Shown one piece after another: positions 1 to 64,000 of a stretch of DNA of 64,000 nucleotides. The notes under the pieces are model-generated. The model saw only the letters and a list, made by a program, of their open reading frames with translations. It was not told where the DNA came from and did not search any database. Location: positions 124,001 through 188,000 of the forward strand of contig NZ_AULM01000001.1 in the NCBI RefSeq assembly GCF_000422285.1. The letters run 5' to 3'. The translations under genes and the position numbers were made by a program. Numbering within the stretch: the stretch's first letter is position 1; every line of letters begins with the position of its first letter. This DNA is from Desulfatiglans anilini DSM 4660. GTDB taxonomy: Bacteria; Desulfobacterota; DSM-4660; Desulfatiglandales; Desulfatiglandaceae.

Positions 1-478
1 CGAGGACCGAGAGCACCTCGGCGGAGGCCGGCGGGGCCGAAAGGGTCCGGAGGGTGCCGTCCGCATCTTCGTAATCGAGACGGAGCGGTCCGGTCCGCCA
101 GGTATCCAGCTGGTCCACCAGGAAGGTCAGGGTGATCCGGTCGGCCTCGATGCGGCGGGAGCATTCTGTCAGGCCTTCCAGGCCGCTGATCCGGGGTGGA
201 GTCGGAAGTCTCGCCCCTGCGGGCAGACGGGTGTGGAGGGTCAAGGTGATGCGTGTGCCGAAGGCGGCCGGGGAGCGGTCGAGGGAGGCTTCCAGCGCCG
301 GCTCCGGGGGGACTGCGGCGGCATGCCCCTGGGCAGAGGCTGCGGACGGCGCGGGCCGCTGCAGGAGGATGGCCGCGAGCACGAGCAGCGGCAGGAGCCG
401 TAAGGCCGCGGACCGCAGGATCAGCCTTCGCCGGGAAGGCGATCGGCGGCAGGGACCGCTCCGGCAGGTGCGGATCAT
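1..478 (-). CDS. BatD-like exported protein, N-terminal part
   Basis: The coding frame starts at an ATG that overlaps the stop of the DUF58 gene (ATGA) and runs off the left edge, so about 159 residues are visible. The N-terminus has many Arg residues, then a hydrophobic stretch (about residues 24-40) and an Ala-rich region, which reads as a signal peptide or anchor. The following segment (about 55-155) looks like the Ig-like repeat of BatD-type oxygen-tolerance proteins. Genes of this kind commonly follow moxR and DUF58. The family call is inferred from position and general sequence character, not from a catalytic motif; the C-terminus is not visible. Confidence 0.6.
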   Translation of the reverse strand, partial: MIRTCRSGPCRRSPSRRRLILRSAALRLLPLLVLAAILLQRPAPSAASAQGHAAAVPPEPALEASLDRSPAAFGTRITLTLHTRLPAGARLPTPPRISGLEGLTECSRRIEADRITLTFLVDQLDTWRTGPLRLDYEDADGTLRTLSAPPASAEVLSVL

Positions 479-1350
479 GATCTCAGCCTCCGCCTGTCGA
501 AGAGGCGCGCCAAGGGTTCGACCACGGGACCGTCGGTCGAGAGCACGACCTCGTCGACGCCGGTCCGCTGGAAGAGCGAGCGGAGGGCGGCGAGCCGTTC
601 CCGGCGGGCGGCCTCCCAGCGTTTTCGGAGGGTGCGGTTGCGGGTGTTGATCAGCACGGTTTCGCCGGTTTCCGGGTCGCGCAGATGGATGCGTCCGACA
701 TCGGGGAGCTTTTCTTCGGCCGGATCGGAGACGCGGAGCACCGTCAGATCGTGTTTGCGGGCGGTGAGGCGCAGGGGCCTTTCGAAGCCGGAATCCCAGC
801 AGTCCGAGATCAGGAAGACGATGGCGTGGCGCTTGACGACGCGGTTCAGGTAGGAGAGGGCCGCTTCGAGGCTCGTGGTCGGCTCCTGGGGTTCATAGGT
901 GAAGATCTCTTTGATCAGGCGCCAGACATGAGCCGCGCCCTTTTTGGGCGGGATGAACTTTTCGACACGGGAGCTGAAAAGGAGCGCCCCGACCTTGTCG
1001 TTGGTCCGGATGGCCAGGAAGGCCAGCATGCCGGCGGTCTCCGCGAGGAGCTCCCGCTTGAACTTCCTCCGTGTCCCGAAAAGGTGGGAGCCCGAGAGGT
1101 CCAGAAGCAGGAGGACGGTGAGTTCCCGCTCCTCGTGGAAGACCTTCACGTAGGGGCGGCCGAAGCGGGCCGAGACATTCCAGTCGATCGCGCGGATGTC
1201 GTCGCCGGGCTGATACTCCCGGACCTCCGCGAATTCCATCCCCTGGCCCTTGAAGGCGCTCTCGTATTGCCCGGCGAACAGGTCGTTCGCCAGGCGGCTC
1301 GTGCGAAAATGAAACCGCTGGATCTTCTGGAAGACGTCCTCGGGCAGCAT
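475..1350 (-). CDS. DUF58 domain protein
   Basis: This is the usual partner of MoxR ATPases, a cytoplasmic protein with a von Willebrand A-like fold thought to act in assembly of membrane or periplasmic complexes. The family core is visible: a segment containing GMEFAEVREYQPGDDIR and AIDWNVSARFGRPYVK, then a vWA-like LLLLDLSGS. An in-frame start 24 bases upstream (1374) would overlap moxR. I chose the ATG at 1350 because it lies one base after the moxR stop with GAGGT at suitable spacing, giving 291 residues. It overlaps the next gene by ATGA, so the three genes form one operon. Confidence 0.88.
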   Translation of the reverse strand: MLPEDVFQKIQRFHFRTSRLANDLFAGQYESAFKGQGMEFAEVREYQPGDDIRAIDWNVSARFGRPYVKVFHEERELTVLLLLDLSGSHLFGTRRKFKRELLAETAGMLAFLAIRTNDKVGALLFSSRVEKFIPPKKGAAHVWRLIKEIFTYEPQEPTTSLEAALSYLNRVVKRHAIVFLISDCWDSGFERPLRLTARKHDLTVLRVSDPAEEKLPDVGRIHLRDPETGETVLINTRNRTLRKRWEAARRERLAALRSLFQRTGVDEVVLSTDGPVVEPLARLFDRRRLRS

Positions 1351-1351
1351 C

Positions 1352-2335
1352 TCAAGGGACCTCGATGCGTTCAAGCAGGACCTGGATCAGGTCGTCGGTG
1401 GTCCTCCCTTCGGCCTCCGCTTCGTAGCTGAGAAGGATGCGGTGCCTGAAGACATCCGGAGCGAGGGCCTTCACGTCCTGGGGTGTGACGTAGCCGCGCC
1501 CCTGCAGAAAAGCGTGGGCGCGGGCCGCCTGCGCGAGCCAGATCGAGGCCCTCGGCGATGCCCCGTAGTGGATCATGGAGGCGAAGTCCAGGCCGAAGTC
1601 CGCCGGCCTGCGCGTCGCCCGCGTGAGGCGTACGATGTAGTCCACGATTTTCTCTTCCATGTGGATGGCGGCCATCACCTCACGGGCCTTGTCCAGCCGC
1701 AGGGTGTCCAGAACGCCCTCGACGGCCTCTTCGGGGCTGTGGAAGGCCCGGAGAAGGATCTCCTTTTCTTCCTCGGCCGTCGGATAGTCCACCCGTATCT
1801 TGAGCATGAACCGGTCTATCTGCGCCTCCGGCAGGGGATAGGTGCCTTCCTGCTCGATCGGGTTCTGGGTGGCGAGGACCAGAAAAGGCCGCCCCAGGAC
1901 GAAGGTCGTTTCGCCGATCGTGACCTGCCTCTCCTGCATGGCCTCGAGAAGCGCGCTTTGCACCTTCGCCGGCGCCCGGTTGATCTCGTCCGCCAGGATG
2001 ATGTTGTGAAAGAGGGGGCCCTTCCGGATTTCGAAGGAGGCGCTGTCCGGCCGGTAGATCTGAGTCCCCAGGATGTCCGCCGGGAGCAGATCGGGCGTGA
2101 ACTGGATCCGCTGGAAACTCGTGCGGATCGTCGCGGCCAGGGTCTTGACCGCCGTGGTTTTCGCAAGCCCGGGAAGGCCTTCGAGGAGGAGGTGCCCCTC
2201 GCACAGCAGCCCGATCAGCATCCGTTCCATCAGCGATTTCTGTCCCACCACCACCTTTTCGGCCTCGGCGAGGATCCGGCGCAGCAGGATGCTTTCCTTT
2301 TCGACGTGCTCGGTGATCGCTTGAATGTCCGTCAA
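1352..2335 (-). CDS. moxR: MoxR family AAA+ ATPase
   Basis: MoxR proteins are chaperone-like AAA+ ATPases that act with DUF58 and vWA proteins. Walker A is visible as GLPGLAKT near residue 55, Walker B as IILADEINR, then the MoxR signature around EAMQERQVTIG and a sensor region ATQNPIEQEGTYPLPEAQ. At 327 residues the length is normal. The start codon is TTG, with GGAGGG seven bases upstream. It is the first gene of a minus-strand operon with DUF58 and the BatD-like gene; no clear promoter was recognised upstream. Confidence 0.92.
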   Translation of the reverse strand: MTDIQAITEHVEKESILLRRILAEAEKVVVGQKSLMERMLIGLLCEGHLLLEGLPGLAKTTAVKTLAATIRTSFQRIQFTPDLLPADILGTQIYRPDSASFEIRKGPLFHNIILADEINRAPAKVQSALLEAMQERQVTIGETTFVLGRPFLVLATQNPIEQEGTYPLPEAQIDRFMLKIRVDYPTAEEEKEILLRAFHSPEEAVEGVLDTLRLDKAREVMAAIHMEEKIVDYIVRLTRATRRPADFGLDFASMIHYGASPRASIWLAQAARAHAFLQGRGYVTPQDVKALAPDVFRHRILLSYEAEAEGRTTDDLIQVLLERIEVP

Positions 2336-2436
2336 TGTCTGGCCCTCCAGAGAAATACCCCGGGCGTTCGGGGTCTTACCGTTTTTGAACCCGCCGGACT
2401 CTTCAGGCGGGTGTTTGGCGCTGTTTCCAGGTCGTG

Positions 2437-2710
2437 TCTAACCGGAAAGGATTTCCCGGCAGAACAGAGTCTCCGATCATGAAATGAAGATTTTTCCTCA
2501 CACGTCTCGCGTGCGCAGTCCCACCCCTCCGGGGTTGGACCCGGTTTTTTCACCCACTTCGCGTGCAAAGCCCCACTGCTTCGCGGCGGGTTCCGGCTTG
2601 TCAACATGAAGGAAATCAAGCGTTTGCTTGTGAGGCGATCGGCAGGTCGTCTCACAAGCAAACGTGCAGACTGACACTGAGATCAGCCAATAAGACCCTA
2701 TCCGGATGGA
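2437..2710. repeat. 274-bp intergenic element with terminal inverted repeats, copy A
   Basis: The element begins TCTAACCGGAAA and ends TATCCGGATGGA, imperfect inverted versions of each other. Copy B at 5750-6023 has exactly the same length and the same internal order. Inside are two tandem units of about 52 bases, each with small GC hairpins around a CAGTCCCAC-type core, then a 14-bp perfect inverted repeat (2621-2634 with 2651-2664, arm CGTTTGCTTGTGAG). No coding potential was recognised. It resembles a non-autonomous mobile (MITE-like) element. The rest of the gap between moxR and the M55 gene (2336-2436 and 2711-2980) shows nothing I can name. Confidence 0.75.
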
Positions 2711-2980
2711 ACCCTCACCAAGGCACCGGTCCTTCTCGTGGCACTCGGCCGGAAGGACGATGCGCCGCACGCACTCGACCCGCTATTTTGCATGCGGACG
2801 CCGGGGCTTGTCAAAGGGGTTTTGTCGACCGGAAAGCTGTTCCGTTCCCAGCGGTGCGACCGAACTTTGCGCCGGAGCCGCCGTAGTGCAGGCTCCTCAG
2901 GCTGCAGAGGCAGTCCGCGGGCAGCCGCTCACCGGGCCTTTTCCGGTTGGGAGCGGCGGCAGGCGGCGCCCCGGGCTTCA

Positions 2981-3931
2981 TCAGGGCGGCGCTTCCGACC
3001 GCGTGCTGACCCGCCTCGCCCACAGGCATCCGAGGCGCCCCCAGAGATTGTAGGCAGGGAGCGCCCACGGGAGGATCTTCTCGATGGCCGGTGTCAGGTA
3101 ACACAGGCGGATGAGTTGGAGGTAGAGCTGGTTCATTTCCTGAGCCCGGAGTAGGATCCGGCCGCCTTCGAAATGGAAACCCCACCGAAGAGCTGCTTTG
3201 CGCGCCGCATCCGGGCCGTCCCGCAGAGTGACTGCAGCGTGGACGGGGCCGGGCGGCTGGAACGGGGAGGTGCAAAGATTCGAAAGGGCGGCGACTGCGG
3301 CCTCCGCAAGCCCCTTGCGCCAGGCACTTACATCCGGGGGCGGCGCACCCTTTGGGAAGGGGAATGTTTGGATTCCGCGGACGGCCTCCTCGGCGTTCCG
3401 GCAGGCCACCGGGCAGCCCGAAAAGAAAACGGGCCTCACACCGTAAGGGGCGAGGGAAGCCGCGAACAGCTCCACCTCGCTCAAAAGGCGGCCGTTCACC
3501 ACAATCGAGGAAATCCTCGAGGTGAGCGTATGGGCTAGAAAGCCGTCCGTACCCGAGGCGGCATGCATTCCCAGGAACATCACGGCCTCCGCTCCGCCGG
3601 GGTCGCCGATCCCCGGCACCGGGCCCGGCCGATACCCCTGGATCACCCGGGCCTTCGCAGGAATTTCCCCTGGAAAAAGGTTCCAGGCGGTGCGATGGAA
3701 ATCCTTCACCCGGATCTCCTCCACCCCGGCGCGAAAGAGGGCGTTTACGACGGCCGCGACGTCGAGGCTCATCCCCCGGCAGGCCAGCGCCCACTCGCGG
3801 GTCAGGAAAGCGGCCGCGTTCCGGTTGATGCAGCGTGAACTCCCCTCGATGTCGGCGATGATGAGGATGCGCCTCCAATGCGGGGTATCCGGGCAGTCAG
3901 GATCGGCCATCCGCTTTTCGCTGGTTTCCAT
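2981..3931 (-). CDS. M55 family (DppA-like) zinc aminopeptidase
   Basis: The protein matches the M55/DppA D-aminopeptidase family. The zinc-site residues of that family are present in order: Asp and Glu of ADIEGSS, a His in VKDFHRT, a His in FLGMHAAS and a Glu in LLSEVELFA. The C-terminal ~80 residues are a family-variable tail. The start is uncertain: the frame stays open to 4180, but family members begin just before the ADIEG strand. I used the ATG at 3931; 3910 and 4003 are alternatives, and none has a good ribosome binding site. Peptide substrates are likely but not shown. It stands alone on the minus strand. Confidence 0.75.
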   Translation of the reverse strand: METSEKRMADPDCPDTPHWRRILIIADIEGSSRCINRNAAAFLTREWALACRGMSLDVAAVVNALFRAGVEEIRVKDFHRTAWNLFPGEIPAKARVIQGYRPGPVPGIGDPGGAEAVMFLGMHAASGTDGFLAHTLTSRISSIVVNGRLLSEVELFAASLAPYGVRPVFFSGCPVACRNAEEAVRGIQTFPFPKGAPPPDVSAWRKGLAEAAVAALSNLCTSPFQPPGPVHAAVTLRDGPDAARKAALRWGFHFEGGRILLRAQEMNQLYLQLIRLCYLTPAIEKILPWALPAYNLWGRLGCLWARRVSTRSEAPP

Positions 3932-4024
3932 GCTGCAAGGGTATTTTGCGCTCCCGCGCCCCTGCTCTGAACAAAGAGGTTCGAGCCCCTCGCTGGTTTT
4001 CATATCGACAGGGTGTTTTGCGCC
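3918..4024. repeat. Imperfect 72-bp-period direct duplication at the 5' end of the M55 gene
   Basis: Two similar stretches start at 3918 and 3990. Both contain TCGCTGGTTT followed about 10 bases later by AGGGT, a purine and TTTTGCGC. The offset is 72 bases, a multiple of three, so in the M55 frame it gives similar peptides around MKTSE and METSE. It may reflect a duplicated translation-start region. Confidence 0.5.
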
Positions 4025-4510
4025 GATCCCGGTGTCGATCGACTCCTTGACACGGTTAGGGATCTTCAGGTCGTCTCCACGCAATCGATTGATTTCCTTG
4101 TGTATTAGTGGTAAGATCCCTTCTGTGGATTGGACAAGTGGTCGTGATGGATGTTCCCCTCCGGATGGGCGCCCGGCCATACCCCGGCGAAAACGGCCGG
4201 TGCATCAACGCGCGTCCCTCAGAGGGTTGACGGTCTGCATCCTCGCGGCGTCTTGGATCGAGCCTCCTCGAGCCTGCAAAAGAGCTCGATGCGGGCATCA
4301 TTATCCGGCAAAACGCAGAGGGACGCAACGGCTTCCGGACCGAAAGCAGAACAGAACCCCGGTCCGATGTCCGTCTTTCTACGCCCGCACCGGGATGGCC
4401 GACCCGTGCCCGGCCATCGAGACCCTCTTGTTTGGATCCATAAACTTTCCCATGGCGAAGACCGGCCTCGGGCAAGTGAGGGGAATGGGAGAAGAAGAGG
4501 CCTTTTCGTG
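3932..4510. other. Intergenic region between M55 and NFACT genes
   Basis: The M55 frame remains open across 3932-4180, so part of this could encode an N-terminal extension. A lower-GC patch at about 4080-4150 could hold a minus-strand promoter, but no convincing -35/-10 pair was found. No other gene is supported here. Confidence 0.3.
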
Positions 4511-4903
4511 ATGAAACCCGATGAAGAAGCGCATCTCCACCGCTATGAACTGCCCGGCGGGTGGGTCGTCCTGGCCGGGCGCACCGACCGGGACAACGAG
4601 ATCCTGAGCCTCAAAATCGCCGCGCCCAATGACTGGTGGTTCCACGTCCGCGGCGTGCCCGGCAGCCACGTGATCTTGAGAGCACGGGCGGGCGAGGATC
4701 CGGACCGGGGAACCCTCAAACAGGCGGCGGCGATCGCCGCCTATCACAGCAAGGCCCGCTATGCCGGAGATGTGGCGGTGTCCTGCACGCGGGCCCGCTA
4801 CGTGGGAAAGCCGCCGGGGGCCAAACCGGGTACGGTCAGCATCCGCAAGGAAAGCATCATCAAGGTCCGCCCGTCCCTCCCGGAGGAAGGCTCCGTGAAC
4901 TGA
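4511..4903 (+). CDS. Stand-alone NFACT RNA-binding domain (NFACT-R/DUF814) protein
   Basis: The 130-residue protein consists almost entirely of the NFACT-R domain, which in RqcH/FbpA/Tae2 proteins is the C-terminal RNA-binding part of ribosome quality control factors. The family core is visible in NDWWFHVRGVPGSHVILR, with a second conserved block around KPPGAKPGTVSIRKE. The NFACT-N and coiled-coil parts of RqcH are absent, so this is the short single-domain form known from bacteria. The ATG at 4511 has AAGAGG ten bases upstream. The frame extends upstream to 4151 without family similarity. Confidence 0.8.
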   Translation: MKPDEEAHLHRYELPGGWVVLAGRTDRDNEILSLKIAAPNDWWFHVRGVPGSHVILRARAGEDPDRGTLKQAAAIAAYHSKARYAGDVAVSCTRARYVGKPPGAKPGTVSIRKESIIKVRPSLPEEGSVN

Positions 4904-5064
4904 AGGAGCGAGGCGGGGGCTTTCTCGAAGCAAGAGCCCCGGCGGGCGGCTGTACCACCCGGGGGTGGACCCTTTTGGGAGTTCCGGGCCGGTTACTGCG
5001 GAGATCAAGTCGATCGGCGCAACGAGAGGCCCGGGAACGAACCCGTCTCCAGTCGCGGCGGACG

Positions 5065-5532
5065 TCACTCATCGATGAATTTGGGCGGCAGGGTTTCCTG
5101 TCCGGCCAGTTTCATGGAGGACAGGACCATCATGGTGGCGGTCCCATGTGCGATCAAGAGTCCCTCGGGGGTCTCGATGGCGGCGTCCGCGAGGCAGATG
5201 GTCCGGCCTGCCTTGATGCAGCGCCCCCGGCCGATCATCTTGCCCGCCGATATGGGGGCGAGATAGTTGACTTTGATGTCGACGGTGGTGAGGCCGACGC
5301 CCTCCTCCACGCAGGCATACACCGCCCAGAAGGCCGCTGCGTCGACGATCGCCGCTGTCACGCCGCCGTGGACGATGCCGTAGGGCTGGAGGTGTTTTTC
5401 CTTCAGGGCGATCTCCAGGCGCGATGCGCCCGCGTCGAAGGAGTCGAGCTGCATGGACATGAGCTCGAAAAACGGGCAGGTGTTGACCCGTTCTGCCAGG
5501 GTTTGAACATGATCGGGATTCAATCTTCGCAT
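5065..5532 (-). CDS. Hotdog-fold acyl-CoA thioesterase (PaaI type)
   Basis: This 155-residue protein has the PaaI-type hotdog core. The segment HLQPYGIVHGGVTAAIVDAA contains the conserved His-Gly-Gly turn followed by the helix with an acidic residue, and later DIKVNYLAPI fits the central strand. Such enzymes hydrolyse acyl- or aryl-CoA thioesters. The ATG at 5532 is preferred over the far upstream start at 5676 because AAAGG lies about ten bases upstream and the length then fits the family. It is a single gene between the NFACT gene and a dispersed repeat. Confidence 0.82.
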   Translation of the reverse strand: MRRLNPDHVQTLAERVNTCPFFELMSMQLDSFDAGASRLEIALKEKHLQPYGIVHGGVTAAIVDAAAFWAVYACVEEGVGLTTVDIKVNYLAPISAGKMIGRGRCIKAGRTICLADAAIETPEGLLIAHGTATMMVLSSMKLAGQETLPPKFIDE

Positions 5533-5749
5533 AGGCAAAGGCCTTTCTATGGCAGGTTGCAAGCGGATATTTCCGGCGGTCGATGACCGTTCCAGCCGCA
5601 TCCTCTCCGTCGGCGGGCAAACAGGGATGATGCCGGTGAAACAGGCGTTGTCACGGTAAAGGATGCCTTCATCCAAAGGGCCGTGTGTGGGTCAGCCGGG
5701 GAAAAGTCTGCTTTGCGGGAGCAGCGTCCCGCATAGAACGGCAATCGTG

Positions 5750-6023
5750 TCCATCCGGAAATGATTTCCGGGTAGAACCCCTTTTCCCATCCGGCAATGA
5801 GGATTTTTCTTCACGCCCTTCGGGTGCTCAGTCCCACCCCTGCGGGGCGGGTCCCGGTTTCTTCACACGCTGCGCGTGCTCAGTCCCACCGGTTCGCGGC
5901 GGGTTCCGGCTTGGTCAATGTTAATTAAAATAATAGTTTGTACGGCCGCGACCTGCAGGTCACCGCACAAGCAAACGTGTAGATGGACGCCGAGATTGGC
6001 CCAAAAGCCCCTTTCCGGATGGA
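5750..6023. repeat. 274-bp intergenic element with terminal inverted repeats, copy B
   Basis: This copy has near-perfect ends: TCCATCCGGAAA at 5750-5761 and its exact reverse complement TTTCCGGATGGA at 6012-6023. The interior holds two tandem ~52-base units, each with a CTCAGTCCCAC core and GC hairpins, then a degraded form of the CAAGCAAACGTG hairpin of copy A. The total is 274 bp, as in copy A. The remaining gap bases (5533-5749 and 6024-6224) show no gene that I can support. Confidence 0.8.
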
Positions 6024-6224
6024 AACGAACCTAAATCATTTGCAGTGGGTTTGGCAAGGGTTCGCTGCAACGGTCCTATCCCGCCGCCCTTCTTGGGAGG
6101 GTTGAGGCGAGCGGCCGGTTTTGCCCGGTTGACGCAGGCGATGACTTGCAATAAGATGAAAACAGGGTGTTCTCCCGCCTGTTTTTTTGCGAAACCCCAC
6201 GATCTCGACAGGAATGAGGAGCCG

Positions 6225-8246
6225 ATGAGGATCAGCCTGGTCTTTCCCCCCTTTTATCTGGAGCCCATGTACAATCTCCCCCCGCTGGGGCTGGTCAATC
6301 TGGCGACCGCCTTGAAAGAAACGCCCCACGAGGTGAGTTGTCTCGATTTCGTTCTCGAAATTCGGACAGGCGGCCTGAGATTGGGGCCGCACATCTACGA
6401 TGACTGCGCAGAGCGCATCCTGTCCGAATCGCCGGATCTCGTGGGGTTTTCGGCTCAGTGCACCACCTACCCGGCGGTGCTTCAGATCTGCCGGCGGCTC
6501 AAAGCTCGACGCCGGGATCTCAAGATCGTCCTTGGAGGGCACAATGCGGCCTTCGCCGACGAGTGGACGCTGGAGGGGTTTCCCGAGGTGGATGCGGTGG
6601 TCCGCGGCGAAGGCGAACGGACCTTTTGCGATCTGGTCGCGCAATATGCAGCCGGAGGGAGAGGTGAAGGAGTCGAAGGCGTGACCTGGCGCGACGGTGG
6701 CCGCTTTATGCGGAATCCGGACCGGGATCTGGTCGCACACTTGGATGAGCTGCCTTATCCGGACTACGGCTGTCTCCCGCCGCTCGAAATGTACCGGCGG
6801 GCCTGTAACCTGCCGCGCAGCATCGCCATCCTGGAGGCGGGACGGGGCTGCCCTCACCGCTGCGTGTATTGCTCCGAGGCGCGCATGTGGCGCGGACGTG
6901 TGCGGACCTATTCCGTCGAACGCCTGGTGGGGGAGATGGAGAAGGTCCATCGCCTTTACGGGGCGGAGTGTTTTCTCCTGGCCTATGATCAGTTCACAGC
7001 GAGCCGGTCCTTTGTGGAAGGATTCTGCCGGCTGGTATTGGAAAGGGGCCTGGAGCGCATCCCGTGGTACTGCATCTCGCGCTTGGACAGTGTCGACCGG
7101 GAGCTGCTGGCCCTCATGCGCGAGGCAGGCTGCGAAAGCATGTGCTACGGGATCGACTCGGGCTCCAAAAAGACTTTGGCCTTCATCCGCAAACGGATCG
7201 ACCACGGCATCCTCTATCAGCGTGTCGTGGAAACGGCCGAGCAGGGCATCATCCCTACGCTCAGTTTCGTCATCGGTTTTCCGGAAGAGGAAAGGGAGGA
7301 TGTCGACGCCACGCTGACGCTCGCACTGCGGGCGGGCATCGTCGGCAACAACAATCCGCTGATCCAGCTGCCGACGGTCCTGCCCGGGACTGAGCTGCAC
7401 GCCCGTTATGCGGATCGGCTGGTGCGGGAGGTCGACACCTACTTCGCGCTCGGTCTCGAATTCGACGCGGGGCGGAGGCTCGAAGCGGACGAAGCGATGA
7501 TCGATGCGCATCCGCTGCTCTTCAGCAGCTTTTACAACCTGCCCACCCGTGCGCGTCCGCTCGCGGAGTTGAATGCCGTCGCGAGCTACTTTCCCCTGAT
7601 GGTGAGGCTTCTGCCGAAGACCTTCCTGCTCCTCGGTCTGGAACTGGAGATCTCCGTCTCCGATCTGTTCATGGACTGGCTGGAATGGCTGCGGCTTCGA
7701 ACGGCCAGAGAGGCGTGGAGCCTGTCTCCCCAGGACTGTTATCGCCATTTCGAGCCGTTTGTCATCGAGAGGCTGGGGCCTCGCAAAACGGTCCGGATTC
7801 CTCACCTGAAGGACATCCTGAAATATGAGATGCTGTCGCTCGAGGCCGGCAAACACATTTCTAACAAAACCCATTTCGATATCGATTTGAACCGGTTGTC
7901 CGATCTGACACCGAAAAGGGATCAGGGAATCGTGATCGGCGGGTTTGATTTTGATCTCCCCGTGATTATAATGGATCTGAAATCCGGGATCTTTGACAAG
8001 GTCTACCAACCCCAGGAGACGCTGTTGGCCTTCAGGCAGGAAGACGATATGCTGGAAGTCAACGAGATCAATGCGTTTGGCAGGGATTTCCTGGCGCTTT
8101 GCGACGGCGGTTCACCCCTGAAAACGATCGCGCGGGAACTTTACGATCGTTATGGCCAGGGCATGACCCGTGAGGGATTTCTGAAATCCTGTGAAGAAGC
8201 GCTCGAAATGTTGGCTCGGAGCCACCTCGTTGAATTCAGGAGCTGA
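6225..8246 (+). CDS. B12-binding radical SAM peptide maturase with C-terminal PqqD-like domain
   Basis: The 673-residue protein has three parts. Residues 1-160 form a cobalamin-binding-like domain (strand SLVFPPF, then IVLGGHNAAF and VVRGEGERTF). Residues about 195-420 are the radical SAM core, with Cys209, Cys213 and Cys216 in the CxxxCxxC motif GRGCPHRCVYC. The last ~70 residues (around EINAFGRDFLALCDGGSP) resemble the PqqD peptide-binding fold that holds RiPP precursors. The ATG at 6225 follows an AGGAATGAGGAG region; an in-frame start at 6045 lacks support. One hundred bases downstream lies a Cys-His repeat peptide gene, the probable substrate. A role in peptide modification is inferred from context; the chemistry (methylation, cross-linking or epimerisation) is unknown. 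Confidence 0.85.
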   Translation: MRISLVFPPFYLEPMYNLPPLGLVNLATALKETPHEVSCLDFVLEIRTGGLRLGPHIYDDCAERILSESPDLVGFSAQCTTYPAVLQICRRLKARRRDLKIVLGGHNAAFADEWTLEGFPEVDAVVRGEGERTFCDLVAQYAAGGRGEGVEGVTWRDGGRFMRNPDRDLVAHLDELPYPDYGCLPPLEMYRRACNLPRSIAILEAGRGCPHRCVYCSEARMWRGRVRTYSVERLVGEMEKVHRLYGAECFLLAYDQFTASRSFVEGFCRLVLERGLERIPWYCISRLDSVDRELLALMREAGCESMCYGIDSGSKKTLAFIRKRIDHGILYQRVVETAEQGIIPTLSFVIGFPEEEREDVDATLTLALRAGIVGNNNPLIQLPTVLPGTELHARYADRLVREVDTYFALGLEFDAGRRLEADEAMIDAHPLLFSSFYNLPTRARPLAELNAVASYFPLMVRLLPKTFLLLGLELEISVSDLFMDWLEWLRLRTAREAWSLSPQDCYRHFEPFVIERLGPRKTVRIPHLKDILKYEMLSLEAGKHISNKTHFDIDLNRLSDLTPKRDQGIVIGGFDFDLPVIIMDLKSGIFDKVYQPQETLLAFRQEDDMLEVNEINAFGRDFLALCDGGSPLKTIARELYDRYGQGMTREGFLKSCEEALEMLARSHLVEFRS

Positions 8247-8346
8247 CCGCCCCTGAATCCCCTGCCCGCCTCGATGGCTGAGGCGACGATGAAATGAGTC
8301 GGTCCAGAGGTTAACCCCCAGCTGTGTGTGAAAGGAGGTGAAGGCC

Positions 8347-8502
8347 TTGTTGAACCTCAAGAAAGTGGAGAAAAAGGTGTCGTATGCCGCTGGTTGTCAT
8401 GCGCCCGCCTGCCACGCTCCGGCTTGTCATGCGCCCGCATGTCATGCGCCCGCCTGCCATTCCCCGGCATGTCACGCGCCGTCATGCCATGCCCCGGCAT
8501 AA
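8347..8502 (+). CDS. Candidate RiPP precursor: seven Cys-His-Ala-Pro-Ala repeats
   Basis: The peptide has 51 residues. A 16-residue, Lys-rich leader (LNLKKVEKKVSYAAG after the start) is followed by seven tandem pentapeptides. Five are CHAPA, one is CHSPA and one CHAPS, giving Cys-His at positions 17, 22, 27, 32, 37, 42 and 47. The TTG start has AAAGGAGG eight bases upstream, an excellent ribosome binding site; a GTG at 8338 lies inside that site and is unlikely. Synonymous codons differ between repeats (TGT/TGC, CAT/CAC, four Ala codons), which points to selection on the protein. A strong terminator follows at once. The neighbouring radical SAM/PqqD-like enzyme is the likely maturase. I know of no described family with this repeat. 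It could alternatively be a metal-binding peptide. Confidence 0.8.
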   Translation: MLNLKKVEKKVSYAAGCHAPACHAPACHAPACHAPACHSPACHAPSCHAPA

Positions 8503-8522
8503 ACCTTTTTGGATGATGTATC

Positions 8523-8563
8523 GAACAGGGGAAGATCGCAAAAGGTCTTCCCCTGTTCTTTTT
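8523..8563 (+). terminator. Rho-independent terminator after the CHAPA peptide gene
   Basis: A perfect 13-bp stem (GAACAGGGGAAGA at 8523-8535 with its complement at 8546-8558), a 10-base loop and five T residues lie 20 bases after the peptide stop. This ends the radical SAM-peptide transcript and supports the peptide gene being real. Confidence 0.92.
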
Positions 8564-8621
8564 GTGCGGCCCGGGTCGATGCGAACGCAGCTATCAGGCC
8601 CGCTTCGGTTTGATCGAGCGC

Positions 8622-8702
8622 TGAGGTTGAGCGCCCGAAGGGTGTGAAAAAAACGGGATCCGCCCCGCAGCGGCGGGACTGAGCACCCGGAGGGTGGTAA
8701 GA
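8622..8702. repeat. Inverted fragment of the 274-bp repeat family
   Basis: Read on the minus strand, this stretch matches the interior tandem units of copy B: GGGTGCTCAGTCCC, then a GCGGGGCGG-type core, TCCCG, a T-run and TTCACAC. The terminal inverted repeats are missing. It sits between the CHAPA terminator and the methyltransferase gene. Confidence 0.65.
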
Positions 8703-8746
8703 ATCGCCCCCATTTTCGATGGGGTTCTTTCGATGAGGGAAGGCCG

Positions 8747-9697
8747 ATGAAGACCCGGATGCTGGATATTCTGATTTGCCCGGGATGCCTGCCGGAGGAG
8801 AGGCCGCTTACCCTGGAGGCGCGGGAGCGGGGTCTGGAAGGCGAAGTGGTCGACGGGGACCTGTTTTGCCCTGGGTGCGGTGCGCGCTATGCCGTATTGG
8901 AGGGAATCGCCCTCCTGGTGCCGGATGGAGGCGCAGCGGTCGAGCGCTCGGTCCAGGCGGAGGCCCGCTACGAAAGCGCTGCGGCCGTGGCTGCCTACCT
9001 GTGGAGCCATTACCTGGACCTGCTCGAAGAGACGGCCGAGCCGACGGCCTATGCAGCGTGGGGGGGGATGCTGAGCGGCGCGGAGGGCCTTTTTCTGGAT
9101 GCCGGATGCGCCGTGGGGAGGCTCGCCTTCGCCATGAGCGGTCGTTTCGATTTTTCGGTGGGGGTCGACCTGTCTTACAGGTTCGTCAAGACCGCTCGCC
9201 GGCTGATGCACACCCGGTCGATCACCTTCGACCTTCCCCTGGAGGGGCGATTGTGTGAGCAGAGGGCATTCCATCTGCCGGCGGAGTGGAAGCCGGAGCG
9301 GGTGGAGTTCCTGGTGGCCGATGCCGCGCGCCTTCCCTTTCGTTCTGATGTCTTTGCGGGGCTCGCGTCCCTCAACCTGGTCGACAAGATGCCGAAGCCG
9401 CTGGACCACCTTCGCGAGATGGATCGGGTGGCCAGGGCCGCGCAGGCGGAGTGGCTCTTTTCCGATCCCTTCTCCTGGTCGACCGACGTCGCAAAGGAAA
9501 GCGACTGGCTGGGCGGGACGGAAAGCGGCCGTTTCGCCGGAAGGGGTCTGGAAAACGTATGCGCCCTTCTGCGTGGGGACGGACAGGAACTGAGGCCCTG
9601 GCGGATCGAGCGGCCGGCGGATGTCTGGTGGCGCATCCGCAACCACGAGAATCACTTCGAAACGATCCGGAGCAGGACCGTCAAGGCGAAGCGATAG
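8747..9697 (+). CDS. SAM-dependent methyltransferase with Trm112-like zinc ribbon
   Basis: The N-terminus is a Trm112-like zinc ribbon with Cys11/Cys14 (ILICPGC) and Cys41/Cys44 (FCPGCGARYAVLEGI). A class I methyltransferase fold follows, with the SAM-binding motif LDAGCAVGR near residue 120. The GCAVGR motif and a later DPFSWS...WLGG segment recall the methyltransferase part of OvoA, which acts on the imidazole of thiohistidine; this likeness is from memory and needs an alignment. The gene follows the CHAPA peptide after a terminator and a repeat fragment, so it needs its own promoter, which I could not identify. The product is 316 residues. Membership in the peptide pathway is plausible but unproven. 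Confidence 0.7.
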   Translation: MKTRMLDILICPGCLPEERPLTLEARERGLEGEVVDGDLFCPGCGARYAVLEGIALLVPDGGAAVERSVQAEARYESAAAVAAYLWSHYLDLLEETAEPTAYAAWGGMLSGAEGLFLDAGCAVGRLAFAMSGRFDFSVGVDLSYRFVKTARRLMHTRSITFDLPLEGRLCEQRAFHLPAEWKPERVEFLVADAARLPFRSDVFAGLASLNLVDKMPKPLDHLREMDRVARAAQAEWLFSDPFSWSTDVAKESDWLGGTESGRFAGRGLENVCALLRGDGQELRPWRIERPADVWWRIRNHENHFETIRSRTVKAKR

Positions 9698-9778
9698 AAG
9701 GTCCCCATCGGCGGCCGACCCGCCGGCGGCTTGACCCCGATGTCATCCGGAAAAGGATGGGTGCGGGAGAGGCCCCGG

Positions 9779-11104
9779 TCAGTCTGCAGCCGGAGGATTC
9801 CCGATGTCGAACGGGGCGTAGTCCGTCGGGAAAAAGGGCCGCCTGGCCGGCCCGAGGCAGTGGCTCACGAGGGCCGATCGGTCGGCGTAGTTGAGAAGGG
9901 TGAGCAGGAGTTCGCCGCCGCGCAGAAAACCGAGGCAGCCGGCTGCGGCGCTGATTTCATCGAAGCGGACCACCGCGTCCCGGCGCACCCCTTGTCCGGC
10001 AAGGGCCACAGGCACCGGTTCCCCGGAATGGATGAGACGGGATTCGCAGGGCGTCGAATGATCCGCCGTCACGGCTAGCAGGAGATCGCCACGGGTGGTG
10101 ACGGCGTCGAGGGCCTCGGAGAGGGCCCCGTCGAGGTCTTGAATGATCCGCTTCTTTGCGAGGGGGTCCCCCCTGTGGGCGGCCTCGTCGGGGGCCTTCG
10201 TGTGCACGTGGATGAAATCATGAAAGCCGTCGTCGAGGGCCATGCGGACCCGCCTCCGCAGATCCTCGCCGGGGGCGGCGGTGTCCTTCTCGGGGGTGAA
10301 ATCGAGGCCGAGTTCGTGGGCCAGGCCCGCAAAAACCGCGCCCGAGCCGATCAGGCGGGCGGTCATCCCCCACTTTTGGGGAAAAGGCTCCTGCCGGATG
10401 CGCCGGCCGGAACGCTGCGTGGCCAGAAAATTGGCAGGGGCGCGGCCGCTGGCGAGGCGGCCGCGGTTGATCGGATGCCGGGATAACACGGCGTGGCAGT
10501 GACGGAGGTAGTCGTTCAGGGCCCGCGCCGTGCGCTCGGCGCGTTCGGGCTCCGGGTTGTCCGCGAGCGGGTGGATGCGGGCCATGCTGCAGCCCCGCAG
10601 CATCGGGTCCGAATCCGACACGAAGGGGGACACGGGGCCCTTGAGGACCAGGATGCCGTTGTTCCCGTACGTCCGGTGCAGCTCGATCCGGATGGGGCCG
10701 GATTCGTATGGCGACAGGGCCGCGTACAGGGCATTCCGCTCCTCCGGGTCCAGGTCGATGGTTTTGTGCGAAACCGTGAGGATCGGGATCCCATCTACGA
10801 GGCGGACATGGGAGAGATGGGCGAGACAAAGCACGTCCTGGTCCTGGAAAGGCACCGACGCCCCCACCCCTTCGAGAAGCCCCCGGCCGGGAAAGGCCTC
10901 TCTTGCATAACCGAAGATCAGGTGGTGCGCGATCTCGCTGGGGAGGCATTCCCCCGGGCAGGAGGCGTGGAAGAGTCCATTGCTCCCGAGGGCGGCGAGC
11001 CGGTCGAGATTCGGTGTCTGGGCGGCCTGAAGCGGCGTCCTGTCCTGAAGGGACGGGTAGGACCGATCCCCGAGGCCGTCCAGCAGGACGAGTACGATTT
11101 TCAT
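9779..11104 (-). CDS. apgM: 2,3-bisphosphoglycerate-independent phosphoglycerate mutase, archaeal type
   Basis: This enzyme interconverts 3- and 2-phosphoglycerate in glycolysis/gluconeogenesis. At 441 residues it matches the archaeal-type (ApgM) branch of the alkaline phosphatase superfamily. The N-terminal metal motif is VLLDGLGDRSYP, and the C-terminal metal motif ADHSTPCESRLIHSGEPVP is intact. The expected phosphoserine motif appears as PSEIAHHLIFGY; most family members I recall have Ser-Asp here, so the Glu is a variation. The ATG at 11104 starts directly on the beta strand. It is convergent with the methyltransferase gene. Confidence 0.88.
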   Translation of the reverse strand: MKIVLVLLDGLGDRSYPSLQDRTPLQAAQTPNLDRLAALGSNGLFHASCPGECLPSEIAHHLIFGYAREAFPGRGLLEGVGASVPFQDQDVLCLAHLSHVRLVDGIPILTVSHKTIDLDPEERNALYAALSPYESGPIRIELHRTYGNNGILVLKGPVSPFVSDSDPMLRGCSMARIHPLADNPEPERAERTARALNDYLRHCHAVLSRHPINRGRLASGRAPANFLATQRSGRRIRQEPFPQKWGMTARLIGSGAVFAGLAHELGLDFTPEKDTAAPGEDLRRRVRMALDDGFHDFIHVHTKAPDEAAHRGDPLAKKRIIQDLDGALSEALDAVTTRGDLLLAVTADHSTPCESRLIHSGEPVPVALAGQGVRRDAVVRFDEISAAAGCLGFLRGGELLLTLLNYADRSALVSHCLGPARRPFFPTDYAPFDIGNPPAAD

Positions 11105-11118
11105 GGTGTCACCTCGTT

Positions 11119-11289
11119 TCCATCCGGAAATGATGATTTGGCACGACCAGGTTGCTTATCCGGAAAGGGGCTTGTTTGCCGATCCCGATGCTAAACGGCC
11201 GCTTTGCCTTCGCGGCGAAGTGCAGGCCGTGTTTGTCCGGAACTACGGATTTCCACTGAATTAAAAGAAAATCTTGTTTCCGGACGGGG
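11119..11289. repeat. Shorter, diverged member of the 274-bp repeat family
   Basis: The left end TCCATCCGGAAA (11119-11130) is identical to copy B. The right end, near TTTCCGGACGGG (11278-11289), is a weak inverted match. The interior is shorter and does not carry the tandem units. It may be a deletion derivative. Confidence 0.5.
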
Positions 11290-11565
11290 GCGGCGTCCCA
11301 GGGATTCCACGGAAGATGCGCGGCCGAACGCATCGGGAAAGGGCTTGCGGATAGCCGGCCGAAAGCCGGATGCGGTGCCGGAGTATAACGGACAAGGGCC
11401 GGCTGCACAAGATTTTCGTTGCCGGGAAAAGGGGACGGAAGGGTGCGCACTCTTGGCGAGCGGAGAACTGCGCCGGGCGCCTGGGGCTGGCGCAGCACCG
11501 AGAACCGCGGCTGAGCGTGCCTCGGGAGCGCGGGCGCCTGAGGCCGGTCACAACGGGAGGAAAGA
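11290..11565. other. Intergenic remainder between apgM and the 11566 gene
   Basis: No gene, promoter or hairpin could be supported in this stretch. It presumably carries the start signals of the plus-strand 11566-fetB group. Confidence 0.3.
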
Positions 11566-12705
11566 ATGGAGTTGACGGCAACCTACATCTGCCCGGTGCG
11601 GGGCCTGGACGGCCTCGAGGCGCCTGAGCCGTCGCGGATTGAGACGGCGTCGGGAATCGCTGCGGACCTCGGGCTCGAAAGGCTGTACCTGCCTGTGCTG
11701 GAAGAGGCGCTCTTACGGGCCCCGCGGGCGGTCACGGCCTATCTCGACGGCCTGGTGGCGGCCCTCGATCGGATGGAGAAAAAGGGGCTCGGAGCCATGC
11801 TGACGGCTCCGGCCGGTCGCCTGCTGGGGCTTGCGTGGGGGGCGCCCTATCTTGTCTCGGGCTGGAAGGCCGCAGGAGCGCCCCCGATATTTGTGGATGG
11901 CAAGGTGCGGCATCTCCGGCCCTATGACTGGTGGGCGGACCCGGCGGTCCTGGAAAAGCGCATCCGGGTCTTCCGTGAGTGCGTGGGCGCTTTGAGCGGT
12001 CATCCGGCGCTCGGCGGGTGGCTTTTGATGGATCGGGCCCTCGAGTGGAATAGACCGAGCGCGCAGGTCGCCGATTGGATGCTGCGGTCCTATCTGGGGG
12101 AGATCCGTGAAAAAGGTTCAGGCGCGGTGGTCTATCTGGGCGTAGGGTGGAGCGAGTTGATCGATCCGCAGATCGTCCGTGGGCTCGCGAAGGAAGTGGA
12201 TGGACTACGGCTGGGGGGCATGGAGCACCCTCCGGAGGCCGTGGGCCCCGTTCAGGATTTCTTTACCGAAAACCTGGCCGCAGGATATCTCGGCATCATG
12301 GCACGCTGGCTTTTCGACCGGCCCGTCGAAATCGAGATCGGCTATCGGGTCCCCGCCCGCTCTCCAGGTGCCGAGGAAGGCGCGGAGGCGGCACAGACCC
12401 TGGCCACGAGCGGCGTCGCCGCTGTCAGCCGCGCCAGCCTGGCGGACCCCGAACCCGTCCTGCGGCAAAGGCCGCCCTGGGTTCTCAGTCCGGGGCTCGA
12501 CCGGGTGGGACTCCTCGATGCGGGCATGGAGCCGAAGGCCTGGGTCCCCGCCTGGCTCGACACGGTGAAGCGTGGGGGCGAGGCGGGCGAGCCCTTCAGC
12601 TTCATCGACCTGTCCCGGAAGGAGTACCTGACCGATCCAACGAAGCATTTACAGCGGCTGTGGGGGCATTTTCGAGATGACCGGGTCCGTCGTCATCCGC
12701 TTTGA
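11566..12705 (+). CDS. Hypothetical protein, possibly TIM-barrel glycosidase-like
   Basis: This 379-residue protein was not recognised. It lacks a signal peptide. The segment GHPALGGWLLMDRALEWNRP resembles the strand of glycoside-hydrolase barrels in which an Asn-Glu acid/base would sit, but here the position reads Met-Asp-Arg, so catalytic function is doubtful. The ATG at 11566 follows GGGAGGAAAGA. It overlaps the ABC ATPase gene downstream by 29 bases, so it is co-transcribed with the exporter. Confidence 0.6.
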   Translation: MELTATYICPVRGLDGLEAPEPSRIETASGIAADLGLERLYLPVLEEALLRAPRAVTAYLDGLVAALDRMEKKGLGAMLTAPAGRLLGLAWGAPYLVSGWKAAGAPPIFVDGKVRHLRPYDWWADPAVLEKRIRVFRECVGALSGHPALGGWLLMDRALEWNRPSAQVADWMLRSYLGEIREKGSGAVVYLGVGWSELIDPQIVRGLAKEVDGLRLGGMEHPPEAVGPVQDFFTENLAAGYLGIMARWLFDRPVEIEIGYRVPARSPGAEEGAEAAQTLATSGVAAVSRASLADPEPVLRQRPPWVLSPGLDRVGLLDAGMEPKAWVPAWLDTVKRGGEAGEPFSFIDLSRKEYLTDPTKHLQRLWGHFRDDRVRRHPL

Positions 12706-13351
12706 AGACGTGTCGTTCTCCTTTTTACGGGAGCGTCCCCTCTTCGAAGGGCTTTCTCTTTCCCTTCTCCAGGGGGCGTTCTATCTGATCGGAGGACCTT
12801 CCGGGTCCGGGAAATCGACGTTCCTGCGCCTCATCAACCGGCTCGAGGAGCCTTCCGCGGGAACGATCCGCTTCAAGGGGCGTCCTTTGAAGGATTTCCC
12901 CCCACCCGTCCTGCGACGGTCCGTCCTCTTCATTCAGCAGACGCCGGCCGTTGTCGTGGGCAGTGTACAGGAAAACCTCCTGCTCCCCTTTTCCTTCCGG
13001 CACAACCAGGGCCTGGTCCGACCTTCCGACCAGGAGCTGCGGGCTCGTCTGGACCGGTTTCTCCCGGAAGGGGTGCAGCTGGAGGCGCCTGCCGAGGCCC
13101 TGTCCGTGGGCCAGCTCCAGCGTTTGTGCTTCGTGCGGGGCCTCCTGCTCGCGCCCGAGGTGCTTCTGTTGGATGAGCCGACGAGCGCCTTGGACGAACG
13201 AAGCGCGCGGATTGTGGAAGATGAGACGGAGCGGCTCTGCCGGGAGGCGGGGATGACCGTCGTCATGGTGAGCCATCGCCGGTTCGAGCCGCGGATCGTC
13301 GAACCGGTCCGGGTGACCCTGTTGAACGGACAATGGAGGGAGGGCGCATGA
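12677..13351 (+). CDS. fetA: ABC exporter ATP-binding protein, FetA-like
   Basis: This is a 224-residue ABC ATPase with Walker A GGPSGSGKST near residue 38, the signature LSVGQLQR, Walker B VLLLDEPTSALD and the switch His in VSHRR. Its partner directly downstream is a FetB-family permease, so the pair corresponds to FetAB, implicated in iron export and stress resistance in E. coli. The gene overlaps the upstream hypothetical gene by 29 bases and fetB by ATGA. The substrate is inferred only from the permease family. Confidence 0.85.
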   Translation: MTGSVVIRFEDVSFSFLRERPLFEGLSLSLLQGAFYLIGGPSGSGKSTFLRLINRLEEPSAGTIRFKGRPLKDFPPPVLRRSVLFIQQTPAVVVGSVQENLLLPFSFRHNQGLVRPSDQELRARLDRFLPEGVQLEAPAEALSVGQLQRLCFVRGLLLAPEVLLLDEPTSALDERSARIVEDETERLCREAGMTVVMVSHRRFEPRIVEPVRVTLLNGQWREGA

Positions 13352-14142
13352 CCGCAGCCGTTCCTGACATATCGCTGTTTCAGTTGGCCCTGGGATGTGT
13401 CTTTATCCTGGGGGCGGGTGCGGTGTCCTTTCTGCACGGACTCGGGCTCGAGCGCGATCTGCTGCTGGGAGCGGTCAGGACCTTCGCGCAGCTTTTCCTG
13501 CTGGGGTATGTCCTCAAGTTCGTCTTCAATGCGCAGGACATTTGGCTGGTGACGGCGGTCTTCGTTTTCATGATCCTTTTTGCGGCCTGGACCATCCGGG
13601 CGCGGGCCCGTGAAAAACAGATCGCGCTCTTCTGGCCGACCTTCCTCTCCATGCTGTTCAGCTACTGGATCATTTCCTATCTGGTGAGCGGCGTGGTCGT
13701 CGGCGCCACGCCCTGGTGGCGGGCGCAGGTCTTCATCCCGCTCGGGGGCATGGTGATCGGGAACTCCATGAACGCGGTTGCCGTGTCGCTCGAGCGTCTC
13801 CTGAGCGATCTTCGCGGGCGGAGACGGGAGGTGGAGATGATGCTCTGCCTCGGGGCCGACTACCGCGAGGCCAGCCGGGAGATCCTCAGAAACGCGATAA
13901 AGGCCGGGATGATCCCTTCCATCAACTCCATGATGGCGGCCGGCGTGGTCTTCATCCCGGGGATGATGACGGGCCAGATCCTGGCCGGGGCCGATCCCCT
14001 GACAGCCATCCGCTATCAGATCGTGGTGATGCTGATGATCGTCGGATCCACGGCCATCGGGGCGTTCCTCGTGCTGATGCTGGTGCGCAGACTCTGCTTC
14101 GGGGCGGCGCAGCAGCTGCTGCTGCGCCCGAAGGGCGGGTGA
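13348..14142 (+). CDS. fetB: ABC exporter permease, FetB/YbbM (UPF0014) family
   Basis: This 264-residue membrane protein has about seven hydrophobic segments and the UPF0014 core, for instance GGMVIGNSMNAVAVSLERL and the GMMTGQILAGADPL segment. The ATG at 13348 overlaps the fetA stop (ATGA) and has GGAGGGAGG upstream; a start at 13333 is less likely. It forms the membrane part of the FetAB-like exporter. Confidence 0.88.
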   Translation: MTAAVPDISLFQLALGCVFILGAGAVSFLHGLGLERDLLLGAVRTFAQLFLLGYVLKFVFNAQDIWLVTAVFVFMILFAAWTIRARAREKQIALFWPTFLSMLFSYWIISYLVSGVVVGATPWWRAQVFIPLGGMVIGNSMNAVAVSLERLLSDLRGRRREVEMMLCLGADYREASREILRNAIKAGMIPSINSMMAAGVVFIPGMMTGQILAGADPLTAIRYQIVVMLMIVGSTAIGAFLVLMLVRRLCFGAAQQLLLRPKGG

Positions 14143-14198
14143 TTCGCCCTCCCATTCCGGTCGGGTTTCCAAAAGGGAGGCCGTAGGTGGCGGCCGGA

Positions 14199-14214
14199 TG
14201 TTTCACGTGGCACG
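14199..14214. other. parS-like motif, site 1
   Basis: TGTTTCACGTGGCACG resembles the chromosome-partition site consensus TGTTTCACGTGAAACA. A second, closer match is at 34009-34024. The site is in the gap after fetB (14143-14402), which otherwise holds no supported feature. Confidence 0.35.
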
Positions 14215-14402
14215 TGACCCGTGCCGTCGCTCCGCCGTCACGCCGGCGGAATGCCGATGCAGCGCTTGGTCGGCGGCATGAGCAGTCGAGGGCGGAAAAG
14301 CCCCTGGAAAAGAAGCGGCCGGGCGCAGGGGATGGGACAGGTCGTTTTTGATAAAGAATCAGCAAAAACAGGTGGTTGGTTGTCGAGACCCCCGGGGAAT
14401 CT

Positions 14403-15233
14403 TCACGGGACGCGACCCCGCTTCGGTGTGAGTTCGAGCGGGGTCTCGAGGCGTCTGAGGGCCTCTTCGACGGAGCGGTTCTGGTGCACGAGCATGGCGA
14501 TGGCGGCGACCATCCGCTCGGGCTGTGCGTGCTGAAAGACGTTCCGCCCCAATGCGGTCCCGGCTGCGCCGGCGTCCATCGCCTCCGCGACCATGCTGAG
14601 CACCGCACCGGACGACCCCATCTTGGGCCCCCCGGCCACGACGACAGGCACCCCGCACCCCCCGGTGACCTGGCGGAAGGATTCGGGATCCCCGGTGTAC
14701 GGTATTTTGACCAGGTCCGCCCCCAGCTCGGCCCCCAGACGCGCGGCGTGGGCGATCAGCTGCGCACGGTCGACGGCGCCGCTCAGCGAGCTTTCCGGAT
14801 ACAGCATGGCAAGAAGGGGCATGCCCCACCGTCGGGCCTCTGCGGATATATAGGCGAAATCGTGCAGCATATCGGCTTCGTGAGCGCCGCCGATGTTGAC
14901 GTGCACCGAGACGGCGTCCGCCCCGAGGCTGACGGCCTCTTCAACGGAGCAGACGAGGATCTTTCTCTGCGGATCGACGCCGCAATGGGTACTCCCGGAA
15001 AGATGAACGATAAGGCTGATTTGGGGAGGAAGATTCGCGGCGCATCGGCCAGCGGACCCTTTGTGGAGGATGACGGCCGATGCGCCGCCTTGGGCGGCGG
15101 CCAACGCGGCCTTTTCAATCTCGGCGATCCCGGTGATGGGCCCCATGGTATATCCATGATCGAGCGGAACGATGACGGTTCTTCGGGAGCCTGGATGGAG
15201 GATTCTTCTGAGCCTGGTTTGTTTTCCGTTCAT
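14403..15233 (-). CDS. Second ADH synthase-like class I aldolase
   Basis: The 276-residue protein is a paralog of the 21522-22373 gene, in the archaeal 2-amino-3,7-dideoxy-D-threo-hept-6-ulosonate synthase group of class I aldolases. Shared blocks are VPLDHGYTMGPI, IVHLSGST, GADAVSVHVNIGG, the Schiff-base segment LVKIPYTG and [12 protein letters not shown]. It stands alone next to the aro operon and has its own consensus promoter at 15329-15357. The ATG at 15233 is preferred to an upstream TTG. It may back up the operon copy or supply another aldol reaction; a LsrF-like role cannot be excluded. Confidence 0.82.
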   Translation of the reverse strand: MNGKQTRLRRILHPGSRRTVIVPLDHGYTMGPITGIAEIEKAALAAAQGGASAVILHKGSAGRCAANLPPQISLIVHLSGSTHCGVDPQRKILVCSVEEAVSLGADAVSVHVNIGGAHEADMLHDFAYISAEARRWGMPLLAMLYPESSLSGAVDRAQLIAHAARLGAELGADLVKIPYTGDPESFRQVTGGCGVPVVVAGGPKMGSSGAVLSMVAEAMDAGAAGTALGRNVFQHAQPERMVAAIAMLVHQNRSVEEALRRLETPLELTPKRGRVP

Positions 15234-15328
15234 GACGTCTTCACCGCCGGCAAAATGCTCATCGTGGGAGGCAGGCCGCAAGCGCTTGAAACAAGACCGT
15301 TTCGCCCTGCCGATTTTGACAGGACCTG

Positions 15329-15357
15329 ATTATAATCACCTCCTGCGAGGATGACAA
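15329..15357 (-). promoter_or_regulatory. Sigma70-type promoter of the second ADH synthase-like gene
   Basis: On the minus strand TTGTCA (15352-15357) and TATAAT (15329-15334) are separated by 17 bases, close to consensus, about 95 bases upstream of the ATG at 15233. Confidence 0.75.
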
Positions 15358-15674
15358 GCACCGCCTTTCGGTTCGTGCGGTGAGTGGCGGGATCTTGAAG
15401 CGAGATTCGGGAAAGACGCTCCTTCAAGGGTGAAGCCAAGCGCGACAGCCCGAGCCCGCTGACAACGAATCGGTTGACGAACCCCGGCCCGCGGTTCCGC
15501 CGCTTACTCCATCCAGAATGACCCGGTGAGCACCGGGGAAACCTCTTTCCGCTATGATTGCGACAGTTTCCTGTTCTACCGGGACGAGGGAGGCGCTATG
15601 ACCCGGTAAGATTAGGCGAGCCGCTGCGGGCCCCTGACGGGCGGCCGCCTGTTCGGGAGGCTGCCCGGGACCAT
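15358..15674. other. Intergenic region upstream of the ADH synthase paralog and downstream of aroA
   Basis: Apart from the promoter at 15329-15357, no gene or recognisable terminator for the aro operon was found here. Confidence 0.3.
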
Positions 15675-16940
15675 CTAAAGAGCGTCAAAGAGGGTCCAGA
15701 AGCCCGGAAAGGATTTTTGGACGCAGTCCTCGTTCAGGATGCGCACGCCAGGGGTGCGAAGACCGATGACCGCGAGGCTCATCGCGAGCCGATGGTCGTT
15801 TTCGGGGTCTACGACGGCGCCGGTGAGCGATTTTCCTCCGTCGATTTCGAGGCCGTCGGGCAGCTCCCGGACCTGGGCGCCTAGGCGACGCCATGCCCGG
15901 GTGACGGATCGAAGGCGGTCGCTCTCCTTGAAGCGGAGGTGGGGGACATTGCGGATCGTTGTTCTTCCCTCTGCAAAGGGGGCGACCGCCGCCAGGGTCG
16001 GCACCATGTCCGGCATGCCGTTCATATCCGCTTCGATCCCCTCGAGCGGCCCGCCCTGGACGGTCACGGCATCCGGCTCCTTCAGGACGGCGCATCCCAT
16101 GGCCTCGAGCAGATCCAGAAAGCCGACATCCCCCTGGCAGGTCTCGAAGGGCCGGACGTTGCGGATGGTCACGGACCCCCCGGTGACGGCGGCGGCGGCC
16201 CAGAAATAGGAGGCGCTCGACAGGTCCGCCTCGATTCTGAAACGCCGGCCGTGATAACGCCTCTCTTTCGGGACGAGAAAGGACTGCGGGCCGGAAGACT
16301 CGACCCGGACGCCGAACGCCTCCATGACGAAGCGGGTCATGTCCACGTAGGGCCGGGACAGAAGCGGCCCGACCGCTTCGATTTCGACGGTGTCGCGGGC
16401 ATACGGGGCGGCGAGGAGCAGCGAGGAAAGGTACTGGCTGCTTTCGGCGGCGGGGATCTTCACTGTTCCGCCGTCGAGGCCGCGGGCCTCGAGCCGGACG
16501 GGGGGGCAGCCGGGCCTCCCGGCGTAAGAGATGGCGGCTCCAAGCGCCCGGAGCGCTTCTACGAGGGGGGCGAGAGGGCGCTCCCGCATGCGCTCGGAGC
16601 CGTCGAGGGTGAGACGTCCATGGCCGAGCGCGGCCACGGAAAGCAGCAGGCGCATGGATGTCCCGGAATTGCCGAGGAAGAGGGTCGCCTCCGGTGAGGG
16701 AAGCGCGACGCCGCCGTTGATTCCGGCGACGGCCAGGTCGTCCCCGCTGGGTTGAACCGAGGCGCCCATGAATCGGAGGGCGTCGAGGGTGTAGCGGGTA
16801 TCTTCGGAGAAAAGCGGCGCCTCGATCAGGCTCGGCCCTTCGGCGAGGGCGGCCGTGATCAGGGCCCGATGGGTCATGCTCTTGGAGCCCGGGAGGTCCA
16901 GGGCGGCGTTGACGGTCCGCTTGGGTTCGATCGTTTTCAT
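15675..16940 (-). CDS. aroA: 3-phosphoshikimate 1-carboxyvinyltransferase (EPSP synthase)
   Basis: This enzyme transfers enolpyruvate from PEP to shikimate 3-phosphate. The 421-residue protein carries the family motifs LPGSKSMTHRALI near the N-terminus, FLGNSGTSMRLL, a mid-region QYLSSLLLAAPY and the C-terminal HLRFKESDRL. The ATG at 16940 overlaps the aroE stop (ATGA). It is the last gene of the minus-strand aro operon, and nothing suggests truncation. Confidence 0.96.
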   Translation of the reverse strand: MKTIEPKRTVNAALDLPGSKSMTHRALITAALAEGPSLIEAPLFSEDTRYTLDALRFMGASVQPSGDDLAVAGINGGVALPSPEATLFLGNSGTSMRLLLSVAALGHGRLTLDGSERMRERPLAPLVEALRALGAAISYAGRPGCPPVRLEARGLDGGTVKIPAAESSQYLSSLLLAAPYARDTVEIEAVGPLLSRPYVDMTRFVMEAFGVRVESSGPQSFLVPKERRYHGRRFRIEADLSSASYFWAAAAVTGGSVTIRNVRPFETCQGDVGFLDLLEAMGCAVLKEPDAVTVQGGPLEGIEADMNGMPDMVPTLAAVAPFAEGRTTIRNVPHLRFKESDRLRSVTRAWRRLGAQVRELPDGLEIDGGKSLTGAVVDPENDHRLAMSLAVIGLRTPGVRILNEDCVQKSFPGFWTLFDAL

Positions 16941-17752
16941 GGGTGCTCCAGGGCCTGCAGGACGGCTGCTTCCATCGCCTCGAGGGGGGGTTCTTTGCCG
17001 GTCCACAGCCGGAATTGCGCGGCGCCCTGATGGATGAACATCCGCAGGCCGGGGATGACCGCGGCGCCTTTTCGACGGGCGACTCCGAGCAGACGCGTTT
17101 CCCTCGGGTTGTAGATCATATCCATGACCACCGGGGCCTGGATGAGCGCCTCGTCGAGGGGGCAACGGTCCTGGCGGGGGTGCATCCCGACCGGCGTGGC
17201 CTGGATCAGGAGGTCCACGGGGAGGCCCCGGAGGCCGTCGATCGGTGCGAAGGACGCGTTCAAGGCGCGCGCCAGTTCTTTACCTCTTTCGGGTGTCCGG
17301 TTGGCGATGGTGAGGGAGGCCCCGGCCTCCTTAAAGGCGAAGCCCGCTGCGCGTGCGGCTCCGCCTGCCCCGAGGATGACCACACGGCGTCCGGAGGGTT
17401 CCATGACCTCGCGCACGGCGGCCAGGGCTCCGGCCGCATCGGTGTTGTAGCCTGCGAGCCGGCCGCCCCGGTTCACGATGGTGTTCACTGCGCCGATCGC
17501 CCGGGCGAGGGGGTCGATGTCGTCGAGGAGGGGCATCACCGCTGTCTTGAAGGGAAGGGTGACGCTGCAGCCGCGGATCCCGAGGGCCCGCATGCCGTTG
17601 ACGGCGTCCGCCAGGCGATCGGTTTCAAAGGCCATGTAAACGGCATTCTCCCCCGTCGCCTCGAAGGCCCGATTGTGCATGACGGGGCTCAGCGTGTGGC
17701 CGAGGGGGTGGCCGATCACGGCGTAAAGGACGGTATGCTGGTCTATTCGCAT
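16937..17752 (-). CDS. aroE: Shikimate dehydrogenase
   Basis: The enzyme reduces 3-dehydroshikimate to shikimate with NADPH. The 271-residue protein has the substrate-binding GHPLGHTLSPVMHN, the catalytic Lys in VTLPFKTAV, the Asn/Asp region GYNTDAAG, the nucleotide loop GAGGAARA and the NRTPERG phosphate-binding motif. The ATG at 17752 overlaps the aroD stop by ten bases. It is operonic with aroD and aroA. Confidence 0.95.
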   Translation of the reverse strand: MRIDQHTVLYAVIGHPLGHTLSPVMHNRAFEATGENAVYMAFETDRLADAVNGMRALGIRGCSVTLPFKTAVMPLLDDIDPLARAIGAVNTIVNRGGRLAGYNTDAAGALAAVREVMEPSGRRVVILGAGGAARAAGFAFKEAGASLTIANRTPERGKELARALNASFAPIDGLRGLPVDLLIQATPVGMHPRQDRCPLDEALIQAPVVMDMIYNPRETRLLGVARRKGAAVIPGLRMFIHQGAAQFRLWTGKEPPLEAMEAAVLQALEHP

Positions 17753-18450
17753 AGGGCCAGGGTCTCCTGGAGTGCCTTCGTCTCGGCGACGGTCATCTGT
17801 CCGTCGGCTGATTCCTCGCCCTTTTCGAACGCGGCGAAGGTCAGAAAGCCGCCCATCGGCACACAGGCGATCCGGCTCAGGCGTCCGACCGGCCCCATGC
17901 AGAAGGCGATGATGTCCACCCCGAGGTCGCGCGCTCGAGGGATCAGCCCGAGCACGGTGAGGTTGTCTTCCGGCCGGTTCGCCCGCGTTACGATCTTGAT
18001 GATGTCGGCGCCGCTGTCCGCCATGTTCCGGAGGCGGCGTGAAAGCTCCGCCGGCTCCGGGGTCCCGTTCGGGTGATGGTGGGAGAGGATGATCCGCCCC
18101 GGCCGGCACCGATCGAAGAGTTCTTCCCTGACCTCCAGGGGGAGGCTGTATTCCACATCGATGTAGGATGCCCCTGCTTCGGCTGCGGTGATCAGGACCT
18201 CGGATCGCGCGCGGTTGTCCAGCGTGCCGAGCCCCCCCTGCCGGCGCGACCGGTAGGTGGCGATGACCGGCAGAGGGGCTGCAGCCAAAAGCCGCTCCAT
18301 ATCGATCTGTTCCATACCGTCGAGGCGGATTTCGAGGAGATCGGCCTCGTTCGATGCCTGCTGCATTTTGGCGACGGCCTCATCCGTGCCGCGCGCCGTA
18401 ATGGGTACTCCGATCACTTCCGGCTCCTCCTGGGCGATGTGTCTGCACAT
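17743..18450 (-). CDS. aroD: 3-dehydroquinate dehydratase, type I
   Basis: This class I aldolase-like enzyme converts 3-dehydroquinate to 3-dehydroshikimate. Type I residues are visible: a substrate Glu in DLLEIRLDGM, the catalytic His in ILSHHHPNGTP and the Schiff-base Lys in DIIKIVTRAN. At 235 residues the length is normal. The ATG at 18450 is separated from the upstream DHQ synthase II gene by about 220 bases, the longest gap inside the distal operon. Confidence 0.94.
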   Translation of the reverse strand: MCRHIAQEEPEVIGVPITARGTDEAVAKMQQASNEADLLEIRLDGMEQIDMERLLAAAPLPVIATYRSRRQGGLGTLDNRARSEVLITAAEAGASYIDVEYSLPLEVREELFDRCRPGRIILSHHHPNGTPEPAELSRRLRNMADSGADIIKIVTRANRPEDNLTVLGLIPRARDLGVDIIAFCMGPVGRLSRIACVPMGGFLTFAAFEKGEESADGQMTVAETKALQETLALCE

Positions 18451-18476
18451 CTGGAATCTGGATCTGAAATTCGAGC

Positions 18477-18500
18477 GATCGGGAAAGCGGTTTCCCGATC
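18477..18500 (-). promoter_or_regulatory. Hairpin in the leader of aroD
   Basis: GATCGGGAAA and its exact complement form a 10-bp stem with a four-base loop, 27 bases upstream of the aroD start. There is no T-run, so it is not a terminator; it may affect processing or mRNA stability. Confidence 0.4.
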
Positions 18501-18669
18501 AGCGCGCCCCTGCGATCACGCCTTCCGATGACCGCCCTGGCCATCTTGATCCTGCAGGGGCGCATGAGGCCCTTCACGGTGCATCATCCCATCAGGCATA
18601 GTGTTCGACGGCTTGGCGGGACAAAACACTCTGGGCATCTCGCTCGGGGTGGACGGCCCCGTCCGCGCT

Positions 18670-19665
18670 TCAGCGTTCGGTGATGGTTTCTTCGATCCGG
18701 TGTCCGAAATGCCGTCCGCCGGTCTCCGTGAAGCCCAACACCTGGTCGCCGGGCTGCAGGTGCACCACCGAAACGGCCCCGCCTTCCGGTGTCACGAGCC
18801 GGATCGTCTCAGCGTTCTGCAGGATGATGCCGGCCGTATGCCCATCGGGGTCCTCCGCCTCCACCAGGAGGAGGGGGCGCTTTTCGACCTTGGCCCGCCC
18901 CACCACGAGGTTTTCGGTGCGTCCGTCGGCGTGGACTCCCAGCACCTCGTCGCCGGCCTTGAGCTCGGAAAGATAGCGGGTCCGGCCGCCGGGAACCCGG
19001 ACGTAGGCGTGCACCGCCCCGGCGTTGACGCGAAAGGGGCGCGGCGCCACATAGGGGTTCTCGAGGCTTTCGGCATGCACCAGGAAGAGGGCGCGGTGGC
19101 TGTTGCCGACGAGGATCCCGTCGCCGGCCCCCATCATGGAGCACGTGTCGACGCACACCCGGTCCCCCATGCCGAGGTGGCGAACCCCGGTGACGGTGAA
19201 CCCGGACAGGGGCAAAGTCTGGCTCATCCCCTGGATCTCCTGAATGATGCTCCGCACCTCGGCCGTGTCCCGGCAGGTGATCAGCAGTCCGTCCATCCCT
19301 TTTTCGAGGATCCCGGCGGCCAGCCTGGCGCTCTCGATCCCGTCCACCTCGGCGAAGAGATTGGGGGTCCGGGCCACGAGGTTTTCGAGCGGAATGACAT
19401 GCCAGTCCGATGTCCGCACGATCACGCGTTTTCCAGCCGCCGCGTCCACGATCCGTTCCTGGTCGTCCGCCGAGGTGATCTCCATGGTGACCACGTCTTC
19501 GCCCCAGCGGAGGTCCCCGTCCTCCGAGACGGTCTTGATGCGTCCGAGCTCTTTGACCCGGGGGGTGTACTCCTTCGGCACCACCACCGCCGCGGCCCCG
19601 CTCTCGAGGGCCGTGGTTACCAGGGTCTTGTCCCAGGGGTCCACCTTGACCCAGATCTCTTTCAT
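18670..19665 (-). CDS. aroB': 3-dehydroquinate synthase II (archaeal type)
   Basis: The 331-residue protein belongs to the archaeal MJ1249-type family, which oxidatively deaminates and cyclises ADH to 3-dehydroquinate with NAD and replaces AroB. The N-terminus MKEIWVKVDPWDK and the blocks GDRVCVDTCSMMGAGDGILVG, RPFRVNAGAVHAYV and GHTAGIILQNAETIRLV are typical. The ATG at 19665 overlaps the tyrA stop (ATGA). Together with the ADH synthase gene it supports the aspartate-semialdehyde route. No classical aroB is seen in this window. Confidence 0.92.
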   Translation of the reverse strand: MKEIWVKVDPWDKTLVTTALESGAAAVVVPKEYTPRVKELGRIKTVSEDGDLRWGEDVVTMEITSADDQERIVDAAAGKRVIVRTSDWHVIPLENLVARTPNLFAEVDGIESARLAAGILEKGMDGLLITCRDTAEVRSIIQEIQGMSQTLPLSGFTVTGVRHLGMGDRVCVDTCSMMGAGDGILVGNSHRALFLVHAESLENPYVAPRPFRVNAGAVHAYVRVPGGRTRYLSELKAGDEVLGVHADGRTENLVVGRAKVEKRPLLLVEAEDPDGHTAGIILQNAETIRLVTPEGGAVSVVHLQPGDQVLGFTETGGRHFGHRIEETITER

Positions 19666-20468
19666 CCGCTCTCTCCCTGTTTGGCCTGCGGATCGAAACA
19701 ACCCCGCAGCATGTCGAATTGCCGGTTGAATGCCACTCTGTCAAGGCCTCGGATTTCTTCCCGCAGCTGCTCCGCCGCCTGGATGTAGGCATCCATGCAG
19801 GGCCCCGCATGGGGATTAGCCATCAAGAGTCCCTCGAACAGATCGGAAGGCTGCGCCAGCAGGCCCCTGATACGTCCCACAGCCTGTTGGAAGTTGGGGG
19901 TGGCGCAGGCCTCCAGCTCCTCTGCAGCAAACCCGGAGCCGGCGAGGCACCGGGCCAGGACCAGCGTCGTAAAATGCAGCAGCCCCTGGATCACCCCCAT
20001 CCGCCGGTCGTGGTCTTCGGGAGGCATGAGGCACGGCTGGATGCCTCCCGCCCGCAGCACTGTCTGCAGCCAGCCCAGACCGTCCTCTCCCCGGCCGGGA
20101 CAAAGGACCATCCGGAGGGCATCCGCGGGGCGGGCTTCCGGGCCGAAAAGCGGGTGGGCGCCGACCACCTGGCAGGCTCCCCAGGCAAGCATGGCATGGA
20201 CCGGCTCAGCCTTGACCGATGTGAGATCCATCAGCAGCGCCTCCGTCCGCACCAGCGGCGCCAGTTCCCGGATGACGGGCAGCGTGGCCGCGATGGGGAC
20301 CGAGAGGACCACGACGTCGCAGCGCCGCGCCAGATCCGCGGGAGAGGGGTCGTCTCCGGGTCCGGCGGTCAGAACCCTCAGGCCCTGCTGTTCGAAGAAG
20401 TGTTTGAACCAGGAGCCCATCCGCCCATTTCCGCCGACGATCCCCACGAGGGGCGCTGTCAGCTCCAC
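19662..20468 (-). CDS. tyrA: Prephenate dehydrogenase
   Basis: This NAD(P)-dependent enzyme converts prephenate to 4-hydroxyphenylpyruvate for tyrosine. The 268-residue protein has the Rossmann loop GIVGGNGRMGSWF, the active-site region VGAHPLFGPEA and the helical domain with VIQGLLHFTTL. The loop reads GGNGRMG, like the TyrA part of the enterobacterial T-protein, but no chorismate mutase domain is attached; that domain is on PheA. It overlaps pheA by ten bases. Confidence 0.92.
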   Translation of the reverse strand: MELTAPLVGIVGGNGRMGSWFKHFFEQQGLRVLTAGPGDDPSPADLARRCDVVVLSVPIAATLPVIRELAPLVRTEALLMDLTSVKAEPVHAMLAWGACQVVGAHPLFGPEARPADALRMVLCPGRGEDGLGWLQTVLRAGGIQPCLMPPEDHDRRMGVIQGLLHFTTLVLARCLAGSGFAAEELEACATPNFQQAVGRIRGLLAQPSDLFEGLLMANPHAGPCMDAYIQAAEQLREEIRGLDRVAFNRQFDMLRGCFDPQAKQGESG

Positions 20469-21565
20469 GGCTCACCGCCTTTCGGATAGGAACCGAGGCG
20501 CTTCAGGAAGGCGCATCGCTCGTCCATCACCGGAAGCGCCTCCCTCAGGGGGGTCTCTCTTTCATGCCCTTCCAGGTCGGCGAAGAAGAGGTATTCCCAG
20601 GTTTTGGTCTTCATGGGCCGCGACTCGATGCGGGTCATGTTGATCCCGTTTCGTGCCAGGGGTTCGAGGACTTCGTACAGGGACCCCGGGCGATGGCGGA
20701 GGGAAAAAAGGACCGAGGTCTTGTCATGACCGCTCGGGCGGTTTTCCCGCTTGCCGATGGCGAGGAACCGCGTCACATTGTCGGCATAGTCCTGGATGTC
20801 CTGGACGAGCATCGAAAGGTCCAGATGCATCGCTGCGAATTGTCCGCCCACGGCCGCCGCCCCCGCTTCTTCGGACGCAAGCCGGGCCGCGGCGGCGGTG
20901 CTGGAAGTCTCGCGGCATGGCACGCCCGGCAGGTTGCTTCTGAGCCACCCTCGGCACTGTGCCAGGGCCATGGGGTGCGAGTAGACGCAGCGGACCTCCG
21001 AGAGCGTGCTGCACCGGCTGAGGAGGTGGTGCCGGATGCGCAGGAAGGTTTCGCCCTGGATTCGGAGCGGGGACCGGTAGAGGAGGTCCAGGGTGCGGCT
21101 GACGGCGCCTTCATAGGCGTTTTCGATCGGCACCACGCCATCCTGGCAGACGTCTTTTTCCACGGCGGCGAAGACGTCATCCAGGGTGTCCACGGGCTGG
21201 AAGGCGGGGGCCTGGCCGAAAAAGGCGATGGCCGCCTGGTGGGAGAAGGTGCCCGGCGGCCCCAGGTAGGCGATGGTCATATCCTCCTGCACGGAGCGGC
21301 AGGCGGAGATGATCTCCCGAAACACCCGGCGGATGGCGTCGGGGGCGATCTCCTCCCCGCCGATCTCCACCAGCCGCCTGAGCACATGCCCCTCGCGCCC
21401 CGGGTCCATAATGGGCAGCTCGAGCTCCTTCTTCGCGTTTCCGATGGCGCGCGAGACGGTCTGGCGCCTCGCGAGGAGCTTCAGGATCGCCTCGTCGATG
21501 CCGTCGATTTCGCTTCGCCGTTTATGAAACTCTTGCCAGTTTGAGTCCGAGTGGTTCATTTTCAC
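20459..21565 (-). CDS. pheA: Bifunctional chorismate mutase/prephenate dehydratase
   Basis: Residues about 10-90 form an AroQ chorismate mutase ([19 protein letters not shown]). Residues about 95-275 are prephenate dehydratase, with [14 protein letters not shown] and the catalytic [11 protein letters not shown]-terminal ACT domain carries the Phe-binding ESRPMK motif, so feedback inhibition by phenylalanine is expected. The 368-residue product starts with GTG at 21565 or ATG at 21559; either overlaps the ADH synthase gene. Confidence 0.95.
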
Positions 21566-22373
21566 TATCCGTCTTCTCTGGGTGATTCAGGAAATCGAGC
21601 GCCTTTTCCACGTCGGCGCCTTCATGGACGATCATGGAAAGGGCCCGCACGATGCGGGTGGGGTTCTGGTGCTGGAAGACGTTCCGGCCGATGGAGGTGC
21701 CTGCGGCCCCGGCATCGATGGCTCCCCTGACCATCTCGAGGATGGCCCGGTCCGAGCCCATCTTGGGCCCCCCTGCGATGATGACGGGGACGTGGCATCC
21801 TTCCACCACCTCCCGGAAGGTCTCCGGACTGCCGGTGTAGCTGACCTTGACCATGTCCGCGCCCAGTTCGGCCCCGAGGCGGGCGGCATGCTTGATGACC
21901 GCCGGGTCGTATTCGTCCTTCACCTTCTCCCCGCGCGGGTAGATCATGGCGAGGAGCGGCATGCCCCATTCCGCAGCGCTCAGGGCGACCTTGCCGAAGT
22001 CGGCCAGCATCTCCTTTTCGTACCCGTTGCCGATGTTGACGTGGATCGAGACGGCGTCGGCGCCGAGTTTTATGGCCTCTTCGACCGTACAGACCAGGGT
22101 CTTGGCATTGGGGTGCGGGGAAAGAGAGGTGCTTGCCGACAGGTGTACGATCAGTCCCATGTCCGGGCCGCTCCGGCGATGTCCGCGGGCCACCATGCCC
22201 TTATGCTCCACAACGGCGTTGGCGCCGCCGGCCGCCACCTGGCGCATGGCCTCCTTCATATTGGTGATGCCCAGGATGGGCCCGGCTGTGACGCCGTGGT
22301 CCATCGGGACGATGACGGTCTTGCCGGTCTGGCGGTCCATGATTCTTTCCATTCTGATTGCTTTGCCGATCAT
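21522..22373 (-). CDS. aroA': 2-amino-3,7-dideoxy-D-threo-hept-6-ulosonate synthase (ADH synthase)
   Basis: This is a class I aldolase of the archaeal MJ0400 type. It condenses a deoxyketohexose phosphate with L-aspartate semialdehyde, the first step of the alternative shikimate entry. The 283-residue protein shows [37 protein letters not shown], the Schiff-base segment MVKVSYTG and [10 protein letters not shown]. The ATG at 22373 has AGGAGGGAAC upstream. It precedes pheA and lies downstream of the pseudoreceiver and STAS-like genes, all behind the 23594-23628 attenuator. Confidence 0.9.
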
Positions 22374-22460
22374 GATACGTTCCCTCCTTCGGATTTTAAG
22401 ACAATCTTGTTTGGATTCAAAACGGTTATGTTGTTTTTCCCTAGGGGGGCGTCTTCAGCC

Positions 22461-22497
22461 GTCATCCAGAAACCGGGACCCGTCCCGCAGGGATGAC
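22461..22497. repeat. REP-like palindrome upstream of the ADH synthase gene
   Basis: GTCATCC (22461-22467) pairs with GGATGAC (22491-22497), and an inner CGGGACCCGTCCCG also folds back on itself. The inner part matches the interior of the 274-bp repeat family. It lies between the STAS-like gene and the ADH synthase gene. Confidence 0.55.
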
Positions 22498-22531
22498 ATT
22501 GGGCAGACGCCGCCCGTGAACCGAAAACTCC

Positions 22532-22867
22532 TCATTTCCCGATTGAAAACCCGCCTGTGCCGTACGATGCATTTCCGTCGGAATGGGCGGTCCTTTGAGG
22601 GGCTATTTGCGCGGCGTACTCCCCTGTGAAGCGCAGATTCAGCGACCGCGTGTTCAGGTCGCTCAGATGGCGCAGAAAAAGTTCCCTCCCGATGGGGTCG
22701 ACATGCCCGAGGCAGGTTGTATGGATGAAAATCTGCTGCGAACCGCAGCCGAGGCTCTGAAGGGTATGAAGCAATTCGCAGGCGGAGCCCTTGTCGAAAT
22801 CCCCCTCCAGCCTGAGATGCAGATTTTCGCTGTTTCGATGAATCATGATGTGAAAACGGTTGCCCAT
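22532..22867 (-). CDS. STAS-like small protein in the aro operon
   Basis: The 111-residue protein resembles a STAS/anti-sigma-factor-antagonist fold: an N-terminal strand pair (LHLRLEGDFDKGSACELLHTL), then IFIHTTCLGHVDPIGRELF where STAS proteins carry the regulatory Ser/Thr turn. The call is tentative. The ATG at 22867 is preferred because GGGAGGGAACC lies at the right distance; the frame is open further upstream. It sits between the pseudoreceiver and the ADH synthase gene, so a regulatory role in aromatic biosynthesis is possible but speculative. Confidence 0.55.
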   Translation of the reverse strand: MGNRFHIMIHRNSENLHLRLEGDFDKGSACELLHTLQSLGCGSQQIFIHTTCLGHVDPIGRELFLRHLSDLNTRSLNLRFTGEYAAQIAPQRTAHSDGNASYGTGGFSIGK

Positions 22868-23085
22868 AAATGGTTCCCTCCCGATTGCGGATAGGGTGGA
22901 TATCCCGACCATGCGGCGCGCCGACTCGTTATTCCGGTTCCCCTGGAGGGCTTTCCCCTCGGTTCCGCCGCCGGTCTCGGGGGCCTTTGGGCAGCCTGCC
23001 GCCGGCTTGCTGCCACCGCTTTCCTGCAGGCTCCTGTGAAAGCGCGCCTCCGTGGCCGGTTCGAAGAGTTGAGCGTCCCTGGAAA

Positions 23086-23523
23086 TCATTTTGAAAAAGC
23101 CCCCGTATGCTTAGATGCGAGCGCATCGGAAGCCGATAAGGCCGTGCATGGAAGCCGCCCTTCCCGCCCCCGGTTGCAAAGGACGCGCTTGACAGTGCGT
23201 TTGAGTTTCCCGAGGTTCAGGCTTCCCACCAGGTAATTGTGGGCCGAGACCCACCGGGGCGGGAGGTCCAGCCACGGCTGGTCCGTGAAGAGGATCGCCG
23301 GCAGCCGGGGGTGGTTCCCTCTGATGCGCTGCAGCCAGTAGAGCCCTTCGGCATAACGGGGGCTGATATGCCAGACAAGGAGGTCCGGCCCGTTCTGTTC
23401 GATCAACCGGTCGAGGCCTGCCGGCTCCTGACACCCCAAGACATCGTACCCCTCTTCGATCAGGAGGTCCTTCAGAAGAATGCGGACTGGTCGTTCATCT
23501 CCTACCAGAAGAATCCTGTTCAT
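23086..23523 (-). CDS. Degenerate response-regulator receiver (pseudoreceiver) protein
   Basis: The 145-residue protein has the CheY-like start NRILLVGDERPVRILLKDLLIEEGY, with an acidic pair at the metal site. The phospho-acceptor Asp is replaced: the expected LLxD segment reads LLVWHISP. The conserved Lys near the C-terminal end is also absent (YLVGSLN). Phosphorylation is therefore unlikely. No output domain follows. The ATG at 23523 has GGGAGG upstream. It is the first gene after an aromatic attenuator and precedes a STAS-like gene and the ADH synthase gene. Confidence 0.65.
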   Translation of the reverse strand: MNRILLVGDERPVRILLKDLLIEEGYDVLGCQEPAGLDRLIEQNGPDLLVWHISPRYAEGLYWLQRIRGNHPRLPAILFTDQPWLDLPPRWVSAHNYLVGSLNLGKLKRTVKRVLCNRGREGRLPCTALSASDALASKHTGAFSK

Positions 23524-23593
23524 AAACTGCCTCCCTTTGTGTGCGATGGTTTGCCTGCGGGCCGGGGCCCCGGCAACGGACTCCCGTTGGTGC

Positions 23594-23628
23594 AAAAAAA
23601 AGCCGTGGGGGATCTTTCCACCCACGGC
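23594..23628 (-). terminator. Attenuator terminator downstream of aromatic leader peptide 1
   Basis: On the minus strand GCCGTGGG-type arms (23621-23628 with 23602-23609) form a hairpin followed by eight T residues. It lies about 20 bases after the stop of the leader peptide. The 5' arm CGTGGG can instead pair with CCCATG (23656-23661) inside the leader codons, which would block the terminator. Confidence 0.85.
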
Positions 23629-23646
23629 CTCCTTGCGGTTCAAAGC

Positions 23647-23829
23647 TCAAAGGCGCATGGGCGGACCGGTCCACCAGTAGTAAAAATAAAAGCCGTCCTG
23701 AGCCCCGCGGTTGACAAAAGGCGCCATGCCGGAAGGGGCCAAGACCGGTCCGATTCTCTCTTCCGTTTCACGGCGGCGGGGCATGCCTTTCAAAGCCGTG
23801 TGCTGTCCCGTGTGCGTTGAAGACGTCAT
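23647..23829 (-). CDS. Aromatic leader peptide 1 of the distal aro operon
   Basis: The frame starts six bases after the aroC stop, with AGAAAGG inside the aroC end, and encodes up to 60 residues. The final part reads GFYFYYWWTGPPMRL: five Phe/Tyr and two Trp codons in a row-like cluster, then Pro-Pro-Met-Arg-Leu. A rho-independent terminator follows. Ribosome stalling when charged Phe, Tyr or Trp tRNAs are scarce should leave the CCGCCCATG codons free to pair with the terminator arm and allow transcription into the ADH synthase-pheA-tyrA part. Internal ATG starts (for example at 23784) are possible. Confidence 0.82.
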   Translation of the reverse strand: MTSSTHTGQHTALKGMPRRRETEERIGPVLAPSGMAPFVNRGAQDGFYFYYWWTGPPMRL

Positions 23830-23832
23830 GCT

Positions 23833-24933
23833 CTAGCCTTTCTCGAAGAAACCGCGTTGGAGATTGTTCTGAAAAGGACCCGTCATCTGTGCCCGCGCCC
23901 GCAGGTAATGGTCGGCCAGGACGAGCAGGACCATCGCCTCGAGGACCGGGACGATCCGGGAAACGGCGGTGGTGTCGTGCCTCCCCGACAGCTTCAGGCG
24001 GAAGGGTTTTCCGTTACGGTCGATGGTCTGCTGCTCCATCCCGATGGACGGGATCGGTTTGACGGCCGCCCGAAGGACGATATCCGCTCCCGTCGACACC
24101 CCGCCGAGGATCCCGCCGGCGTGATTCGAGGCGAAGGCTTCCGGCATGATCGGATCGTTGTTCTCGGACCCCCTCAAGCGGGCGGACTCGAACCCCGCGC
24201 CGATCTCCACCCCCTTGACCGCGCCGACGGACATCACAGCCTTGGCGAGGTCGGCGTCCAGTTTGTCGAAAACGGGCTCTCCCAGGCCCGGCGGGCAGCC
24301 CGTGATCAAAACCTCGATGATGCCCCCCGCTGAATCCCCGGTTGCCCGAATGGCCTCGAGGGCCTCGGCCATTCGAGCCGCGGCCTCGGGGTCGGCACAG
24401 CGGAAAGGATTCCCGGCGGCGTTTTGGATGTCGCCTTTCCCCGCTTGGACCCCGGCAAGTTCAACGGTGTAGCCCTGTACGGAGACCCCGGCAGGGTGCA
24501 GGATTTTTCCGGCGATCACGCCCGCGGCGACCCGGGCCGCCGTTTCGCGGGCCGATGCCCGGCCGCCGCCCCGGTGATCCCTGTGGCCGTACTTCATGTG
24601 ATAGGAGATGTCGGCGTGCCCGGGGCGGAAAATGTGACGGAGCTGCTCGTAGGGCCGGCTGTCGGCGTCCTGGTTGTGGATCAGGAGCGTGATCGGTGTG
24701 CCGGTTGTTCGATCTTCGAAGACTCCGGAGAGGAGGATGACCTGATCTTTTTCGCTGCGGGGGCTGTCAAAGGGCCGTGTTCCCGGGCGCCGCCTCGCCA
24801 TGGCCTCCAGAAAATCCGTTTCCGAAAGCGCGAGACCCGGAGGGCAGCCGTCGACCACGGCCCCCACGGCCGGGCCGTGGGACTCTCCGAAGGTGGTTAT
24901 TCTCAGCGCTTGTCCGAAGGTGTTACCTGGCAT
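23833..24933 (-). CDS. aroC: Chorismate synthase
   Basis: The enzyme makes chorismate from EPSP with reduced FMN. The 366-residue protein shows the signatures TFGESHGPAVGAVVDGCPPG, the HIFRPGHADISYHMKYG region, RGGGRASARETAARV and the C-terminal SGRHDTTAVSR. The ATG at 24933 overlaps the aroK end by 11 bases and has AAGG upstream. Its stop is six bases from the start of aromatic leader peptide 1, so it closes the proximal part of the operon. Confidence 0.96.
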   Translation of the reverse strand: MPGNTFGQALRITTFGESHGPAVGAVVDGCPPGLALSETDFLEAMARRRPGTRPFDSPRSEKDQVILLSGVFEDRTTGTPITLLIHNQDADSRPYEQLRHIFRPGHADISYHMKYGHRDHRGGGRASARETAARVAAGVIAGKILHPAGVSVQGYTVELAGVQAGKGDIQNAAGNPFRCADPEAAARMAEALEAIRATGDSAGGIIEVLITGCPPGLGEPVFDKLDADLAKAVMSVGAVKGVEIGAGFESARLRGSENNDPIMPEAFASNHAGGILGGVSTGADIVLRAAVKPIPSIGMEQQTIDRNGKPFRLKLSGRHDTTAVSRIVPVLEAMVLLVLADHYLRARAQMTGPFQNNLQRGFFEKG

Positions 24934-25516
24934 GGCGGCTACCTTTTTCCACAGGTTCCGGGAGGTCCGACCGCCCCGGAAGAGTTTCCCCGGCCTGTCG
25001 GTTCCAGGGCAGGAGGGCAAGGATTTCATCGGCAATGGCCTGCGGGCTCCTGGAGGTCGCATCGAGGGCACAGTCGCAGGCGCTTTCATAGAGTGCCGTC
25101 CTCGCCTCCAGGACCCGCTCGATCTCGCTGCAGGCATCGCCGCCGGCCAGCGGGGGCCGGCAGATGGCTGCATCAGGGTCCTGCTGCATCCGGCGGCGGA
25201 TGGCGGCTGCGTCCGCCTTGAGCCAGACCACCCAACCATTCGCCCTCAGATCGGAGATGTTTTGGGGGTCGAGGACAACGCCTCCGCCCGTGGCGATCAC
25301 CAGATCGTCCATCCCGGCCAGGCCCTGGATCGTCCGTCTTTCAGCGTTTCTGAAGGAAGCCCAGCCGGCCATCGCGATGAAATCCTGGATGGATCGTTCC
25401 ATGCGGTCTTCGATCGCGCGGTCCGTATCGAAGAAAGGCCTATTCAGCCTTTCGGCCAGAAGAGAGCCGATGGTCGATTTTCCGCTGCAGCGATAGCCGA
25501 TCAGGACGATGTTCAT
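24923..25516 (-). CDS. aroK: Shikimate kinase
   Basis: The 197-residue P-loop kinase phosphorylates shikimate. It shows Walker A GYRCSGKST, the shikimate-binding FFDTD and FRNAERR segments, ATGGGVVL and the lid Arg in ICRPPLAGG. The C-terminal extension past the lid region is slightly longer than usual. The ATG at 25516 lies about 100 bases after the attenuator at 25614-25652. It is the first structural gene of the minus-strand aro operon. Confidence 0.93.
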   Translation of the reverse strand: MNIVLIGYRCSGKSTIGSLLAERLNRPFFDTDRAIEDRMERSIQDFIAMAGWASFRNAERRTIQGLAGMDDLVIATGGGVVLDPQNISDLRANGWVVWLKADAAAIRRRMQQDPDAAICRPPLAGGDACSEIERVLEARTALYESACDCALDATSRSPQAIADEILALLPWNRQAGETLPGRSDLPEPVEKGSRHAR

Positions 25517-25613
25517 CACGTTCGTGCGGCCGATTGGCGGGCCACGCCTCCTTGGGATGACGAAGCGGCCTCGATGGTCTCGGGCTGCCTCGAAGGTTCT
25601 ATCCGGTTGACTG

Positions 25614-25652
25614 CAAAAAAAAACCGCGGGTCCTGAGAGGTGCCCACGGTTT
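25614..25652 (-). terminator. Attenuator terminator upstream of aroK
   Basis: On the minus strand arms AACCGTGGG and CCCGCGGTT (25643-25651 with 25622-25630) form a stem with one U-G pair, followed by eight T residues (25614-25621). The 5' arm CCGTGGGC can alternatively pair with GCCCATGG (25680-25687) in the leader peptide codons, giving an antiterminator. Confidence 0.85.
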
Positions 25653-25674
25653 GAGATGCCTGGTCGAGAACATT

Positions 25675-25770
25675 TCAGCCCATGGGCGGACTCCAACCCC
25701 AAAAATAGAGATAGGCGCCGACGTAATAGCGGGCTGAAACGGTCTGAATGTCGATAGCGGTCAAGGTCAT
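25675..25770 (-). CDS. Aromatic leader peptide 2 of the aroKC operon
   Basis: The 31-residue peptide begins MTLTAIDIQTVSARYYVG and continues AYLYFWGWSPPMG. It contains five Tyr or Phe codons and two Trp codons in its second half, then Pro-Pro-Met-Gly. A terminator follows after 23 bases. A consensus promoter lies just upstream at 25799-25828. Stalling at the aromatic codons would expose GCCCATGG for pairing with the terminator arm. The C-terminal part resembles leader peptide 1, although the two sit in different places. Confidence 0.85.
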   Translation of the reverse strand: MTLTAIDIQTVSARYYVGAYLYFWGWSPPMG

Positions 25771-25798
25771 CGTTCAATCCACAGAATGATTTTCCTTC

Positions 25799-25828
25799 TT
25801 TGTAGGAGATGGCGGCGGCGCTTGTCAA
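25799..25828 (-). promoter_or_regulatory. Promoter of the aroKC operon
   Basis: On the minus strand TTGACA (25823-25828) and TACAAA (25799-25804) are spaced by 18 bases. The -35 box sits in the palindrome GCTTGACAAGC, similar to the CTTGACAAGC around the divergent trp -35 box, which suggests a shared regulator. Confidence 0.72.
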
Positions 25829-25899
25829 GCAAAATGTTGAGGTGTCGAAGGGAAGTTTGATTAGGCGGGGTGATTCGACCTTCCGGTGCGATTTTTTTC

Positions 25900-25929
25900 T
25901 TGACAAGCCGCCGGGCTTGTCCGTACGCT
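25900..25929 (+). promoter_or_regulatory. trp promoter with an internal palindrome
   Basis: TTGACA (25900-25905) and TACGCT (25924-25929) are spaced by 18 bases, nine bases before the trp leader ATG. GACAAGCC and its complement GGCTTGTC (25902-25921) form an 8-bp palindrome from the -35 box through the spacer. It is a candidate operator for a tryptophan-responsive or pathway repressor. Confidence 0.68.
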
Positions 25930-25937
25930 AGGACATC

Positions 25938-26003
25938 ATGAAACGAATGGACGATCATAGATCGCTCGCTATGAGCGCACGGAACTGGTGGTGGCTCACC
26001 TGA
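25938..26003 (+). CDS. trpL: trp operon leader peptide
   Basis: The 21-residue peptide MKRMDDHRSLAMSARNWWWLT has three consecutive Trp codons (25986-25994). AGGA precedes the ATG. An attenuator follows: stem 1:2 (GCTCACCT at 25994-26001 with AGGTGAGC at 26009-26016), a possible 2:3 antiterminator (GGGAGG at 26006-26011 with CCTCCC near 26059-26064) and the 3:4 terminator. This is classical translation-coupled attenuation. Confidence 0.9.
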   Translation: MKRMDDHRSLAMSARNWWWLT

Positions 26004-26049
26004 CAGGGAGGTGAGCTGCGCCGGCTGATATGATCTAAAAGAGCAACGA

Positions 26050-26084
26050 CCGCAGGCCCCTCCCAGGGGACCTGCGGTTTTTTT
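26050..26084 (+). terminator. trp attenuator terminator
   Basis: CCGCAGG pairs with CCTGCGG, with an inner CCCCT/AGGGG stem, followed by seven T residues. It lies 46 bases after the trpL stop and about 70 bases before trpE. Confidence 0.9.
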
Positions 26085-26093
26085 GTGTACTGT

Positions 26094-26140
26094 CCGAAAA
26101 GAAAAGGCCGCGGGTCGAACCCGCGGCCTTTTCTTTTCGG
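26094..26140. promoter_or_regulatory. Perfect 22-bp hairpin between the trp attenuator and trpE
   Basis: Positions 26094-26115 are exactly complementary to 26119-26140, with a three-base CGA loop. The stem ends in CGG next to the trpE ribosome binding region (GGAGG at 26139-26143), so folding would partly mask it. The descending arm ends in TTTTCTTTT, terminator-like on both strands. It could be a second terminator, a stability element or a translational control hairpin. Confidence 0.7.
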
Positions 26141-26156
26141 AGGAAACGACGGAACG

Positions 26157-27674
26157 ATGAGCATGCCCCTTGAAGCATCCTTTTCACAGAAGCGAAGAGT
26201 CAGACTTGTCCCCCTGCAGGTGGATCTTCCATCCGAAGGCAGGGATCCCGTGGCGGTTTACGCAAGGATCCGCGAACGCTTTCCGGGTCATTCCTATCTG
26301 CTCGAAAGCGCTGACACCAACCCGGCAGAGGGCACAGGGGCATCGCCCTGGGGGCGTTACAGCTACATCGGCTTCAGGCCTTTGGTCACCTGCCGGGCGT
26401 TCGGAGACCGCATGGAAGTAACGACCAGCGGCGACGGGCGATCAACGGTGCTGTGCGGCAGCCCGATCGAGGGACTGCGTGAAATCGTGGCGGGGTACGA
26501 GACCGGCCTGCAGTCCTCCGCCTTCGGCCCGCTGGCCGCCGGGGGGATGGTGGGCACCTGCAGTTATGACCTGGTCAGGACCTGGGAGCGCCTGCCCGCG
26601 CACGGGGCGTTCGACCCCTCAGTCCCTGAGGGGGTCTTCATCGCCGCCGGCGGCATGGTCGTCTTCGATCATTTCGAGCGCAGGATGCGTGCGCTGGCCT
26701 TCGTGCAAGAGGAGTCCGGCGGTCCGGTCTTGCACAGTCTGGAAGAGGCCCGCGCAGTCCTGCGAAGCATTCTCGATCTGCTGCAGGGCGGACCGGATGC
26801 CGGCGCGACCCCTGCCGGCCTCAGGGTGGGGAAATTTTCGCCCCATGTGGGGCGGGAGGGATTCATGCAGCGCGTTCGCCTCGCCCAGGAGAAGATCTGC
26901 GCCGGCGATGCGATCCAGATCGTCCTTTCGCAGCGGTTTTCGGCGGGCATCGAGGGCGACCCGTTTCCGCTCTACCGGGCCTTGAGGCGGATCAACCCCT
27001 CGCCCTACATGTTCTACCTGGACTTCGGTGCGCTGCAGATGATCGGTGCTTCGCCGGAGATGCTCGTCCGGATCCAGGACGGGCGGCTCGAGGTCTGCCC
27101 GATTGCCGGGACGCGCCCACGGGGCGCCGATGCGGAGGAGGACGGGCGGCTCGAGCGGGAACTCCTGGAGGACCCGAAGGAACGGGCCGAGCACGTGATG
27201 CTCGTCGATCTGGGCCGCAACGATGTCGGGCGCGTCGCCGCGGCGCGTTCGGTGACGGTGCCCATGTTCATGAAGGTGGAGCGCTACTCCCACGTGATGC
27301 ACCTCGTCTCGCGCGTCGAAGGCCGTCTGAAATCCGGGAGGGACTGCTTCGACGCCTTCATGTCGGCCTTTCCGGCGGGCACGGTGAGCGGGGCGCCGAA
27401 GATCCGGGCGATGGAGATCATTCAGGAGCTGGAGGGCACCCCGCGCGGGCCCTACGCCGGGGCGGTGGGTTGGTTCGGTTTCGGCGGGGAGGCGGATTTC
27501 TGCATTACGATCCGGACGCTGGTTGCAGCCCGAGGAAGGTTGTCCATTCAGGCAGGGGCCGGGATCGTAGCCGATTCGAACCCCGCGGCCGAATATGAAG
27601 AAACACTCAAGAAGGCCGCAGCCCTCTTCCGCGCGGTCGAGGAGGCGATGAAGGATGCTGGTGCTGATCGATAA
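26157..27674 (+). CDS. trpE: Anthranilate synthase component I
   Basis: TrpE makes anthranilate from chorismate and ammonia delivered by TrpG. The 505-residue protein carries the Trp feedback motif in SYLLESADTNP, then the chorismate-binding core with CPIAGTRPRGA, LVDLGRNDVGRVA, AFPAGTVSGAPKIRAMEII and QAGAGIVADSNPA. The ATG at 26157 was chosen by position after the GGAG region; ATG 26163 is an alternative. The frame is open upstream to 26085 but that part covers the hairpin. It overlaps trpG by 20 bases. Confidence 0.96.
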   Translation: MSMPLEASFSQKRRVRLVPLQVDLPSEGRDPVAVYARIRERFPGHSYLLESADTNPAEGTGASPWGRYSYIGFRPLVTCRAFGDRMEVTTSGDGRSTVLCGSPIEGLREIVAGYETGLQSSAFGPLAAGGMVGTCSYDLVRTWERLPAHGAFDPSVPEGVFIAAGGMVVFDHFERRMRALAFVQEESGGPVLHSLEEARAVLRSILDLLQGGPDAGATPAGLRVGKFSPHVGREGFMQRVRLAQEKICAGDAIQIVLSQRFSAGIEGDPFPLYRALRRINPSPYMFYLDFGALQMIGASPEMLVRIQDGRLEVCPIAGTRPRGADAEEDGRLERELLEDPKERAEHVMLVDLGRNDVGRVAAARSVTVPMFMKVERYSHVMHLVSRVEGRLKSGRDCFDAFMSAFPAGTVSGAPKIRAMEIIQELEGTPRGPYAGAVGWFGFGGEADFCITIRTLVAARGRLSIQAGAGIVADSNPAAEYEETLKKAAALFRAVEEAMKDAGADR

Positions 27675-28239
27675 CTACGATTCGTTTACGTACAACCTGG
27701 TTCAGATGATCGAAGGGATGGGCCGGGAGGTGGCGGTCTACCGCAATGATGCGGTGACTCCGGAGGCGGTCGAAGGGCTTGCGCCGGAGGCGGTGCTGAT
27801 TTCCCCCGGGCCGGGGAGCCCCGAAGGGGCGGGGATCTGCGTGGAGCTCATCCGGGGGCTTGGCCCCCGGGTGCCCGTCCTCGGCATCTGCCTCGGCCAT
27901 CAGGCGATCGCGGCGGCCTTCGGAGGGGAGGTCGTGCGGGCCGGCCGCATGATGCACGGGAAGACCTCCCCGGTGTTTCACGACGGTCGCTCGTTGTATC
28001 GAGGCCTCCCCGCGCCTTTTCCCGCAGCGCGTTATCATTCGCTGCTGGTGAGGAGGGAAAGCCTGCCGGAGACCTTGGAGGTCAGTGCGTGGACCGAGGA
28101 AGGGGAGATCATGGGGCTCAGACACCGCGAGTACCGATGCGAAGGGATTCAGTTTCACCCGGAGTCCATTATGACGGCGGCCGGGTGCAGGATTATCGAC
28201 AATTTTTTGCGCAACAACGGAGGACGGAACGATGATTAA
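27655..28239 (+). CDS. trpG: Anthranilate synthase component II, glutamine amidotransferase
   Basis: This class I amidotransferase supplies ammonia to TrpE. The 194-residue protein has the N-terminal IDNYDSFTYNLVQ, the oxyanion motif ISPGPGSPEGAG, the nucleophile Cys in LGICLGHQAI and the His/Glu of GIQFHPESIMT. The start lies inside the trpE end and its stop overlaps trpD by eight bases, indicating translational coupling. Confidence 0.96.
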   Translation: MLVLIDNYDSFTYNLVQMIEGMGREVAVYRNDAVTPEAVEGLAPEAVLISPGPGSPEGAGICVELIRGLGPRVPVLGICLGHQAIAAAFGGEVVRAGRMMHGKTSPVFHDGRSLYRGLPAPFPAARYHSLLVRRESLPETLEVSAWTEEGEIMGLRHREYRCEGIQFHPESIMTAAGCRIIDNFLRNNGGRNDD

Positions 28240-29311
28240 GGAAGCGATTGCCAAAGTGGTCAAGGGTGAAAACCTGTCCATCGACGAGATGGAGCAGGCG
28301 ATGGATGAAGTGATGAGCGGGGAGGCGACTCCCGCGCAGATCGGCGCATTTGCCGTTGCGCTGCGGCTGAAAGGAGAGACCGTGGAGGAGATTACAGGCG
28401 CCGCCGTGGCTATGCGCAAACGCGCGTTGAAAGTGCGCCTCAACAACCACCTGGTCAATATCGACCGGGACGAGATCAACATCGAGGACGAGACCATTTT
28501 GGATACCTGCGGCACGGGCGGCGACGGCACCCGGACCTTCAACGTTTCCACCGCCACCGCCTTCGTCGCGGCCGGTGCCGGTGTGAGGGTCGCCAAGCAC
28601 GGGAACCGAGCCGTTTCAAGCCTTTGCGGGAGCGCCGATGTCCTCGAAAACCTCGGCGTGAAACTGGATCTGACCAGCACGGACGTGGAGCGCTGTATCG
28701 AGACGGTGGGAATCGGGTTTCTCTATGCGCCCCTCTACCACGGGGCGATGAAATACGCCGCGGGCCCGCGCCGGGAAATCGGGATCCGGACCATCTTCAA
28801 CCTGCTCGGCCCTCTCACCAATCCGGCCGGGGCATCCGTCCAGGTGCTCGGGGTGTACGATCCCTCCCTGACGACGAAGATCGCTCAGGTGCTCGACAAC
28901 CTGCAGAGCCGGGAGGCCTTCGTAGTCTGTGGTGAGGGCACCTACGACGAGATCAGCATCTGCGGGGTGACCCACGTGGCGCACCTGAAGGGCGGGAAGA
29001 TCCGTGCCTTCGACATGACGCCGGAGGATTTCGGTTTGCAGCGCTCGATCCCGGAGGCCATCATGGGCGGCACGGCCCGGGAAAACGCGGAGATCGTCCG
29101 CGCGATCCTCGAAGGGGAAAAAGGGCCCAGGAGGGACATGGTTCTCCTGAACGCCGCCGCCGCCTTTATGGCCGCCTCGCTCGACGAAGATTTCAGAACG
29201 GGCATCGAGCGGGCGCAGGCGTCGATCGATTCGGGCAAGGCCCGGGAGAAGCTCGATCAGCTGGTGAGCTTCACCCAGGGGTGCCATCCATTCGTACGCA
29301 AGGAACTGTAG
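28232..29311 (+). CDS. trpD: Anthranilate phosphoribosyltransferase
   Basis: TrpD joins anthranilate to PRPP. The 359-residue protein has the PRPP loop DTCGTGGDGTRTFNVSTA, the KHGNRAVSSLCGSADVLE segment, a RREIGIRTIFNLLGPLTNP block and an acidic magnesium-binding region. It follows trpG with overlap and is four bases from trpC. The length is slightly above the usual ~340 residues. Confidence 0.96.
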   Translation: MIKEAIAKVVKGENLSIDEMEQAMDEVMSGEATPAQIGAFAVALRLKGETVEEITGAAVAMRKRALKVRLNNHLVNIDRDEINIEDETILDTCGTGGDGTRTFNVSTATAFVAAGAGVRVAKHGNRAVSSLCGSADVLENLGVKLDLTSTDVERCIETVGIGFLYAPLYHGAMKYAAGPRREIGIRTIFNLLGPLTNPAGASVQVLGVYDPSLTTKIAQVLDNLQSREAFVVCGEGTYDEISICGVTHVAHLKGGKIRAFDMTPEDFGLQRSIPEAIMGGTARENAEIVRAILEGEKGPRRDMVLLNAAAAFMAASLDEDFRTGIERAQASIDSGKAREKLDQLVSFTQGCHPFVRKEL

Positions 29312-29315
29312 GACG

Positions 29316-30125
29316 ATGAACCGCTCTTTCCTGGACACCATTCTGGAGGAGAAGCGCCGGGAGGTTGGGCAGCTGAAGCTGAAGGGCCTGCCCCGGATAT
29401 CAGGAGGCGCTGCGCCCATCCGGGATTTCACCGGCGCGTTGAAGCGGAAGACAGGCATCGCCTTGATCGGCGAGATCAAATTCGGATCGCCGTCGTCCGG
29501 TTCCATCCGCGCCCCCGGCGACCCCGTGCCCATCGCATCGGGGTATGCCAGGGCCGGGGCCGCGGCCCTCTCGGTGTTGACCGACCGGCGTTTTTTCCAG
29601 GGGGATATCGACTTCTTGCCGAAGGTCAAGGCCGCCGTTCCATTGCCCCTGCTGCGGAAAGATTTCATCATCGATCCGCTGCAGGTGGAGGAATCGGCCC
29701 GCTGCGGCGCCGATGCCTTTCTGCTGATCGCGCGGGCCCTCAGCCGTGAGCGGTTGACCGATCTTATCGCGGAGGCGGACCGTTTCCACCTGGCCGCCCT
29801 CGTGGAGGTCCACAGCCGCGAGGATGCCGAAAAGGCGGTGCAATGCGGGGCCAAGGTGATCGGGATCAACAACCGCGATCTCCGGACGTTCCGGGTGGAC
29901 CTCGACCGGACCCTCGAGATCAGGCCGCTGCTGCCGCCGGAGTGCACCGTCGTGAGCGCCAGCGGCATCAGGGGGCCTGACGACGTCCGCCGGCTTGCGG
30001 CGGCCGGGGTCGACGCCGTCCTGGTCGGCACCGCTCTCATGGCGGGGGGGGACCCGGCCGGCAAGGCGCGGGCCCTGGTGGAGGCCGGGCGGGCGGAGGG
30101 GCAGATGGCATGCGCGTCAGAGTGA
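29316..30125 (+). CDS. trpC: Indole-3-glycerol phosphate synthase
   Basis: This 269-residue TIM barrel closes the indole ring. It shows the N-terminal LDTILEEKRREV, IGEIKFGSPSSG with the catalytic Lys, LLRKDFIIDPLQVEESARCGADAF-type strands, IGINNRDLRTFRVDL and the phosphate-binding ASGIRGPDDV. It is monofunctional; TrpF is separate and overlaps it by 16 bases. Confidence 0.95.
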   Translation: MNRSFLDTILEEKRREVGQLKLKGLPRISGGAAPIRDFTGALKRKTGIALIGEIKFGSPSSGSIRAPGDPVPIASGYARAGAAALSVLTDRRFFQGDIDFLPKVKAAVPLPLLRKDFIIDPLQVEESARCGADAFLLIARALSRERLTDLIAEADRFHLAALVEVHSREDAEKAVQCGAKVIGINNRDLRTFRVDLDRTLEIRPLLPPECTVVSASGIRGPDDVRRLAAAGVDAVLVGTALMAGGDPAGKARALVEAGRAEGQMACASE

Positions 30126-30751
30126 AGCTCTGCGGGGTGACAAATCTCGACGATGCCCTGATGGCCTCGGAAGCCGGGGTCGACGCCTTGGGTTTCATCT
30201 TCGCGGCGAGCCCGAGGCGGATCAGCCCCGAGGCGGCCCGGCGGATCATCCGCGCCCTCCCGCCGTTCGTCAAGACCACCGGGGTGTTCGTGGATGAGGC
30301 CGTGGACGAGGTGGAGCGGATCATGCGTTTGTGCGGCCTCGATATGGTCCAGCTTCATGGAGACGAACCCCCGGATCTGTGCGGGCGCCTGATGCCGCAT
30401 TCACTCAAGGCCTTTCAGGTGCAGGGCCGGGCCAGCCTCGGTCCCCTGGAGCGCTACCGGGGACGGGTGCGGGGGGTCGTCTTGGACGCCTGGTCCGCGG
30501 GCCATCGGGGTGGGATCGGAAGGCCGTTCGACTGGCGGGTCCTGCAAGGGGTTTCCCTGCCGGGGCCCCTGATCCTGGCGGGCGGTCTCGGGCCGGAAAA
30601 TGTCCGGGACGCCGTCTTGGCGGTTCGCCCCTACGGCATCGACATCAACAGCGGAGTGGAATCGCAGCCCGGCCGGAAGGATCCGGCCAGGCTGGCGGCG
30701 GTGATGCGCGCGATCGCGGCTTTGCCGCCGACGGACGGAGAGATGGCATGA
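30110..30751 (+). CDS. trpF: Phosphoribosylanthranilate isomerase
   Basis: TrpF carries out the Amadori rearrangement before TrpC. The 213-residue barrel has the catalytic Cys in KLCGVTNLDDA, the GFIFAASPRRISPEAA block, MVQLHGDEPP, catalytic Asp in VVLDAW and LAGGLGPENV with GIDINSGVESQPGRKD. It overlaps trpC by 16 bases and trpB by ATGA. Confidence 0.95.
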   Translation: MRVRVKLCGVTNLDDALMASEAGVDALGFIFAASPRRISPEAARRIIRALPPFVKTTGVFVDEAVDEVERIMRLCGLDMVQLHGDEPPDLCGRLMPHSLKAFQVQGRASLGPLERYRGRVRGVVLDAWSAGHRGGIGRPFDWRVLQGVSLPGPLILAGGLGPENVRDAVLAVRPYGIDINSGVESQPGRKDPARLAAVMRAIAALPPTDGEMA

Positions 30752-31971
30752 GAGCGGGATACTATGGGGACTACGGCGGCCGGTTTGTACCGGAGATCCT
30801 TCACGCGACCTTCGAGGAGTTGACCGGCGCCTTCGAAGCGGCCCGGGTCGACCCGGGTTTTTGGGCCGAATACCGGGCTGTTATGGGGGAGTATTCAGGC
30901 CGGCCGACGCCGCTGACCTATGCCGGCAACCTGACGCGGCACCTGGGTGGAGCGCGAATCTACGTGAAGCGCGAAGACCTCAACCACACCGGTGCGCACA
31001 AGGCCAACAACGTCATGGGGCAGGGTCTTCTGGCGCGGCGCATGGGAAAGTCGCGCGTCATCGCGGAGACCGGGGCCGGGCAGCACGGGGTCGCGACCGC
31101 GACCATGGCGGCCCGATTCGGCTTCCGCTGCACCATTTACATGGGGGAGAAGGACGTTCAGCGCCAGCGTCCCAATGTCTTCTGGATGGAGCAGCTCGGG
31201 GCCGAGGTCGTGCCGGTCCAAAGCGGCGGCCGGATCCTGAAAGACGCCATCAACGAGGCTTTCCGGGATTGGGTAAGCCACATGGAGGACACCCACTATG
31301 TATTGGGGACGGCCTGCGGGCCCCATCCCTTTCCAGCGATGGTGGTCTGGTTCCAGTCGATCATCGGCGAGGAGGCTCGGCTGCAGATCCTCGAGCGCGA
31401 GGGGCGTCCGCCGGACCGCGTCTACGCCTGCGTTGGCGGCGGATCGAATGCCCTGGGGATTTTCAGTGGATTCCTCGACGATCCGGTGGAGCTCGTAGGC
31501 GCCGAGGCGGGCGGACGGGGCCTCGAAACAGGCCTTCATGCGGCCAGGCTGGCATCCGCCAGGGGCGTGCCGGGTGTCGCGCAGGGATACAAAACGTATT
31601 TCCTGCAGGACCCTGACGGTCAGATGCTCGAGACGCACAGCGTGGCGGCCGGCCTCGACTACATCGGCGTGTCTCCGATCCTTGCCGATCTCTATGAGCG
31701 GGGGCGTGTGCGGTTCGACGCCGTTACGGACGATGAGGTGGTCGAGGCGCTTTCCTTGACGGTCAGGACCGAGGGGTTGATCCCGGCCCTCGAATCGGCG
31801 CACGCTTTCGCGCTGGCCTTCAGGGAGATCCCCCGTTTTCCGGAGGATGCGGTGGTGATCATCAACCAATCGGGCCGGGGGGACAAGGACATCTTCACAG
31901 TGGCGGATGCCCTCGGCGATCTCAAATGGCGTGATTTCATCCGCCGGAAAGCGGAGGGTTACCGTGCTTGA
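30748..31971 (+). CDS. trpB: Tryptophan synthase beta chain
   Basis: This PLP enzyme joins indole with serine. The 407-residue protein starts at the ATG overlapping the trpF stop. It has the PLP Lys in NHTGAHKANNVMGQ, the TrpB1-type ETGAGQHGVATA, the phosphate loop CVGGGSNALGIF and AVIINQSGRGDKD-like C-terminal binding. It is the alpha-dependent TrpB1 type. It overlaps trpA by eight bases. Confidence 0.96.
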   Translation: MRAGYYGDYGGRFVPEILHATFEELTGAFEAARVDPGFWAEYRAVMGEYSGRPTPLTYAGNLTRHLGGARIYVKREDLNHTGAHKANNVMGQGLLARRMGKSRVIAETGAGQHGVATATMAARFGFRCTIYMGEKDVQRQRPNVFWMEQLGAEVVPVQSGGRILKDAINEAFRDWVSHMEDTHYVLGTACGPHPFPAMVVWFQSIIGEEARLQILEREGRPPDRVYACVGGGSNALGIFSGFLDDPVELVGAEAGGRGLETGLHAARLASARGVPGVAQGYKTYFLQDPDGQMLETHSVAAGLDYIGVSPILADLYERGRVRFDAVTDDEVVEALSLTVRTEGLIPALESAHAFALAFREIPRFPEDAVVIINQSGRGDKDIFTVADALGDLKWRDFIRRKAEGYRA

Positions 31972-32725
31972 AACACTGCTGAGGCAGCGGCTGGAGGAAA
32001 AGGACCTGCTCGTCATGGCCCATCTGGTTGCGGGGTACCCCTCCTTCCCGGAGGGTCTGCGTCTGATCGAGGCGATGGTGGCGGCCGGCGTCGATATGGT
32101 GGAGATCCAGATCCCCTTTTCAGAGCCGCTGGCGGATGGTCCGGTGATCGCGCGGGCGAACCAGAAGGCCCTCGAACGGGGTGCCACGGTCGGACAGTGC
32201 CTGGATTTCGCTGCAGAGGCGGCGCAGGCGTTCGATATCCCCTTTCTGGTCATGACCTACTACAACATCCCCTACCGCTACGGGCTGGAGGCCTTTGCGG
32301 AGGCGCTCCGCGCGAGGGGGCTCAAAGGGGCCATCCTTCCCGATCTGCCGGTGGAGGAAGGCTCGGCCTGTTTCGGAGCGCTGCGGCGGCGGGGCCTGTC
32401 TCCGATCGTCCTCTTTTCGCCGCTCACGAGCCCTGAGAGGATGCGCACCCTTGCCGGGGCCGCCGACGGGTTTGTGTATTGCGTCGCCCGGAAAGGCGTG
32501 ACCGGAGCCGTCACCTGCTTCGACAACGGGCTGGCTGCCTATCTCACTCGCTGTCGCGAGGCGACGCGCCTCCCGCTGGCTGTCGGCTTCGGATTGAAGG
32601 ATCGGGAGGACATCGGCTTTCTCAGAGGGCGGGCCGAGATCGCCGTTGTCGGAAGCGAGCTGATGCGATGCATGGAAAGGGGCGGCCCGGAGGACGCCCG
32701 CCGCTTTCTCGAAGAGCTCCGTTAG
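31964..32725 (+). CDS. trpA: Tryptophan synthase alpha chain
   Basis: TrpA cleaves indole-3-glycerol phosphate and channels indole to TrpB. The 253-residue barrel has the catalytic Glu and Asp in MVEIQIPFSEPLADGPVI. The loop and phosphate site near LAVGFGLKDRED are present. The usual GVTG loop appears as ARKGVTGAVT. The start is GTG at 31964 with GGAGGG upstream. It is the last gene of the trp operon; no clear terminator follows before the convergent ald gene. Confidence 0.95.
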   Translation: MLETLLRQRLEEKDLLVMAHLVAGYPSFPEGLRLIEAMVAAGVDMVEIQIPFSEPLADGPVIARANQKALERGATVGQCLDFAAEAAQAFDIPFLVMTYYNIPYRYGLEAFAEALRARGLKGAILPDLPVEEGSACFGALRRRGLSPIVLFSPLTSPERMRTLAGAADGFVYCVARKGVTGAVTCFDNGLAAYLTRCREATRLPLAVGFGLKDREDIGFLRGRAEIAVVGSELMRCMERGGPEDARRFLEELR

Positions 32726-32752
32726 GCCGGTGTTTCAGCCCCCCCCAGGCTG

Positions 32753-33862
32753 TCATAACAGGTCCTCGATCGGCGTACAGGATGAGCCCAGGGCCTCGGA
32801 TACGGCCCGGTAGGTCAGCTTGCCGGCGCAGGTGTTGAAGCCTCTGGCGAGGGCGGGGGTACACCGGGCGGCCTCGAGTACGCCCTGGGAGGCGATCTTC
32901 ACGATATAAGGGAGGGTGGCGTTCGACAGGGCATAGGTGCTGGTTCGCGGAACGGCCCCCGGCATATTGGTGACGCCGTAATGGAGGACGCCTTCCACGA
33001 CATGGATGGGGTCCGAATGGGTCGCCGGGCGGGTGGTCTCGACGCACCCCCCCTGATCGACCGATACGTCTACGACGACGCTTCCCGGCTTCATGTTGCC
33101 GATCATCTGCCGGGTGACGAGACGGGGCGCCCGGGCGCCTTTGATCAGGACGGCGCCGATCAGGAGGTCCGCACGGGAAACGGCCTCGGCGATGTTCAAG
33201 GCGTTCGCGCTGAGGGTAGTGAACCGGCCGTGGAGGATCTGTTCGAGGTGCCGCAGGCGCGCCGTGTCGATGTCGAGGAGGATCACGTTCGCGCCCATCC
33301 CGAGGGCCATCTGAGCCGCGTTGCTCCCCACGACCCCTCCCCCGATGATCGCCACCTCGGCGGGCCGCACCCCGGGGACGCCGCCGAGTAGTTTGCCGCG
33401 GCCGCCGCAGGTCTTTTCCAGATACCGGGATCCTACCTGCACCGCCATGCGGCCGGCCACTTCGCTCATCGGGATGAGCAGCGGGAGGGAGCCGTCGGTT
33501 TCCTCGACGGTTTCGTAGGCGATCGCCGTGACGGAGCGGCGCTGCAGTTCCAGGGTCAGGTCGGGTTCGGCCGCCAGGTGGAGAAACGTGAAAAGGACCA
33601 GCCCCGGCCTCAGATACCGGTATTCGGCGGGCTGGGGTTCCTTGACTTTGACGACCATTTCCGCTTCCCAGACGGATTCCGGGGCGGAAAGGATCTTTGC
33701 GCCGGCCCCGCGATACAGGTCATCACTGAAGCCGCTCTCTTCGCCTGCTCCGGCTTGAATCCTGACTTCATGGCCGGCCGCGGTGAGCTGCCATGCGCCT
33801 CCGGGGGTCATCGCCACCCGGTATTCTTTGTCTTTCACTTCTTTCGGCACACCGATGATCAT
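32753..33862 (-). CDS. ald: Alanine dehydrogenase
   Basis: This NAD-dependent enzyme interconverts alanine and pyruvate plus ammonia. The 369-residue protein starts MIIGVPKEVKDKEYRVAMTP, has the substrate Lys in VVKVKEP and His near TFLHLAAEP, and the Rossmann loop AIIGGGVVGSNAAQMALGMGA. It also shows VVDVSVDQGGCVETTRPATH and NMPGAVPRTSTYALSNATLPY. It is a single gene convergent to the trp operon, possibly used for nitrogen or carbon balance. Confidence 0.96.
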   Translation of the reverse strand: MIIGVPKEVKDKEYRVAMTPGGAWQLTAAGHEVRIQAGAGEESGFSDDLYRGAGAKILSAPESVWEAEMVVKVKEPQPAEYRYLRPGLVLFTFLHLAAEPDLTLELQRRSVTAIAYETVEETDGSLPLLIPMSEVAGRMAVQVGSRYLEKTCGGRGKLLGGVPGVRPAEVAIIGGGVVGSNAAQMALGMGANVILLDIDTARLRHLEQILHGRFTTLSANALNIAEAVSRADLLIGAVLIKGARAPRLVTRQMIGNMKPGSVVVDVSVDQGGCVETTRPATHSDPIHVVEGVLHYGVTNMPGAVPRTSTYALSNATLPYIVKIASQGVLEAARCTPALARGFNTCAGKLTYRAVSEALGSSCTPIEDLL

Positions 33863-34008
33863 GGCGGAGTTCCCTTCATAGAGGACGCCGGCCGTTCAGG
33901 CATGGGCTGAGGAGGGTCGTCGAGCGCACCGCCGGACCCGCCCCTCACGCTCCAGCCAGACGCAGGCCTGAGAAGGTCGTTACCAAACGTGCGGGCGGAA
34001 GATCACGG

Positions 34009-34024
34009 TGTTTCACGTGGCACA
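34009..34024. other. parS-like motif, site 2
   Basis: TGTTTCACGTGGCACA differs from the parS consensus TGTTTCACGTGAAACA at two positions only. It overlaps the 3' end of the alpha/beta hydrolase gene. Confidence 0.4.
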
Positions 34025-34837
34025 ACAGGTCGCCGAGATGCCCGGGTCCTTTTCCTGGTATTTTCGGGAGACCGCCCGCTGGAGGAAGTCCAACGAGATG
34101 CGGACATATTCTTCGGGCTTGTATTCATAGGTGTTGTGCCCGCAGTAGGGCAGGACCGCGAGTTCGCCGCGGGGGAGATGCCGGTAGAACGCGACCCCCT
34201 GTTCCACGTCGAAAAGCGCACTCCTGTCCGGGTAAAGCACGAGCGCGGGGCAGACGACCCGCGGAAGGATCCCGCGCAGATCGAACATCCCGGTGCCATA
34301 GGCCCCGCCGTTCGTACGGAACATTTCATAGAGGCGTTCGGCGCGGTCCGGTCCATGCCAATCGTTGAATTTCGCCTGCATCTCGGGCGGCGATTCCTTG
34401 AAGGACTTGGTGAATTTTTCGACGTTCCACTCGGGCATGGGTTTGGGGCTGAAACACTGCGTGCTCGAGATCACGACGCTTTTCACATGCACCGGGTAGC
34501 GGGAGGCGTAATCCACCGCTACGACACCGCCTTCGCACTGGCCGATCAGGTGGAATCCCGTGATCCCGAGGCCCCCCATCAGGGCGGCCAGGTCCTCCCT
34601 GTTCTCGGGCCTGAACCGGTCGCTGACGAAAAAATCAGGAAAACCCCGGCCTTCGTCCGAGCGGCCATAACCCCGGCGGTCGTAAAGGATGACCCGGTAG
34701 CCCTTTTCTGCTAACGCCGGATAAAGGTCCTGCCACATTTTGCTGCATCCGAAACCGTGGTGAAGCAGGACCAGCGGTTCACCTTTTCCGTGAATCTCGT
34801 AGTAAATCCTGCGGCCTTCCAACTCAAACCATGACAT
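34013..34837 (-). CDS. Alpha/beta hydrolase with Cys nucleophile
   Basis: The 274-residue protein has the alpha/beta hydrolase oxyanion region LVLLHHGFGCSKMW and YDRRGYGRSDEG. The nucleophile elbow reads LIGQCEGG, with TGC (Cys) where most relatives have Ser. The acid is likely the Asp in LYPDRSALFD and the base the His in CGHNTYEY. Cys nucleophiles are known in dienelactone hydrolases. The substrate is unknown. The gene is monocistronic, with a possible promoter near 35036-35064. Confidence 0.8.
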   Translation of the reverse strand: MSWFELEGRRIYYEIHGKGEPLVLLHHGFGCSKMWQDLYPALAEKGYRVILYDRRGYGRSDEGRGFPDFFVSDRFRPENREDLAALMGGLGITGFHLIGQCEGGVVAVDYASRYPVHVKSVVISSTQCFSPKPMPEWNVEKFTKSFKESPPEMQAKFNDWHGPDRAERLYEMFRTNGGAYGTGMFDLRGILPRVVCPALVLYPDRSALFDVEQGVAFYRHLPRGELAVLPYCGHNTYEYKPEEYVRISLDFLQRAVSRKYQEKDPGISATCCAT

Positions 34838-35431
34838 AGACTGTTTCCCTTCGAGGATGGTCCAAAAGAGGATTCAGGGAGGATCCCGGCGAAAAACCGC
34901 GCCTCGCTGTGGCCTATCGTCCTTCGGACGGGGCGGCCTGGCATGCCTGCACAAACGAAATCACCGGAAACCTCGGAGACTGCCTTATTTCAGCTCAGCC
35001 GTCCGATGGATGCAAACTTTCTCTGAACTGCATTTACAAAACCAGCAAAATATGGTTTTGTCAATACGTCTCTGTGTACGCGGCAGTAATCCGATCCGCC
35101 CGATCACGCGCGCCGCGGATGGACCTCCGTGCCCCTCCGGAGATGCTTTTGCGACGGCAGGGCGGGGCGCGCAGGGATATCCTCTATTGCGATGGCAGAG
35201 GTTTCTTGAGGGGAGATATCTTGTTCGTCCCCGGATAACCCGCTTCTTGAAAAGGCCGGAGGTGCATCTTCCGGGTTCCCGGAGGAAGGGGGGTCGGACC
35301 GCTTCGGGCCTTCAGTTCTCTTGCCGGGAGTGCCGCCCGGTGTGATTTTTTTGAGCAAACCGACTTGCGCGGCATGGCCGGCGCGATCGGCCCGCCGTGA
35401 AGGTGTCAGCGTCCAGATGAAGGAGCAGATC
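34838..35431. other. Intergenic region between divergent hydrolase and 35432 gene
   Basis: This stretch holds a low-GC patch with an inverted repeat and possible promoter (35036-35064). No further gene was supported. The frame of the 35432 gene stays open upstream to 35321 without family evidence. Confidence 0.35.
35036..35064 (-). promoter_or_regulatory. Possible promoter/operator of the hydrolase gene
   Basis: ACAAAACCA and its complement TGGTTTTGT (35036-35044 with 35053-35061) form a 9-bp inverted repeat. On the minus strand TTGACA (35059-35064) overlaps it, with TTTTGT 17 bases away as a poor -10. It lies about 200 bases upstream of the hydrolase start. Confidence 0.4.
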
Positions 35432-35851
35432 ATGGGCACATTTGCAGGGCGGCTGAGCCTGGCATTCGGCGCCGGATGCCTCGGGGGCCTGGTGAACAGC
35501 ATAGTGGTGTGGTTTTTGGGAGATGCAGGCCTCCCCGCCCGGTTTGGCGTTCAACTGGCCCCGGATTTTACCCTGGCTTGGCTCTACCCGCGCATCGTCT
35601 GGGGAGGGCTGTGGGGAGGGCTGATGCTCTTGCCGATCGCCTCCAGATCCCATCTGCTGCGGGGGCTGATCGCGAGTCTGGCACCGTCCGCCGTTATGCT
35701 TCTGTGGTTGCTGCCTTCGGCCGGAAAGGGGCTTTTCGGGACAGGAATGGGGTGGCTGACCCCGGCCTTCGTACTGCTCTACAATGCAATCTGGGGGATC
35801 GCCGCCGGCTTCTGGTTCGCCTTGGCGAGCGGGCAGACGCGTCGCCTTTGA
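35432..35851 (+). CDS. Small hypothetical membrane protein
   Basis: The 139-residue protein has about four hydrophobic segments (LSLAFGAGCLGGLVNSIVVW, a central ~WGGLWGGLMLLPIA, SAVMLLWLLP and a C-terminal LLYNAIWGIAAGFWFALA). I do not recognise the family. The ATG at 35432 has AAGGAG about seven bases upstream; an ATG at 35417 is possible. It precedes mltG by 48 bases and is probably co-transcribed. Confidence 0.65.
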   Translation: MGTFAGRLSLAFGAGCLGGLVNSIVVWFLGDAGLPARFGVQLAPDFTLAWLYPRIVWGGLWGGLMLLPIASRSHLLRGLIASLAPSAVMLLWLLPSAGKGLFGTGMGWLTPAFVLLYNAIWGIAAGFWFALASGQTRRL

Positions 35852-35899
35852 TGGAGAGGCGGAGGCAGCCGGGAGGTTTACCCCGGAGATGGAGATGAC

Positions 35900-37006
35900 G
35901 TGGCTCCCGAAGAAAAAAACATCTCGGATAAGGAAGAACCACCGGTTATCGTCCCTGACGACGATGCTGCTCAACGCTCGAAAGGGGCCTTCCGCCGGCG
36001 CTTGAGGCTCTGTCTCGTCCTGGCGCTTCTGGGGCTCGCGGGGATGGCCATCGCGGTGTGTGTGTGCATCAACCACTACGTCTACACGCCGATGGATGAG
36101 GGGGGAGCAGCGGAAGTCTATGTCATCAGGCCGGGGTCTGGACTGGCCGCTGTGGCCCGGGACCTGGAGACAAGCGGGTTGATCCGCCGCGCCTTACCGG
36201 TGCGGGTCTGGGCGTCGGTGAAAGGATACGGGGGGAGGATCCGGGCGGGGGAGTATCTTCTGAGCCGTCGCTGGTCGCCGGCCCGCATCTTGGAGGCCTT
36301 CGTCCAGGGCTCCGTCATTCAGCATTCCGTGACGATCCCGGAAGGATACACAGTGGATCAGATCGCTGCGTTGCTGCAGGAGCGTGATATCACCGAAAAG
36401 CGCGCATTTCTGGCTCTGGCTCAAGACCCTGAGTTTATTCGCGGATACGGTCTGCAGGAAGAGACCCTGGAAGGGTATCTCTTCCCGGATACCTATCTCT
36501 TCAACCGGGATACCCCCCCGCGCATGGTCCTGGATAGGCTGGTGGGGCGTTTCAAGGAGGTCGCCGGTCCGCTGCAGGAGGCGATCGATGCACGCGGGAT
36601 GTCTCTTCACGAGGTGGTCACCCTGGCCTCCATGGTCGAAAAGGAGACCGGCGCGGCGCAGGAACGTCCTCTGATAGCCGGTGTTTTCTTGAACCGGCTC
36701 GAAAGAAACATGCGTCTCGAAAGTGACCCTACGGTCATTTACGGCTTAAAGGACTTCGACGGAAACCTCACCCGGGCTCACCTCGGAGAGCCCCACGCCT
36801 TCAATACCTATGTCATTCCCGGCCTTCCTCCGGGGCCGATAGCCAATCCGGGCGGTGCTTCCATCCGGGCGGTGCTGTATCCAGCCCAAACCTCCTTTCT
36901 CTATTTCGTCTCCAGGAATGACGGAACCCATCATTTTTCGAAGACCTATTCGGAGCACGTGCGTGCTGTCGCACGCTATCAGAGGGCGGGCCGGCGCGCT
37001 TCCTGA
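35900..37006 (+). CDS. mltG: Endolytic murein transglycosylase MltG
   Basis: MltG cuts nascent glycan strands at the inner membrane and helps set their length. The 368-residue protein has a cytoplasmic ~30-residue N-terminus, one membrane helix (LCLVLALLGLAGMAIAVCVC), a LysM-like region and the YceG domain. The catalytic Glu is in MVEKETG, with LEGYLFPDTY, ESDPTVIYG and IPGLPPGPIANPG as further signatures. The start is GTG at 35900 with GGAGATG upstream. Confidence 0.93.
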   Translation: MAPEEKNISDKEEPPVIVPDDDAAQRSKGAFRRRLRLCLVLALLGLAGMAIAVCVCINHYVYTPMDEGGAAEVYVIRPGSGLAAVARDLETSGLIRRALPVRVWASVKGYGGRIRAGEYLLSRRWSPARILEAFVQGSVIQHSVTIPEGYTVDQIAALLQERDITEKRAFLALAQDPEFIRGYGLQEETLEGYLFPDTYLFNRDTPPRMVLDRLVGRFKEVAGPLQEAIDARGMSLHEVVTLASMVEKETGAAQERPLIAGVFLNRLERNMRLESDPTVIYGLKDFDGNLTRAHLGEPHAFNTYVIPGLPPGPIANPGGASIRAVLYPAQTSFLYFVSRNDGTHHFSKTYSEHVRAVARYQRAGRRAS

Positions 37007-37014
37007 AAATTGTC

Positions 37015-37043
37015 TTGACAGGGGAGGTTGTATACAGTATACG
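37015..37043 (+). promoter_or_regulatory. Promoter with GTATAC-A-GTATAC operator before the CoA-transferase gene
   Basis: TTGACA (37015-37020) and TATACG (37038-37043) are spaced by 17 bases. GTATACAGTATAC (37030-37042) overlaps the -10 box. A nearly identical arrangement precedes the 54277-56301 gene on the minus strand (56384-56411). GTATAC-type palindromes fit FCD-type GntR regulators, one of which is encoded at 41803. Confidence 0.78.
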
Positions 37044-37185
37044 CTCAATAGCGTTCAAATCCTCGGTGGATGCACGACGCCCTGTGTCGCAAGCAGCCCC
37101 ATCGCGTGTCGCCGATGTCCCGTGTCGGGGATGCTCCGTGTCGATAAGCACGATTTGAAGTTCTAACCCTTGAGCGAGGATTCCC

Positions 37186-38376
37186 ATGGACCTATTCAAG
37201 GAGTTGACGGTTCTATCCCTGGAACAGGCGACGGTGCTGCCTTATCTCACCTACCGCCTGGCGCAGGACGGGATGCGGGTCATCCGCCTCGAACACCCGG
37301 TATATGGAGATCCGAACCGTCTCATCGGGGACGATGTCCTCGGTGAAGAACGGGTGAACAGCTACTTCTTGTGCATCAATGCGGGCAAAAAGGCCTTGAC
37401 ACTGGACCTGTCGGCGCCTGAGGGGCAGGAGATTTTCAAGCGGCTCGTCCGGGAGATGAAGGTGGATATCTTCGCCACCAATCAGCTGCCGCGCAATTAC
37501 CGGAAACTCGGCATCGACTACGAGAGCCTGAAGGCTCTCAAGCCGGACATCATCTGGCTGGGGGTCAGCGGCTTCGGCCCTGAATGCGACGAGGCGGCGT
37601 ACGATCCCATCCTTCAGGCCCGCTCGGGGCTGATGGCCCTGACGGGTGAAAAGGGCGGTGACCCGCAGGTCCTGGGGGTTCCGCTGCCGGATCTGGGTAC
37701 GAGCGAGCATTCCTACGGACTTCTGATGAAGGCCCTCTACCAGCGGCAGGCGACCGGCGAGGGGGCCTGTCTTCACGTGTCCATGTTCGAGTCCTCGGTT
37801 TCCTGGCTGTCCGTTCCCATTACGTTGACCCGGAGTTTCGGCAAGACCATCCAGCGCCGGGGAAACACCCATGAATTCTTCGCTCCGGTATCCGTTTACC
37901 CCACCAGCGACGGTTACATCTATCTGGCTGTTGGCAATGATCGTCAGTGGCGCTCTATTGTGACCCTCGAGATGTTCAAGGAACTCGACAAACCCGAATA
38001 CGCCAAGAACGCAGGCCGGATCAGCGATGTCGAAAGGCTCAACCAGGCCATACAGGCTGTCACCCGCCGATACTCGGCCGAGGAACTGATCGCGGTTTTC
38101 AAGTCCATCACCGTCCCTGTCGGGAAGATTCAGTCCATTCCAGAGGTGATCGAAGATCCGCTGGTCCAAAATGTCCTGCTTTCCGCCAGGGATCCGCGCA
38201 CAGGCAGGGAGATCACACTCGCGCCGCCCCCCTGGATGACGCCGTTTTTGAAGGAAAGCGGACGGCGGATGACCTTTCCCCCGCGTTTTGGTGAGCACAA
38301 CGAAGAAGTCTATGGCGGGTTTCTGAATCTCGGCCGGGAGACGCTAAAGGCGCTGTCCGAGAAAAAGATCATCTAA
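37186..38376 (+). CDS. Family III (CaiB/BaiF) CoA-transferase
   Basis: The 396-residue protein matches formyl-CoA/carnitine-type CoA-transferases, which move CoA between acids through an aspartyl anhydride. Visible features are the N-terminal VLSLEQATVLPYLTYRLA, GADVIRLE-like MRVIRLEHP, the segment AGKKALTLDLSAPEGQEIF, and the likely catalytic Asp in VPLPDLGTSEHSYG. It follows the operator-bearing promoter and heads a group with etfB, etfA, an acyl-CoA dehydrogenase and a GntR gene. It probably activates the imported acid; the acid is unknown. Confidence 0.88.
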   Translation: MDLFKELTVLSLEQATVLPYLTYRLAQDGMRVIRLEHPVYGDPNRLIGDDVLGEERVNSYFLCINAGKKALTLDLSAPEGQEIFKRLVREMKVDIFATNQLPRNYRKLGIDYESLKALKPDIIWLGVSGFGPECDEAAYDPILQARSGLMALTGEKGGDPQVLGVPLPDLGTSEHSYGLLMKALYQRQATGEGACLHVSMFESSVSWLSVPITLTRSFGKTIQRRGNTHEFFAPVSVYPTSDGYIYLAVGNDRQWRSIVTLEMFKELDKPEYAKNAGRISDVERLNQAIQAVTRRYSAEELIAVFKSITVPVGKIQSIPEVIEDPLVQNVLLSARDPRTGREITLAPPPWMTPFLKESGRRMTFPPRFGEHNEEVYGGFLNLGRETLKALSEKKII

Positions 38377-38457
38377 GCGGCGAGGCGTCGGCTGCTGGAA
38401 AAACCCGTCTCCGGTTTGAAATCGGGGAAACCCATGACCCTGACAGGAGTGTCGTGC

Positions 38458-39249
38458 ATGAAGATCATCGTGCTGGTCAAGCAGGTCCCGGATACGACGG
38501 AGGTGCAGCTCGATCCCAAGACCGGGAACCTGATCCGGGAGGGCATCGAGAGCATCATGAATCCTGACGATCGTCATGCGGTCGAGGCGGCGGTAGGGTT
38601 GAAGGAAACGCTGCAGGCCCGCGTCACCGCCGTTTCGATGGGACCGCCCCAGGCCGTGGATGTCCTCTCGGAAGCCATCGGGATGGGGGTCGATGAAGGC
38701 ATCCTGCTGTCCGACCGAGCCTTCGCAGGCGCCGACACCTGGGCGACCTCGACGACTCTGGGCCGGGCCGTCGAGGTGATCGGGGACTATGGTCTGGTGA
38801 TTTGCGGACGTCAGGCGATCGACGGGGACACGGCCCAGATCGGGCCACAGGTGGCGGACTATCTGCAGATCCCTCATGTGAGTTATGTCAGCGGGATCGA
38901 GAAGGTCGAGGCGGATGCCGTCTTCGTCCGGCGACGGCTCGAGGACGGTTTCGAGCGGATCCGCTGCCGCATGCCGGCGCTTCTAACCGTCATCGGTGAG
39001 CTGAACGTTCCGAGGTATCCGCACGTGGGCCGATTGATCGATGCCTGCAGGGAAAAGGCCCCGATCAAGGTCTGGAACGTCGCCGATCTCGGCCTCAAGA
39101 CGGCGGAAGTGGGTCTCGAAGGGTCTCTGACGCACGTCATCAAGACCTTTGCGCCCAAATTTCAAAGGCGGAGTGAAATCCTCCAAGGTGACGCCCGGAC
39201 GGTCGTGAGTGGGCTGCTCGACAGGCTGAAGGAAATCAGGGTGATTTAG
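38458..39249 (+). CDS. etfB: Electron transfer flavoprotein beta subunit
   Basis: EtfB binds AMP or a second FAD and pairs with EtfA. The 263-residue protein begins MKIIVLVKQVPDTTEVQLDP and has GIESIMNPDDRHAVEAA, GRQAIDGDTAQIGPQVADYL and the C-terminal recognition region with RSEIL. The ATG at 38458 has AGGAG eight bases upstream; the frame is open to 38416. It should accept electrons from the acyl-CoA dehydrogenase encoded downstream. Confidence 0.94.
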   Translation: MKIIVLVKQVPDTTEVQLDPKTGNLIREGIESIMNPDDRHAVEAAVGLKETLQARVTAVSMGPPQAVDVLSEAIGMGVDEGILLSDRAFAGADTWATSTTLGRAVEVIGDYGLVICGRQAIDGDTAQIGPQVADYLQIPHVSYVSGIEKVEADAVFVRRRLEDGFERIRCRMPALLTVIGELNVPRYPHVGRLIDACREKAPIKVWNVADLGLKTAEVGLEGSLTHVIKTFAPKFQRRSEILQGDARTVVSGLLDRLKEIRVI

Positions 39250-39298
39250 AAACGTCCCGAGCCAGGTCTCCCATGTCCATGTGAAAGGGGAAGCGTCC

Positions 39299-40489
39299 AT
39301 GACGGTTTGGATCGAAAGAGAGTTGTGCAACGGCTGCAAGCGCTGCATCCAGGCATGCCCCTACGGGGCGATCGAACTGGAAGACGGCAAGGCCCGTATC
39401 CTCGAGCGCTGCACGGGCTGCGGCGCTTGTTTGGCGGTGTGCAAACAGGAGGCCGTCAAGAGCGACCTCAGACCGCGGGAGATACCGGATTTCAGCGATC
39501 GATCGGGCGTGTGGGTCTTTGCGGAGCAGCGGGGCGGGGTGCTGCACCCCGTGTCCCTGGAGCTTCTGGGCAAGGCCCGCGAGCTTGCCGAGGCACTCGG
39601 TCAGGAGGTGGCGGCCCTGCTTCTGGGCGACGGGGTCGGCGCTCTCGCCGAAACGCTCGTGCGGCATGGCGCGGAGAAGGTCTTTCTGGGAGAGGACCCC
39701 GTCCTGAAGAATTACCGCAGTCTCCCTTACACGGATGTCATCGAAAACCTGATCGAAAAGCACAAGCCGAATGTTCTCCTGATGGGAGCGACCCATGTGG
39801 GCCGGGACCTTGCACCCCGGGTTTCCCGGCGGGTGGGGGTCGGGCTGACGGCCGATTGCACCGAACTTGAGATCGATCCCGGTGAGCGGATTCTGCTCCA
39901 GACCCGGCCGGCCTTCGGGGGAAACGTCATGGCCACTATTGCAAATCGGTTTTCACGTCCCCAGATGGCGACCGTGAGACCCGGCGTGATGGAGGCCCGC
40001 GAAATTCCGAGGAACCAGGGGGAGGTCATCCCCTTTCCGGTGGATCTTTCGGAGAACGAAGCTGGAACGGTCGTGCTGGAGGTGGTCAAAGAGGAGCGGC
40101 AACGCGTCGACCTGTCGCAGGCCCGGGTGATTGTCGCCGGTGGACGAGGGGTCGGTGATCGGGCCGGATTCGAGGTGCTCGAAGAGTTGGCGGGCCTGCT
40201 GGGGGGGGTGACAGCGGGGACGCGCGTGGCGGTCGAGGAGGGGTGGATTGGCGCTGATCGCCAGGTAGGACAGACGGGGCAGTCCGTGAGGCCCGAACTC
40301 TACATCGCCTGCGGGATTTCAGGGGCGATACAGCACCGGGCCGGCATGATGAATGCGCGCTATATCGTCGCTGTCAATAAAGATCCGCGTGCGCCCATAT
40401 TCCAGGTGGCGGACTGGGGGATCGTCGGCGATCTGCGGGATGTCGTTCCGCAGATGATCGAACAGTTGAAGAGCAGACAGCCTTCCTGA
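39299..40489 (+). CDS. etfA: Electron transfer flavoprotein alpha subunit fused to a 2[4Fe-4S] ferredoxin
   Basis: The 396-residue protein starts with a two-cluster ferredoxin domain: Cys10, 13, 16, 20 and Cys38, 41, 44, 48. The EtfA body follows from about residue 70, with the FAD-binding C-terminal domain visible as VIVAGGRGVGDRAGFEVLEELA, YIACGISGAIQHRAGM and VADWGIVGDLRDVVPQ. The fusion suggests electron exchange with iron-sulfur partners, as in ETF systems of anaerobes; bifurcation is possible but not shown. The ATG at 39299 follows GGGGAAG. Confidence 0.93.
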   Translation: MTVWIERELCNGCKRCIQACPYGAIELEDGKARILERCTGCGACLAVCKQEAVKSDLRPREIPDFSDRSGVWVFAEQRGGVLHPVSLELLGKARELAEALGQEVAALLLGDGVGALAETLVRHGAEKVFLGEDPVLKNYRSLPYTDVIENLIEKHKPNVLLMGATHVGRDLAPRVSRRVGVGLTADCTELEIDPGERILLQTRPAFGGNVMATIANRFSRPQMATVRPGVMEAREIPRNQGEVIPFPVDLSENEAGTVVLEVVKEERQRVDLSQARVIVAGGRGVGDRAGFEVLEELAGLLGGVTAGTRVAVEEGWIGADRQVGQTGQSVRPELYIACGISGAIQHRAGMMNARYIVAVNKDPRAPIFQVADWGIVGDLRDVVPQMIEQLKSRQPS

Positions 40490-40640
40490 TGGGATCTCGA
40501 TCCAAGAAAGAACATCAGCGGTCCGGGGTGCTGAACGTTAAATGAGGACGATTATCCCTTTTCTTGAGGGAAGCCGGCCCAAGGCTGGGACAGGCCGCTG
40601 AAACGGGTTGCCAGGATATCCTGCTGCAGTGGAGGATTGC

Positions 40641-41774
40641 ATGATAAGGTCGAACGCAGAGACGCTGATCCGAAAAAGCATGGCCCGCTTTGTGGACCAT
40701 GAGTTGATTCCCCAGGCCCAGGAACTGGATGAAAAGGGCGACTTCCCGAGGGAGATGTTCCGGCGGGTCGGGGAGTTGGGGGTCTTCGGGCTGCGCTACC
40801 CGAAAAAGGACGGAGGGTCCGGCGGTAACACGACGCTCTTCTGCGTCAGCTGTGAAGAATTGGCGCGGGGGCTGATGAGTGTCGCCGCCATTACGGCTAT
40901 GCAATGCCTCATGGGAACGAATTTTCTGTTCCACTATGGCACGGAGGAGATGCGGGAAAGGTATTGGCGGCCGGCCATGCGGGGAGATCTCGTGGCCTGT
41001 TTCTGCCTGACCGAGCCGGAGGCCGGTTCCGATCTGGGGAACGTCAGCACCCTGGCGGAGGAGACCGACGACGGCTACGTGCTGAACGGCATGAAGACCT
41101 GGGTCACCAACGGACCGGTGGCGGATTTTTATACGGTTTTGTGCCAGACGGATCCGGCTAAAAAGCTCAAGGGCCTCAATTTCTTCTTTATCCCGGCGGG
41201 CACCCCCGGTTTTTCACACAGCAAGGCCTTTGATCTGCTGGGCACCCGGACGACGAAGATCTCAGAGATCGCGTTCAACCAGTGCCGGATCCCGAAGACG
41301 CACCGCCTCGGGGGAGAAGGGCGCGGGCTCAGCAACCTGATGAATATCCTGGCCGAGATCCGGGTTATGACGGCGGCTCTCGCCATCGGGCTGCAGCGGG
41401 CATGCCTGACGGACTCCATCCGCTATGCCAGGGAGCGGGCGCAATTCGGCCGGGTCATCGGAAAGTATCAGCTGATCCAGGCCAAAATAGCGAACATGGC
41501 CACCGACCTGGAGGCCTCCAACCTGTTGACCTATAAGACGACCCATTTGATCGACGATCGGGTCGCCTGCCTCAAGGAGGCTTCGATGGCGAAATATTTC
41601 GCCACCGAGGCGGCATGCCGCGCCGCGGACGAAGCCACGCGCGTTTTCGGCGCTTATGCTTACAGCATGGAGTACACCCCTCAGCGATACTATCGAGACA
41701 GCCGGTTTCTGCTCTACGGCGGGGGCACCCATGAGATCCTGCAGACCAATCTGGCCCGATGGGCCGGGCTCTGA
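40641..41774 (+). CDS. Acyl-CoA dehydrogenase
   Basis: The 377-residue protein is an acyl-CoA dehydrogenase: CFCLTEPEAGSDLGNVSTLAE and WVTNGP for FAD and substrate, ARERAQFGRVIGKYQLIQAKIA, and a C-terminal RDSRFLLYGGGTHEILQTNLAR. Where short- and medium-chain enzymes have the catalytic Glu of YEGT, this protein has Gly (YGGGT), so the base is elsewhere, as in isovaleryl- and long-chain types, or the reaction is different. The ATG at 40641 has GGAGG upstream. It lies 150 bases after etfA. Confidence 0.92.
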   Translation: MIRSNAETLIRKSMARFVDHELIPQAQELDEKGDFPREMFRRVGELGVFGLRYPKKDGGSGGNTTLFCVSCEELARGLMSVAAITAMQCLMGTNFLFHYGTEEMRERYWRPAMRGDLVACFCLTEPEAGSDLGNVSTLAEETDDGYVLNGMKTWVTNGPVADFYTVLCQTDPAKKLKGLNFFFIPAGTPGFSHSKAFDLLGTRTTKISEIAFNQCRIPKTHRLGGEGRGLSNLMNILAEIRVMTAALAIGLQRACLTDSIRYARERAQFGRVIGKYQLIQAKIANMATDLEASNLLTYKTTHLIDDRVACLKEASMAKYFATEAACRAADEATRVFGAYAYSMEYTPQRYYRDSRFLLYGGGTHEILQTNLARWAGL

Positions 41775-41802
41775 GAGCCATTCCAACGGAATCTCCCGAT
41801 CG

Positions 41803-42543
41803 ATGCGAAAATCGACCAAAGGCGAAGAACCCCTGTTCAAGGCGCTGGCCTCCGTGCCGGCCAGAAAGTCCCTCGGTCAATACGTCTATGAAAACCTGAA
41901 AAAGGCGATCGTCAAAGGACAGTTGCCTGCAGGAAGCCGGATCGTCGAGAGCCGAGTCGCCTCCGCCTTGGGAATCAGCCGGACCCCGGTGCGGGAGGCG
42001 ATCCACAAGCTCGAGAAAGAGGGCCTCCTGAGCCAGAACCCGGGCGGCGGTTTTTTTGTCATGGGGCTCAGTCGAAGCGAGATCGAGGAGACCTTCGGCA
42101 TCCGCTCCGTCCTCGAGAGCTATGCTGCGCGGCTGGCGGCGTTGAAGCACACGGAGGCGGACCTCGTGCCGCTGGAGGAGAAGATCAGAGAGTACGAAAG
42201 GGCCTTGGAAAAGGGGGATACGGAGGCCCTGGCGAAGATCAACACCGCCTTCCACGACCTCTTGTACGGGTTGAGCCGCAGTCCGCGGTTGATCCGGATG
42301 ATCAGCGGCTTGAGGGACCAGATCTTTCGCTACCGCCAGGTGATTCTGAAGATCGAAGACATGGCGAAGACCAGCAATCAGGATCATCGGCTGATGCTCG
42401 AACGAATCCGCCAACGGGATGCCGAGGGGGTCGAAAGGATTGTGCGGGAGCATATCCTGCGCGGTCAGGATGTGGTGCTGGGCACGCTCGAAAGCCAAGA
42501 TGGGGAAGACAAAGGGGGCGCTGCCCGCCCCCGCAAGGGGTAG
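41803..42543 (+). CDS. GntR family regulator with FCD domain
   Basis: The 246-residue protein has an N-terminal winged helix (SLGQYVYENLKKAIVKGQLP, then ALGISRTPVREAIHKLEKEG) and a C-terminal all-helical FCD ligand domain with Asp/His positions in FHDLL, DHRLML and EHILRG that usually bind a metal and a carboxylic-acid effector. It is the probable reader of the GTATAC operators at 37030 and 56385. It starts 28 bases after the dehydrogenase. Confidence 0.88.
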   Translation: MRKSTKGEEPLFKALASVPARKSLGQYVYENLKKAIVKGQLPAGSRIVESRVASALGISRTPVREAIHKLEKEGLLSQNPGGGFFVMGLSRSEIEETFGIRSVLESYAARLAALKHTEADLVPLEEKIREYERALEKGDTEALAKINTAFHDLLYGLSRSPRLIRMISGLRDQIFRYRQVILKIEDMAKTSNQDHRLMLERIRQRDAEGVERIVREHILRGQDVVLGTLESQDGEDKGGAARPRKG

Positions 42544-42748
42544 GGTTTCGCAAGCCTCGCCCTCCCCGTGAGTTTATATTAGGGTATCCGGATTTTGTGA
42601 TGGTGATGAGGTCGAAGCTTCCCAGGGGGATTGCATCGATTTCGGTGCTTTTTCAGAAGGCGGGCAGATCGAAGCCGGGAGCATCAGGGAAGCCCCATTT
42701 CGGATGAAAAACAGTTGTGACCCGTAAGCGGAGATAAGGGAGAAGGCG

Positions 42749-43147
42749 ATGGCAGGAAGGAAAGTACGCGTTCTTTTGGCCAAACCTGGATTGGACGGGC
42801 ATGATCGAGGAGCCAAGGTCGTTGCCCACGCCCTCCGGGAGGCCGGTATGGAGGTGATCTACACCGGCCTCCACCAGACCGTGGCGAGTATCGTCAATCA
42901 GGCCATGCAGGAAGATGTGGATGTGATCGGCCTGTCCATCATGTCCGGAGCGCATATCCCGATCTGCCAGAAGCTGACGGCACTCATCAAAGAAGAAAAA
43001 ATGGATGATAAGCTGCTGTTGGTGGGTGGGGTCATTCCAAACCAGGACATGCCGCGCCTGCAGGAGATGGGAATCAAGGGCGTTTTTCCGGGTGGCGCTA
43101 AATTTGACGAAATCGTTCAGTTCATTCGCGAGCATTCGCCGAGATGA
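42749..43147 (+). CDS. B12-binding small subunit of a methylmalonyl-CoA mutase-like enzyme
   Basis: The 132-residue protein is a single cobalamin-binding domain with the DxHxxG motif in LDGHDRGAKV, then GLSIMSGAH and VGGVIPNQD for the lower axial-ligand fold. It pairs with the large subunit at 43420. The ATG at 42749 has AAGGGAG upstream. A 272-base gap with a possible small gene separates the two. Confidence 0.93.
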   Translation: MAGRKVRVLLAKPGLDGHDRGAKVVAHALREAGMEVIYTGLHQTVASIVNQAMQEDVDVIGLSIMSGAHIPICQKLTALIKEEKMDDKLLLVGGVIPNQDMPRLQEMGIKGVFPGGAKFDEIVQFIREHSPR

Positions 43148-43270
43148 TTGGTTTTCCGCCGGTAAGGAAAAACCCCGCGGGATCCGGCTCCTGCTCATAA
43201 AGCGTTCCTGGGGGCACGCTACCCGGTGATCGCTGGAATGAACGGCAGAGCGAAAGGAGGCCTACCCCGC

Positions 43271-43393
43271 ATGATTCTGCCGCCTGACGACGTTTCGCTT
43301 TTACGCATGAGCATGTGCTGCAACGGGATCATCTTCCGGACATGTAACAATGCGATCATTTTTATGCCTTCGAATGAGCGGATCACTCTCTGA
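43271..43393 (+). CDS. Possible 40-residue small protein between the mutase subunits
   Basis: A short frame begins MILPPDDVSLLRMSMCCNG and ends ERITL, with AAAGGAGG ten bases upstream of the ATG. It contains three Cys residues and no recognisable motif. The strong ribosome binding site is the main support. It may be a real small gene or spacer sequence. Confidence 0.35.
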   Translation: MILPPDDVSLLRMSMCCNGIIFRTCNNAIIFMPSNERITL

Positions 43394-43419
43394 GTGGTTG
43401 GAATGAAAGAGAGGAAAGC

Positions 43420-45048
43420 ATGGGAGTCGCCACATACATCAAAGACGATAAGGATGCGATTAAAGAGGTTGTCCTCCAATCCGGCATTAAAGTGAAGCCG
43501 GTCTATACTCCGGAAGATCTCGAGCGTATCGGTTTCGACTATCATAAGGATCTGGGTGATGCCGGCGAATTCCCCTTTACCCGAAGTCTGCATCCCATGG
43601 GGTATCGAAGCCGCAATTGGACGACGCGCCAGTACACGGGCTTCGGTACGCCGGAAGAGACGAACGAGCGATTCAAATTGATGATTTCGCATGGGCAGAC
43701 AGGATTGAATGTTGCTTTTGATCTGCCGACACAGATGGGATACGATTCCGACCACCCCATGGCGGAGGGCGAAGTCGGCCGTGTGGGGATGGCCGTCGAT
43801 TCCCTGAGGGATTTCGAAATGGCCTTCAAGGACATCGCTCTGGACCGGATCGGCTCGGGACTGACCATCAATGCCGTCGCCTCGGTCATGTTGGCCATGT
43901 ATCAGGCCGTGGCCGAAAAATTCGGCTATGACCGGTCGAAGATATCGGCCACCCCCCAGAATGACATCCTGAAGGAGATCGTCGGCCGTGGAGCCTGGAT
44001 CTACCCGGTCGAACCGGCGGTGCGCCTCATTGGAGACACCATCGAATATGCGATGAAGGTCCTGCCGAGATGCAACCCGGTCTCGATCTGCGGCTATCAC
44101 ATCCGTGAATCCGGATGCACGCCGGCGCAGGAGATTTCCTACGCCTTCATGATCGCCTTCGCCTATATCGACAATGTCATCGCAAGGGGATACCGTGCTG
44201 AGGATTTTGTGGGGCGCTTCTCCTTCAACCTCAACATCTATGGAAATTTGTGGGAGACGGTGGCGAAATTCAGGGCGGCGCGCAAGTTGTGGGCGAGGCT
44301 CTTGCGGGAGCGATACGGGGTTCAGGACAAGAAGGCCCTGTTCCTGAGGGGTATCTTCGGGGGCGGCGGGTCGGGTATGACCAAACAGCAACCGGAGAAC
44401 AACATTATGCGAGGGGCTTACTACGCTTTGGCGGCAGCGCTTTCCGGGGCGCAGACCACGGCGCTCTGCTCCTTTGACGAGGCCTACACGATCCCCACTG
44501 AGCGGGCGGCGCTGCTTTCGCTGCGGACCTTCCAGATCCTGATGGACGAGATCGGGCTGAGAGACACAGTCGATCCGCTCGCGGGCTCCTATTTCATCGA
44601 GACCCTGACGAAGGAAATGGAGGAGAAGATCCTCGAAGAGATGGAAAAGGTCGAAAAGGTGGGCGGTATGGTGGAGGCGGTCTCTTCGGGATTCGTTCAG
44701 CGCGAGGTGGCGCGTCAGGCCTTTGAGTATGAGAAGAAGCTTCAGAAAGGCGAGGTGATCAAGGTCGGGGTCAACCAGTATACCGAGGGGGTCGACATGG
44801 AGGTCGAACTCCACGCCTACAACGAAGCGTGGGCCAGGCTCCAGATCGATCGGTTGAAGGAGCTCAAACGATCGCGTAGCGAAGCTGCGGTGGGCAGGAC
44901 GTTGAAAGACCTTGAAAAGGCTGCGCAGAAAAAGGAAAATGTGATGCCTTTCCTCGTGGAATGCTGCAATGCGTATGCCACTGTGGGGGAAATGGCGGAC
45001 ATGTTTCGTGCGGTGTTCGGGGAGTATGTCGAGCCGAATATCTTTTGA
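43420..45048 (+). CDS. Methylmalonyl-CoA mutase-like large (catalytic) subunit, divergent
   Basis: The 542-residue protein has the acyl-CoA mutase barrel: NWTTRQYTGFGTPEETNERF, VAFDLPTQMGYDSDHPM, the QNDILKE segment and GYHIRESG with the conserved His. Two later blocks differ from the usual family: FGGGGSG (about residue 310) stands where HxQTSG-type sequence is expected, and ALCSFDEAY (about 348) replaces SLHTNAFDE. The substrate is therefore probably not methylmalonyl-CoA, or a distinct clade is involved. The B12 domain is on the separate subunit at 42749. Confidence 0.88.
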   Translation: MGVATYIKDDKDAIKEVVLQSGIKVKPVYTPEDLERIGFDYHKDLGDAGEFPFTRSLHPMGYRSRNWTTRQYTGFGTPEETNERFKLMISHGQTGLNVAFDLPTQMGYDSDHPMAEGEVGRVGMAVDSLRDFEMAFKDIALDRIGSGLTINAVASVMLAMYQAVAEKFGYDRSKISATPQNDILKEIVGRGAWIYPVEPAVRLIGDTIEYAMKVLPRCNPVSICGYHIRESGCTPAQEISYAFMIAFAYIDNVIARGYRAEDFVGRFSFNLNIYGNLWETVAKFRAARKLWARLLRERYGVQDKKALFLRGIFGGGGSGMTKQQPENNIMRGAYYALAAALSGAQTTALCSFDEAYTIPTERAALLSLRTFQILMDEIGLRDTVDPLAGSYFIETLTKEMEEKILEEMEKVEKVGGMVEAVSSGFVQREVARQAFEYEKKLQKGEVIKVGVNQYTEGVDMEVELHAYNEAWARLQIDRLKELKRSRSEAAVGRTLKDLEKAAQKKENVMPFLVECCNAYATVGEMADMFRAVFGEYVEPNIF

Positions 45049-45380
45049 TCCTCGGCGAAGGGCCTTTCAGGCCGATTTCCGCACCGGTTCCCGGCACCGG
45101 AGCCGGAGGCTGATGATCATGTGGCTCTTCAACCTCCGTTTTGACGGGAGCGGGATCGTGATGGTCACGGACTTCGTCGTTTTACAAAAGGGGTTTTCTG
45201 ATTTTCTTCAATCGATCTGTATGGAAAGGAGGTGAAGCGCTGTTTCTCGGGGCCACGGGAGCAATCTGTCATCCACTCTTTTAGAACGTGCCCCCGCTCG
45301 AATCTTTAAGGGGCACCGGCAGCATTCAGGACCGGAAACGATTTCAGCTGTTCCGGGTTGAAGCTGAGGAGGTTTGAAAG
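45049..45380. other. Gap between the mutase and dctP genes
   Basis: A 40-codon frame (45113-45235) begins MIMWLFNLRFDGSG, with GGAGG only three bases from its ATG. A strong AAAGGAGGTG at about 45227-45236 has no start codon at proper distance except GTG within it. I cannot support either as a gene. The gap presumably holds the TRAP operon promoter, which I did not find. Confidence 0.3.
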
Positions 45381-46403
45381 ATGTTGAAAAGGGTATCTTT
45401 TTTGCTGGCCGCCGTCATTTTTGCCACCTTCGCCTTAACCACCTTCCTTTCAGTGCCTGCAGTCGCTGAGCCGATCAAACTGAACTATGCCAATTTCCCC
45501 CCGGCTCCCACCTTCCCGTGCGTGCAAATGGAAAGATGGAAAGAAGAGGTGGAGAAAAGGACCAGCGGAAAGGTCGCCATCAAGACCTTTCCCGGCGGAA
45601 CGCTATTGGACGCCAAAGCGATGATGGACGGGGTCATCGGGGGGCAGGCCGACATCGGGTGTCTGTGCATGGCCTATCAGCCCGGCCGCTTTATCGTCAC
45701 GAACGCCACCAGCCTGCCTCTGGATCTCCCCAATGCGAAAGTCGCCAGTCTGACTCTCTGGGATCTCTACAACCAATACAAGCCCGACGAATTCTCGCAA
45801 GTCAAGGTTCTCACGATGTTTGCCACGGCGCCTTCCAACCTGATGACGAAAAAGCCCGTCCGGACCCTGGCGGACATCAAGGGCATGGATATCCGCGCCT
45901 CGGGCGGTGCGGGCGAGATCCTCAAGGCCTGGGGGGCCAACATGGTCGGCATGCCCATGTCCGCGACCCCGGAGGCTCTGCAGAAAGGGGTGGTGCAGGG
46001 TCTCTTCTCATCCCTGGAGGTCATGAAGGATTTCAAATACGCGGAGCTTTGCCGCTTCGTCACCATGACCGACACAGTCATCTATCCGTTCGCCGTTGTG
46101 ATGAACATGGATTCGTGGAACCGCCTCCCCGATGATGTCAAGAAGGTGATGGACGATCTGGGGGCCGAGCAGGCCCTTTGGACAGGCGAGTACATGGATG
46201 CGCATGTGAAAGAATCCATGGATTGGTCCAAGGAAACCTATAACGTCGAAGTCATCCAGTTCTCCGATGATGAAAAGGCCGAGTGGAACAAGCTGCTCGA
46301 GCCGATGGTCGACAAGTGGATCGCGGATGCCACGGCAAAAGGCCTTCCTGGTGAGAAGATCATCCAGGATATCAAGACGATATCCAAAAAGCACGCCGAG
46401 TAG
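45381..46403 (+). CDS. dctP: TRAP transporter substrate-binding protein
   Basis: The 340-residue protein has a signal peptide (MLKRVSFLLAAVIFATFALT through the AVAEP cleavage region) and a DctP fold: YANFPPAPTFPC, FPGGTLLDAKAMMDGVIGG, ATAPSNLMTKKPVRTLADIKGM with the carboxylate-binding Arg region IRASGG, and GVVQGLFSS. It captures an organic acid in the periplasm for DctQM. GGAGG lies upstream of the ATG. An inverted repeat after it separates it from dctQ. Confidence 0.93.
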   Translation: MLKRVSFLLAAVIFATFALTTFLSVPAVAEPIKLNYANFPPAPTFPCVQMERWKEEVEKRTSGKVAIKTFPGGTLLDAKAMMDGVIGGQADIGCLCMAYQPGRFIVTNATSLPLDLPNAKVASLTLWDLYNQYKPDEFSQVKVLTMFATAPSNLMTKKPVRTLADIKGMDIRASGGAGEILKAWGANMVGMPMSATPEALQKGVVQGLFSSLEVMKDFKYAELCRFVTMTDTVIYPFAVVMNMDSWNRLPDDVKKVMDDLGAEQALWTGEYMDAHVKESMDWSKETYNVEVIQFSDDEKAEWNKLLEPMVDKWIADATAKGLPGEKIIQDIKTISKKHAE

Positions 46404-46412
46404 GCGGCCCTT

Positions 46413-46440
46413 GATTCCCCGCAGGTGCCTGCGGGGAATC
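46413..46440. promoter_or_regulatory. Intercistronic hairpin after dctP
   Basis: GATTCCCCGCAGG and its exact complement form a 13-bp stem with a two-base loop ten bases after the dctP stop. There is no T-run, so it probably stabilises dctP mRNA relative to dctQM instead of ending transcription. Confidence 0.65.
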
Positions 46441-46586
46441 ACGCTTGAACCTTTTGCGTGGTGGCTGATGTCCGTGATCCTGCAGTGGGGTTGGGCACAG
46501 CCGATGCTCCAGCCGGGTTTTCGGGATGCCCAAGGCTTCCAGGTCCGGGCGGAGTAAGAGAACCAGACAGGGAGGGGAGGCGTTAC

Positions 46587-47078
46587 ATGGATTTTCTGGA
46601 CAAGATGAGCCGGGTTCTCAACCGCGGCCTCATTTGGATCGGCGGCCTTTTTCTGGCGGCGATGATCCTCCTGACCTGCGCCAACATTTTCCTTCGCATC
46701 GTCTGGGTGCCCGTGCAGGGTGCCTACGAACTGATGGGATATTTCGGCGCGATCGCCGGCGCGTTTGCATTGGGAAGCACGCAGATACGGCGCGGACACA
46801 TCTCCGTCGACGTGCTTTACAATTCCTTTCCGGCCGGGGTTCGCAGAGGGCTCACCTTCCTGAACAGTCTCCTTTGCCTGGTGTTCTTCTGTATGGCCGC
46901 CTGGCAGATCACCCGTTATGGAAACACCCTGTGGCGGACCGGCGAGGTTACGGAGACGCTGCGGATACCCTACTTCCCTTTCATCTATGGGATGGCTTTG
47001 GGGTGCGGCGCTCTCGCCCTGGTGTTCCTGGTGGATCTGCTGCGGACACTCTTTCCCCGTGAGGAGGGCCAAAAGTGA
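46587..47078 (+). CDS. dctQ: TRAP transporter small membrane subunit
   Basis: The 163-residue protein has four hydrophobic helices (GLFLAAMILLTCANIFLRIV, a GYFGAIAGAFALG segment, LNSLLCLVFFCMAAW and FIYGMALGCGALALVFLVDL), as expected for DctQ. GGGAGGGGAGG precedes the ATG at 46587. It overlaps dctM by four bases. Confidence 0.9.
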   Translation: MDFLDKMSRVLNRGLIWIGGLFLAAMILLTCANIFLRIVWVPVQGAYELMGYFGAIAGAFALGSTQIRRGHISVDVLYNSFPAGVRRGLTFLNSLLCLVFFCMAAWQITRYGNTLWRTGEVTETLRIPYFPFIYGMALGCGALALVFLVDLLRTLFPREEGQK

Positions 47079-48379
47079 GTCTAGCGATGATCGGCATTAC
47101 AGGGATCCTGGTCCTCCTGGCGGCCCTGTTTTTCCTGGGCATCCCGGTCGGTTTCGCCATGGCGATCGTCGGGTTCTGCGGTTACGTGTATGTCATCAAC
47201 TTCAAGGCCGGCCTGGGGATGCTGGGAACGGACCTTTGGGGTACCTTCTCCAGCTACGGCCTTACTGTCATTCCGCTCTTCATCTTCATGGGGCAGGTGG
47301 CCTTCTACTCGGGCGTCAATTCGAGGCTTTACAATGCCGCCTACAAGTGGGTCGGGCAGATCCGGGGCGGCATCGCCATGGCGACGGTGATGGCGTGCGC
47401 GGCGTTTGCAGCCATCTGCGGGTCCAACGCGGCGACGGCGGCTACGATGACGACCGTCGCCCTCCCCGAAATGAAGAAGTATAAATACGATCCGATGCTT
47501 AGCACAGGGGCGATTGCCTGTGGTTCGACGCTCGGCGTCGTCATTCCGCCGAGTGTCGTGCTGATCATCATCGGACTTTCGACGGAGCAATCGATCGCGC
47601 GGCTGTTTTACGGCGGCGTGGGGGCCGGCATCCTGCTGGCCGTGCTGCTGACCCTTACCGTATACCTCTGCTGCCGCATCTACCCGACGTGGGGGCCGGC
47701 AGGCCCCAGGACGACCCTGGGGGAGAAGTTCAGGGCCCTGCCGGGCGCCTTCGAGATGCTGCTCCTCTTTCTTCTCGTTATGCTGGGTCTTTACTTCGGG
47801 TATTTTACGCCCGCGGAGGCCGGGGCCGCGGGTTCCTTTTTTGCCGTGATAATAGCGCTCGCGCAGCGCAGCCTCAGTTGGAAGGGGTTTATCGCCTCCT
47901 TTACCGACACCCTGCGAATCTCGTGCATGGTGATCATGATCGTCGCGGGGGCCATGCTGTTCGGCAAGTTCCTCGCCGTGACCCGGATCCCCTATAACAT
48001 CGCCACCTGGGTGGCGGACCTGCCTGTGCCCGATGTCGTCATCATCAGCATTATCTTCGCCATCTATGTGGTCGGCGGTGCGGTGATGGATGCCCTGGCG
48101 CTTTTGCTGATCACGATTCCGATCTTTTTCCCGGTTGCGACCGAACTCGGACATGATCCCATCTGGTTCGGTGTTACTATCACCGTCATTACGACCCTCG
48201 GTGCTGTGACACCCCCCGTGGGAGCTACGACGTATGTCGTCGGAGGGATGGCGAAGGACGTGCCGCTCGAAGATGTCTTCAAGGGAGTAGCCTATTTTCT
48301 GCCTGCTTATATCCTTTGTGTCGTTCTGCTGATGATTTTTCCGCAAATCATAACCTTCCTGCCGAATCTGATGCATTAG
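47075..48379 (+). CDS. dctM: TRAP transporter large membrane subunit
   Basis: The 434-residue protein has about twelve hydrophobic helices and the DctM core, including PLFIFMGQVAFYSG, GSNAATAATMTTVALPEM, IPPSVVLIIIGLSTEQSIARLF and VTPPVGATTYVVGGMA. It couples sodium flow to acid import. The start is GTG at 47075, overlapping dctQ. Confidence 0.94.
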   Translation: MSLAMIGITGILVLLAALFFLGIPVGFAMAIVGFCGYVYVINFKAGLGMLGTDLWGTFSSYGLTVIPLFIFMGQVAFYSGVNSRLYNAAYKWVGQIRGGIAMATVMACAAFAAICGSNAATAATMTTVALPEMKKYKYDPMLSTGAIACGSTLGVVIPPSVVLIIIGLSTEQSIARLFYGGVGAGILLAVLLTLTVYLCCRIYPTWGPAGPRTTLGEKFRALPGAFEMLLLFLLVMLGLYFGYFTPAEAGAAGSFFAVIIALAQRSLSWKGFIASFTDTLRISCMVIMIVAGAMLFGKFLAVTRIPYNIATWVADLPVPDVVIISIIFAIYVVGGAVMDALALLLITIPIFFPVATELGHDPIWFGVTITVITTLGAVTPPVGATTYVVGGMAKDVPLEDVFKGVAYFLPAYILCVVLLMIFPQIITFLPNLMH

Positions 48380-48581
48380 GGGCCCGCCAAATGTGTTCTC
48401 AGCGGCTTCGATATGATGAGAAGCCACGCTCTCGACACAGAGGCATGCCGCCGACAGGACTGATCGGTCAAAACGTCATCCGGATGCTGGACCCAACGTG
48501 TTCCAGACCGGAGAGCAACGTGGCTTGGACAATGAGGGGATGTCAAACATCCGGTCTGCGAAAAAGGGGTACAGGAAAGAA

Positions 48582-49874
48582 ATGACGAAAACGTTTATGC
48601 CTACCGTCAAAACGCAAGAGGAGCTGAAGGCACTGCAGCTGGAAGGTCTGAAGTGGACCGTCAACCACGCCTACCATGGTTCTCCGGTGTACCGCGCCAA
48701 ACTGGAGCAGGCCGGGGTTAGGCCGGATCAAATCCGGTCTCTGGCCGACATCGAGCGGCTCCCGTTTACGACGGCGGAGGACTTGAAGGAGGGGTACCCA
48801 TTCCCTCTGCTCTCGGTGCCGTTCGAGAAGGTGGTCCGGATCCACGCCTCGTCCGGGACCACCGGCAAGAGGAAAGTGCTTTCTTACAGCCAAAAGGATG
48901 TCCAGGATTGGGCCCACTTCTTTGCACGGTGCTACGAGATGGCCAGGCTTACGGTAGAAGACAGGATCCAGATCGCGGTCGGATACGGGGTGTGGACTGC
49001 CGGGATCGGCTTCCAGCTAGGGTGCGAGACCTTCGGCGCCATGGCGATTCCGGCGGGCCCGGGCAACCTGGACATGCAGTGCCAGTTCCTCGTGGATTTT
49101 CAGACCACGGTCGTTTGCTGCACCGCCTCGATGGGGCTTCTTCTGGCGGAGGAGGTCAGAAGGCGGGGGATCCTCGATCAGATCAACGTGAAGAAGATGA
49201 TCTTCGGCTCCGAACGCTGCAGCCAGGCCATGCGTGACCGGATACGGGATCTCCTGGGGGTGGAGCACATGTTCGATATCCCGGGCATGACGGAACTGTA
49301 TGGGCCCGGGACCGGTCTCGACTGCCTTCATCACACGGGGATCCACTATTGGGCGGATTACTATATCCTCGAGATCCTTGATCCTGAGACGCTCCAGCCG
49401 GTTCCGGAGGGGGAAACGGGTGAGATGGTCGTCACCACTCTCGCGAAGGAGGCGGTGCCTCTCATCCGCTACCGCACCAGGGATCTGACCCGCCTGATCC
49501 CCGGGGTCTGCCCATGCGGTTCCATCCTGCCTCGGCACGACCGGCTGCTGGGCCGATCGGATGACATGATCATCTTTCGCGCCGTGAATGTCTACCCCGG
49601 GCAGATCGACCATGTGCTTTCCGGCGTGAGCGGGATCGGCAGCGAGTACCAGATCATTCTGGACCATGGCTCCGACGGCCGGGATTACATGCTCCTGAAA
49701 GTCGAACGGGAGCCGGAGGGCGATCCTTCCCGGGATGATGCCGTGGCTCGGGCGATCGCCGGTGACATCAAAAAACAGATCATGGTGAGCGCCAACATCG
49801 AGATGGTCGCTTACGGCTCTCTGCCGCGTTCGGAGCGGAAGAGCAAACGGGTCTTCGACAACCGCGATCTTTAA
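48582..49874 (+). CDS. Phenylacetate-CoA ligase-like acyl-CoA synthetase (PaaK family)
   Basis: The 430-residue protein has the adenylate-forming motif HASSGTTGKRKVLSYS, a GERCSQAMRD-type core, DIPGMTELYGPG and the C-terminal RSDDMIIFRAVNVYPGQI of the PaaK subgroup. It probably activates an aromatic or branched acid to its CoA ester at the cost of ATP. The ATG at 48582 follows AGGAAAG; the frame is open to 48498. It lies 200 bases after the TRAP genes. Confidence 0.9.
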   Translation: MTKTFMPTVKTQEELKALQLEGLKWTVNHAYHGSPVYRAKLEQAGVRPDQIRSLADIERLPFTTAEDLKEGYPFPLLSVPFEKVVRIHASSGTTGKRKVLSYSQKDVQDWAHFFARCYEMARLTVEDRIQIAVGYGVWTAGIGFQLGCETFGAMAIPAGPGNLDMQCQFLVDFQTTVVCCTASMGLLLAEEVRRRGILDQINVKKMIFGSERCSQAMRDRIRDLLGVEHMFDIPGMTELYGPGTGLDCLHHTGIHYWADYYILEILDPETLQPVPEGETGEMVVTTLAKEAVPLIRYRTRDLTRLIPGVCPCGSILPRHDRLLGRSDDMIIFRAVNVYPGQIDHVLSGVSGIGSEYQIILDHGSDGRDYMLLKVEREPEGDPSRDDAVARAIAGDIKKQIMVSANIEMVAYGSLPRSERKSKRVFDNRDL

Positions 49875-50107
49875 GGGTTTTCCACTCGGGAATCATTCGG
49901 CGGGCTCGAGCGGGGAATGTCTCTTGGGGATCAAAGGCGGGTCGGCGGATGGCGGGAAGAGCCTCTTCAGAGACCGGTTCGCCGATCGGGGTTCAGGGGT
50001 GGCACGGTCCGAAAGCTGCCTTGCGGTGTGCCGGACGGCCTGCGCGTGGACGAGCAACCGAGGATTTTCGGCCGTCGGATTCATGTTCAAGAAAGGGCGT
50101 CCATATC

Positions 50108-50971
50108 ATGCGAAGATTTGACTATCATCAGCCGCACTCCCTGAGGGATGCGCTGAAGATCATGGAAGAACAGACCGGTGAAGCCAGGTATATTGCTGGA
50201 GGCACGGACCTCATCGTGCGGTTGAAGCAGGGTGCGATGGCCGTGGACGCGCTGGTTTCACTGAGGGGGATCCCGGAGCTGCGGGGGATTGCCAAGAACG
50301 GCGAATGGCGCTTCGGGGGCATGTGCCTCTTCAGGGAGATCGAAAGATCGGCCTCCGTCGAGCGGGCCCTCCCTGCGCTGTTTCAGGCGGTGAAGGTGCT
50401 GGCCAATCCACAGCTCCGTAACGTGGCTACGATCGGGGGAAACCTTTGCAACGCCGCGCCTTCAGCCGATTGCGCCCCTCCGTTGCTCGTTCTGGATGCG
50501 CGCATCGCGTTGGAAGGCCCGGGCGGGGTCCGTGAGGTTGCGATCGAGGATTTCTTCATCGGCCCGGGACAGACCTGCAAGAGGCCTGAAGAGGTCATGA
50601 CCGGCATCCGGGTGCCGCAGCCGGGCGGGCAAACCGGCAGCGCTTTCCTCAAGATCGGGCGCGTGAGCCAGGATATCGCTGTGGTGAATATGGCCGTCCT
50701 GGTGGAGATGGAGGGCGGCGTCTGCCGCAGATGTCGGCTGGCGGCCGGCGCCGTCGCGCCGGTGCCGCTCAGGCTGCGCAGGACGGAAAAACGGATCGAG
50801 GGCCGCAGGATCGACCCCGATCTGCTGGAGGCGGCTGCTGCGGAGGCCGCAGAAGAGGTCCGGCCGATCAGCGATGTCCGCGCTACGGCGGAGTACCGCT
50901 GCACCGTGGCGGGTGTCCTGGTGAAGAGGGGCTTGCAGCAGGCGCTCGAGACGGTCGGCCGCTCCGACTGA
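50108..50971 (+). CDS. Molybdenum hydroxylase FAD subunit
   Basis: The 287-residue protein is the FAD-binding medium subunit of the xanthine dehydrogenase family: RRFDYHQPHSLRDAL, the FAD loop YIAGGTDLIVRLKQG, and IGGNLCNAAPSADCAPPLL. It lacks the extra [4Fe-4S] insert known from 4-hydroxybenzoyl-CoA reductase. The ATG at 50108 is preferred to the far upstream 49949. It is followed by the iron-sulfur and molybdopterin subunits. Confidence 0.92.
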   Translation: MRRFDYHQPHSLRDALKIMEEQTGEARYIAGGTDLIVRLKQGAMAVDALVSLRGIPELRGIAKNGEWRFGGMCLFREIERSASVERALPALFQAVKVLANPQLRNVATIGGNLCNAAPSADCAPPLLVLDARIALEGPGGVREVAIEDFFIGPGQTCKRPEEVMTGIRVPQPGGQTGSAFLKIGRVSQDIAVVNMAVLVEMEGGVCRRCRLAAGAVAPVPLRLRRTEKRIEGRRIDPDLLEAAAAEAAEEVRPISDVRATAEYRCTVAGVLVKRGLQQALETVGRSD

Positions 50972-51118
50972 GGGTACGGGTCGACGCTGGGGCCCTCCGG
51001 AAACGCTGATCATGGATCGAGACGAAAAGGCCGTCGGGGGGAAGCGTCCGGGAGGGAGCCGATTCGGGGCGGTCTGAAAAGTCGTGTCTGGATAGGGTGT
51101 TTTTCCAGGGGAGGAATG

Positions 51119-51592
51119 ATGAAGAAGGAGATCCGGTTTCGTTTGAACGGTTACGAGGTTTCTTCGGAGGTGGAGGCGCATAGGGTGCTCCTGGAGGTTT
51201 TGCGGGAGGATTTCGAGCTGACCGGCGTGAAGGCCGGGTGCGGCCAGGGAGAGTGCGGAGCCTGTACGGTTCTGGTCGACGGGGTGCCGGTGGATTCCTG
51301 CCTCTATCCTGCCTTCGAGATCGCAGGCAAAAGCGTCACGACGATCGAAGGTCTGGTAGGTGAGGGAAACCGCCTCCACCCGATCCAGGCCGCCTTCGTG
51401 GAGCACGGAGCGGTCCAGTGCGGGTTCTGCACGCCGGGGATGATCCTGTCGGCCAAGGCGCTGCTGGACGAGACGCCGCATCCGAACGAGGCCGAGATCC
51501 GGCGGGCGATTTCCGGAAACCTTTGCCGCTGCACGGGATATCTCCAGATCGTTGAGGCTGTCCGGCGGGCGGCGGAGGAAGGGGCGGCCTGA
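51119..51592 (+). CDS. Molybdenum hydroxylase 2[2Fe-2S] subunit
   Basis: The 157-residue protein has both [2Fe-2S] sites: Cys41, 46, 49 and 61 of the plant-type cluster ([15 protein letters not shown]) and Cys101, 104, 136 and 138 of the second ([17 protein letters not shown]). The ATG at 51119 fits the GGGGAGG spacing better than 51116. It links the Mo centre to the FAD subunit. Confidence 0.94.
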
Positions 51593-51681
51593 CAAGGCTT
51601 TGTGAAAGAAAGGCATGCACCCCGCTGGGGCGCTTGTCCGCGCGGGAATTTCCAGCGGGTGTATAAGGAAGAGGGGAAAAC

Positions 51682-54081
51682 ATGACGCAATTCGACTTCA
51701 TCGGCACCGAGCTTCCAAGGCCGGACGCCCCCGATAAAGCGGCCGGCAAGGCCGTCTACATTCATGACTTCGTTCGGCCGGGCATGCTGTACGGCAAGAT
51801 CAAATACAGCCGATACGCCCATGCCAGGATCAAGGCCATCGACACCTCCAAGGCCGAGCGTCTGGCGGGGGTCCGCGCGGTGATTACAGGCTGCAACACG
51901 CCGCAGATCCGGATCGGATTCATCAAGGACAATGTGGCGCTCAAGCGGGACAAGGTGCGCCAGTTCCGGGACGAGGTGGCGGCGGTGGCCGCGATCGACC
52001 CGGAGATCGCTGCGGAGGCGGTGGATCTCATCGAGGTCGAATACGAGGAACTCCCCGGCGTCTTCGACCCGGAAGAGGCCCTGCAGGAAGGCGCGCCTCT
52101 GGTCCACGAAACGGATGCCCGGGGCCGGCCCAAAGTGGACAACCGGGTGCCCGTTCCCTGGAAGTTTGTTGCAGGAGACGTGGAAAAGGCGAAGCAGGAG
52201 GCCGCTTTTGTGGCCGAGGGCCGTTTTTCCACGCCGCTCATCCAGCAGTCCTGCATGGGTACGGCGGGATGCGTCGCGGAGTTCGATCTTCAAGGCAATC
52301 TGATCATCCACACGAAGACCCAGATCCCCTTCCTGGCCCAGAACGACTTCAACGCCGCCCTGTCGGCCATGGGGCTGAAGGGAAAGAACAGCCGGGTGAT
52401 CGTGCCGGCGCTGGGGGGCTCCTTCGGGACGGGCCTGGACACCCATGGCTACGAGTACATCGCCATCCTTCTCGCCTACAAGACGGGAAGGCCGGTGAAG
52501 ATCGTCCTCAACCGGGAGGAGGAGTTCGCCTACCTCTCACCCCGGCAGCCCACGCGGACGCACATCATCCAGGGCTGCAGCCGCGAGGGGAAGCTGACCT
52601 TCCGCGAGATCCGCATGCTGCTCGACAACGGCGCCTACACCTCCTGGGGGGCGACGACGCCGAGTGTGATGATGCTGCCGATCTCGTCCCTGTATCGTGT
52701 GCCCAACGTCTTTTACGAGACCACCATCGTCTACACCAACAACACCTACTGCCAGGCCATGCGCGGATACGGGAATCCGCAGGCGGCATGGGCGCTCGAG
52801 AGCAATCTGGACGAACTTGCAGAGGCGGCCGGGATCGACCCCTATGAATTCCGGCTCCTGAACTGCAACATCCCGAACGACATCACGCCGATGGGGCTCA
52901 ACATCACCTCCTGCGGCCACGAGGAGTGTTTGAGGACCGTCGCCGAAAAGCTCGACTGGAAGGCCAAGCGGGGTCAACAGCGGGGAAAGGCGCGCGGGGT
53001 CGGTATGGCCTCCCTGTTCCACGTGGGCGGCTCGGGCCGGGTTTACCGCTCCGACGGCACCGGAATCATCATGAAGCTGGACGATTTCGGCCATGTGTCG
53101 GTGATCACGGGCGGGGTCGAGATGGGGCAGGGGTTCCACAGCGCGCTGGCGGTGGCGACCGCCGAGGCGCTCGGTGTGACCCCGGACCGGGTCATGGTGG
53201 TGTCGGGCGATACGGCCACCTGTCCGTGGGATGTGGGGACGCATGCGAGCCGGGGCGCGTTCACCTCATGCAACGCGGCCATCCAGGCGGCTCAGAAGGC
53301 GAGAAAAAGGATCTTCGAACTGGCGGCCGAGCATTTCATGCCGAGGGTCCATTTCCGGATGAAGCTGCGGAAGAAGAAGGAGCCTGATTTCGAGATCCCG
53401 GACCTCGACTACGAGCGCTACTGCGACCCCTCGGAATTCGATCTCAAGAAAAACATCGTCTTCCTCCGCGAGGAGCCGGACAACCCCTTCCTGCAATTGA
53501 GCATCGAGGAGATTTTGCGCGAGGCGCATTTCAAGGAGCAGGGGACCATGATCGTCACGGAGGCCTTCTATGACCCCTGCAACCAGATGATCGACATGAA
53601 GACCTGCCGCGGCAACATGTCGGCGGCCTACATCACGGGGGCCCAGGGCGCCGAGGTCGAGGTGGACACCGAGACGGGACGGGTCAAGATCCTCCGGTTC
53701 GCGGCGGCGCACGACGTCGGCCAGGTGATCAATCAGCAGACCATCAAGGGGCAGATCTACGGAGGGATCGTCCAGGGCCTCGGCTATGCCCTCTGCGAGG
53801 AGTTCAAGACGGAGAAGGGGCGCAACCTGAATCCCAACTTCCTGGATTACAAGATCCTCTCGGCGCCCGATGTGGATTTTCCGATCGACATCACCTGCGT
53901 CGAAACGCACGACCCGGAGGGTCCTTTCGGGGCGAAGGGCGTGGGTGAGCCCGGATTGGTGCCGACGGCCCCGGCGATCGCGAACGCGGTCTACGACGCG
54001 ATCGGTCTCAGGATCACGGATCTGCCCATCACCCCGCAGAAGGTCCTGGCGGCCCTGAAAGCACGGAAAAAGGCGGCGTAA
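51682..54081 (+). CDS. Molybdenum hydroxylase molybdopterin-binding subunit
   Basis: The 799-residue protein is the catalytic subunit of a xanthine dehydrogenase-family enzyme. Visible motifs are LGGSFGTG, the GYGNPQAAWALE loop, GGVEMGQGFHSALA, and the catalytic Glu in GAKGVGEPGLVPTAPAIANAV. It hydroxylates or oxidises a carbon next to N, O or CoA thioester in the family; the substrate here is unknown. There is no maturation gene in the window. It is downstream of the FeS subunit by 89 bases. Confidence 0.92.
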   Translation: MTQFDFIGTELPRPDAPDKAAGKAVYIHDFVRPGMLYGKIKYSRYAHARIKAIDTSKAERLAGVRAVITGCNTPQIRIGFIKDNVALKRDKVRQFRDEVAAVAAIDPEIAAEAVDLIEVEYEELPGVFDPEEALQEGAPLVHETDARGRPKVDNRVPVPWKFVAGDVEKAKQEAAFVAEGRFSTPLIQQSCMGTAGCVAEFDLQGNLIIHTKTQIPFLAQNDFNAALSAMGLKGKNSRVIVPALGGSFGTGLDTHGYEYIAILLAYKTGRPVKIVLNREEEFAYLSPRQPTRTHIIQGCSREGKLTFREIRMLLDNGAYTSWGATTPSVMMLPISSLYRVPNVFYETTIVYTNNTYCQAMRGYGNPQAAWALESNLDELAEAAGIDPYEFRLLNCNIPNDITPMGLNITSCGHEECLRTVAEKLDWKAKRGQQRGKARGVGMASLFHVGGSGRVYRSDGTGIIMKLDDFGHVSVITGGVEMGQGFHSALAVATAEALGVTPDRVMVVSGDTATCPWDVGTHASRGAFTSCNAAIQAAQKARKRIFELAAEHFMPRVHFRMKLRKKKEPDFEIPDLDYERYCDPSEFDLKKNIVFLREEPDNPFLQLSIEEILREAHFKEQGTMIVTEAFYDPCNQMIDMKTCRGNMSAAYITGAQGAEVEVDTETGRVKILRFAAAHDVGQVINQQTIKGQIYGGIVQGLGYALCEEFKTEKGRNLNPNFLDYKILSAPDVDFPIDITCVETHDPEGPFGAKGVGEPGLVPTAPAIANAVYDAIGLRITDLPITPQKVLAALKARKKAA

Positions 54082-54276
54082 ACCCGAGGCGGCCCGCCCT
54101 GCCTGGATGGGATTGCCGGGCGGGCGACTGCAGGACCCCGGACGGATCATCACCGGATACGTTGGTGTCGTTCAAAGCAGAAAGGCCACCTGCTTCCATG
54201 GACTGAAGGGCGACCCCTTTGCGTATGGCTCCGGTCTCGGGGTGCACCTGCCGGAGCCACTGCTACCAGCGGGTGC

Positions 54277-56301
54277 CTATTTTTGGTAGACGGGTTTCCG
54301 CTTTTCCAGGAACGCTGCGATCCCCTCCCTGGCTGCATCCAGGCAAACGATTCTCGCAAACCCGCGGTAGCCTGCTTCGAGGGCTGCTTCAAGGGTCGCT
54401 GCGGCCGCCCCGGCTTCGATGGTCTCCATCATCACGGAGAGGGCTTCCCGGCTCAAGCGCAGCGAGCCGGACCTGGGCTCGGCGGGAAGATTGAAGGGGG
54501 GCAGGTCGACCTTTCCGTCGGGGATGCGCGGGATTCGGCCCTGGAGGGCCCGGGCAGCTGCTGCGGCATCCTGGATCAAGGCGGCGTAGTCGGCGGAGAG
54601 GTCCGTTACGATCCCCGCCGCGAAGGCCTCTTCGGCCCCGAGGGGGGCGGCGAGGCACAGCATGTCATGGAAGCGGGCGGCGCTTTGCGGCCATTTTCGG
54701 TAGGGCACGATGCAGCCGCCGATCCCCGGCAGGATGCCGAGGGTGATTTCGGGGAATTGGAAAAGGGCGTTGCGGGTCGCCACCATCGCATGGCAGCGGA
54801 TGGCGAGTTCCAGTCCACCCCCGAGGGCCATGCCGTTTACAGCCGCCACCACGGGCTTGTCCATCCGGTCGAGGAAGCGTTGGACCTTTGCCCATTCGCG
54901 GGCATCAGCGATCGATGCGTCGAAACGGCCGAGGACCTCCCGGAAACGGCCGATATCGGCGCCTGCGGAAAAGGCGCTCGGTCCATAGCCGGTCAACACG
55001 AATCCTTTGACGGCCGGATCCGGGGTGTGTCGCTCCAGCACAGACAGGACTTCCTGCACGATGTTCAGGTTGAGGGCGTTCCTGGCCTGCGGCCGCCGGA
55101 TGGTGATCACCTTGATCCCGTCCAGGTCGTCGATCAGGAGGGTGCGATAGAAATCCTGGTAGAAGGAAAGGGGTCCCTTAGCCCGGGGGAATCCAGGACG
55201 CTCCGCCTCGAATCTTTTCATGATCCGTCCAGCCTCCGCCTCACCCAGGTCCGCCAGAAAATCGAAGGGCCCTTTTTTGAAATCCAGGGCGATCTGGCAC
55301 CCGAAATGGAGATCCTCCCGTGTGCCGATGCCGCGGTCGACGATGTCGAAAGCCTGCGAAAAAAGGATCCCGAGGAGCCGGTCACGCACGGACTGGCTGA
55401 CATCGGCGGGGACCTTCAGCCCTGTTCCCGGCTTCGCGGTGTTCCACCGGTCGACCGATTGAAGGATGAGGGCCGGCCGATAAGAGGATCCTTCTTCCAT
55501 TTGGAGGGTGTTGGCCTCGACGATAATGGGGTTGCCGTTTGCCAGATTGAGGACGAAAAAGGGCCCCGCAGAGGCGAATTCCTCGGCGACGGCGTCGATC
55601 TCGGCGGCGGTCGCCCGGTCGAGGAGCCTGGCGGCTTCGTTGCACCAGTTGTCGAAGACGCGATCCAGCATGAAGCAGATGACATTGTCCGTGACGACGG
55701 GCGCCTTGCCGGTCATGGCGAAGAGCCAGCACAGGTAGGCCACGATGCCGGGGTCGGCCTTCTCCCAGCGGATCACCTCCACCGCCGGGTTGCGCCAGGC
55801 CGGTGCGAAGAAGTGGGTGACGGTGGCGCGCTCCGGATGCCGCAGCCCGGAGAAGATGCGGTCCGCAGGGATCGAACTGGTGTTGGAGGCGATGACGGCC
55901 TCAGGAGCGACGATCGCCTCGACCCGGGCGAAGATCTCCCGTTTGAGAGGGATGCGCTCCGTGGCGGCCTCGATGATGAGTTGACAGCCTTCCAGACGTC
56001 GGTAATCAGTTGTGTAATGGATGTTTTCCAGGATTCGGGCCGCTTTTTCGCGGGTCATCCTGCCGCGCTGAACAGCCTTTTCGGCGTAGCCCGAGAGGCG
56101 TTTTTCGGCCGCGAGCAGAGGGGGTTCGGCCACGTCGACCAGCGTGAGCGCGGTTTCTGGAAGGGCGCTCTTGAAGTAATAACCGATGTCCGGCCCGATG
56201 GTCCCGGCACCGACGATGCCGATGACCTCCGGCAGGGGCCGGACGGGCTGCTGAAAAAGGGGATTGAAGGCAGACGGGTAGAGTCTTTTTTCGTGATCCA
56301 T
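54277..56301 (-). CDS. Fused 3-hydroxyacyl-CoA dehydrogenase/enoyl-CoA hydratase
   Basis: The 674-residue protein has the dehydrogenase first (residues about 20-370: IGIVGAGTIGPDIGYYF, ASNTSSIPADRIF, the catalytic His in THFFAPAWRNPAVEVI). The hydratase/crotonase comes second (about 390-590: VITIRRPQARNALNLN, SAGADIGRF, AAVNGMALGGGLELAI, FPEITLGILPGIGG). FadB has the reverse order. The ATG at 56301 has AGGAGATC upstream. Its promoter carries the GTACACAGTATAC operator, which links it to the CoA-transferase group 17 kb away. Confidence 0.92.
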   Translation of the reverse strand: MDHEKRLYPSAFNPLFQQPVRPLPEVIGIVGAGTIGPDIGYYFKSALPETALTLVDVAEPPLLAAEKRLSGYAEKAVQRGRMTREKAARILENIHYTTDYRRLEGCQLIIEAATERIPLKREIFARVEAIVAPEAVIASNTSSIPADRIFSGLRHPERATVTHFFAPAWRNPAVEVIRWEKADPGIVAYLCWLFAMTGKAPVVTDNVICFMLDRVFDNWCNEAARLLDRATAAEIDAVAEEFASAGPFFVLNLANGNPIIVEANTLQMEEGSSYRPALILQSVDRWNTAKPGTGLKVPADVSQSVRDRLLGILFSQAFDIVDRGIGTREDLHFGCQIALDFKKGPFDFLADLGEAEAGRIMKRFEAERPGFPRAKGPLSFYQDFYRTLLIDDLDGIKVITIRRPQARNALNLNIVQEVLSVLERHTPDPAVKGFVLTGYGPSAFSAGADIGRFREVLGRFDASIADAREWAKVQRFLDRMDKPVVAAVNGMALGGGLELAIRCHAMVATRNALFQFPEITLGILPGIGGCIVPYRKWPQSAARFHDMLCLAAPLGAEEAFAAGIVTDLSADYAALIQDAAAAARALQGRIPRIPDGKVDLPPFNLPAEPRSGSLRLSREALSVMMETIEAGAAAATLEAALEAGYRGFARIVCLDAAREGIAAFLEKRKPVYQK

Positions 56302-56383
56302 CGCCGATCTCCTGAGAAAAGGGGCCCCTCGACGTGTCTGGCCGGGGGCGGGATTTTCCGCCATTTTTTGCTTTACTATAATC

Positions 56384-56411
56384 TGTATACTGTGTACAAG
56401 AACAGTGTCAA
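56384..56411 (-). promoter_or_regulatory. Promoter/operator of the fused dehydrogenase-hydratase gene
   Basis: On the minus strand TTGACA (56406-56411) and TATACA (56384-56389) are 16 bases apart. GTACACAGTATAC (56385-56397) overlaps the -10 box and matches the 37030 operator at 12 of 13 positions. Confidence 0.75.
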
Positions 56412-56534
56412 GCGAAAAGCCGGGGATGGCAAACAGAAGAGGATGGGGCGGCGACGGAGGCTGGCCGGGGTCGCACGAATTTCCGGCCCGAGCCGTATGG
56501 CCTCGAGTCAGGATATGGAAAGGGAGGAATGGGC

Positions 56535-58625
56535 ATGTCCCAAAAGCGTTTTCGATTGGGTTGCGACATTGGGGGAACGTTCACCGACTTCGTTCTACTC
56601 GACGACCAGACCGGCGAACTGACGATCAACAAATGCCTGACGACGCCGAAGGACCCTTCGGATGCCGTGGTGCAGGGCATCCAGGAACTGGAGGGGCGGG
56701 TCCCTGGTTTTGTCGGGGGGTTGGATGAGGTCATCCACGGAACGACCCTGGTCATCAACGCCATCATCGAGCGCAAAGGGGCCAGGACCGGCCTGATCAC
56801 CACGAAAGGGTTCCGCGACGTCCTGGAGTTGGGGCGTGAGATCCGGTACGCGCCCTATGACACCTTCGCCGAATTCCCCACGCCGCTCATCCCCAGGCGA
56901 TACCGTCTCGAAGTGGACGAACGGGTCCGCAGCGACGGCACGGTTCTGAGGCCGCTCGATGCGGAGGAGGGCCGGACGGTCATCCGCCGGCTGCTGGATG
57001 CGGGGGTGGAGTCGATCGCGATTTGCCTTCTGAACTCGTTCGAGAACCCCCGGCACGAACAGATGCTGAAGGCCCTGGTTCTCGAGGAGGCGCCCGGGCT
57101 ACCCGTCTCCATCTCCTACGATGTCCTGCCGCAGATCCGGGAATACGAACGAACGAGCACCACGGTCACCAATGCCTATGTCAAACCCTTGACCGGCCGT
57201 TACCTCTCCCGTCTTTCCGGGCGATTGAAGGACATCGGCTTCGATGGAAAGCTCTTCATCATGCTGTCGAGCGGGGGGATCACGTCGGTGGAGACCGCCG
57301 CCGAGTTCCCGGTCCGGATCATCGAGTCGGGCCCGACCGCGGCGGTGATTTCCGGTCAGTATTACGGCCGGCTGTTCAATCTGCCCGAGATGTTCTGCTT
57401 CGACATGGGGGGTACCACCGCCAAGTCCTGCCTCATTCAGGGAGGCGTTGCCGGCGTGGTGCCGACCTTCGAGGTGGGGCGGGTGCAGCGGTTCATGAAG
57501 GGGAGCGGCCTCACGATCCAGGTGCCGGTGGTGGACCTGATGGAGATCGGCGCGGGCGGCGGCAGCATCGCCAAGGTGAGCCGCATGGGGACGCTCCAGG
57601 TCGGTCCGGAGAGTTCGAGCGCGGACCCCGGTCCCATCTGCTACGGGCGGGGGGGGACGGATCCGTGCGTGACGGATGCCGACCTGCTGCTGGGGTATCT
57701 GGACGCGGACTACTTTCTGGGCGGCGAGATGAAGCTCGACCTGGAGGCTGCGCGCCGAGGGGTGGAGGAAAAGATCGCCGGACCGCTGGGTGTCAGCTTT
57801 CTGCAGGCCGTCTGGGGGATCCATGATCTGATCAACGAGACCATGGCCGCAGCGGCCAAGACCCACATCGCCGAAAAGGGCGGCAACCCGAACGTGGTGA
57901 CGGTGGCGGCCTTCGGGGGCGCCGGTCCGGTGCACGCCTATGGCCTGGCCAAGAAGCTCGGTGCCCCGCGATTGATTGTGCCGCCGAACGCCGGGGTGGG
58001 TTCGGCCCTTGGGTTTTTCACGGCCCCCAGGGCCTTCGACCTTGTGCGGAGCCACAAGGTGGCGCTGGAGCAGGCGGATTTCGCCTCGCTGGAGGCCATC
58101 TTCCGGGAGATGGAGACGGAAGGGGCGCGGACGCTCCAGAAGGCGGGCGGAGAGACGATCAGCTTCCAGCGCTCTGTGGATGTGCGCTTCGTCGGACAGG
58201 GTTCGGAGACCAATGTCCTCGTGCCCGGCGGCGATTTTGCCGAAGTCGAAAAGGAGTTTATCCGGGCGGCCTTCGACGAGATCTATGAACGGCTCTACGG
58301 CCGGACCTACAAGGATTCGCCGGTCGAGTTCATCAATTTCAAGGTGCGCGCGAGCCTGCCCGAGCGGCTGCTGCAACTCCCGAAATGCCCGCGGACCGGC
58401 GGAAGCCTCGCGGACGCCGTGAAGGGGAAGCGCCCGGCCTTCTCGGGAATCACCCGGGACTTCATTCCCTATACCGTCTATGACCGCTACCGCCTCTTCG
58501 CCGGGGCGGAATTCGAGGGCCCCGCGATCATCGAGGAGCGCGAGTCCACCTTGATCGTCGGCGAAGATGCCCGGGTGAAGATCGACGAATATGGTTTTCT
58601 CTGGATCGATATGGAGGAGGTGTAA
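56535..58625 (+). CDS. hyuA: Hydantoinase/oxoprolinase A family protein
   Basis: The 696-residue ATP-binding subunit has LGCDIGGTFTDFVLLD near the N-terminus, HGTTLVINAIIERKGARTGLITTKGF, and the ATPase core with CFDMGGTTAKSCLI. Relatives include 5-oxoprolinase, N-methylhydantoinase and the acetone/acetophenone carboxylase subunits. The ATG at 56535 fits GGGAGG seven bases upstream better than 56529. It is transcribed divergently from the fused dehydrogenase and coupled to hyuB. Confidence 0.9.
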   Translation: MSQKRFRLGCDIGGTFTDFVLLDDQTGELTINKCLTTPKDPSDAVVQGIQELEGRVPGFVGGLDEVIHGTTLVINAIIERKGARTGLITTKGFRDVLELGREIRYAPYDTFAEFPTPLIPRRYRLEVDERVRSDGTVLRPLDAEEGRTVIRRLLDAGVESIAICLLNSFENPRHEQMLKALVLEEAPGLPVSISYDVLPQIREYERTSTTVTNAYVKPLTGRYLSRLSGRLKDIGFDGKLFIMLSSGGITSVETAAEFPVRIIESGPTAAVISGQYYGRLFNLPEMFCFDMGGTTAKSCLIQGGVAGVVPTFEVGRVQRFMKGSGLTIQVPVVDLMEIGAGGGSIAKVSRMGTLQVGPESSSADPGPICYGRGGTDPCVTDADLLLGYLDADYFLGGEMKLDLEAARRGVEEKIAGPLGVSFLQAVWGIHDLINETMAAAAKTHIAEKGGNPNVVTVAAFGGAGPVHAYGLAKKLGAPRLIVPPNAGVGSALGFFTAPRAFDLVRSHKVALEQADFASLEAIFREMETEGARTLQKAGGETISFQRSVDVRFVGQGSETNVLVPGGDFAEVEKEFIRAAFDEIYERLYGRTYKDSPVEFINFKVRASLPERLLQLPKCPRTGGSLADAVKGKRPAFSGITRDFIPYTVYDRYRLFAGAEFEGPAIIEERESTLIVGEDARVKIDEYGFLWIDMEEV

Positions 58626-58627
58626 TC

Positions 58628-60367
58628 ATGGGCCGGACCTTTGATCCCGTCACGCTGGAAATTCTTTGGCGGCGCTTGATCTCGATCGTGGACGAGGCCG
58701 ACAGCTCCGTTTCGCGCACGGCCTTCTCGAGCCTCCTGCGGGATGCGCATGACTACACCTGCATGTTCACCGACAGCCGCGGGCGTGAACTGGCCCAGGG
58801 AACCTTCGCCACGCCCGGGCAGTCCGGCGCAATGGCCCTTGGCATCAAGCGGCTGGTAGAGCGCATTCCGCTCCAGAGCCACAGGGACGGCGACGTCTAC
58901 ATCACCAACGACCCCTGGGCGCTGGCCGGGCACTTGAACGACGTCTGCGTGATGAGTCCGATCTTTTTCGAGGGGCGGCTGGCGGCCTTCACCGCCTGCG
59001 TCTTCCACCATTCGGATATCGGCGGCCGGGTCTCTTCCGACAACCACGATGTCTTCGAGGACGGCCTGTTCATTCCGCTGGTGAAGCTTTACGACGGCGG
59101 GGTGGTCAACGAGGCGGTCCTCGAGATGATCCGCTGGAATGTCCGCACCCCCGACGAGGTCATCGGGGACATCCGCTCGCAAATCGCCGCCAACCACGTT
59201 TGCTCCCGGAAGATATGCCAGATGCTGGCGGAATACGAGATGGACAACCTGGACGACCTGGCCGACGAGATCATCGGCCGTACGGAAAAGTCCATACGGT
59301 CGGCGATCGCCAAGGTCCCGGACGGGGTTTATCGAGCCGAGGGGATCGTGGAGCAGATGGAAGGGAAGGGGGACGTGGTCATCAAGGCCGCGGTGGAGGT
59401 GCGGGGAAGCGACATTCACGTGGATCTCGAAGGGTCTTCGCCCCAGGTGGACTGGGGCGGAAACGTCGTCTACAATTTCACGTACGCCTATGTCTTCATG
59501 GCCGTCAAGAGCATCTTCGATCCGGACATCCCCAACAACGACGGATGCGCGGCCCCGATTAACCTGGTGGCGCCCGAAGGGAGCGTCGTGAACTGCCGGT
59601 TCCCGGCGGCGGTGGCGGCCCGGATGCAGATCGGGCATTTTGTGACGGAGATCATTTACCGCGCCCTGGCCGGGGCGGTGCCGGCGCGTGTGATTGCCGG
59701 GAGTGGCGGCACCCCCGCCACGATGAATGTCTTCTACGGCCGGCGGAAGGACGGCAACCCCTGGCACTCGGTTATCATCCGTGGCGGCGGCATGGGGGCG
59801 AGCGCGGCCGACGACGGCAACTACGTCTACATCTTTCCGGCCAACGGCGCCAATACGCCGGTGGAGATCTTCGAGAGCGACACGCCGCTCATCGTGGAGC
59901 GAAGGGAGTTGCTGCCCGATTCAGGAGGGCCCGGACGCACGAAGGGGGGCCTCGGACGGCGCGTGGTCTTCCGGGTTCCGGACGATGCCTATGCGCCCCT
60001 TCCGCCGGTCAAACTCGGCATCCAATCGGGCCGCTATCGCTATCCGCCCGAGGGTCTCTTCGGCGGTCTTCCGGGCGGGAGGGCCCGTTTTCTGGTCAAT
60101 GAGGAGCAAGGCAATCCATACGGGCTGACGCAGCTCAAACCCGGGGATGTCGTGACCATGGATGCGGCCGGCGGCGGCGGATACGGTCCCCCTCATGAGC
60201 GCGAGCCCGAGCGGGTCCTGGCGGATGTCGAGAACGGCTATGTGTCGATCGAGGTGGCGCGGGAAAAGTACGGCGTGGTGATCGACCCTCGGACACTCGC
60301 GCTGGACCTCGCGGCCACCGAGGCGCTGCGGGCACGCCTGGCGGGTGCAGGCAAGGTCGATCGGTAA
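58628..60367 (+). CDS. hyuB: Hydantoinase B/oxoprolinase family protein
   Basis: The 579-residue partner of HyuA has the family core FDPVTLEILWRRLISIVDEA, NDPWALAGHLNDVCVMSP, FHHSDIGG and the C-terminal GGGYGPPHEREPERVL. GGAGGAGG lies upstream of the ATG, two bases after the HyuA stop. The pair may hydrolyse a cyclic amide or carboxylate a ketone; no gamma subunit of acetone carboxylase is nearby. Confidence 0.92.
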   Translation: MGRTFDPVTLEILWRRLISIVDEADSSVSRTAFSSLLRDAHDYTCMFTDSRGRELAQGTFATPGQSGAMALGIKRLVERIPLQSHRDGDVYITNDPWALAGHLNDVCVMSPIFFEGRLAAFTACVFHHSDIGGRVSSDNHDVFEDGLFIPLVKLYDGGVVNEAVLEMIRWNVRTPDEVIGDIRSQIAANHVCSRKICQMLAEYEMDNLDDLADEIIGRTEKSIRSAIAKVPDGVYRAEGIVEQMEGKGDVVIKAAVEVRGSDIHVDLEGSSPQVDWGGNVVYNFTYAYVFMAVKSIFDPDIPNNDGCAAPINLVAPEGSVVNCRFPAAVAARMQIGHFVTEIIYRALAGAVPARVIAGSGGTPATMNVFYGRRKDGNPWHSVIIRGGGMGASAADDGNYVYIFPANGANTPVEIFESDTPLIVERRELLPDSGGPGRTKGGLGRRVVFRVPDDAYAPLPPVKLGIQSGRYRYPPEGLFGGLPGGRARFLVNEEQGNPYGLTQLKPGDVVTMDAAGGGGYGPPHEREPERVLADVENGYVSIEVAREKYGVVIDPRTLALDLAATEALRARLAGAGKVDR

Positions 60368-60394
60368 GGCGGGAGTCGGCGTCTGCTGCGAAAG

Positions 60395-60411
60395 GCCGGG
60401 AGTCTCCCGGC
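60395..60411. terminator. Weak hairpin between convergent hyuB and marR
   Basis: GCCGGGA and TCCCGGC form a 7-bp stem with a three-base loop between the convergent ends of hyuB and the MarR gene. There is no T-run, so it is only a possible terminator. Confidence 0.35.
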
Positions 60412-60450
60412 TTCGCGTCGGCCGTCGCCGGGTGCCTTGGGGGCCTTGCG

Positions 60451-60909
60451 TCAGCGTTGCTTCTTGTGCGTCAGGATGCTGGAGAGCGTCTTGAGCAGAA
60501 GCTGTTTTTCTTCACCCGAATAGGATGCGAGGTATCGTTTCACGTTCCGCTCCTTGTCGGCTGCGATATCCTGCAATACTTGGCGGCCTTTGGGGGTGAT
60601 CTGGAGGCGTTTGAGACGGTCGTCGTCCGGGTCGTTTTGCCGGACGATGAACCCCGCTTTCTCGAGGCGCTTGGCGATGCCGGTCATGTTGGCCCCCGAG
60701 ACGAGCATGATGCGGTTGACGTCCCGCATCGTGTTTTGTCCGTTCCGCGAAGCATCCAGAACGCGTAGCACATTGTATTGAGGAAAGGTGAGCCCGTGGT
60801 GCTTGAAAAGGGCGGAGGCCTCCTTCTTGAAGCGCTCGGCTAGCCGGACGATCGCCATCATCACCTTTTCGTCGATGCTCATGTCGTTCTGGTAATCGTT
60901 GTCTACCAT
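60451..60909 (-). CDS. MarR family regulator
   Basis: The 152-residue protein has the MarR winged helix: LTFPQYNVLRVLDASRNG, MRDVNRIMLVSGANMTGIAKRLEKAG and the wing VRQNDPDDDRLKRLQITPKG. It is transcribed away from the GlcD-like gene. Its own promoter (60944-60972) and the palindrome at 61440-61458 are likely binding regions; the ligand is unknown. Confidence 0.92.
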   Translation of the reverse strand: MVDNDYQNDMSIDEKVMMAIVRLAERFKKEASALFKHHGLTFPQYNVLRVLDASRNGQNTMRDVNRIMLVSGANMTGIAKRLEKAGFIVRQNDPDDDRLKRLQITPKGRQVLQDIAADKERNVKRYLASYSGEEKQLLLKTLSSILTHKKQR

Positions 60910-60943
60910 GTCTATTACGCCTTCCTTTTCATCTTGACGGCAT

Positions 60944-60972
60944 TGTTAAGCTGTAAATAGATAAATTGTCAA
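60944..60972 (-). promoter_or_regulatory. Promoter of the marR gene
   Basis: On the minus strand TTGACA (60967-60972) and TTAACA (60944-60949) are spaced by 17 bases, about 35 bases upstream of the ATG at 60909. The surrounding ATTGTTGACAATT is partly palindromic. Confidence 0.65.
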
Positions 60973-61429
60973 CAATGAAATGTGTTTTTTTTGCCTCACC
61001 CCACGGTGCGGGGGTGCTCTTCGCAGAAATTGACGGCTCCTTCCAAGGGCCTCGTCACCTTCTGCGTCCCGCGTGCGCTGTCTGGGGATCCTCTCATCTT
61101 TGACCCGCCCTCTGATCTGTTCGCAAAGGTCTTTTCCCGCCCACAGCCTTGACTGCCCGGTTTCATGCCAGCGGTTTCATCCCCGCCTTGCGGGATCGAT
61201 CCCGATCCGCCCCATGACGGTTTCCATCTGTTCCTTTCCTGGGCAGAGAGCCTGCAGTTCTGGTGAACATATGGATTTAAAATGGTTTATCTAGATGTCC
61301 ATCCGGAAATGTTTTTCCGGTGCAACCCCGTTTCCAACCCGGATTTAAGGAGCCGCATCTCCGGGTTGATAGCTGCGCCGCGGAAGGAAACCGCCTCCGA
61401 AAAAATAAAGATGAGACCCCGGAAAACTC
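60973..61429. other. Long intergenic region between marR and the GlcD-like operon
   Basis: This stretch contains a repeat fragment at 61298 but no gene that I can support. Short frames here lack ribosome binding sites or family features. Confidence 0.4.
61298..61350. repeat. Left-end fragment of the 274-bp repeat family
   Basis: TCCATCCGGAAATG at 61298 and the following TTTCCGG, AACCCC and TTTCCAACCCGG follow the left end of copy B closely over about 50 bases. The rest of the element is absent. Confidence 0.55.
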
Positions 61430-61458
61430 TTGACACGGATTAATAGTTAAACTATTAA
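61430..61458 (+). promoter_or_regulatory. Promoter with MarR-type palindrome before the GlcD-like operon
   Basis: TTGACA (61430-61435) and TATTAA (61453-61458) are spaced by 17 bases. TTAATAGTTAAACTATTAA (61440-61458) is a perfect 9-bp palindrome with one central base, covering the spacer and -10 box. The leader to the GTG at 61603 is about 140 bases. Confidence 0.78.
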
Positions 61459-61602
61459 CAATTAAAACGCAAATGATTCGTGCTTTGATTTTGTGGATTT
61501 CGTACCGGATGGTGTTCTCCTCGATGGAAACCGCATCAAGGAGGCCCTGCGGCACAGGATGAAATGGAAATGAGCTGATCACCAGAGAATAGGGAGGGAG
61601 CC

Positions 61603-63060
61603 GTGGATGTAAAAGAAAGATTGTCCGAAGTGGTCGGAGCGGAAAATTTCTTGGATGACCCGGCGAGGCTGCAGGAATACGCCAGCGATTACAGCTACAT
61701 GCGGGCGGCTGCACCGAGCTGTGTGGTGAAACCGAAAAATTCGAGCGAGGTATCGGAGGTCATCAAGGTCTGCAATGACATGATGACGCCCGTGGTGCCC
61801 TGTAGTTCGAAGGTGCATTTCTTCGGTGCGACGATCCCGAAGGAAGGCGGCGTGCTGATGGACCTGAGCCGGATGGACCGCATCCTGGAGATCGATCCGG
61901 AGAACCGGCGGGTGCGTTTCGAGGCCGGCGTGAGCTGGGACAAGCTGACGCGGGAACTCAAGGCGGCGGGCTACCGGGTGATCATGCCCCTGACCCCGCC
62001 GGCGGAGCGCTCGGTCTTGACCGATTTCATGGAGCGCGAAGAGCCCACGAATCAGGTCTATGACTACGGCGAGCCGCTCGAGGCGATGGAGGTCGTCTGG
62101 CCGACGGGCGAGATCTTCCGCATGGGCTCGGCGAGCGTGAACGGCTACCCTGACAGCCCGTCGAAGGGGGCGAACCCCTCCGGCCCGGGCCTCGATTTTT
62201 ACCGCTTCTTCCAGTGCGCGCAGGGGACGATGGGGGTCGTGACCTGGACCAACCTCAAGATGGAATCGATCCCGCGCAAAGACAAGGTGCTGTTCGCCCC
62301 CGTCAAGGACCTGAACTATGCCATGGAGTTCCTGCACCGCATCCTGCCCAGGCGCATCGGTCAAGAGGTGCTGCTGCTAAACCAGGTCGATCTGGCGGCG
62401 ATCCTGGCGGAGAACTGGCCTGCGGACTATGGGCGAATGAAGGCCGCGCTGCCTCCCTGGACCCTGATTCTGGTGGTGAGCGGGCTTCTGCGCCGGCCGG
62501 AGGAAAAGATCGCCTACGAGATGAACTTCCTGGCCGAAGTGATCAAGAACGAGTTTTCGGAGATGCACCTGGGGGAGAATCTCCCCGGGTTCCCTGGCCT
62601 GCGGCACAGGGTTCTGTCGGTTTTGAGGAACCCCTGGCCTGCGGATGTCCCGCACTGGCGGAATCAGGTCAAGGGGGCCTCGCAGAGCCTGTTCTTCCAT
62701 ACACGGCCGCTCACGGCGAACCACTTTGTGGAGCGGATCCGGGAGATTGCAACCCGGCACGGGTATCCGGCGCAGGAGATCGGGATGTACATCCAGCCGA
62801 TCGAACACAACCGGGCCTGCCGGCCGGAGTTCACCTTCTTCTATGATCCGGGGGACGATGCGGCCAAGGCCGCGGTGCGAAGCCTCTACCTCGATGCAGC
62901 GGCGGCCTTCCTGAAGGAAGGCGCGGTGTTTACGCGGCCCTACGGAGAACTCGCGCCGATCGTCTACGAGCGGGCCGCCTCCTATGCCGCGAACCTCAAG
63001 CGGCTGAAGAAGGTGTTCGACCCGAACAACATCATGAATCCCGGGAACCTGTGCTTCTAA
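61603..63060 (+). CDS. FAD-linked oxidase (GlcD-type)
   Basis: The 485-residue protein is a PCMH-type FAD oxidase: CVVKPKNSSEVSEVIKVCND, VPCSSKVHFFGATIPKEGGV for FAD, and the C-terminal KKVFDPNNIMNPGNLCF of lactate/glycolate oxidase families. It probably oxidises a 2-hydroxy acid or similar and passes electrons to the HdrD-like protein encoded 13 bases downstream. The start is GTG at 61603 with GGGAGGG upstream. Confidence 0.9.
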   Translation: MDVKERLSEVVGAENFLDDPARLQEYASDYSYMRAAAPSCVVKPKNSSEVSEVIKVCNDMMTPVVPCSSKVHFFGATIPKEGGVLMDLSRMDRILEIDPENRRVRFEAGVSWDKLTRELKAAGYRVIMPLTPPAERSVLTDFMEREEPTNQVYDYGEPLEAMEVVWPTGEIFRMGSASVNGYPDSPSKGANPSGPGLDFYRFFQCAQGTMGVVTWTNLKMESIPRKDKVLFAPVKDLNYAMEFLHRILPRRIGQEVLLLNQVDLAAILAENWPADYGRMKAALPPWTLILVVSGLLRRPEEKIAYEMNFLAEVIKNEFSEMHLGENLPGFPGLRHRVLSVLRNPWPADVPHWRNQVKGASQSLFFHTRPLTANHFVERIREIATRHGYPAQEIGMYIQPIEHNRACRPEFTFFYDPGDDAAKAAVRSLYLDAAAAFLKEGAVFTRPYGELAPIVYERAASYAANLKRLKKVFDPNNIMNPGNLCF

Positions 63061-63073
63061 GGAGGAGGGGACA

Positions 63074-64000
63074 ATGAGCAAGGAATCAGCTGTCAGATAT
63101 TACAAGCCGAGGGCGGAGTTCGCTCTGGACGTCACCGATATCCAGAACTTCGTCTACGATATGAGCCGTTGCATCAAGTGCAAGGGCTGCACGTGGGTGG
63201 ACCACACCTATATGCCGGGGACGCGGTTCATGACGCGCTGCCCGAGCGCGACGAAATTCGAGTTCGATGCCTACGGCGCCTACGGCAAGATGCGCATCGG
63301 CCACGCCATGGCCGAAGGGGTGCTCGACTGGAACGAGAAGGCGCTCGAGATCATGTATGCGTGCACGCTTTGCGGGGCCTGCGATGTAGGATGCAAGCGC
63401 AACCTTGACCTCGAGATCGAGCTGAGCCTGGAGGCCCTCCGGGTGAAGGCGGTCAAGGACGGGGTGGGACCGATGCCGGCCCACAAGAAGATCGCCGCCA
63501 ACATCGCCGAGACGCACAATTTTTTCAACGCGGCGCACGCGCAGCGCCGGGACTGGGTGGCGGCCTCCGGGGTGACGCCGGCCGAAAAGGCGGAATTGCT
63601 TTACTTTGTTGGGTGCAGCGCCTCCTACACCAACAAGGAGATCGCCCGGGCGACGGCGCGGATCCTGAAGGCGGCGGGGACGGACTTCATGCTGCTGCCG
63701 GACGAGTGGTGCTGCGGCAACACGCTGTTTTCGGTCGGGCTCTACGACGAGGCGAAGGCGCTGGCAGAGCGCAACGTGGAGGCTGTCCGCAGGACCGGGG
63801 CCAAGATCCTCCTGACGAGCTGCGCCGAGGGGTACCGCATGTGGAAGGTGGATTACCCGAAGCTCCTGGGAATCGCCACCGCGGACCTGGGCTTCGAGGT
63901 ACTCCACCTCGTCGAATACGTGGACGAGAAGATCAAGGACGGGGCTTTGAACCTGGACAAGCCTTTCGAGACGCGCATGAGCTATCACGATGCGTGCAGC
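63074..64000 (+). CDS. HdrD/GlcF-like iron-sulfur protein with CCG domains, C-terminus beyond the window
   Basis: 309 codons are visible. The first cluster region has Cys33, Cys36, Cys39 and a distant Cys56 before Pro, an unusual spacing. The second is a regular CxxCxxCxxxC (Cys97, 100, 103, 107). CCG-type segments follow: YFVGCSASYT, DEWCCGNTLF and LTSCAEGYRMW, and YHDACS at the edge. Such proteins pass electrons between a flavoprotein and quinone, thiols or heterodisulfide. GGAGGAGG lies upstream of the ATG. It is co-transcribed with the GlcD-like gene. Confidence 0.9.
   Translation, partial: MSKESAVRYYKPRAEFALDVTDIQNFVYDMSRCIKCKGCTWVDHTYMPGTRFMTRCPSATKFEFDAYGAYGKMRIGHAMAEGVLDWNEKALEIMYACTLCGACDVGCKRNLDLEIELSLEALRVKAVKDGVGPMPAHKKIAANIAETHNFFNAAHAQRRDWVAASGVTPAEKAELLYFVGCSASYTNKEIARATARILKAAGTDFMLLPDEWCCGNTLFSVGLYDEAKALAERNVEAVRRTGAKILLTSCAEGYRMWKVDYPKLLGIATADLGFEVLHLVEYVDEKIKDGALNLDKPFETRMSYHDACS

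Follow-up and report, generated by a model that had tools for sequence, protein, structure and literature searches.

The window analysed here, a stretch of 64,000 nucleotides from Desulfatiglans anilini DSM 4660 (contig NZ_AULM01000001.1), carries between a radical SAM gene and a methyltransferase gene a very small reading frame whose product ends in seven Cys-His pentapeptides. This raises the question of whether the frame is a genuine gene, which enzymes act on its product and what they might make of it. The features that bear on the question, all on the forward strand, are the following.

6225-8246 (+): B12-binding radical SAM enzyme, 673 aa, with CxxxCxxC at C209/C213/C216 and a PqqD-like C-terminal domain at about residues 600-670
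8331-8339 (+): ribosome-binding site AAAGGAGGT, read in the sequence, ending 7 bases before the TTG
8347-8502 (+): precursor peptide, 51 aa, with leader MLNLKKVEKKVSYAAG and a core of seven CH[AS]P[AS] units, based on translation, an alignment of 12 and gene pairing
8523-8558 (+): intrinsic terminator between precursor and methyltransferase, a 15-pair hairpin with 8 G-C and a loop of 6, then TTTTTG
8747-9697 (+): SAM methyltransferase, 316 aa, with an N-terminal Trm112-like zinc ribbon, a relative of OvoM/OvsM/OvoA-C

The precursor peptide

The frame at 8347-8502 translates as M(TTG)LNLKKVEKKVSYAAG-CHAPA-CHAPA-CHAPA-CHAPA-CHSPA-CHAPS-CHAPA-stop, with five of the seven units identical. A preliminary description of this DNA had put forward just such a peptide of Cys-His pentapeptides, with a TTG start behind a good ribosome-binding site and a terminator after the stop, and all of this holds, the terminator beginning 21 bases 3' of the stop codon. 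There is an alternative start, the GTG at 8338, which overlaps the ribosome-binding site; the TTG at 8347 is favoured because the start Met of the relatives aligns exactly at this codon in an alignment of 12 precursors, and the presence of AAAGGAGGT just upstream lends it further support. A GGAGG site like that of the window precedes the peptides of many relatives.

Differences among the seven units of the window number 12, 0 and 62 at codon positions one, two and three, and the repeat units of ten relatives show the same pattern (123/74/574), with most differences at third positions, thus it is the peptide and not the DNA that selection has kept. This pattern, along with the existence of homologs, rules out chance or a young, simple DNA repeat. 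Across the 12 aligned precursors, which have 5 to 9 units, no C, H or P of the first five varies, and the leader follows a consensus of approximately M-x-[VIL]-K-x-[VI]-E-[KR]-[KR]. The window peptide is very probably modified chemically after its translation.

The preliminary description further held that no named RiPP family has this repeat, which nearly stands, but has to be qualified as the nearest named peptide family, the NCBIfam model NF038108 (the Cys-every-fifth RiPP peptide CefA), is weakly similar below its cut-off. Like CefA, the peptide is small, RiPP-type and of similar length with a Cys at every fifth residue, and it might be taken for a plain member of that family, given that 12/12 aligned precursors match the model weakly (best 19.5 bits). 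However, these scores are under the curated cut-off of 30 bits (19.3-19.5 for the window, for which membership was rejected), the match may reflect nothing but the shared Cys spacing, and it is very improbable that CefA accounts for the peptide. A genome-wide search of the window's own genome with NF038108 gave no match at E 0.001, and a literature search found no paper on Cys-every-fifth peptides or NF038108.

Conservation with a radical SAM enzyme

In an evenly sampled set of 395 genomes of the phylum, with a threshold of E <=1e-120 for orthologs of the radical SAM enzyme, the ortholog is found in 12 genomes and the precursor profile in 14; 12 are shared, the two genes are adjacent in 12/12, and the co-occurrence has a Fisher p of 3.6e-21. 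The earlier suggestion that the radical SAM enzyme next door has the peptide as its RiPP-type precursor is upheld by this adjacency. Two precursor matches of the same scan look spurious, one in G101 being a TPICH-type repeat without a radical SAM gene and one in G404 lying in a genome without the ortholog. Searches with the radical SAM protein and with the peptide in 61 genomes (its own and 60 relatives) also return nearly identical sets of genomes. The order radical SAM, CHxPx peptide, methyltransferase is found in all 12 loci compared besides that of the window, with the outer neighbours of the cassette common only to the congener G001, bar a few weak or single matches.

A scan of genome contigs for the DNA pattern of three consecutive CHxPx codons, which is blind to the enzyme, gave at least 115 loci. 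Among the matches listed, 19 are leader-bearing peptides and 96 are without a leader, and a radical SAM ortholog lies on the same piece in 15/19 of the former and 0/96 of the latter (Fisher p 1.6e-15). Those 96 of the 115 listed were rejected as chance, low-complexity or arbitrary frames with neither leader nor ortholog; L069 was also discarded as a linked locus, its radical SAM stretch being unrelated and merely 24% identical. The leader-bearing exceptions are four, L133 (which ends at a contig edge), L148, L161 and L092. The genomes of the first three carry the radical SAM gene elsewhere; only L092, which comes from a Bathyarchaeota MAG, has no ortholog in its genome. Here a CHAPA peptide (L092:5169-5318) adjoins a sigma-70-like gene in what is given as a 'chromosome', and chimeric assembly or transfer is possible.

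CHAPS-type peptides that end in a C-terminal tail were also seen as orphans, away from radical SAM genes (L161:767-2927, L210:852-2939, L214:4267-6354), in each case directly 3' of genes for the 2-hydroxyglutaryl-CoA dehydratase D-component (HGD-D) and a BadF-type ATPase.

The named carriers belong to the Thermodesulfobacteriota/Deltaproteobacteria (Geobacteraceae, Desulfuromonas, Geoalkalibacter, Desulfobacteraceae, Desulfobacterales), and the genomes compared are mostly MAGs. A short leader-core peptide is thus conserved as a pair with an adjacent modifying enzyme, as is expected of a RiPP precursor and its maturase, and the window peptide is almost certainly the substrate of the radical SAM enzyme beside it.

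The B12-dependent radical SAM enzyme

The enzyme scores over the cut-off on both the B12-binding (75.9 bits) and Radical_SAM (73.1 bits) models of Pfam, and C209, C213 and C216 are invariant among its orthologs, which is what is expected of a cobalamin-dependent radical SAM enzyme. Its predicted model (mean pLDDT 87) has a fold that matches TsrM, OxsB, TokK, CysS and AprD4, and the nearest NCBIfam model is ApyD (263 bits, cut-off 750). Five further cysteines of the core (C79, C194, C249, C283, C307) are shared by 34-35 of 35 orthologs and by neither of two outgroup enzymes, and it is possible that they act as ligands or catalytic thiols.

The C-terminal tail matches Pfam PqqD with 16.2 bits, below the cut-off, and PqqD matches, all of them weak, are found in 7/14 orthologs (best E 5e-4). 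In the predicted structure residues 596-665 have a strand-strand-three-helix order, and the PqqD-like tail of about residues 600-670 is a candidate RiPP recognition element.

A methyltransferase related to ovothiol enzymes

The third member of the cassette, at 8747-9697, adds to what had been observed in the preliminary description. Its closest solved relatives are OvoM, OvsM and OvoA, which are 5-thio/5-selenohistidine N-methyltransferases, and a profile search of the PDB returns them as the three best (OvsM 1e-31, OvoA 7e-31, OvoM 2e-29). The predicted fold (pLDDT 87) aligns to the three with VIA-align Z of 24.8-25.6 (rmsd 2.4-2.5, 228-235 aligned), all other structures having Z <=18.3, with CARNMT1, the carnosine (His) N-methyltransferase, among the next best. 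Nearest by sequence and, in the structure search, by fold, the protein falls in the OvoM/OvsM fold family. On TIGR04345, the model for the OvoA C-terminal mercaptohistidine N-methyltransferase, it scores 85.4 bits against a cut-off of 170, and it is therefore related to this family without formally belonging to it. At two Geobacteraceae loci (L075 and L088) the linked methyltransferase is missing, and all that their genomes offer is a weaker paralog.

The known pathway starts with OvoA linking the side chains of Cys and His, after which 5-thiohistidine is released by a lyase and methylated at N-pi of its imidazole by the methyltransferase domain (PMC12631010). The system described here shares with the ovothiol/ovoselenol pathway a homologous methyltransferase and Cys (or Se) and His as the proposed substrates, although these are free amino acids there and peptide-borne here, and a sulfoxide synthase there takes the place of the B12-radical SAM enzyme here. 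No OvoA sulfoxide-synthase N-domain was found above the cut-off in 26 carrier genomes, and the matches of 126-137 bits that five genomes from a single genus gave, far under the cut-off of 400, were rejected; another route would therefore be needed.

Probable selenocysteine in a sister family

Weak profile matches in G306 and G434 led to a further set of loci, here called U-type, in which the radical SAM ortholog is followed by a related peptide of the pattern ...PT-UGA-HAP[TS][EQ]SPVRR-stop, with a UGA in the place expected for the Cys of a CHAPT unit. There are 13 such loci, all of one sister family (L184, L186, L202-L209, L211, L212, L219), for example L208, with the peptide MLKVKEVEKKVLHTGCHVPN-TGA-HAPTESPVRR-stop, and L203, with MLQVKEIEKKILATAVNEASTTYVVPT-TGA-HAPTQSPVRR-stop. 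The in-frame UGA aligns with the Cys of the homologs, and in L208 the stretch CHVPN-UHAPT keeps the five-residue register.

The simplest objection is that the UGA is a true stop, the hairpin that follows it an attenuator or other RNA element, and that no selenopeptide is made, and the 13 loci do all come from one family-level group and one radical SAM clade. Against this, the codon is UGA in 13/13 loci whilst the final stops are TAA in 9, TAG in 3 and TGA in 1. Beyond the UGA, codons +1 to +4 vary only at wobble positions or from T to S, with H, A and P invariant; in the stem, codons +6, +9 and +10 (S, TCT; R, CGG; R, AGA) never change and the P codon of this region changes once, whereas loop codon +8 (V) uses three codons.

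The hairpin itself, AUCUCCG-GUN-CGGAGAU, is of bacterial SECIS type and is present in all 13 loci, its loop starting 21 nt after the UGA. The published bSECIS rules ask for an apical loop of 3-9 nt with a G in the first two, a stem of 4-16 bp, a distance of 16-37 nt from the UGA and an MFE of at most -7.5 kcal/mol (PMC13188914). The U-type hairpins fit this model in loop (GUN), stem (7 bp) and spacing (21 nt), which again speaks against a true stop, and the upper stem has an MFE of -7.8 to -8.1 kcal/mol in 11/12 of those folded; in L209 the upper stem has -6.6 kcal/mol and a 42-nt stretch -9.4, and L219 was judged by reading alone. Compared with shuffles, the stability of the UGA-hairpin is ordinary in L184 (z -0.56) and unusual in L186 (z -4.0), and an Rfam scan of four U-type loci found no family. 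The machinery for Sec is also present, with SelB in all U-type genomes (in G455 only as fragments below cut-off) and tRNA-Sec likewise (in G442 only as a weak 50-bit match). A true stop, which would touch the selenium part only, is very unlikely, and these related bacteria appear to encode selenocysteine in place of Cys. Judged from sequence, the predicted precursor, its partners and the putative Sec codon are all strongly supported.

Eight of the first 12 U-type peptides have no Cys at all, and in such peptides the U-H is therefore the only dyad left. The radical SAM genes of the U-type loci form one clade, with L218 and L219 counted as U-type; the L218 enzyme is identical to that of L209, apparently the same genome twice. 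L215 has the radical SAM gene without an adjacent peptide. The methyltransferase is present in U-type genomes but unlinked (and partial in G442), and in the regions read around it (L229-L238) a CysQ/inositol-monophosphatase-like gene follows in 10/11. Some U-type genomes also carry a second, Cys-type peptide, which at L161, L210 and L214 is the one that adjoins the HGD-D/BadF genes; G451, for one, has besides its U-type locus a separate peptide with five CHAPS-type units and no radical SAM gene beside it (L213:6456-6593).

A dipeptidase and other neighbours

A Peptidase_M19 gene is a frequent fourth member, being found in many loci 3' of the methyltransferase or directly 3' of the peptide. Among M19 enzymes are some whose substrates are S-substituted cysteinyl dipeptides (leukotriene D4; GliJ in the synthesis of gliotoxin), and cleavage of this kind would suit a thioether product. 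Neither an M19 gene close to the window's copy nor a C-S lyase within the cassette was observed. Further along the window, 9779-11104 encodes an apgM-like protein, with 292 bits just below the cut-off of 320, which also scores 201 bits on the model for the phosphonoformyl transferase PhpG.

Proposed chemistry

Two lines of evidence favour a chemistry on chalcogen and imidazole: the exchange of Sec for Cys suggests a direct role for the chalcogen, and the OvoM-type methyltransferase one for the imidazole. In the proposed scheme the PqqD-like tail of the B12-radical SAM enzyme encoded next door would hold the leader. The enzyme would process the CH[AGS]P units at each of their Cys-His or Sec-His dyads, the most likely reaction being one that attaches or transfers the chalcogen to the imidazole, without oxygen, to give a thio/selenohistidine-type product. 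The OvoM/OvsM-like methyltransferase would then N-methylate the imidazole, and the M19 dipeptidase, where present, may free small products, in which case the peptide would serve as a scaffold that carries one small unit several times over. The parts of this scheme are not equally secure. The Cys/Sec-His dyad is probably the modified site and N-methylation of the imidazole is on balance to be expected, the chances of a bond between chalcogen and imidazole carbon are evenly poised, and release as a small molecule is conceivable if somewhat doubtful.

B12-radical SAM enzymes mostly methylate carbon, which was counted against the chalcogen-imidazole reading. The enzyme could be an ordinary B12-dependent C-methyltransferase acting in every unit on a carbon of His, Cys, Pro or Ala, with the second enzyme adding N-methyls, and the product a methylated but otherwise linear peptide. 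Several of its solved fold neighbours (TsrM, TokK, CysS, MgmA) are indeed C-methylases, and ApyD, the nearest NCBIfam model, makes beta-methyltyrosine. Such a reaction leaves the retention of Cys in the unit, or its exchange for Sec, unexplained, and PbsB, a B12-radical SAM enzyme of RiPPs, cross-links aromatic side chains instead (PMC12257519), therefore methylation is not the sole outcome in this class. Plain C-methylation is considered rather unlikely. ApyD and PbsB, of biphenomycin-like RiPPs, resemble the window enzyme in having a B12-binding domain and a radical SAM domain that acts on a ribosomal peptide; they differ in their MNIO partner, which was not seen at loci of the window type, and in aromatic motifs where there are Cys-His repeats here.

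It has also to be considered that the peptide is a metal ligand, with Cys/Sec-His-x-Pro units that bind Cu, Zn, Mo or W and are no more than tuned by the enzymes. Regular Cys-His dyads suit metals, and the motif of the unit is the U/C-H-x-P of formate and formylmethanofuran dehydrogenases, UHxP being the Sec motif of these enzymes (PMC13188914). The shared four letters may be convergent, however, U-type peptides with a single dyad would be poor multidentate chelators, and in an unsystematic look no recurring metal transporter or regulator was noticed in the loci compared, which makes metal binding improbable as the function.

There appears to be some precedent for sulfur and selenium chemistry by radical SAM enzymes in RiPPs. 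RiPPs with thio(seleno)oxazoles made by a radical SAM enzyme, which by its title is the subject of Lewis et al. 2021 as cited in PMC13188914, would be one such case, and the radical SAM selenoprotein family TIGR04167 (motif GxxU) is listed in the same paper. There the Sec lies in the radical SAM enzyme, whereas here it belongs to a UHAP unit of a separate peptide. A literature search found nothing on selenohistidine, or on thiohistidine with radical SAM and RiPP. TIGR04167 is presumably the thio(seleno)oxazole RiPP system itself.

Returning to the chalcogen-imidazole reading, a new RiPP family whose Cys(Sec)-His dyads would be converted, without oxygen, into residues of an N-methylated thio(seleno)histidine type stands about as good a chance of being right as of being wrong. 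The fullest version, in which anaerobes would make ovothiol/ovoselenol-like compounds ribosomally, by B12-radical SAM transfer of the chalcogen from Cys/Sec to the neighbouring His, OvoM-like N-methylation and release by a dipeptidase, with the seven CHAPA units as a seven-copy scaffold, is tentative and rather less likely.

Implications

The RiPP precursor family defined here is one that annotation overlooks, owing to its small size and start codon, to which the sister group adds an in-frame UGA. If the reading of UGA as Sec is true, a precursor of a peptide natural product with genetically encoded selenium would be added. The known synthase of redox metabolites of the thiohistidine class uses oxygen; if the thiohistidine reading is true, anaerobes would gain an oxygen-free route to this class, by a B12-radical SAM reaction that would be easily testable on a short repeat peptide.
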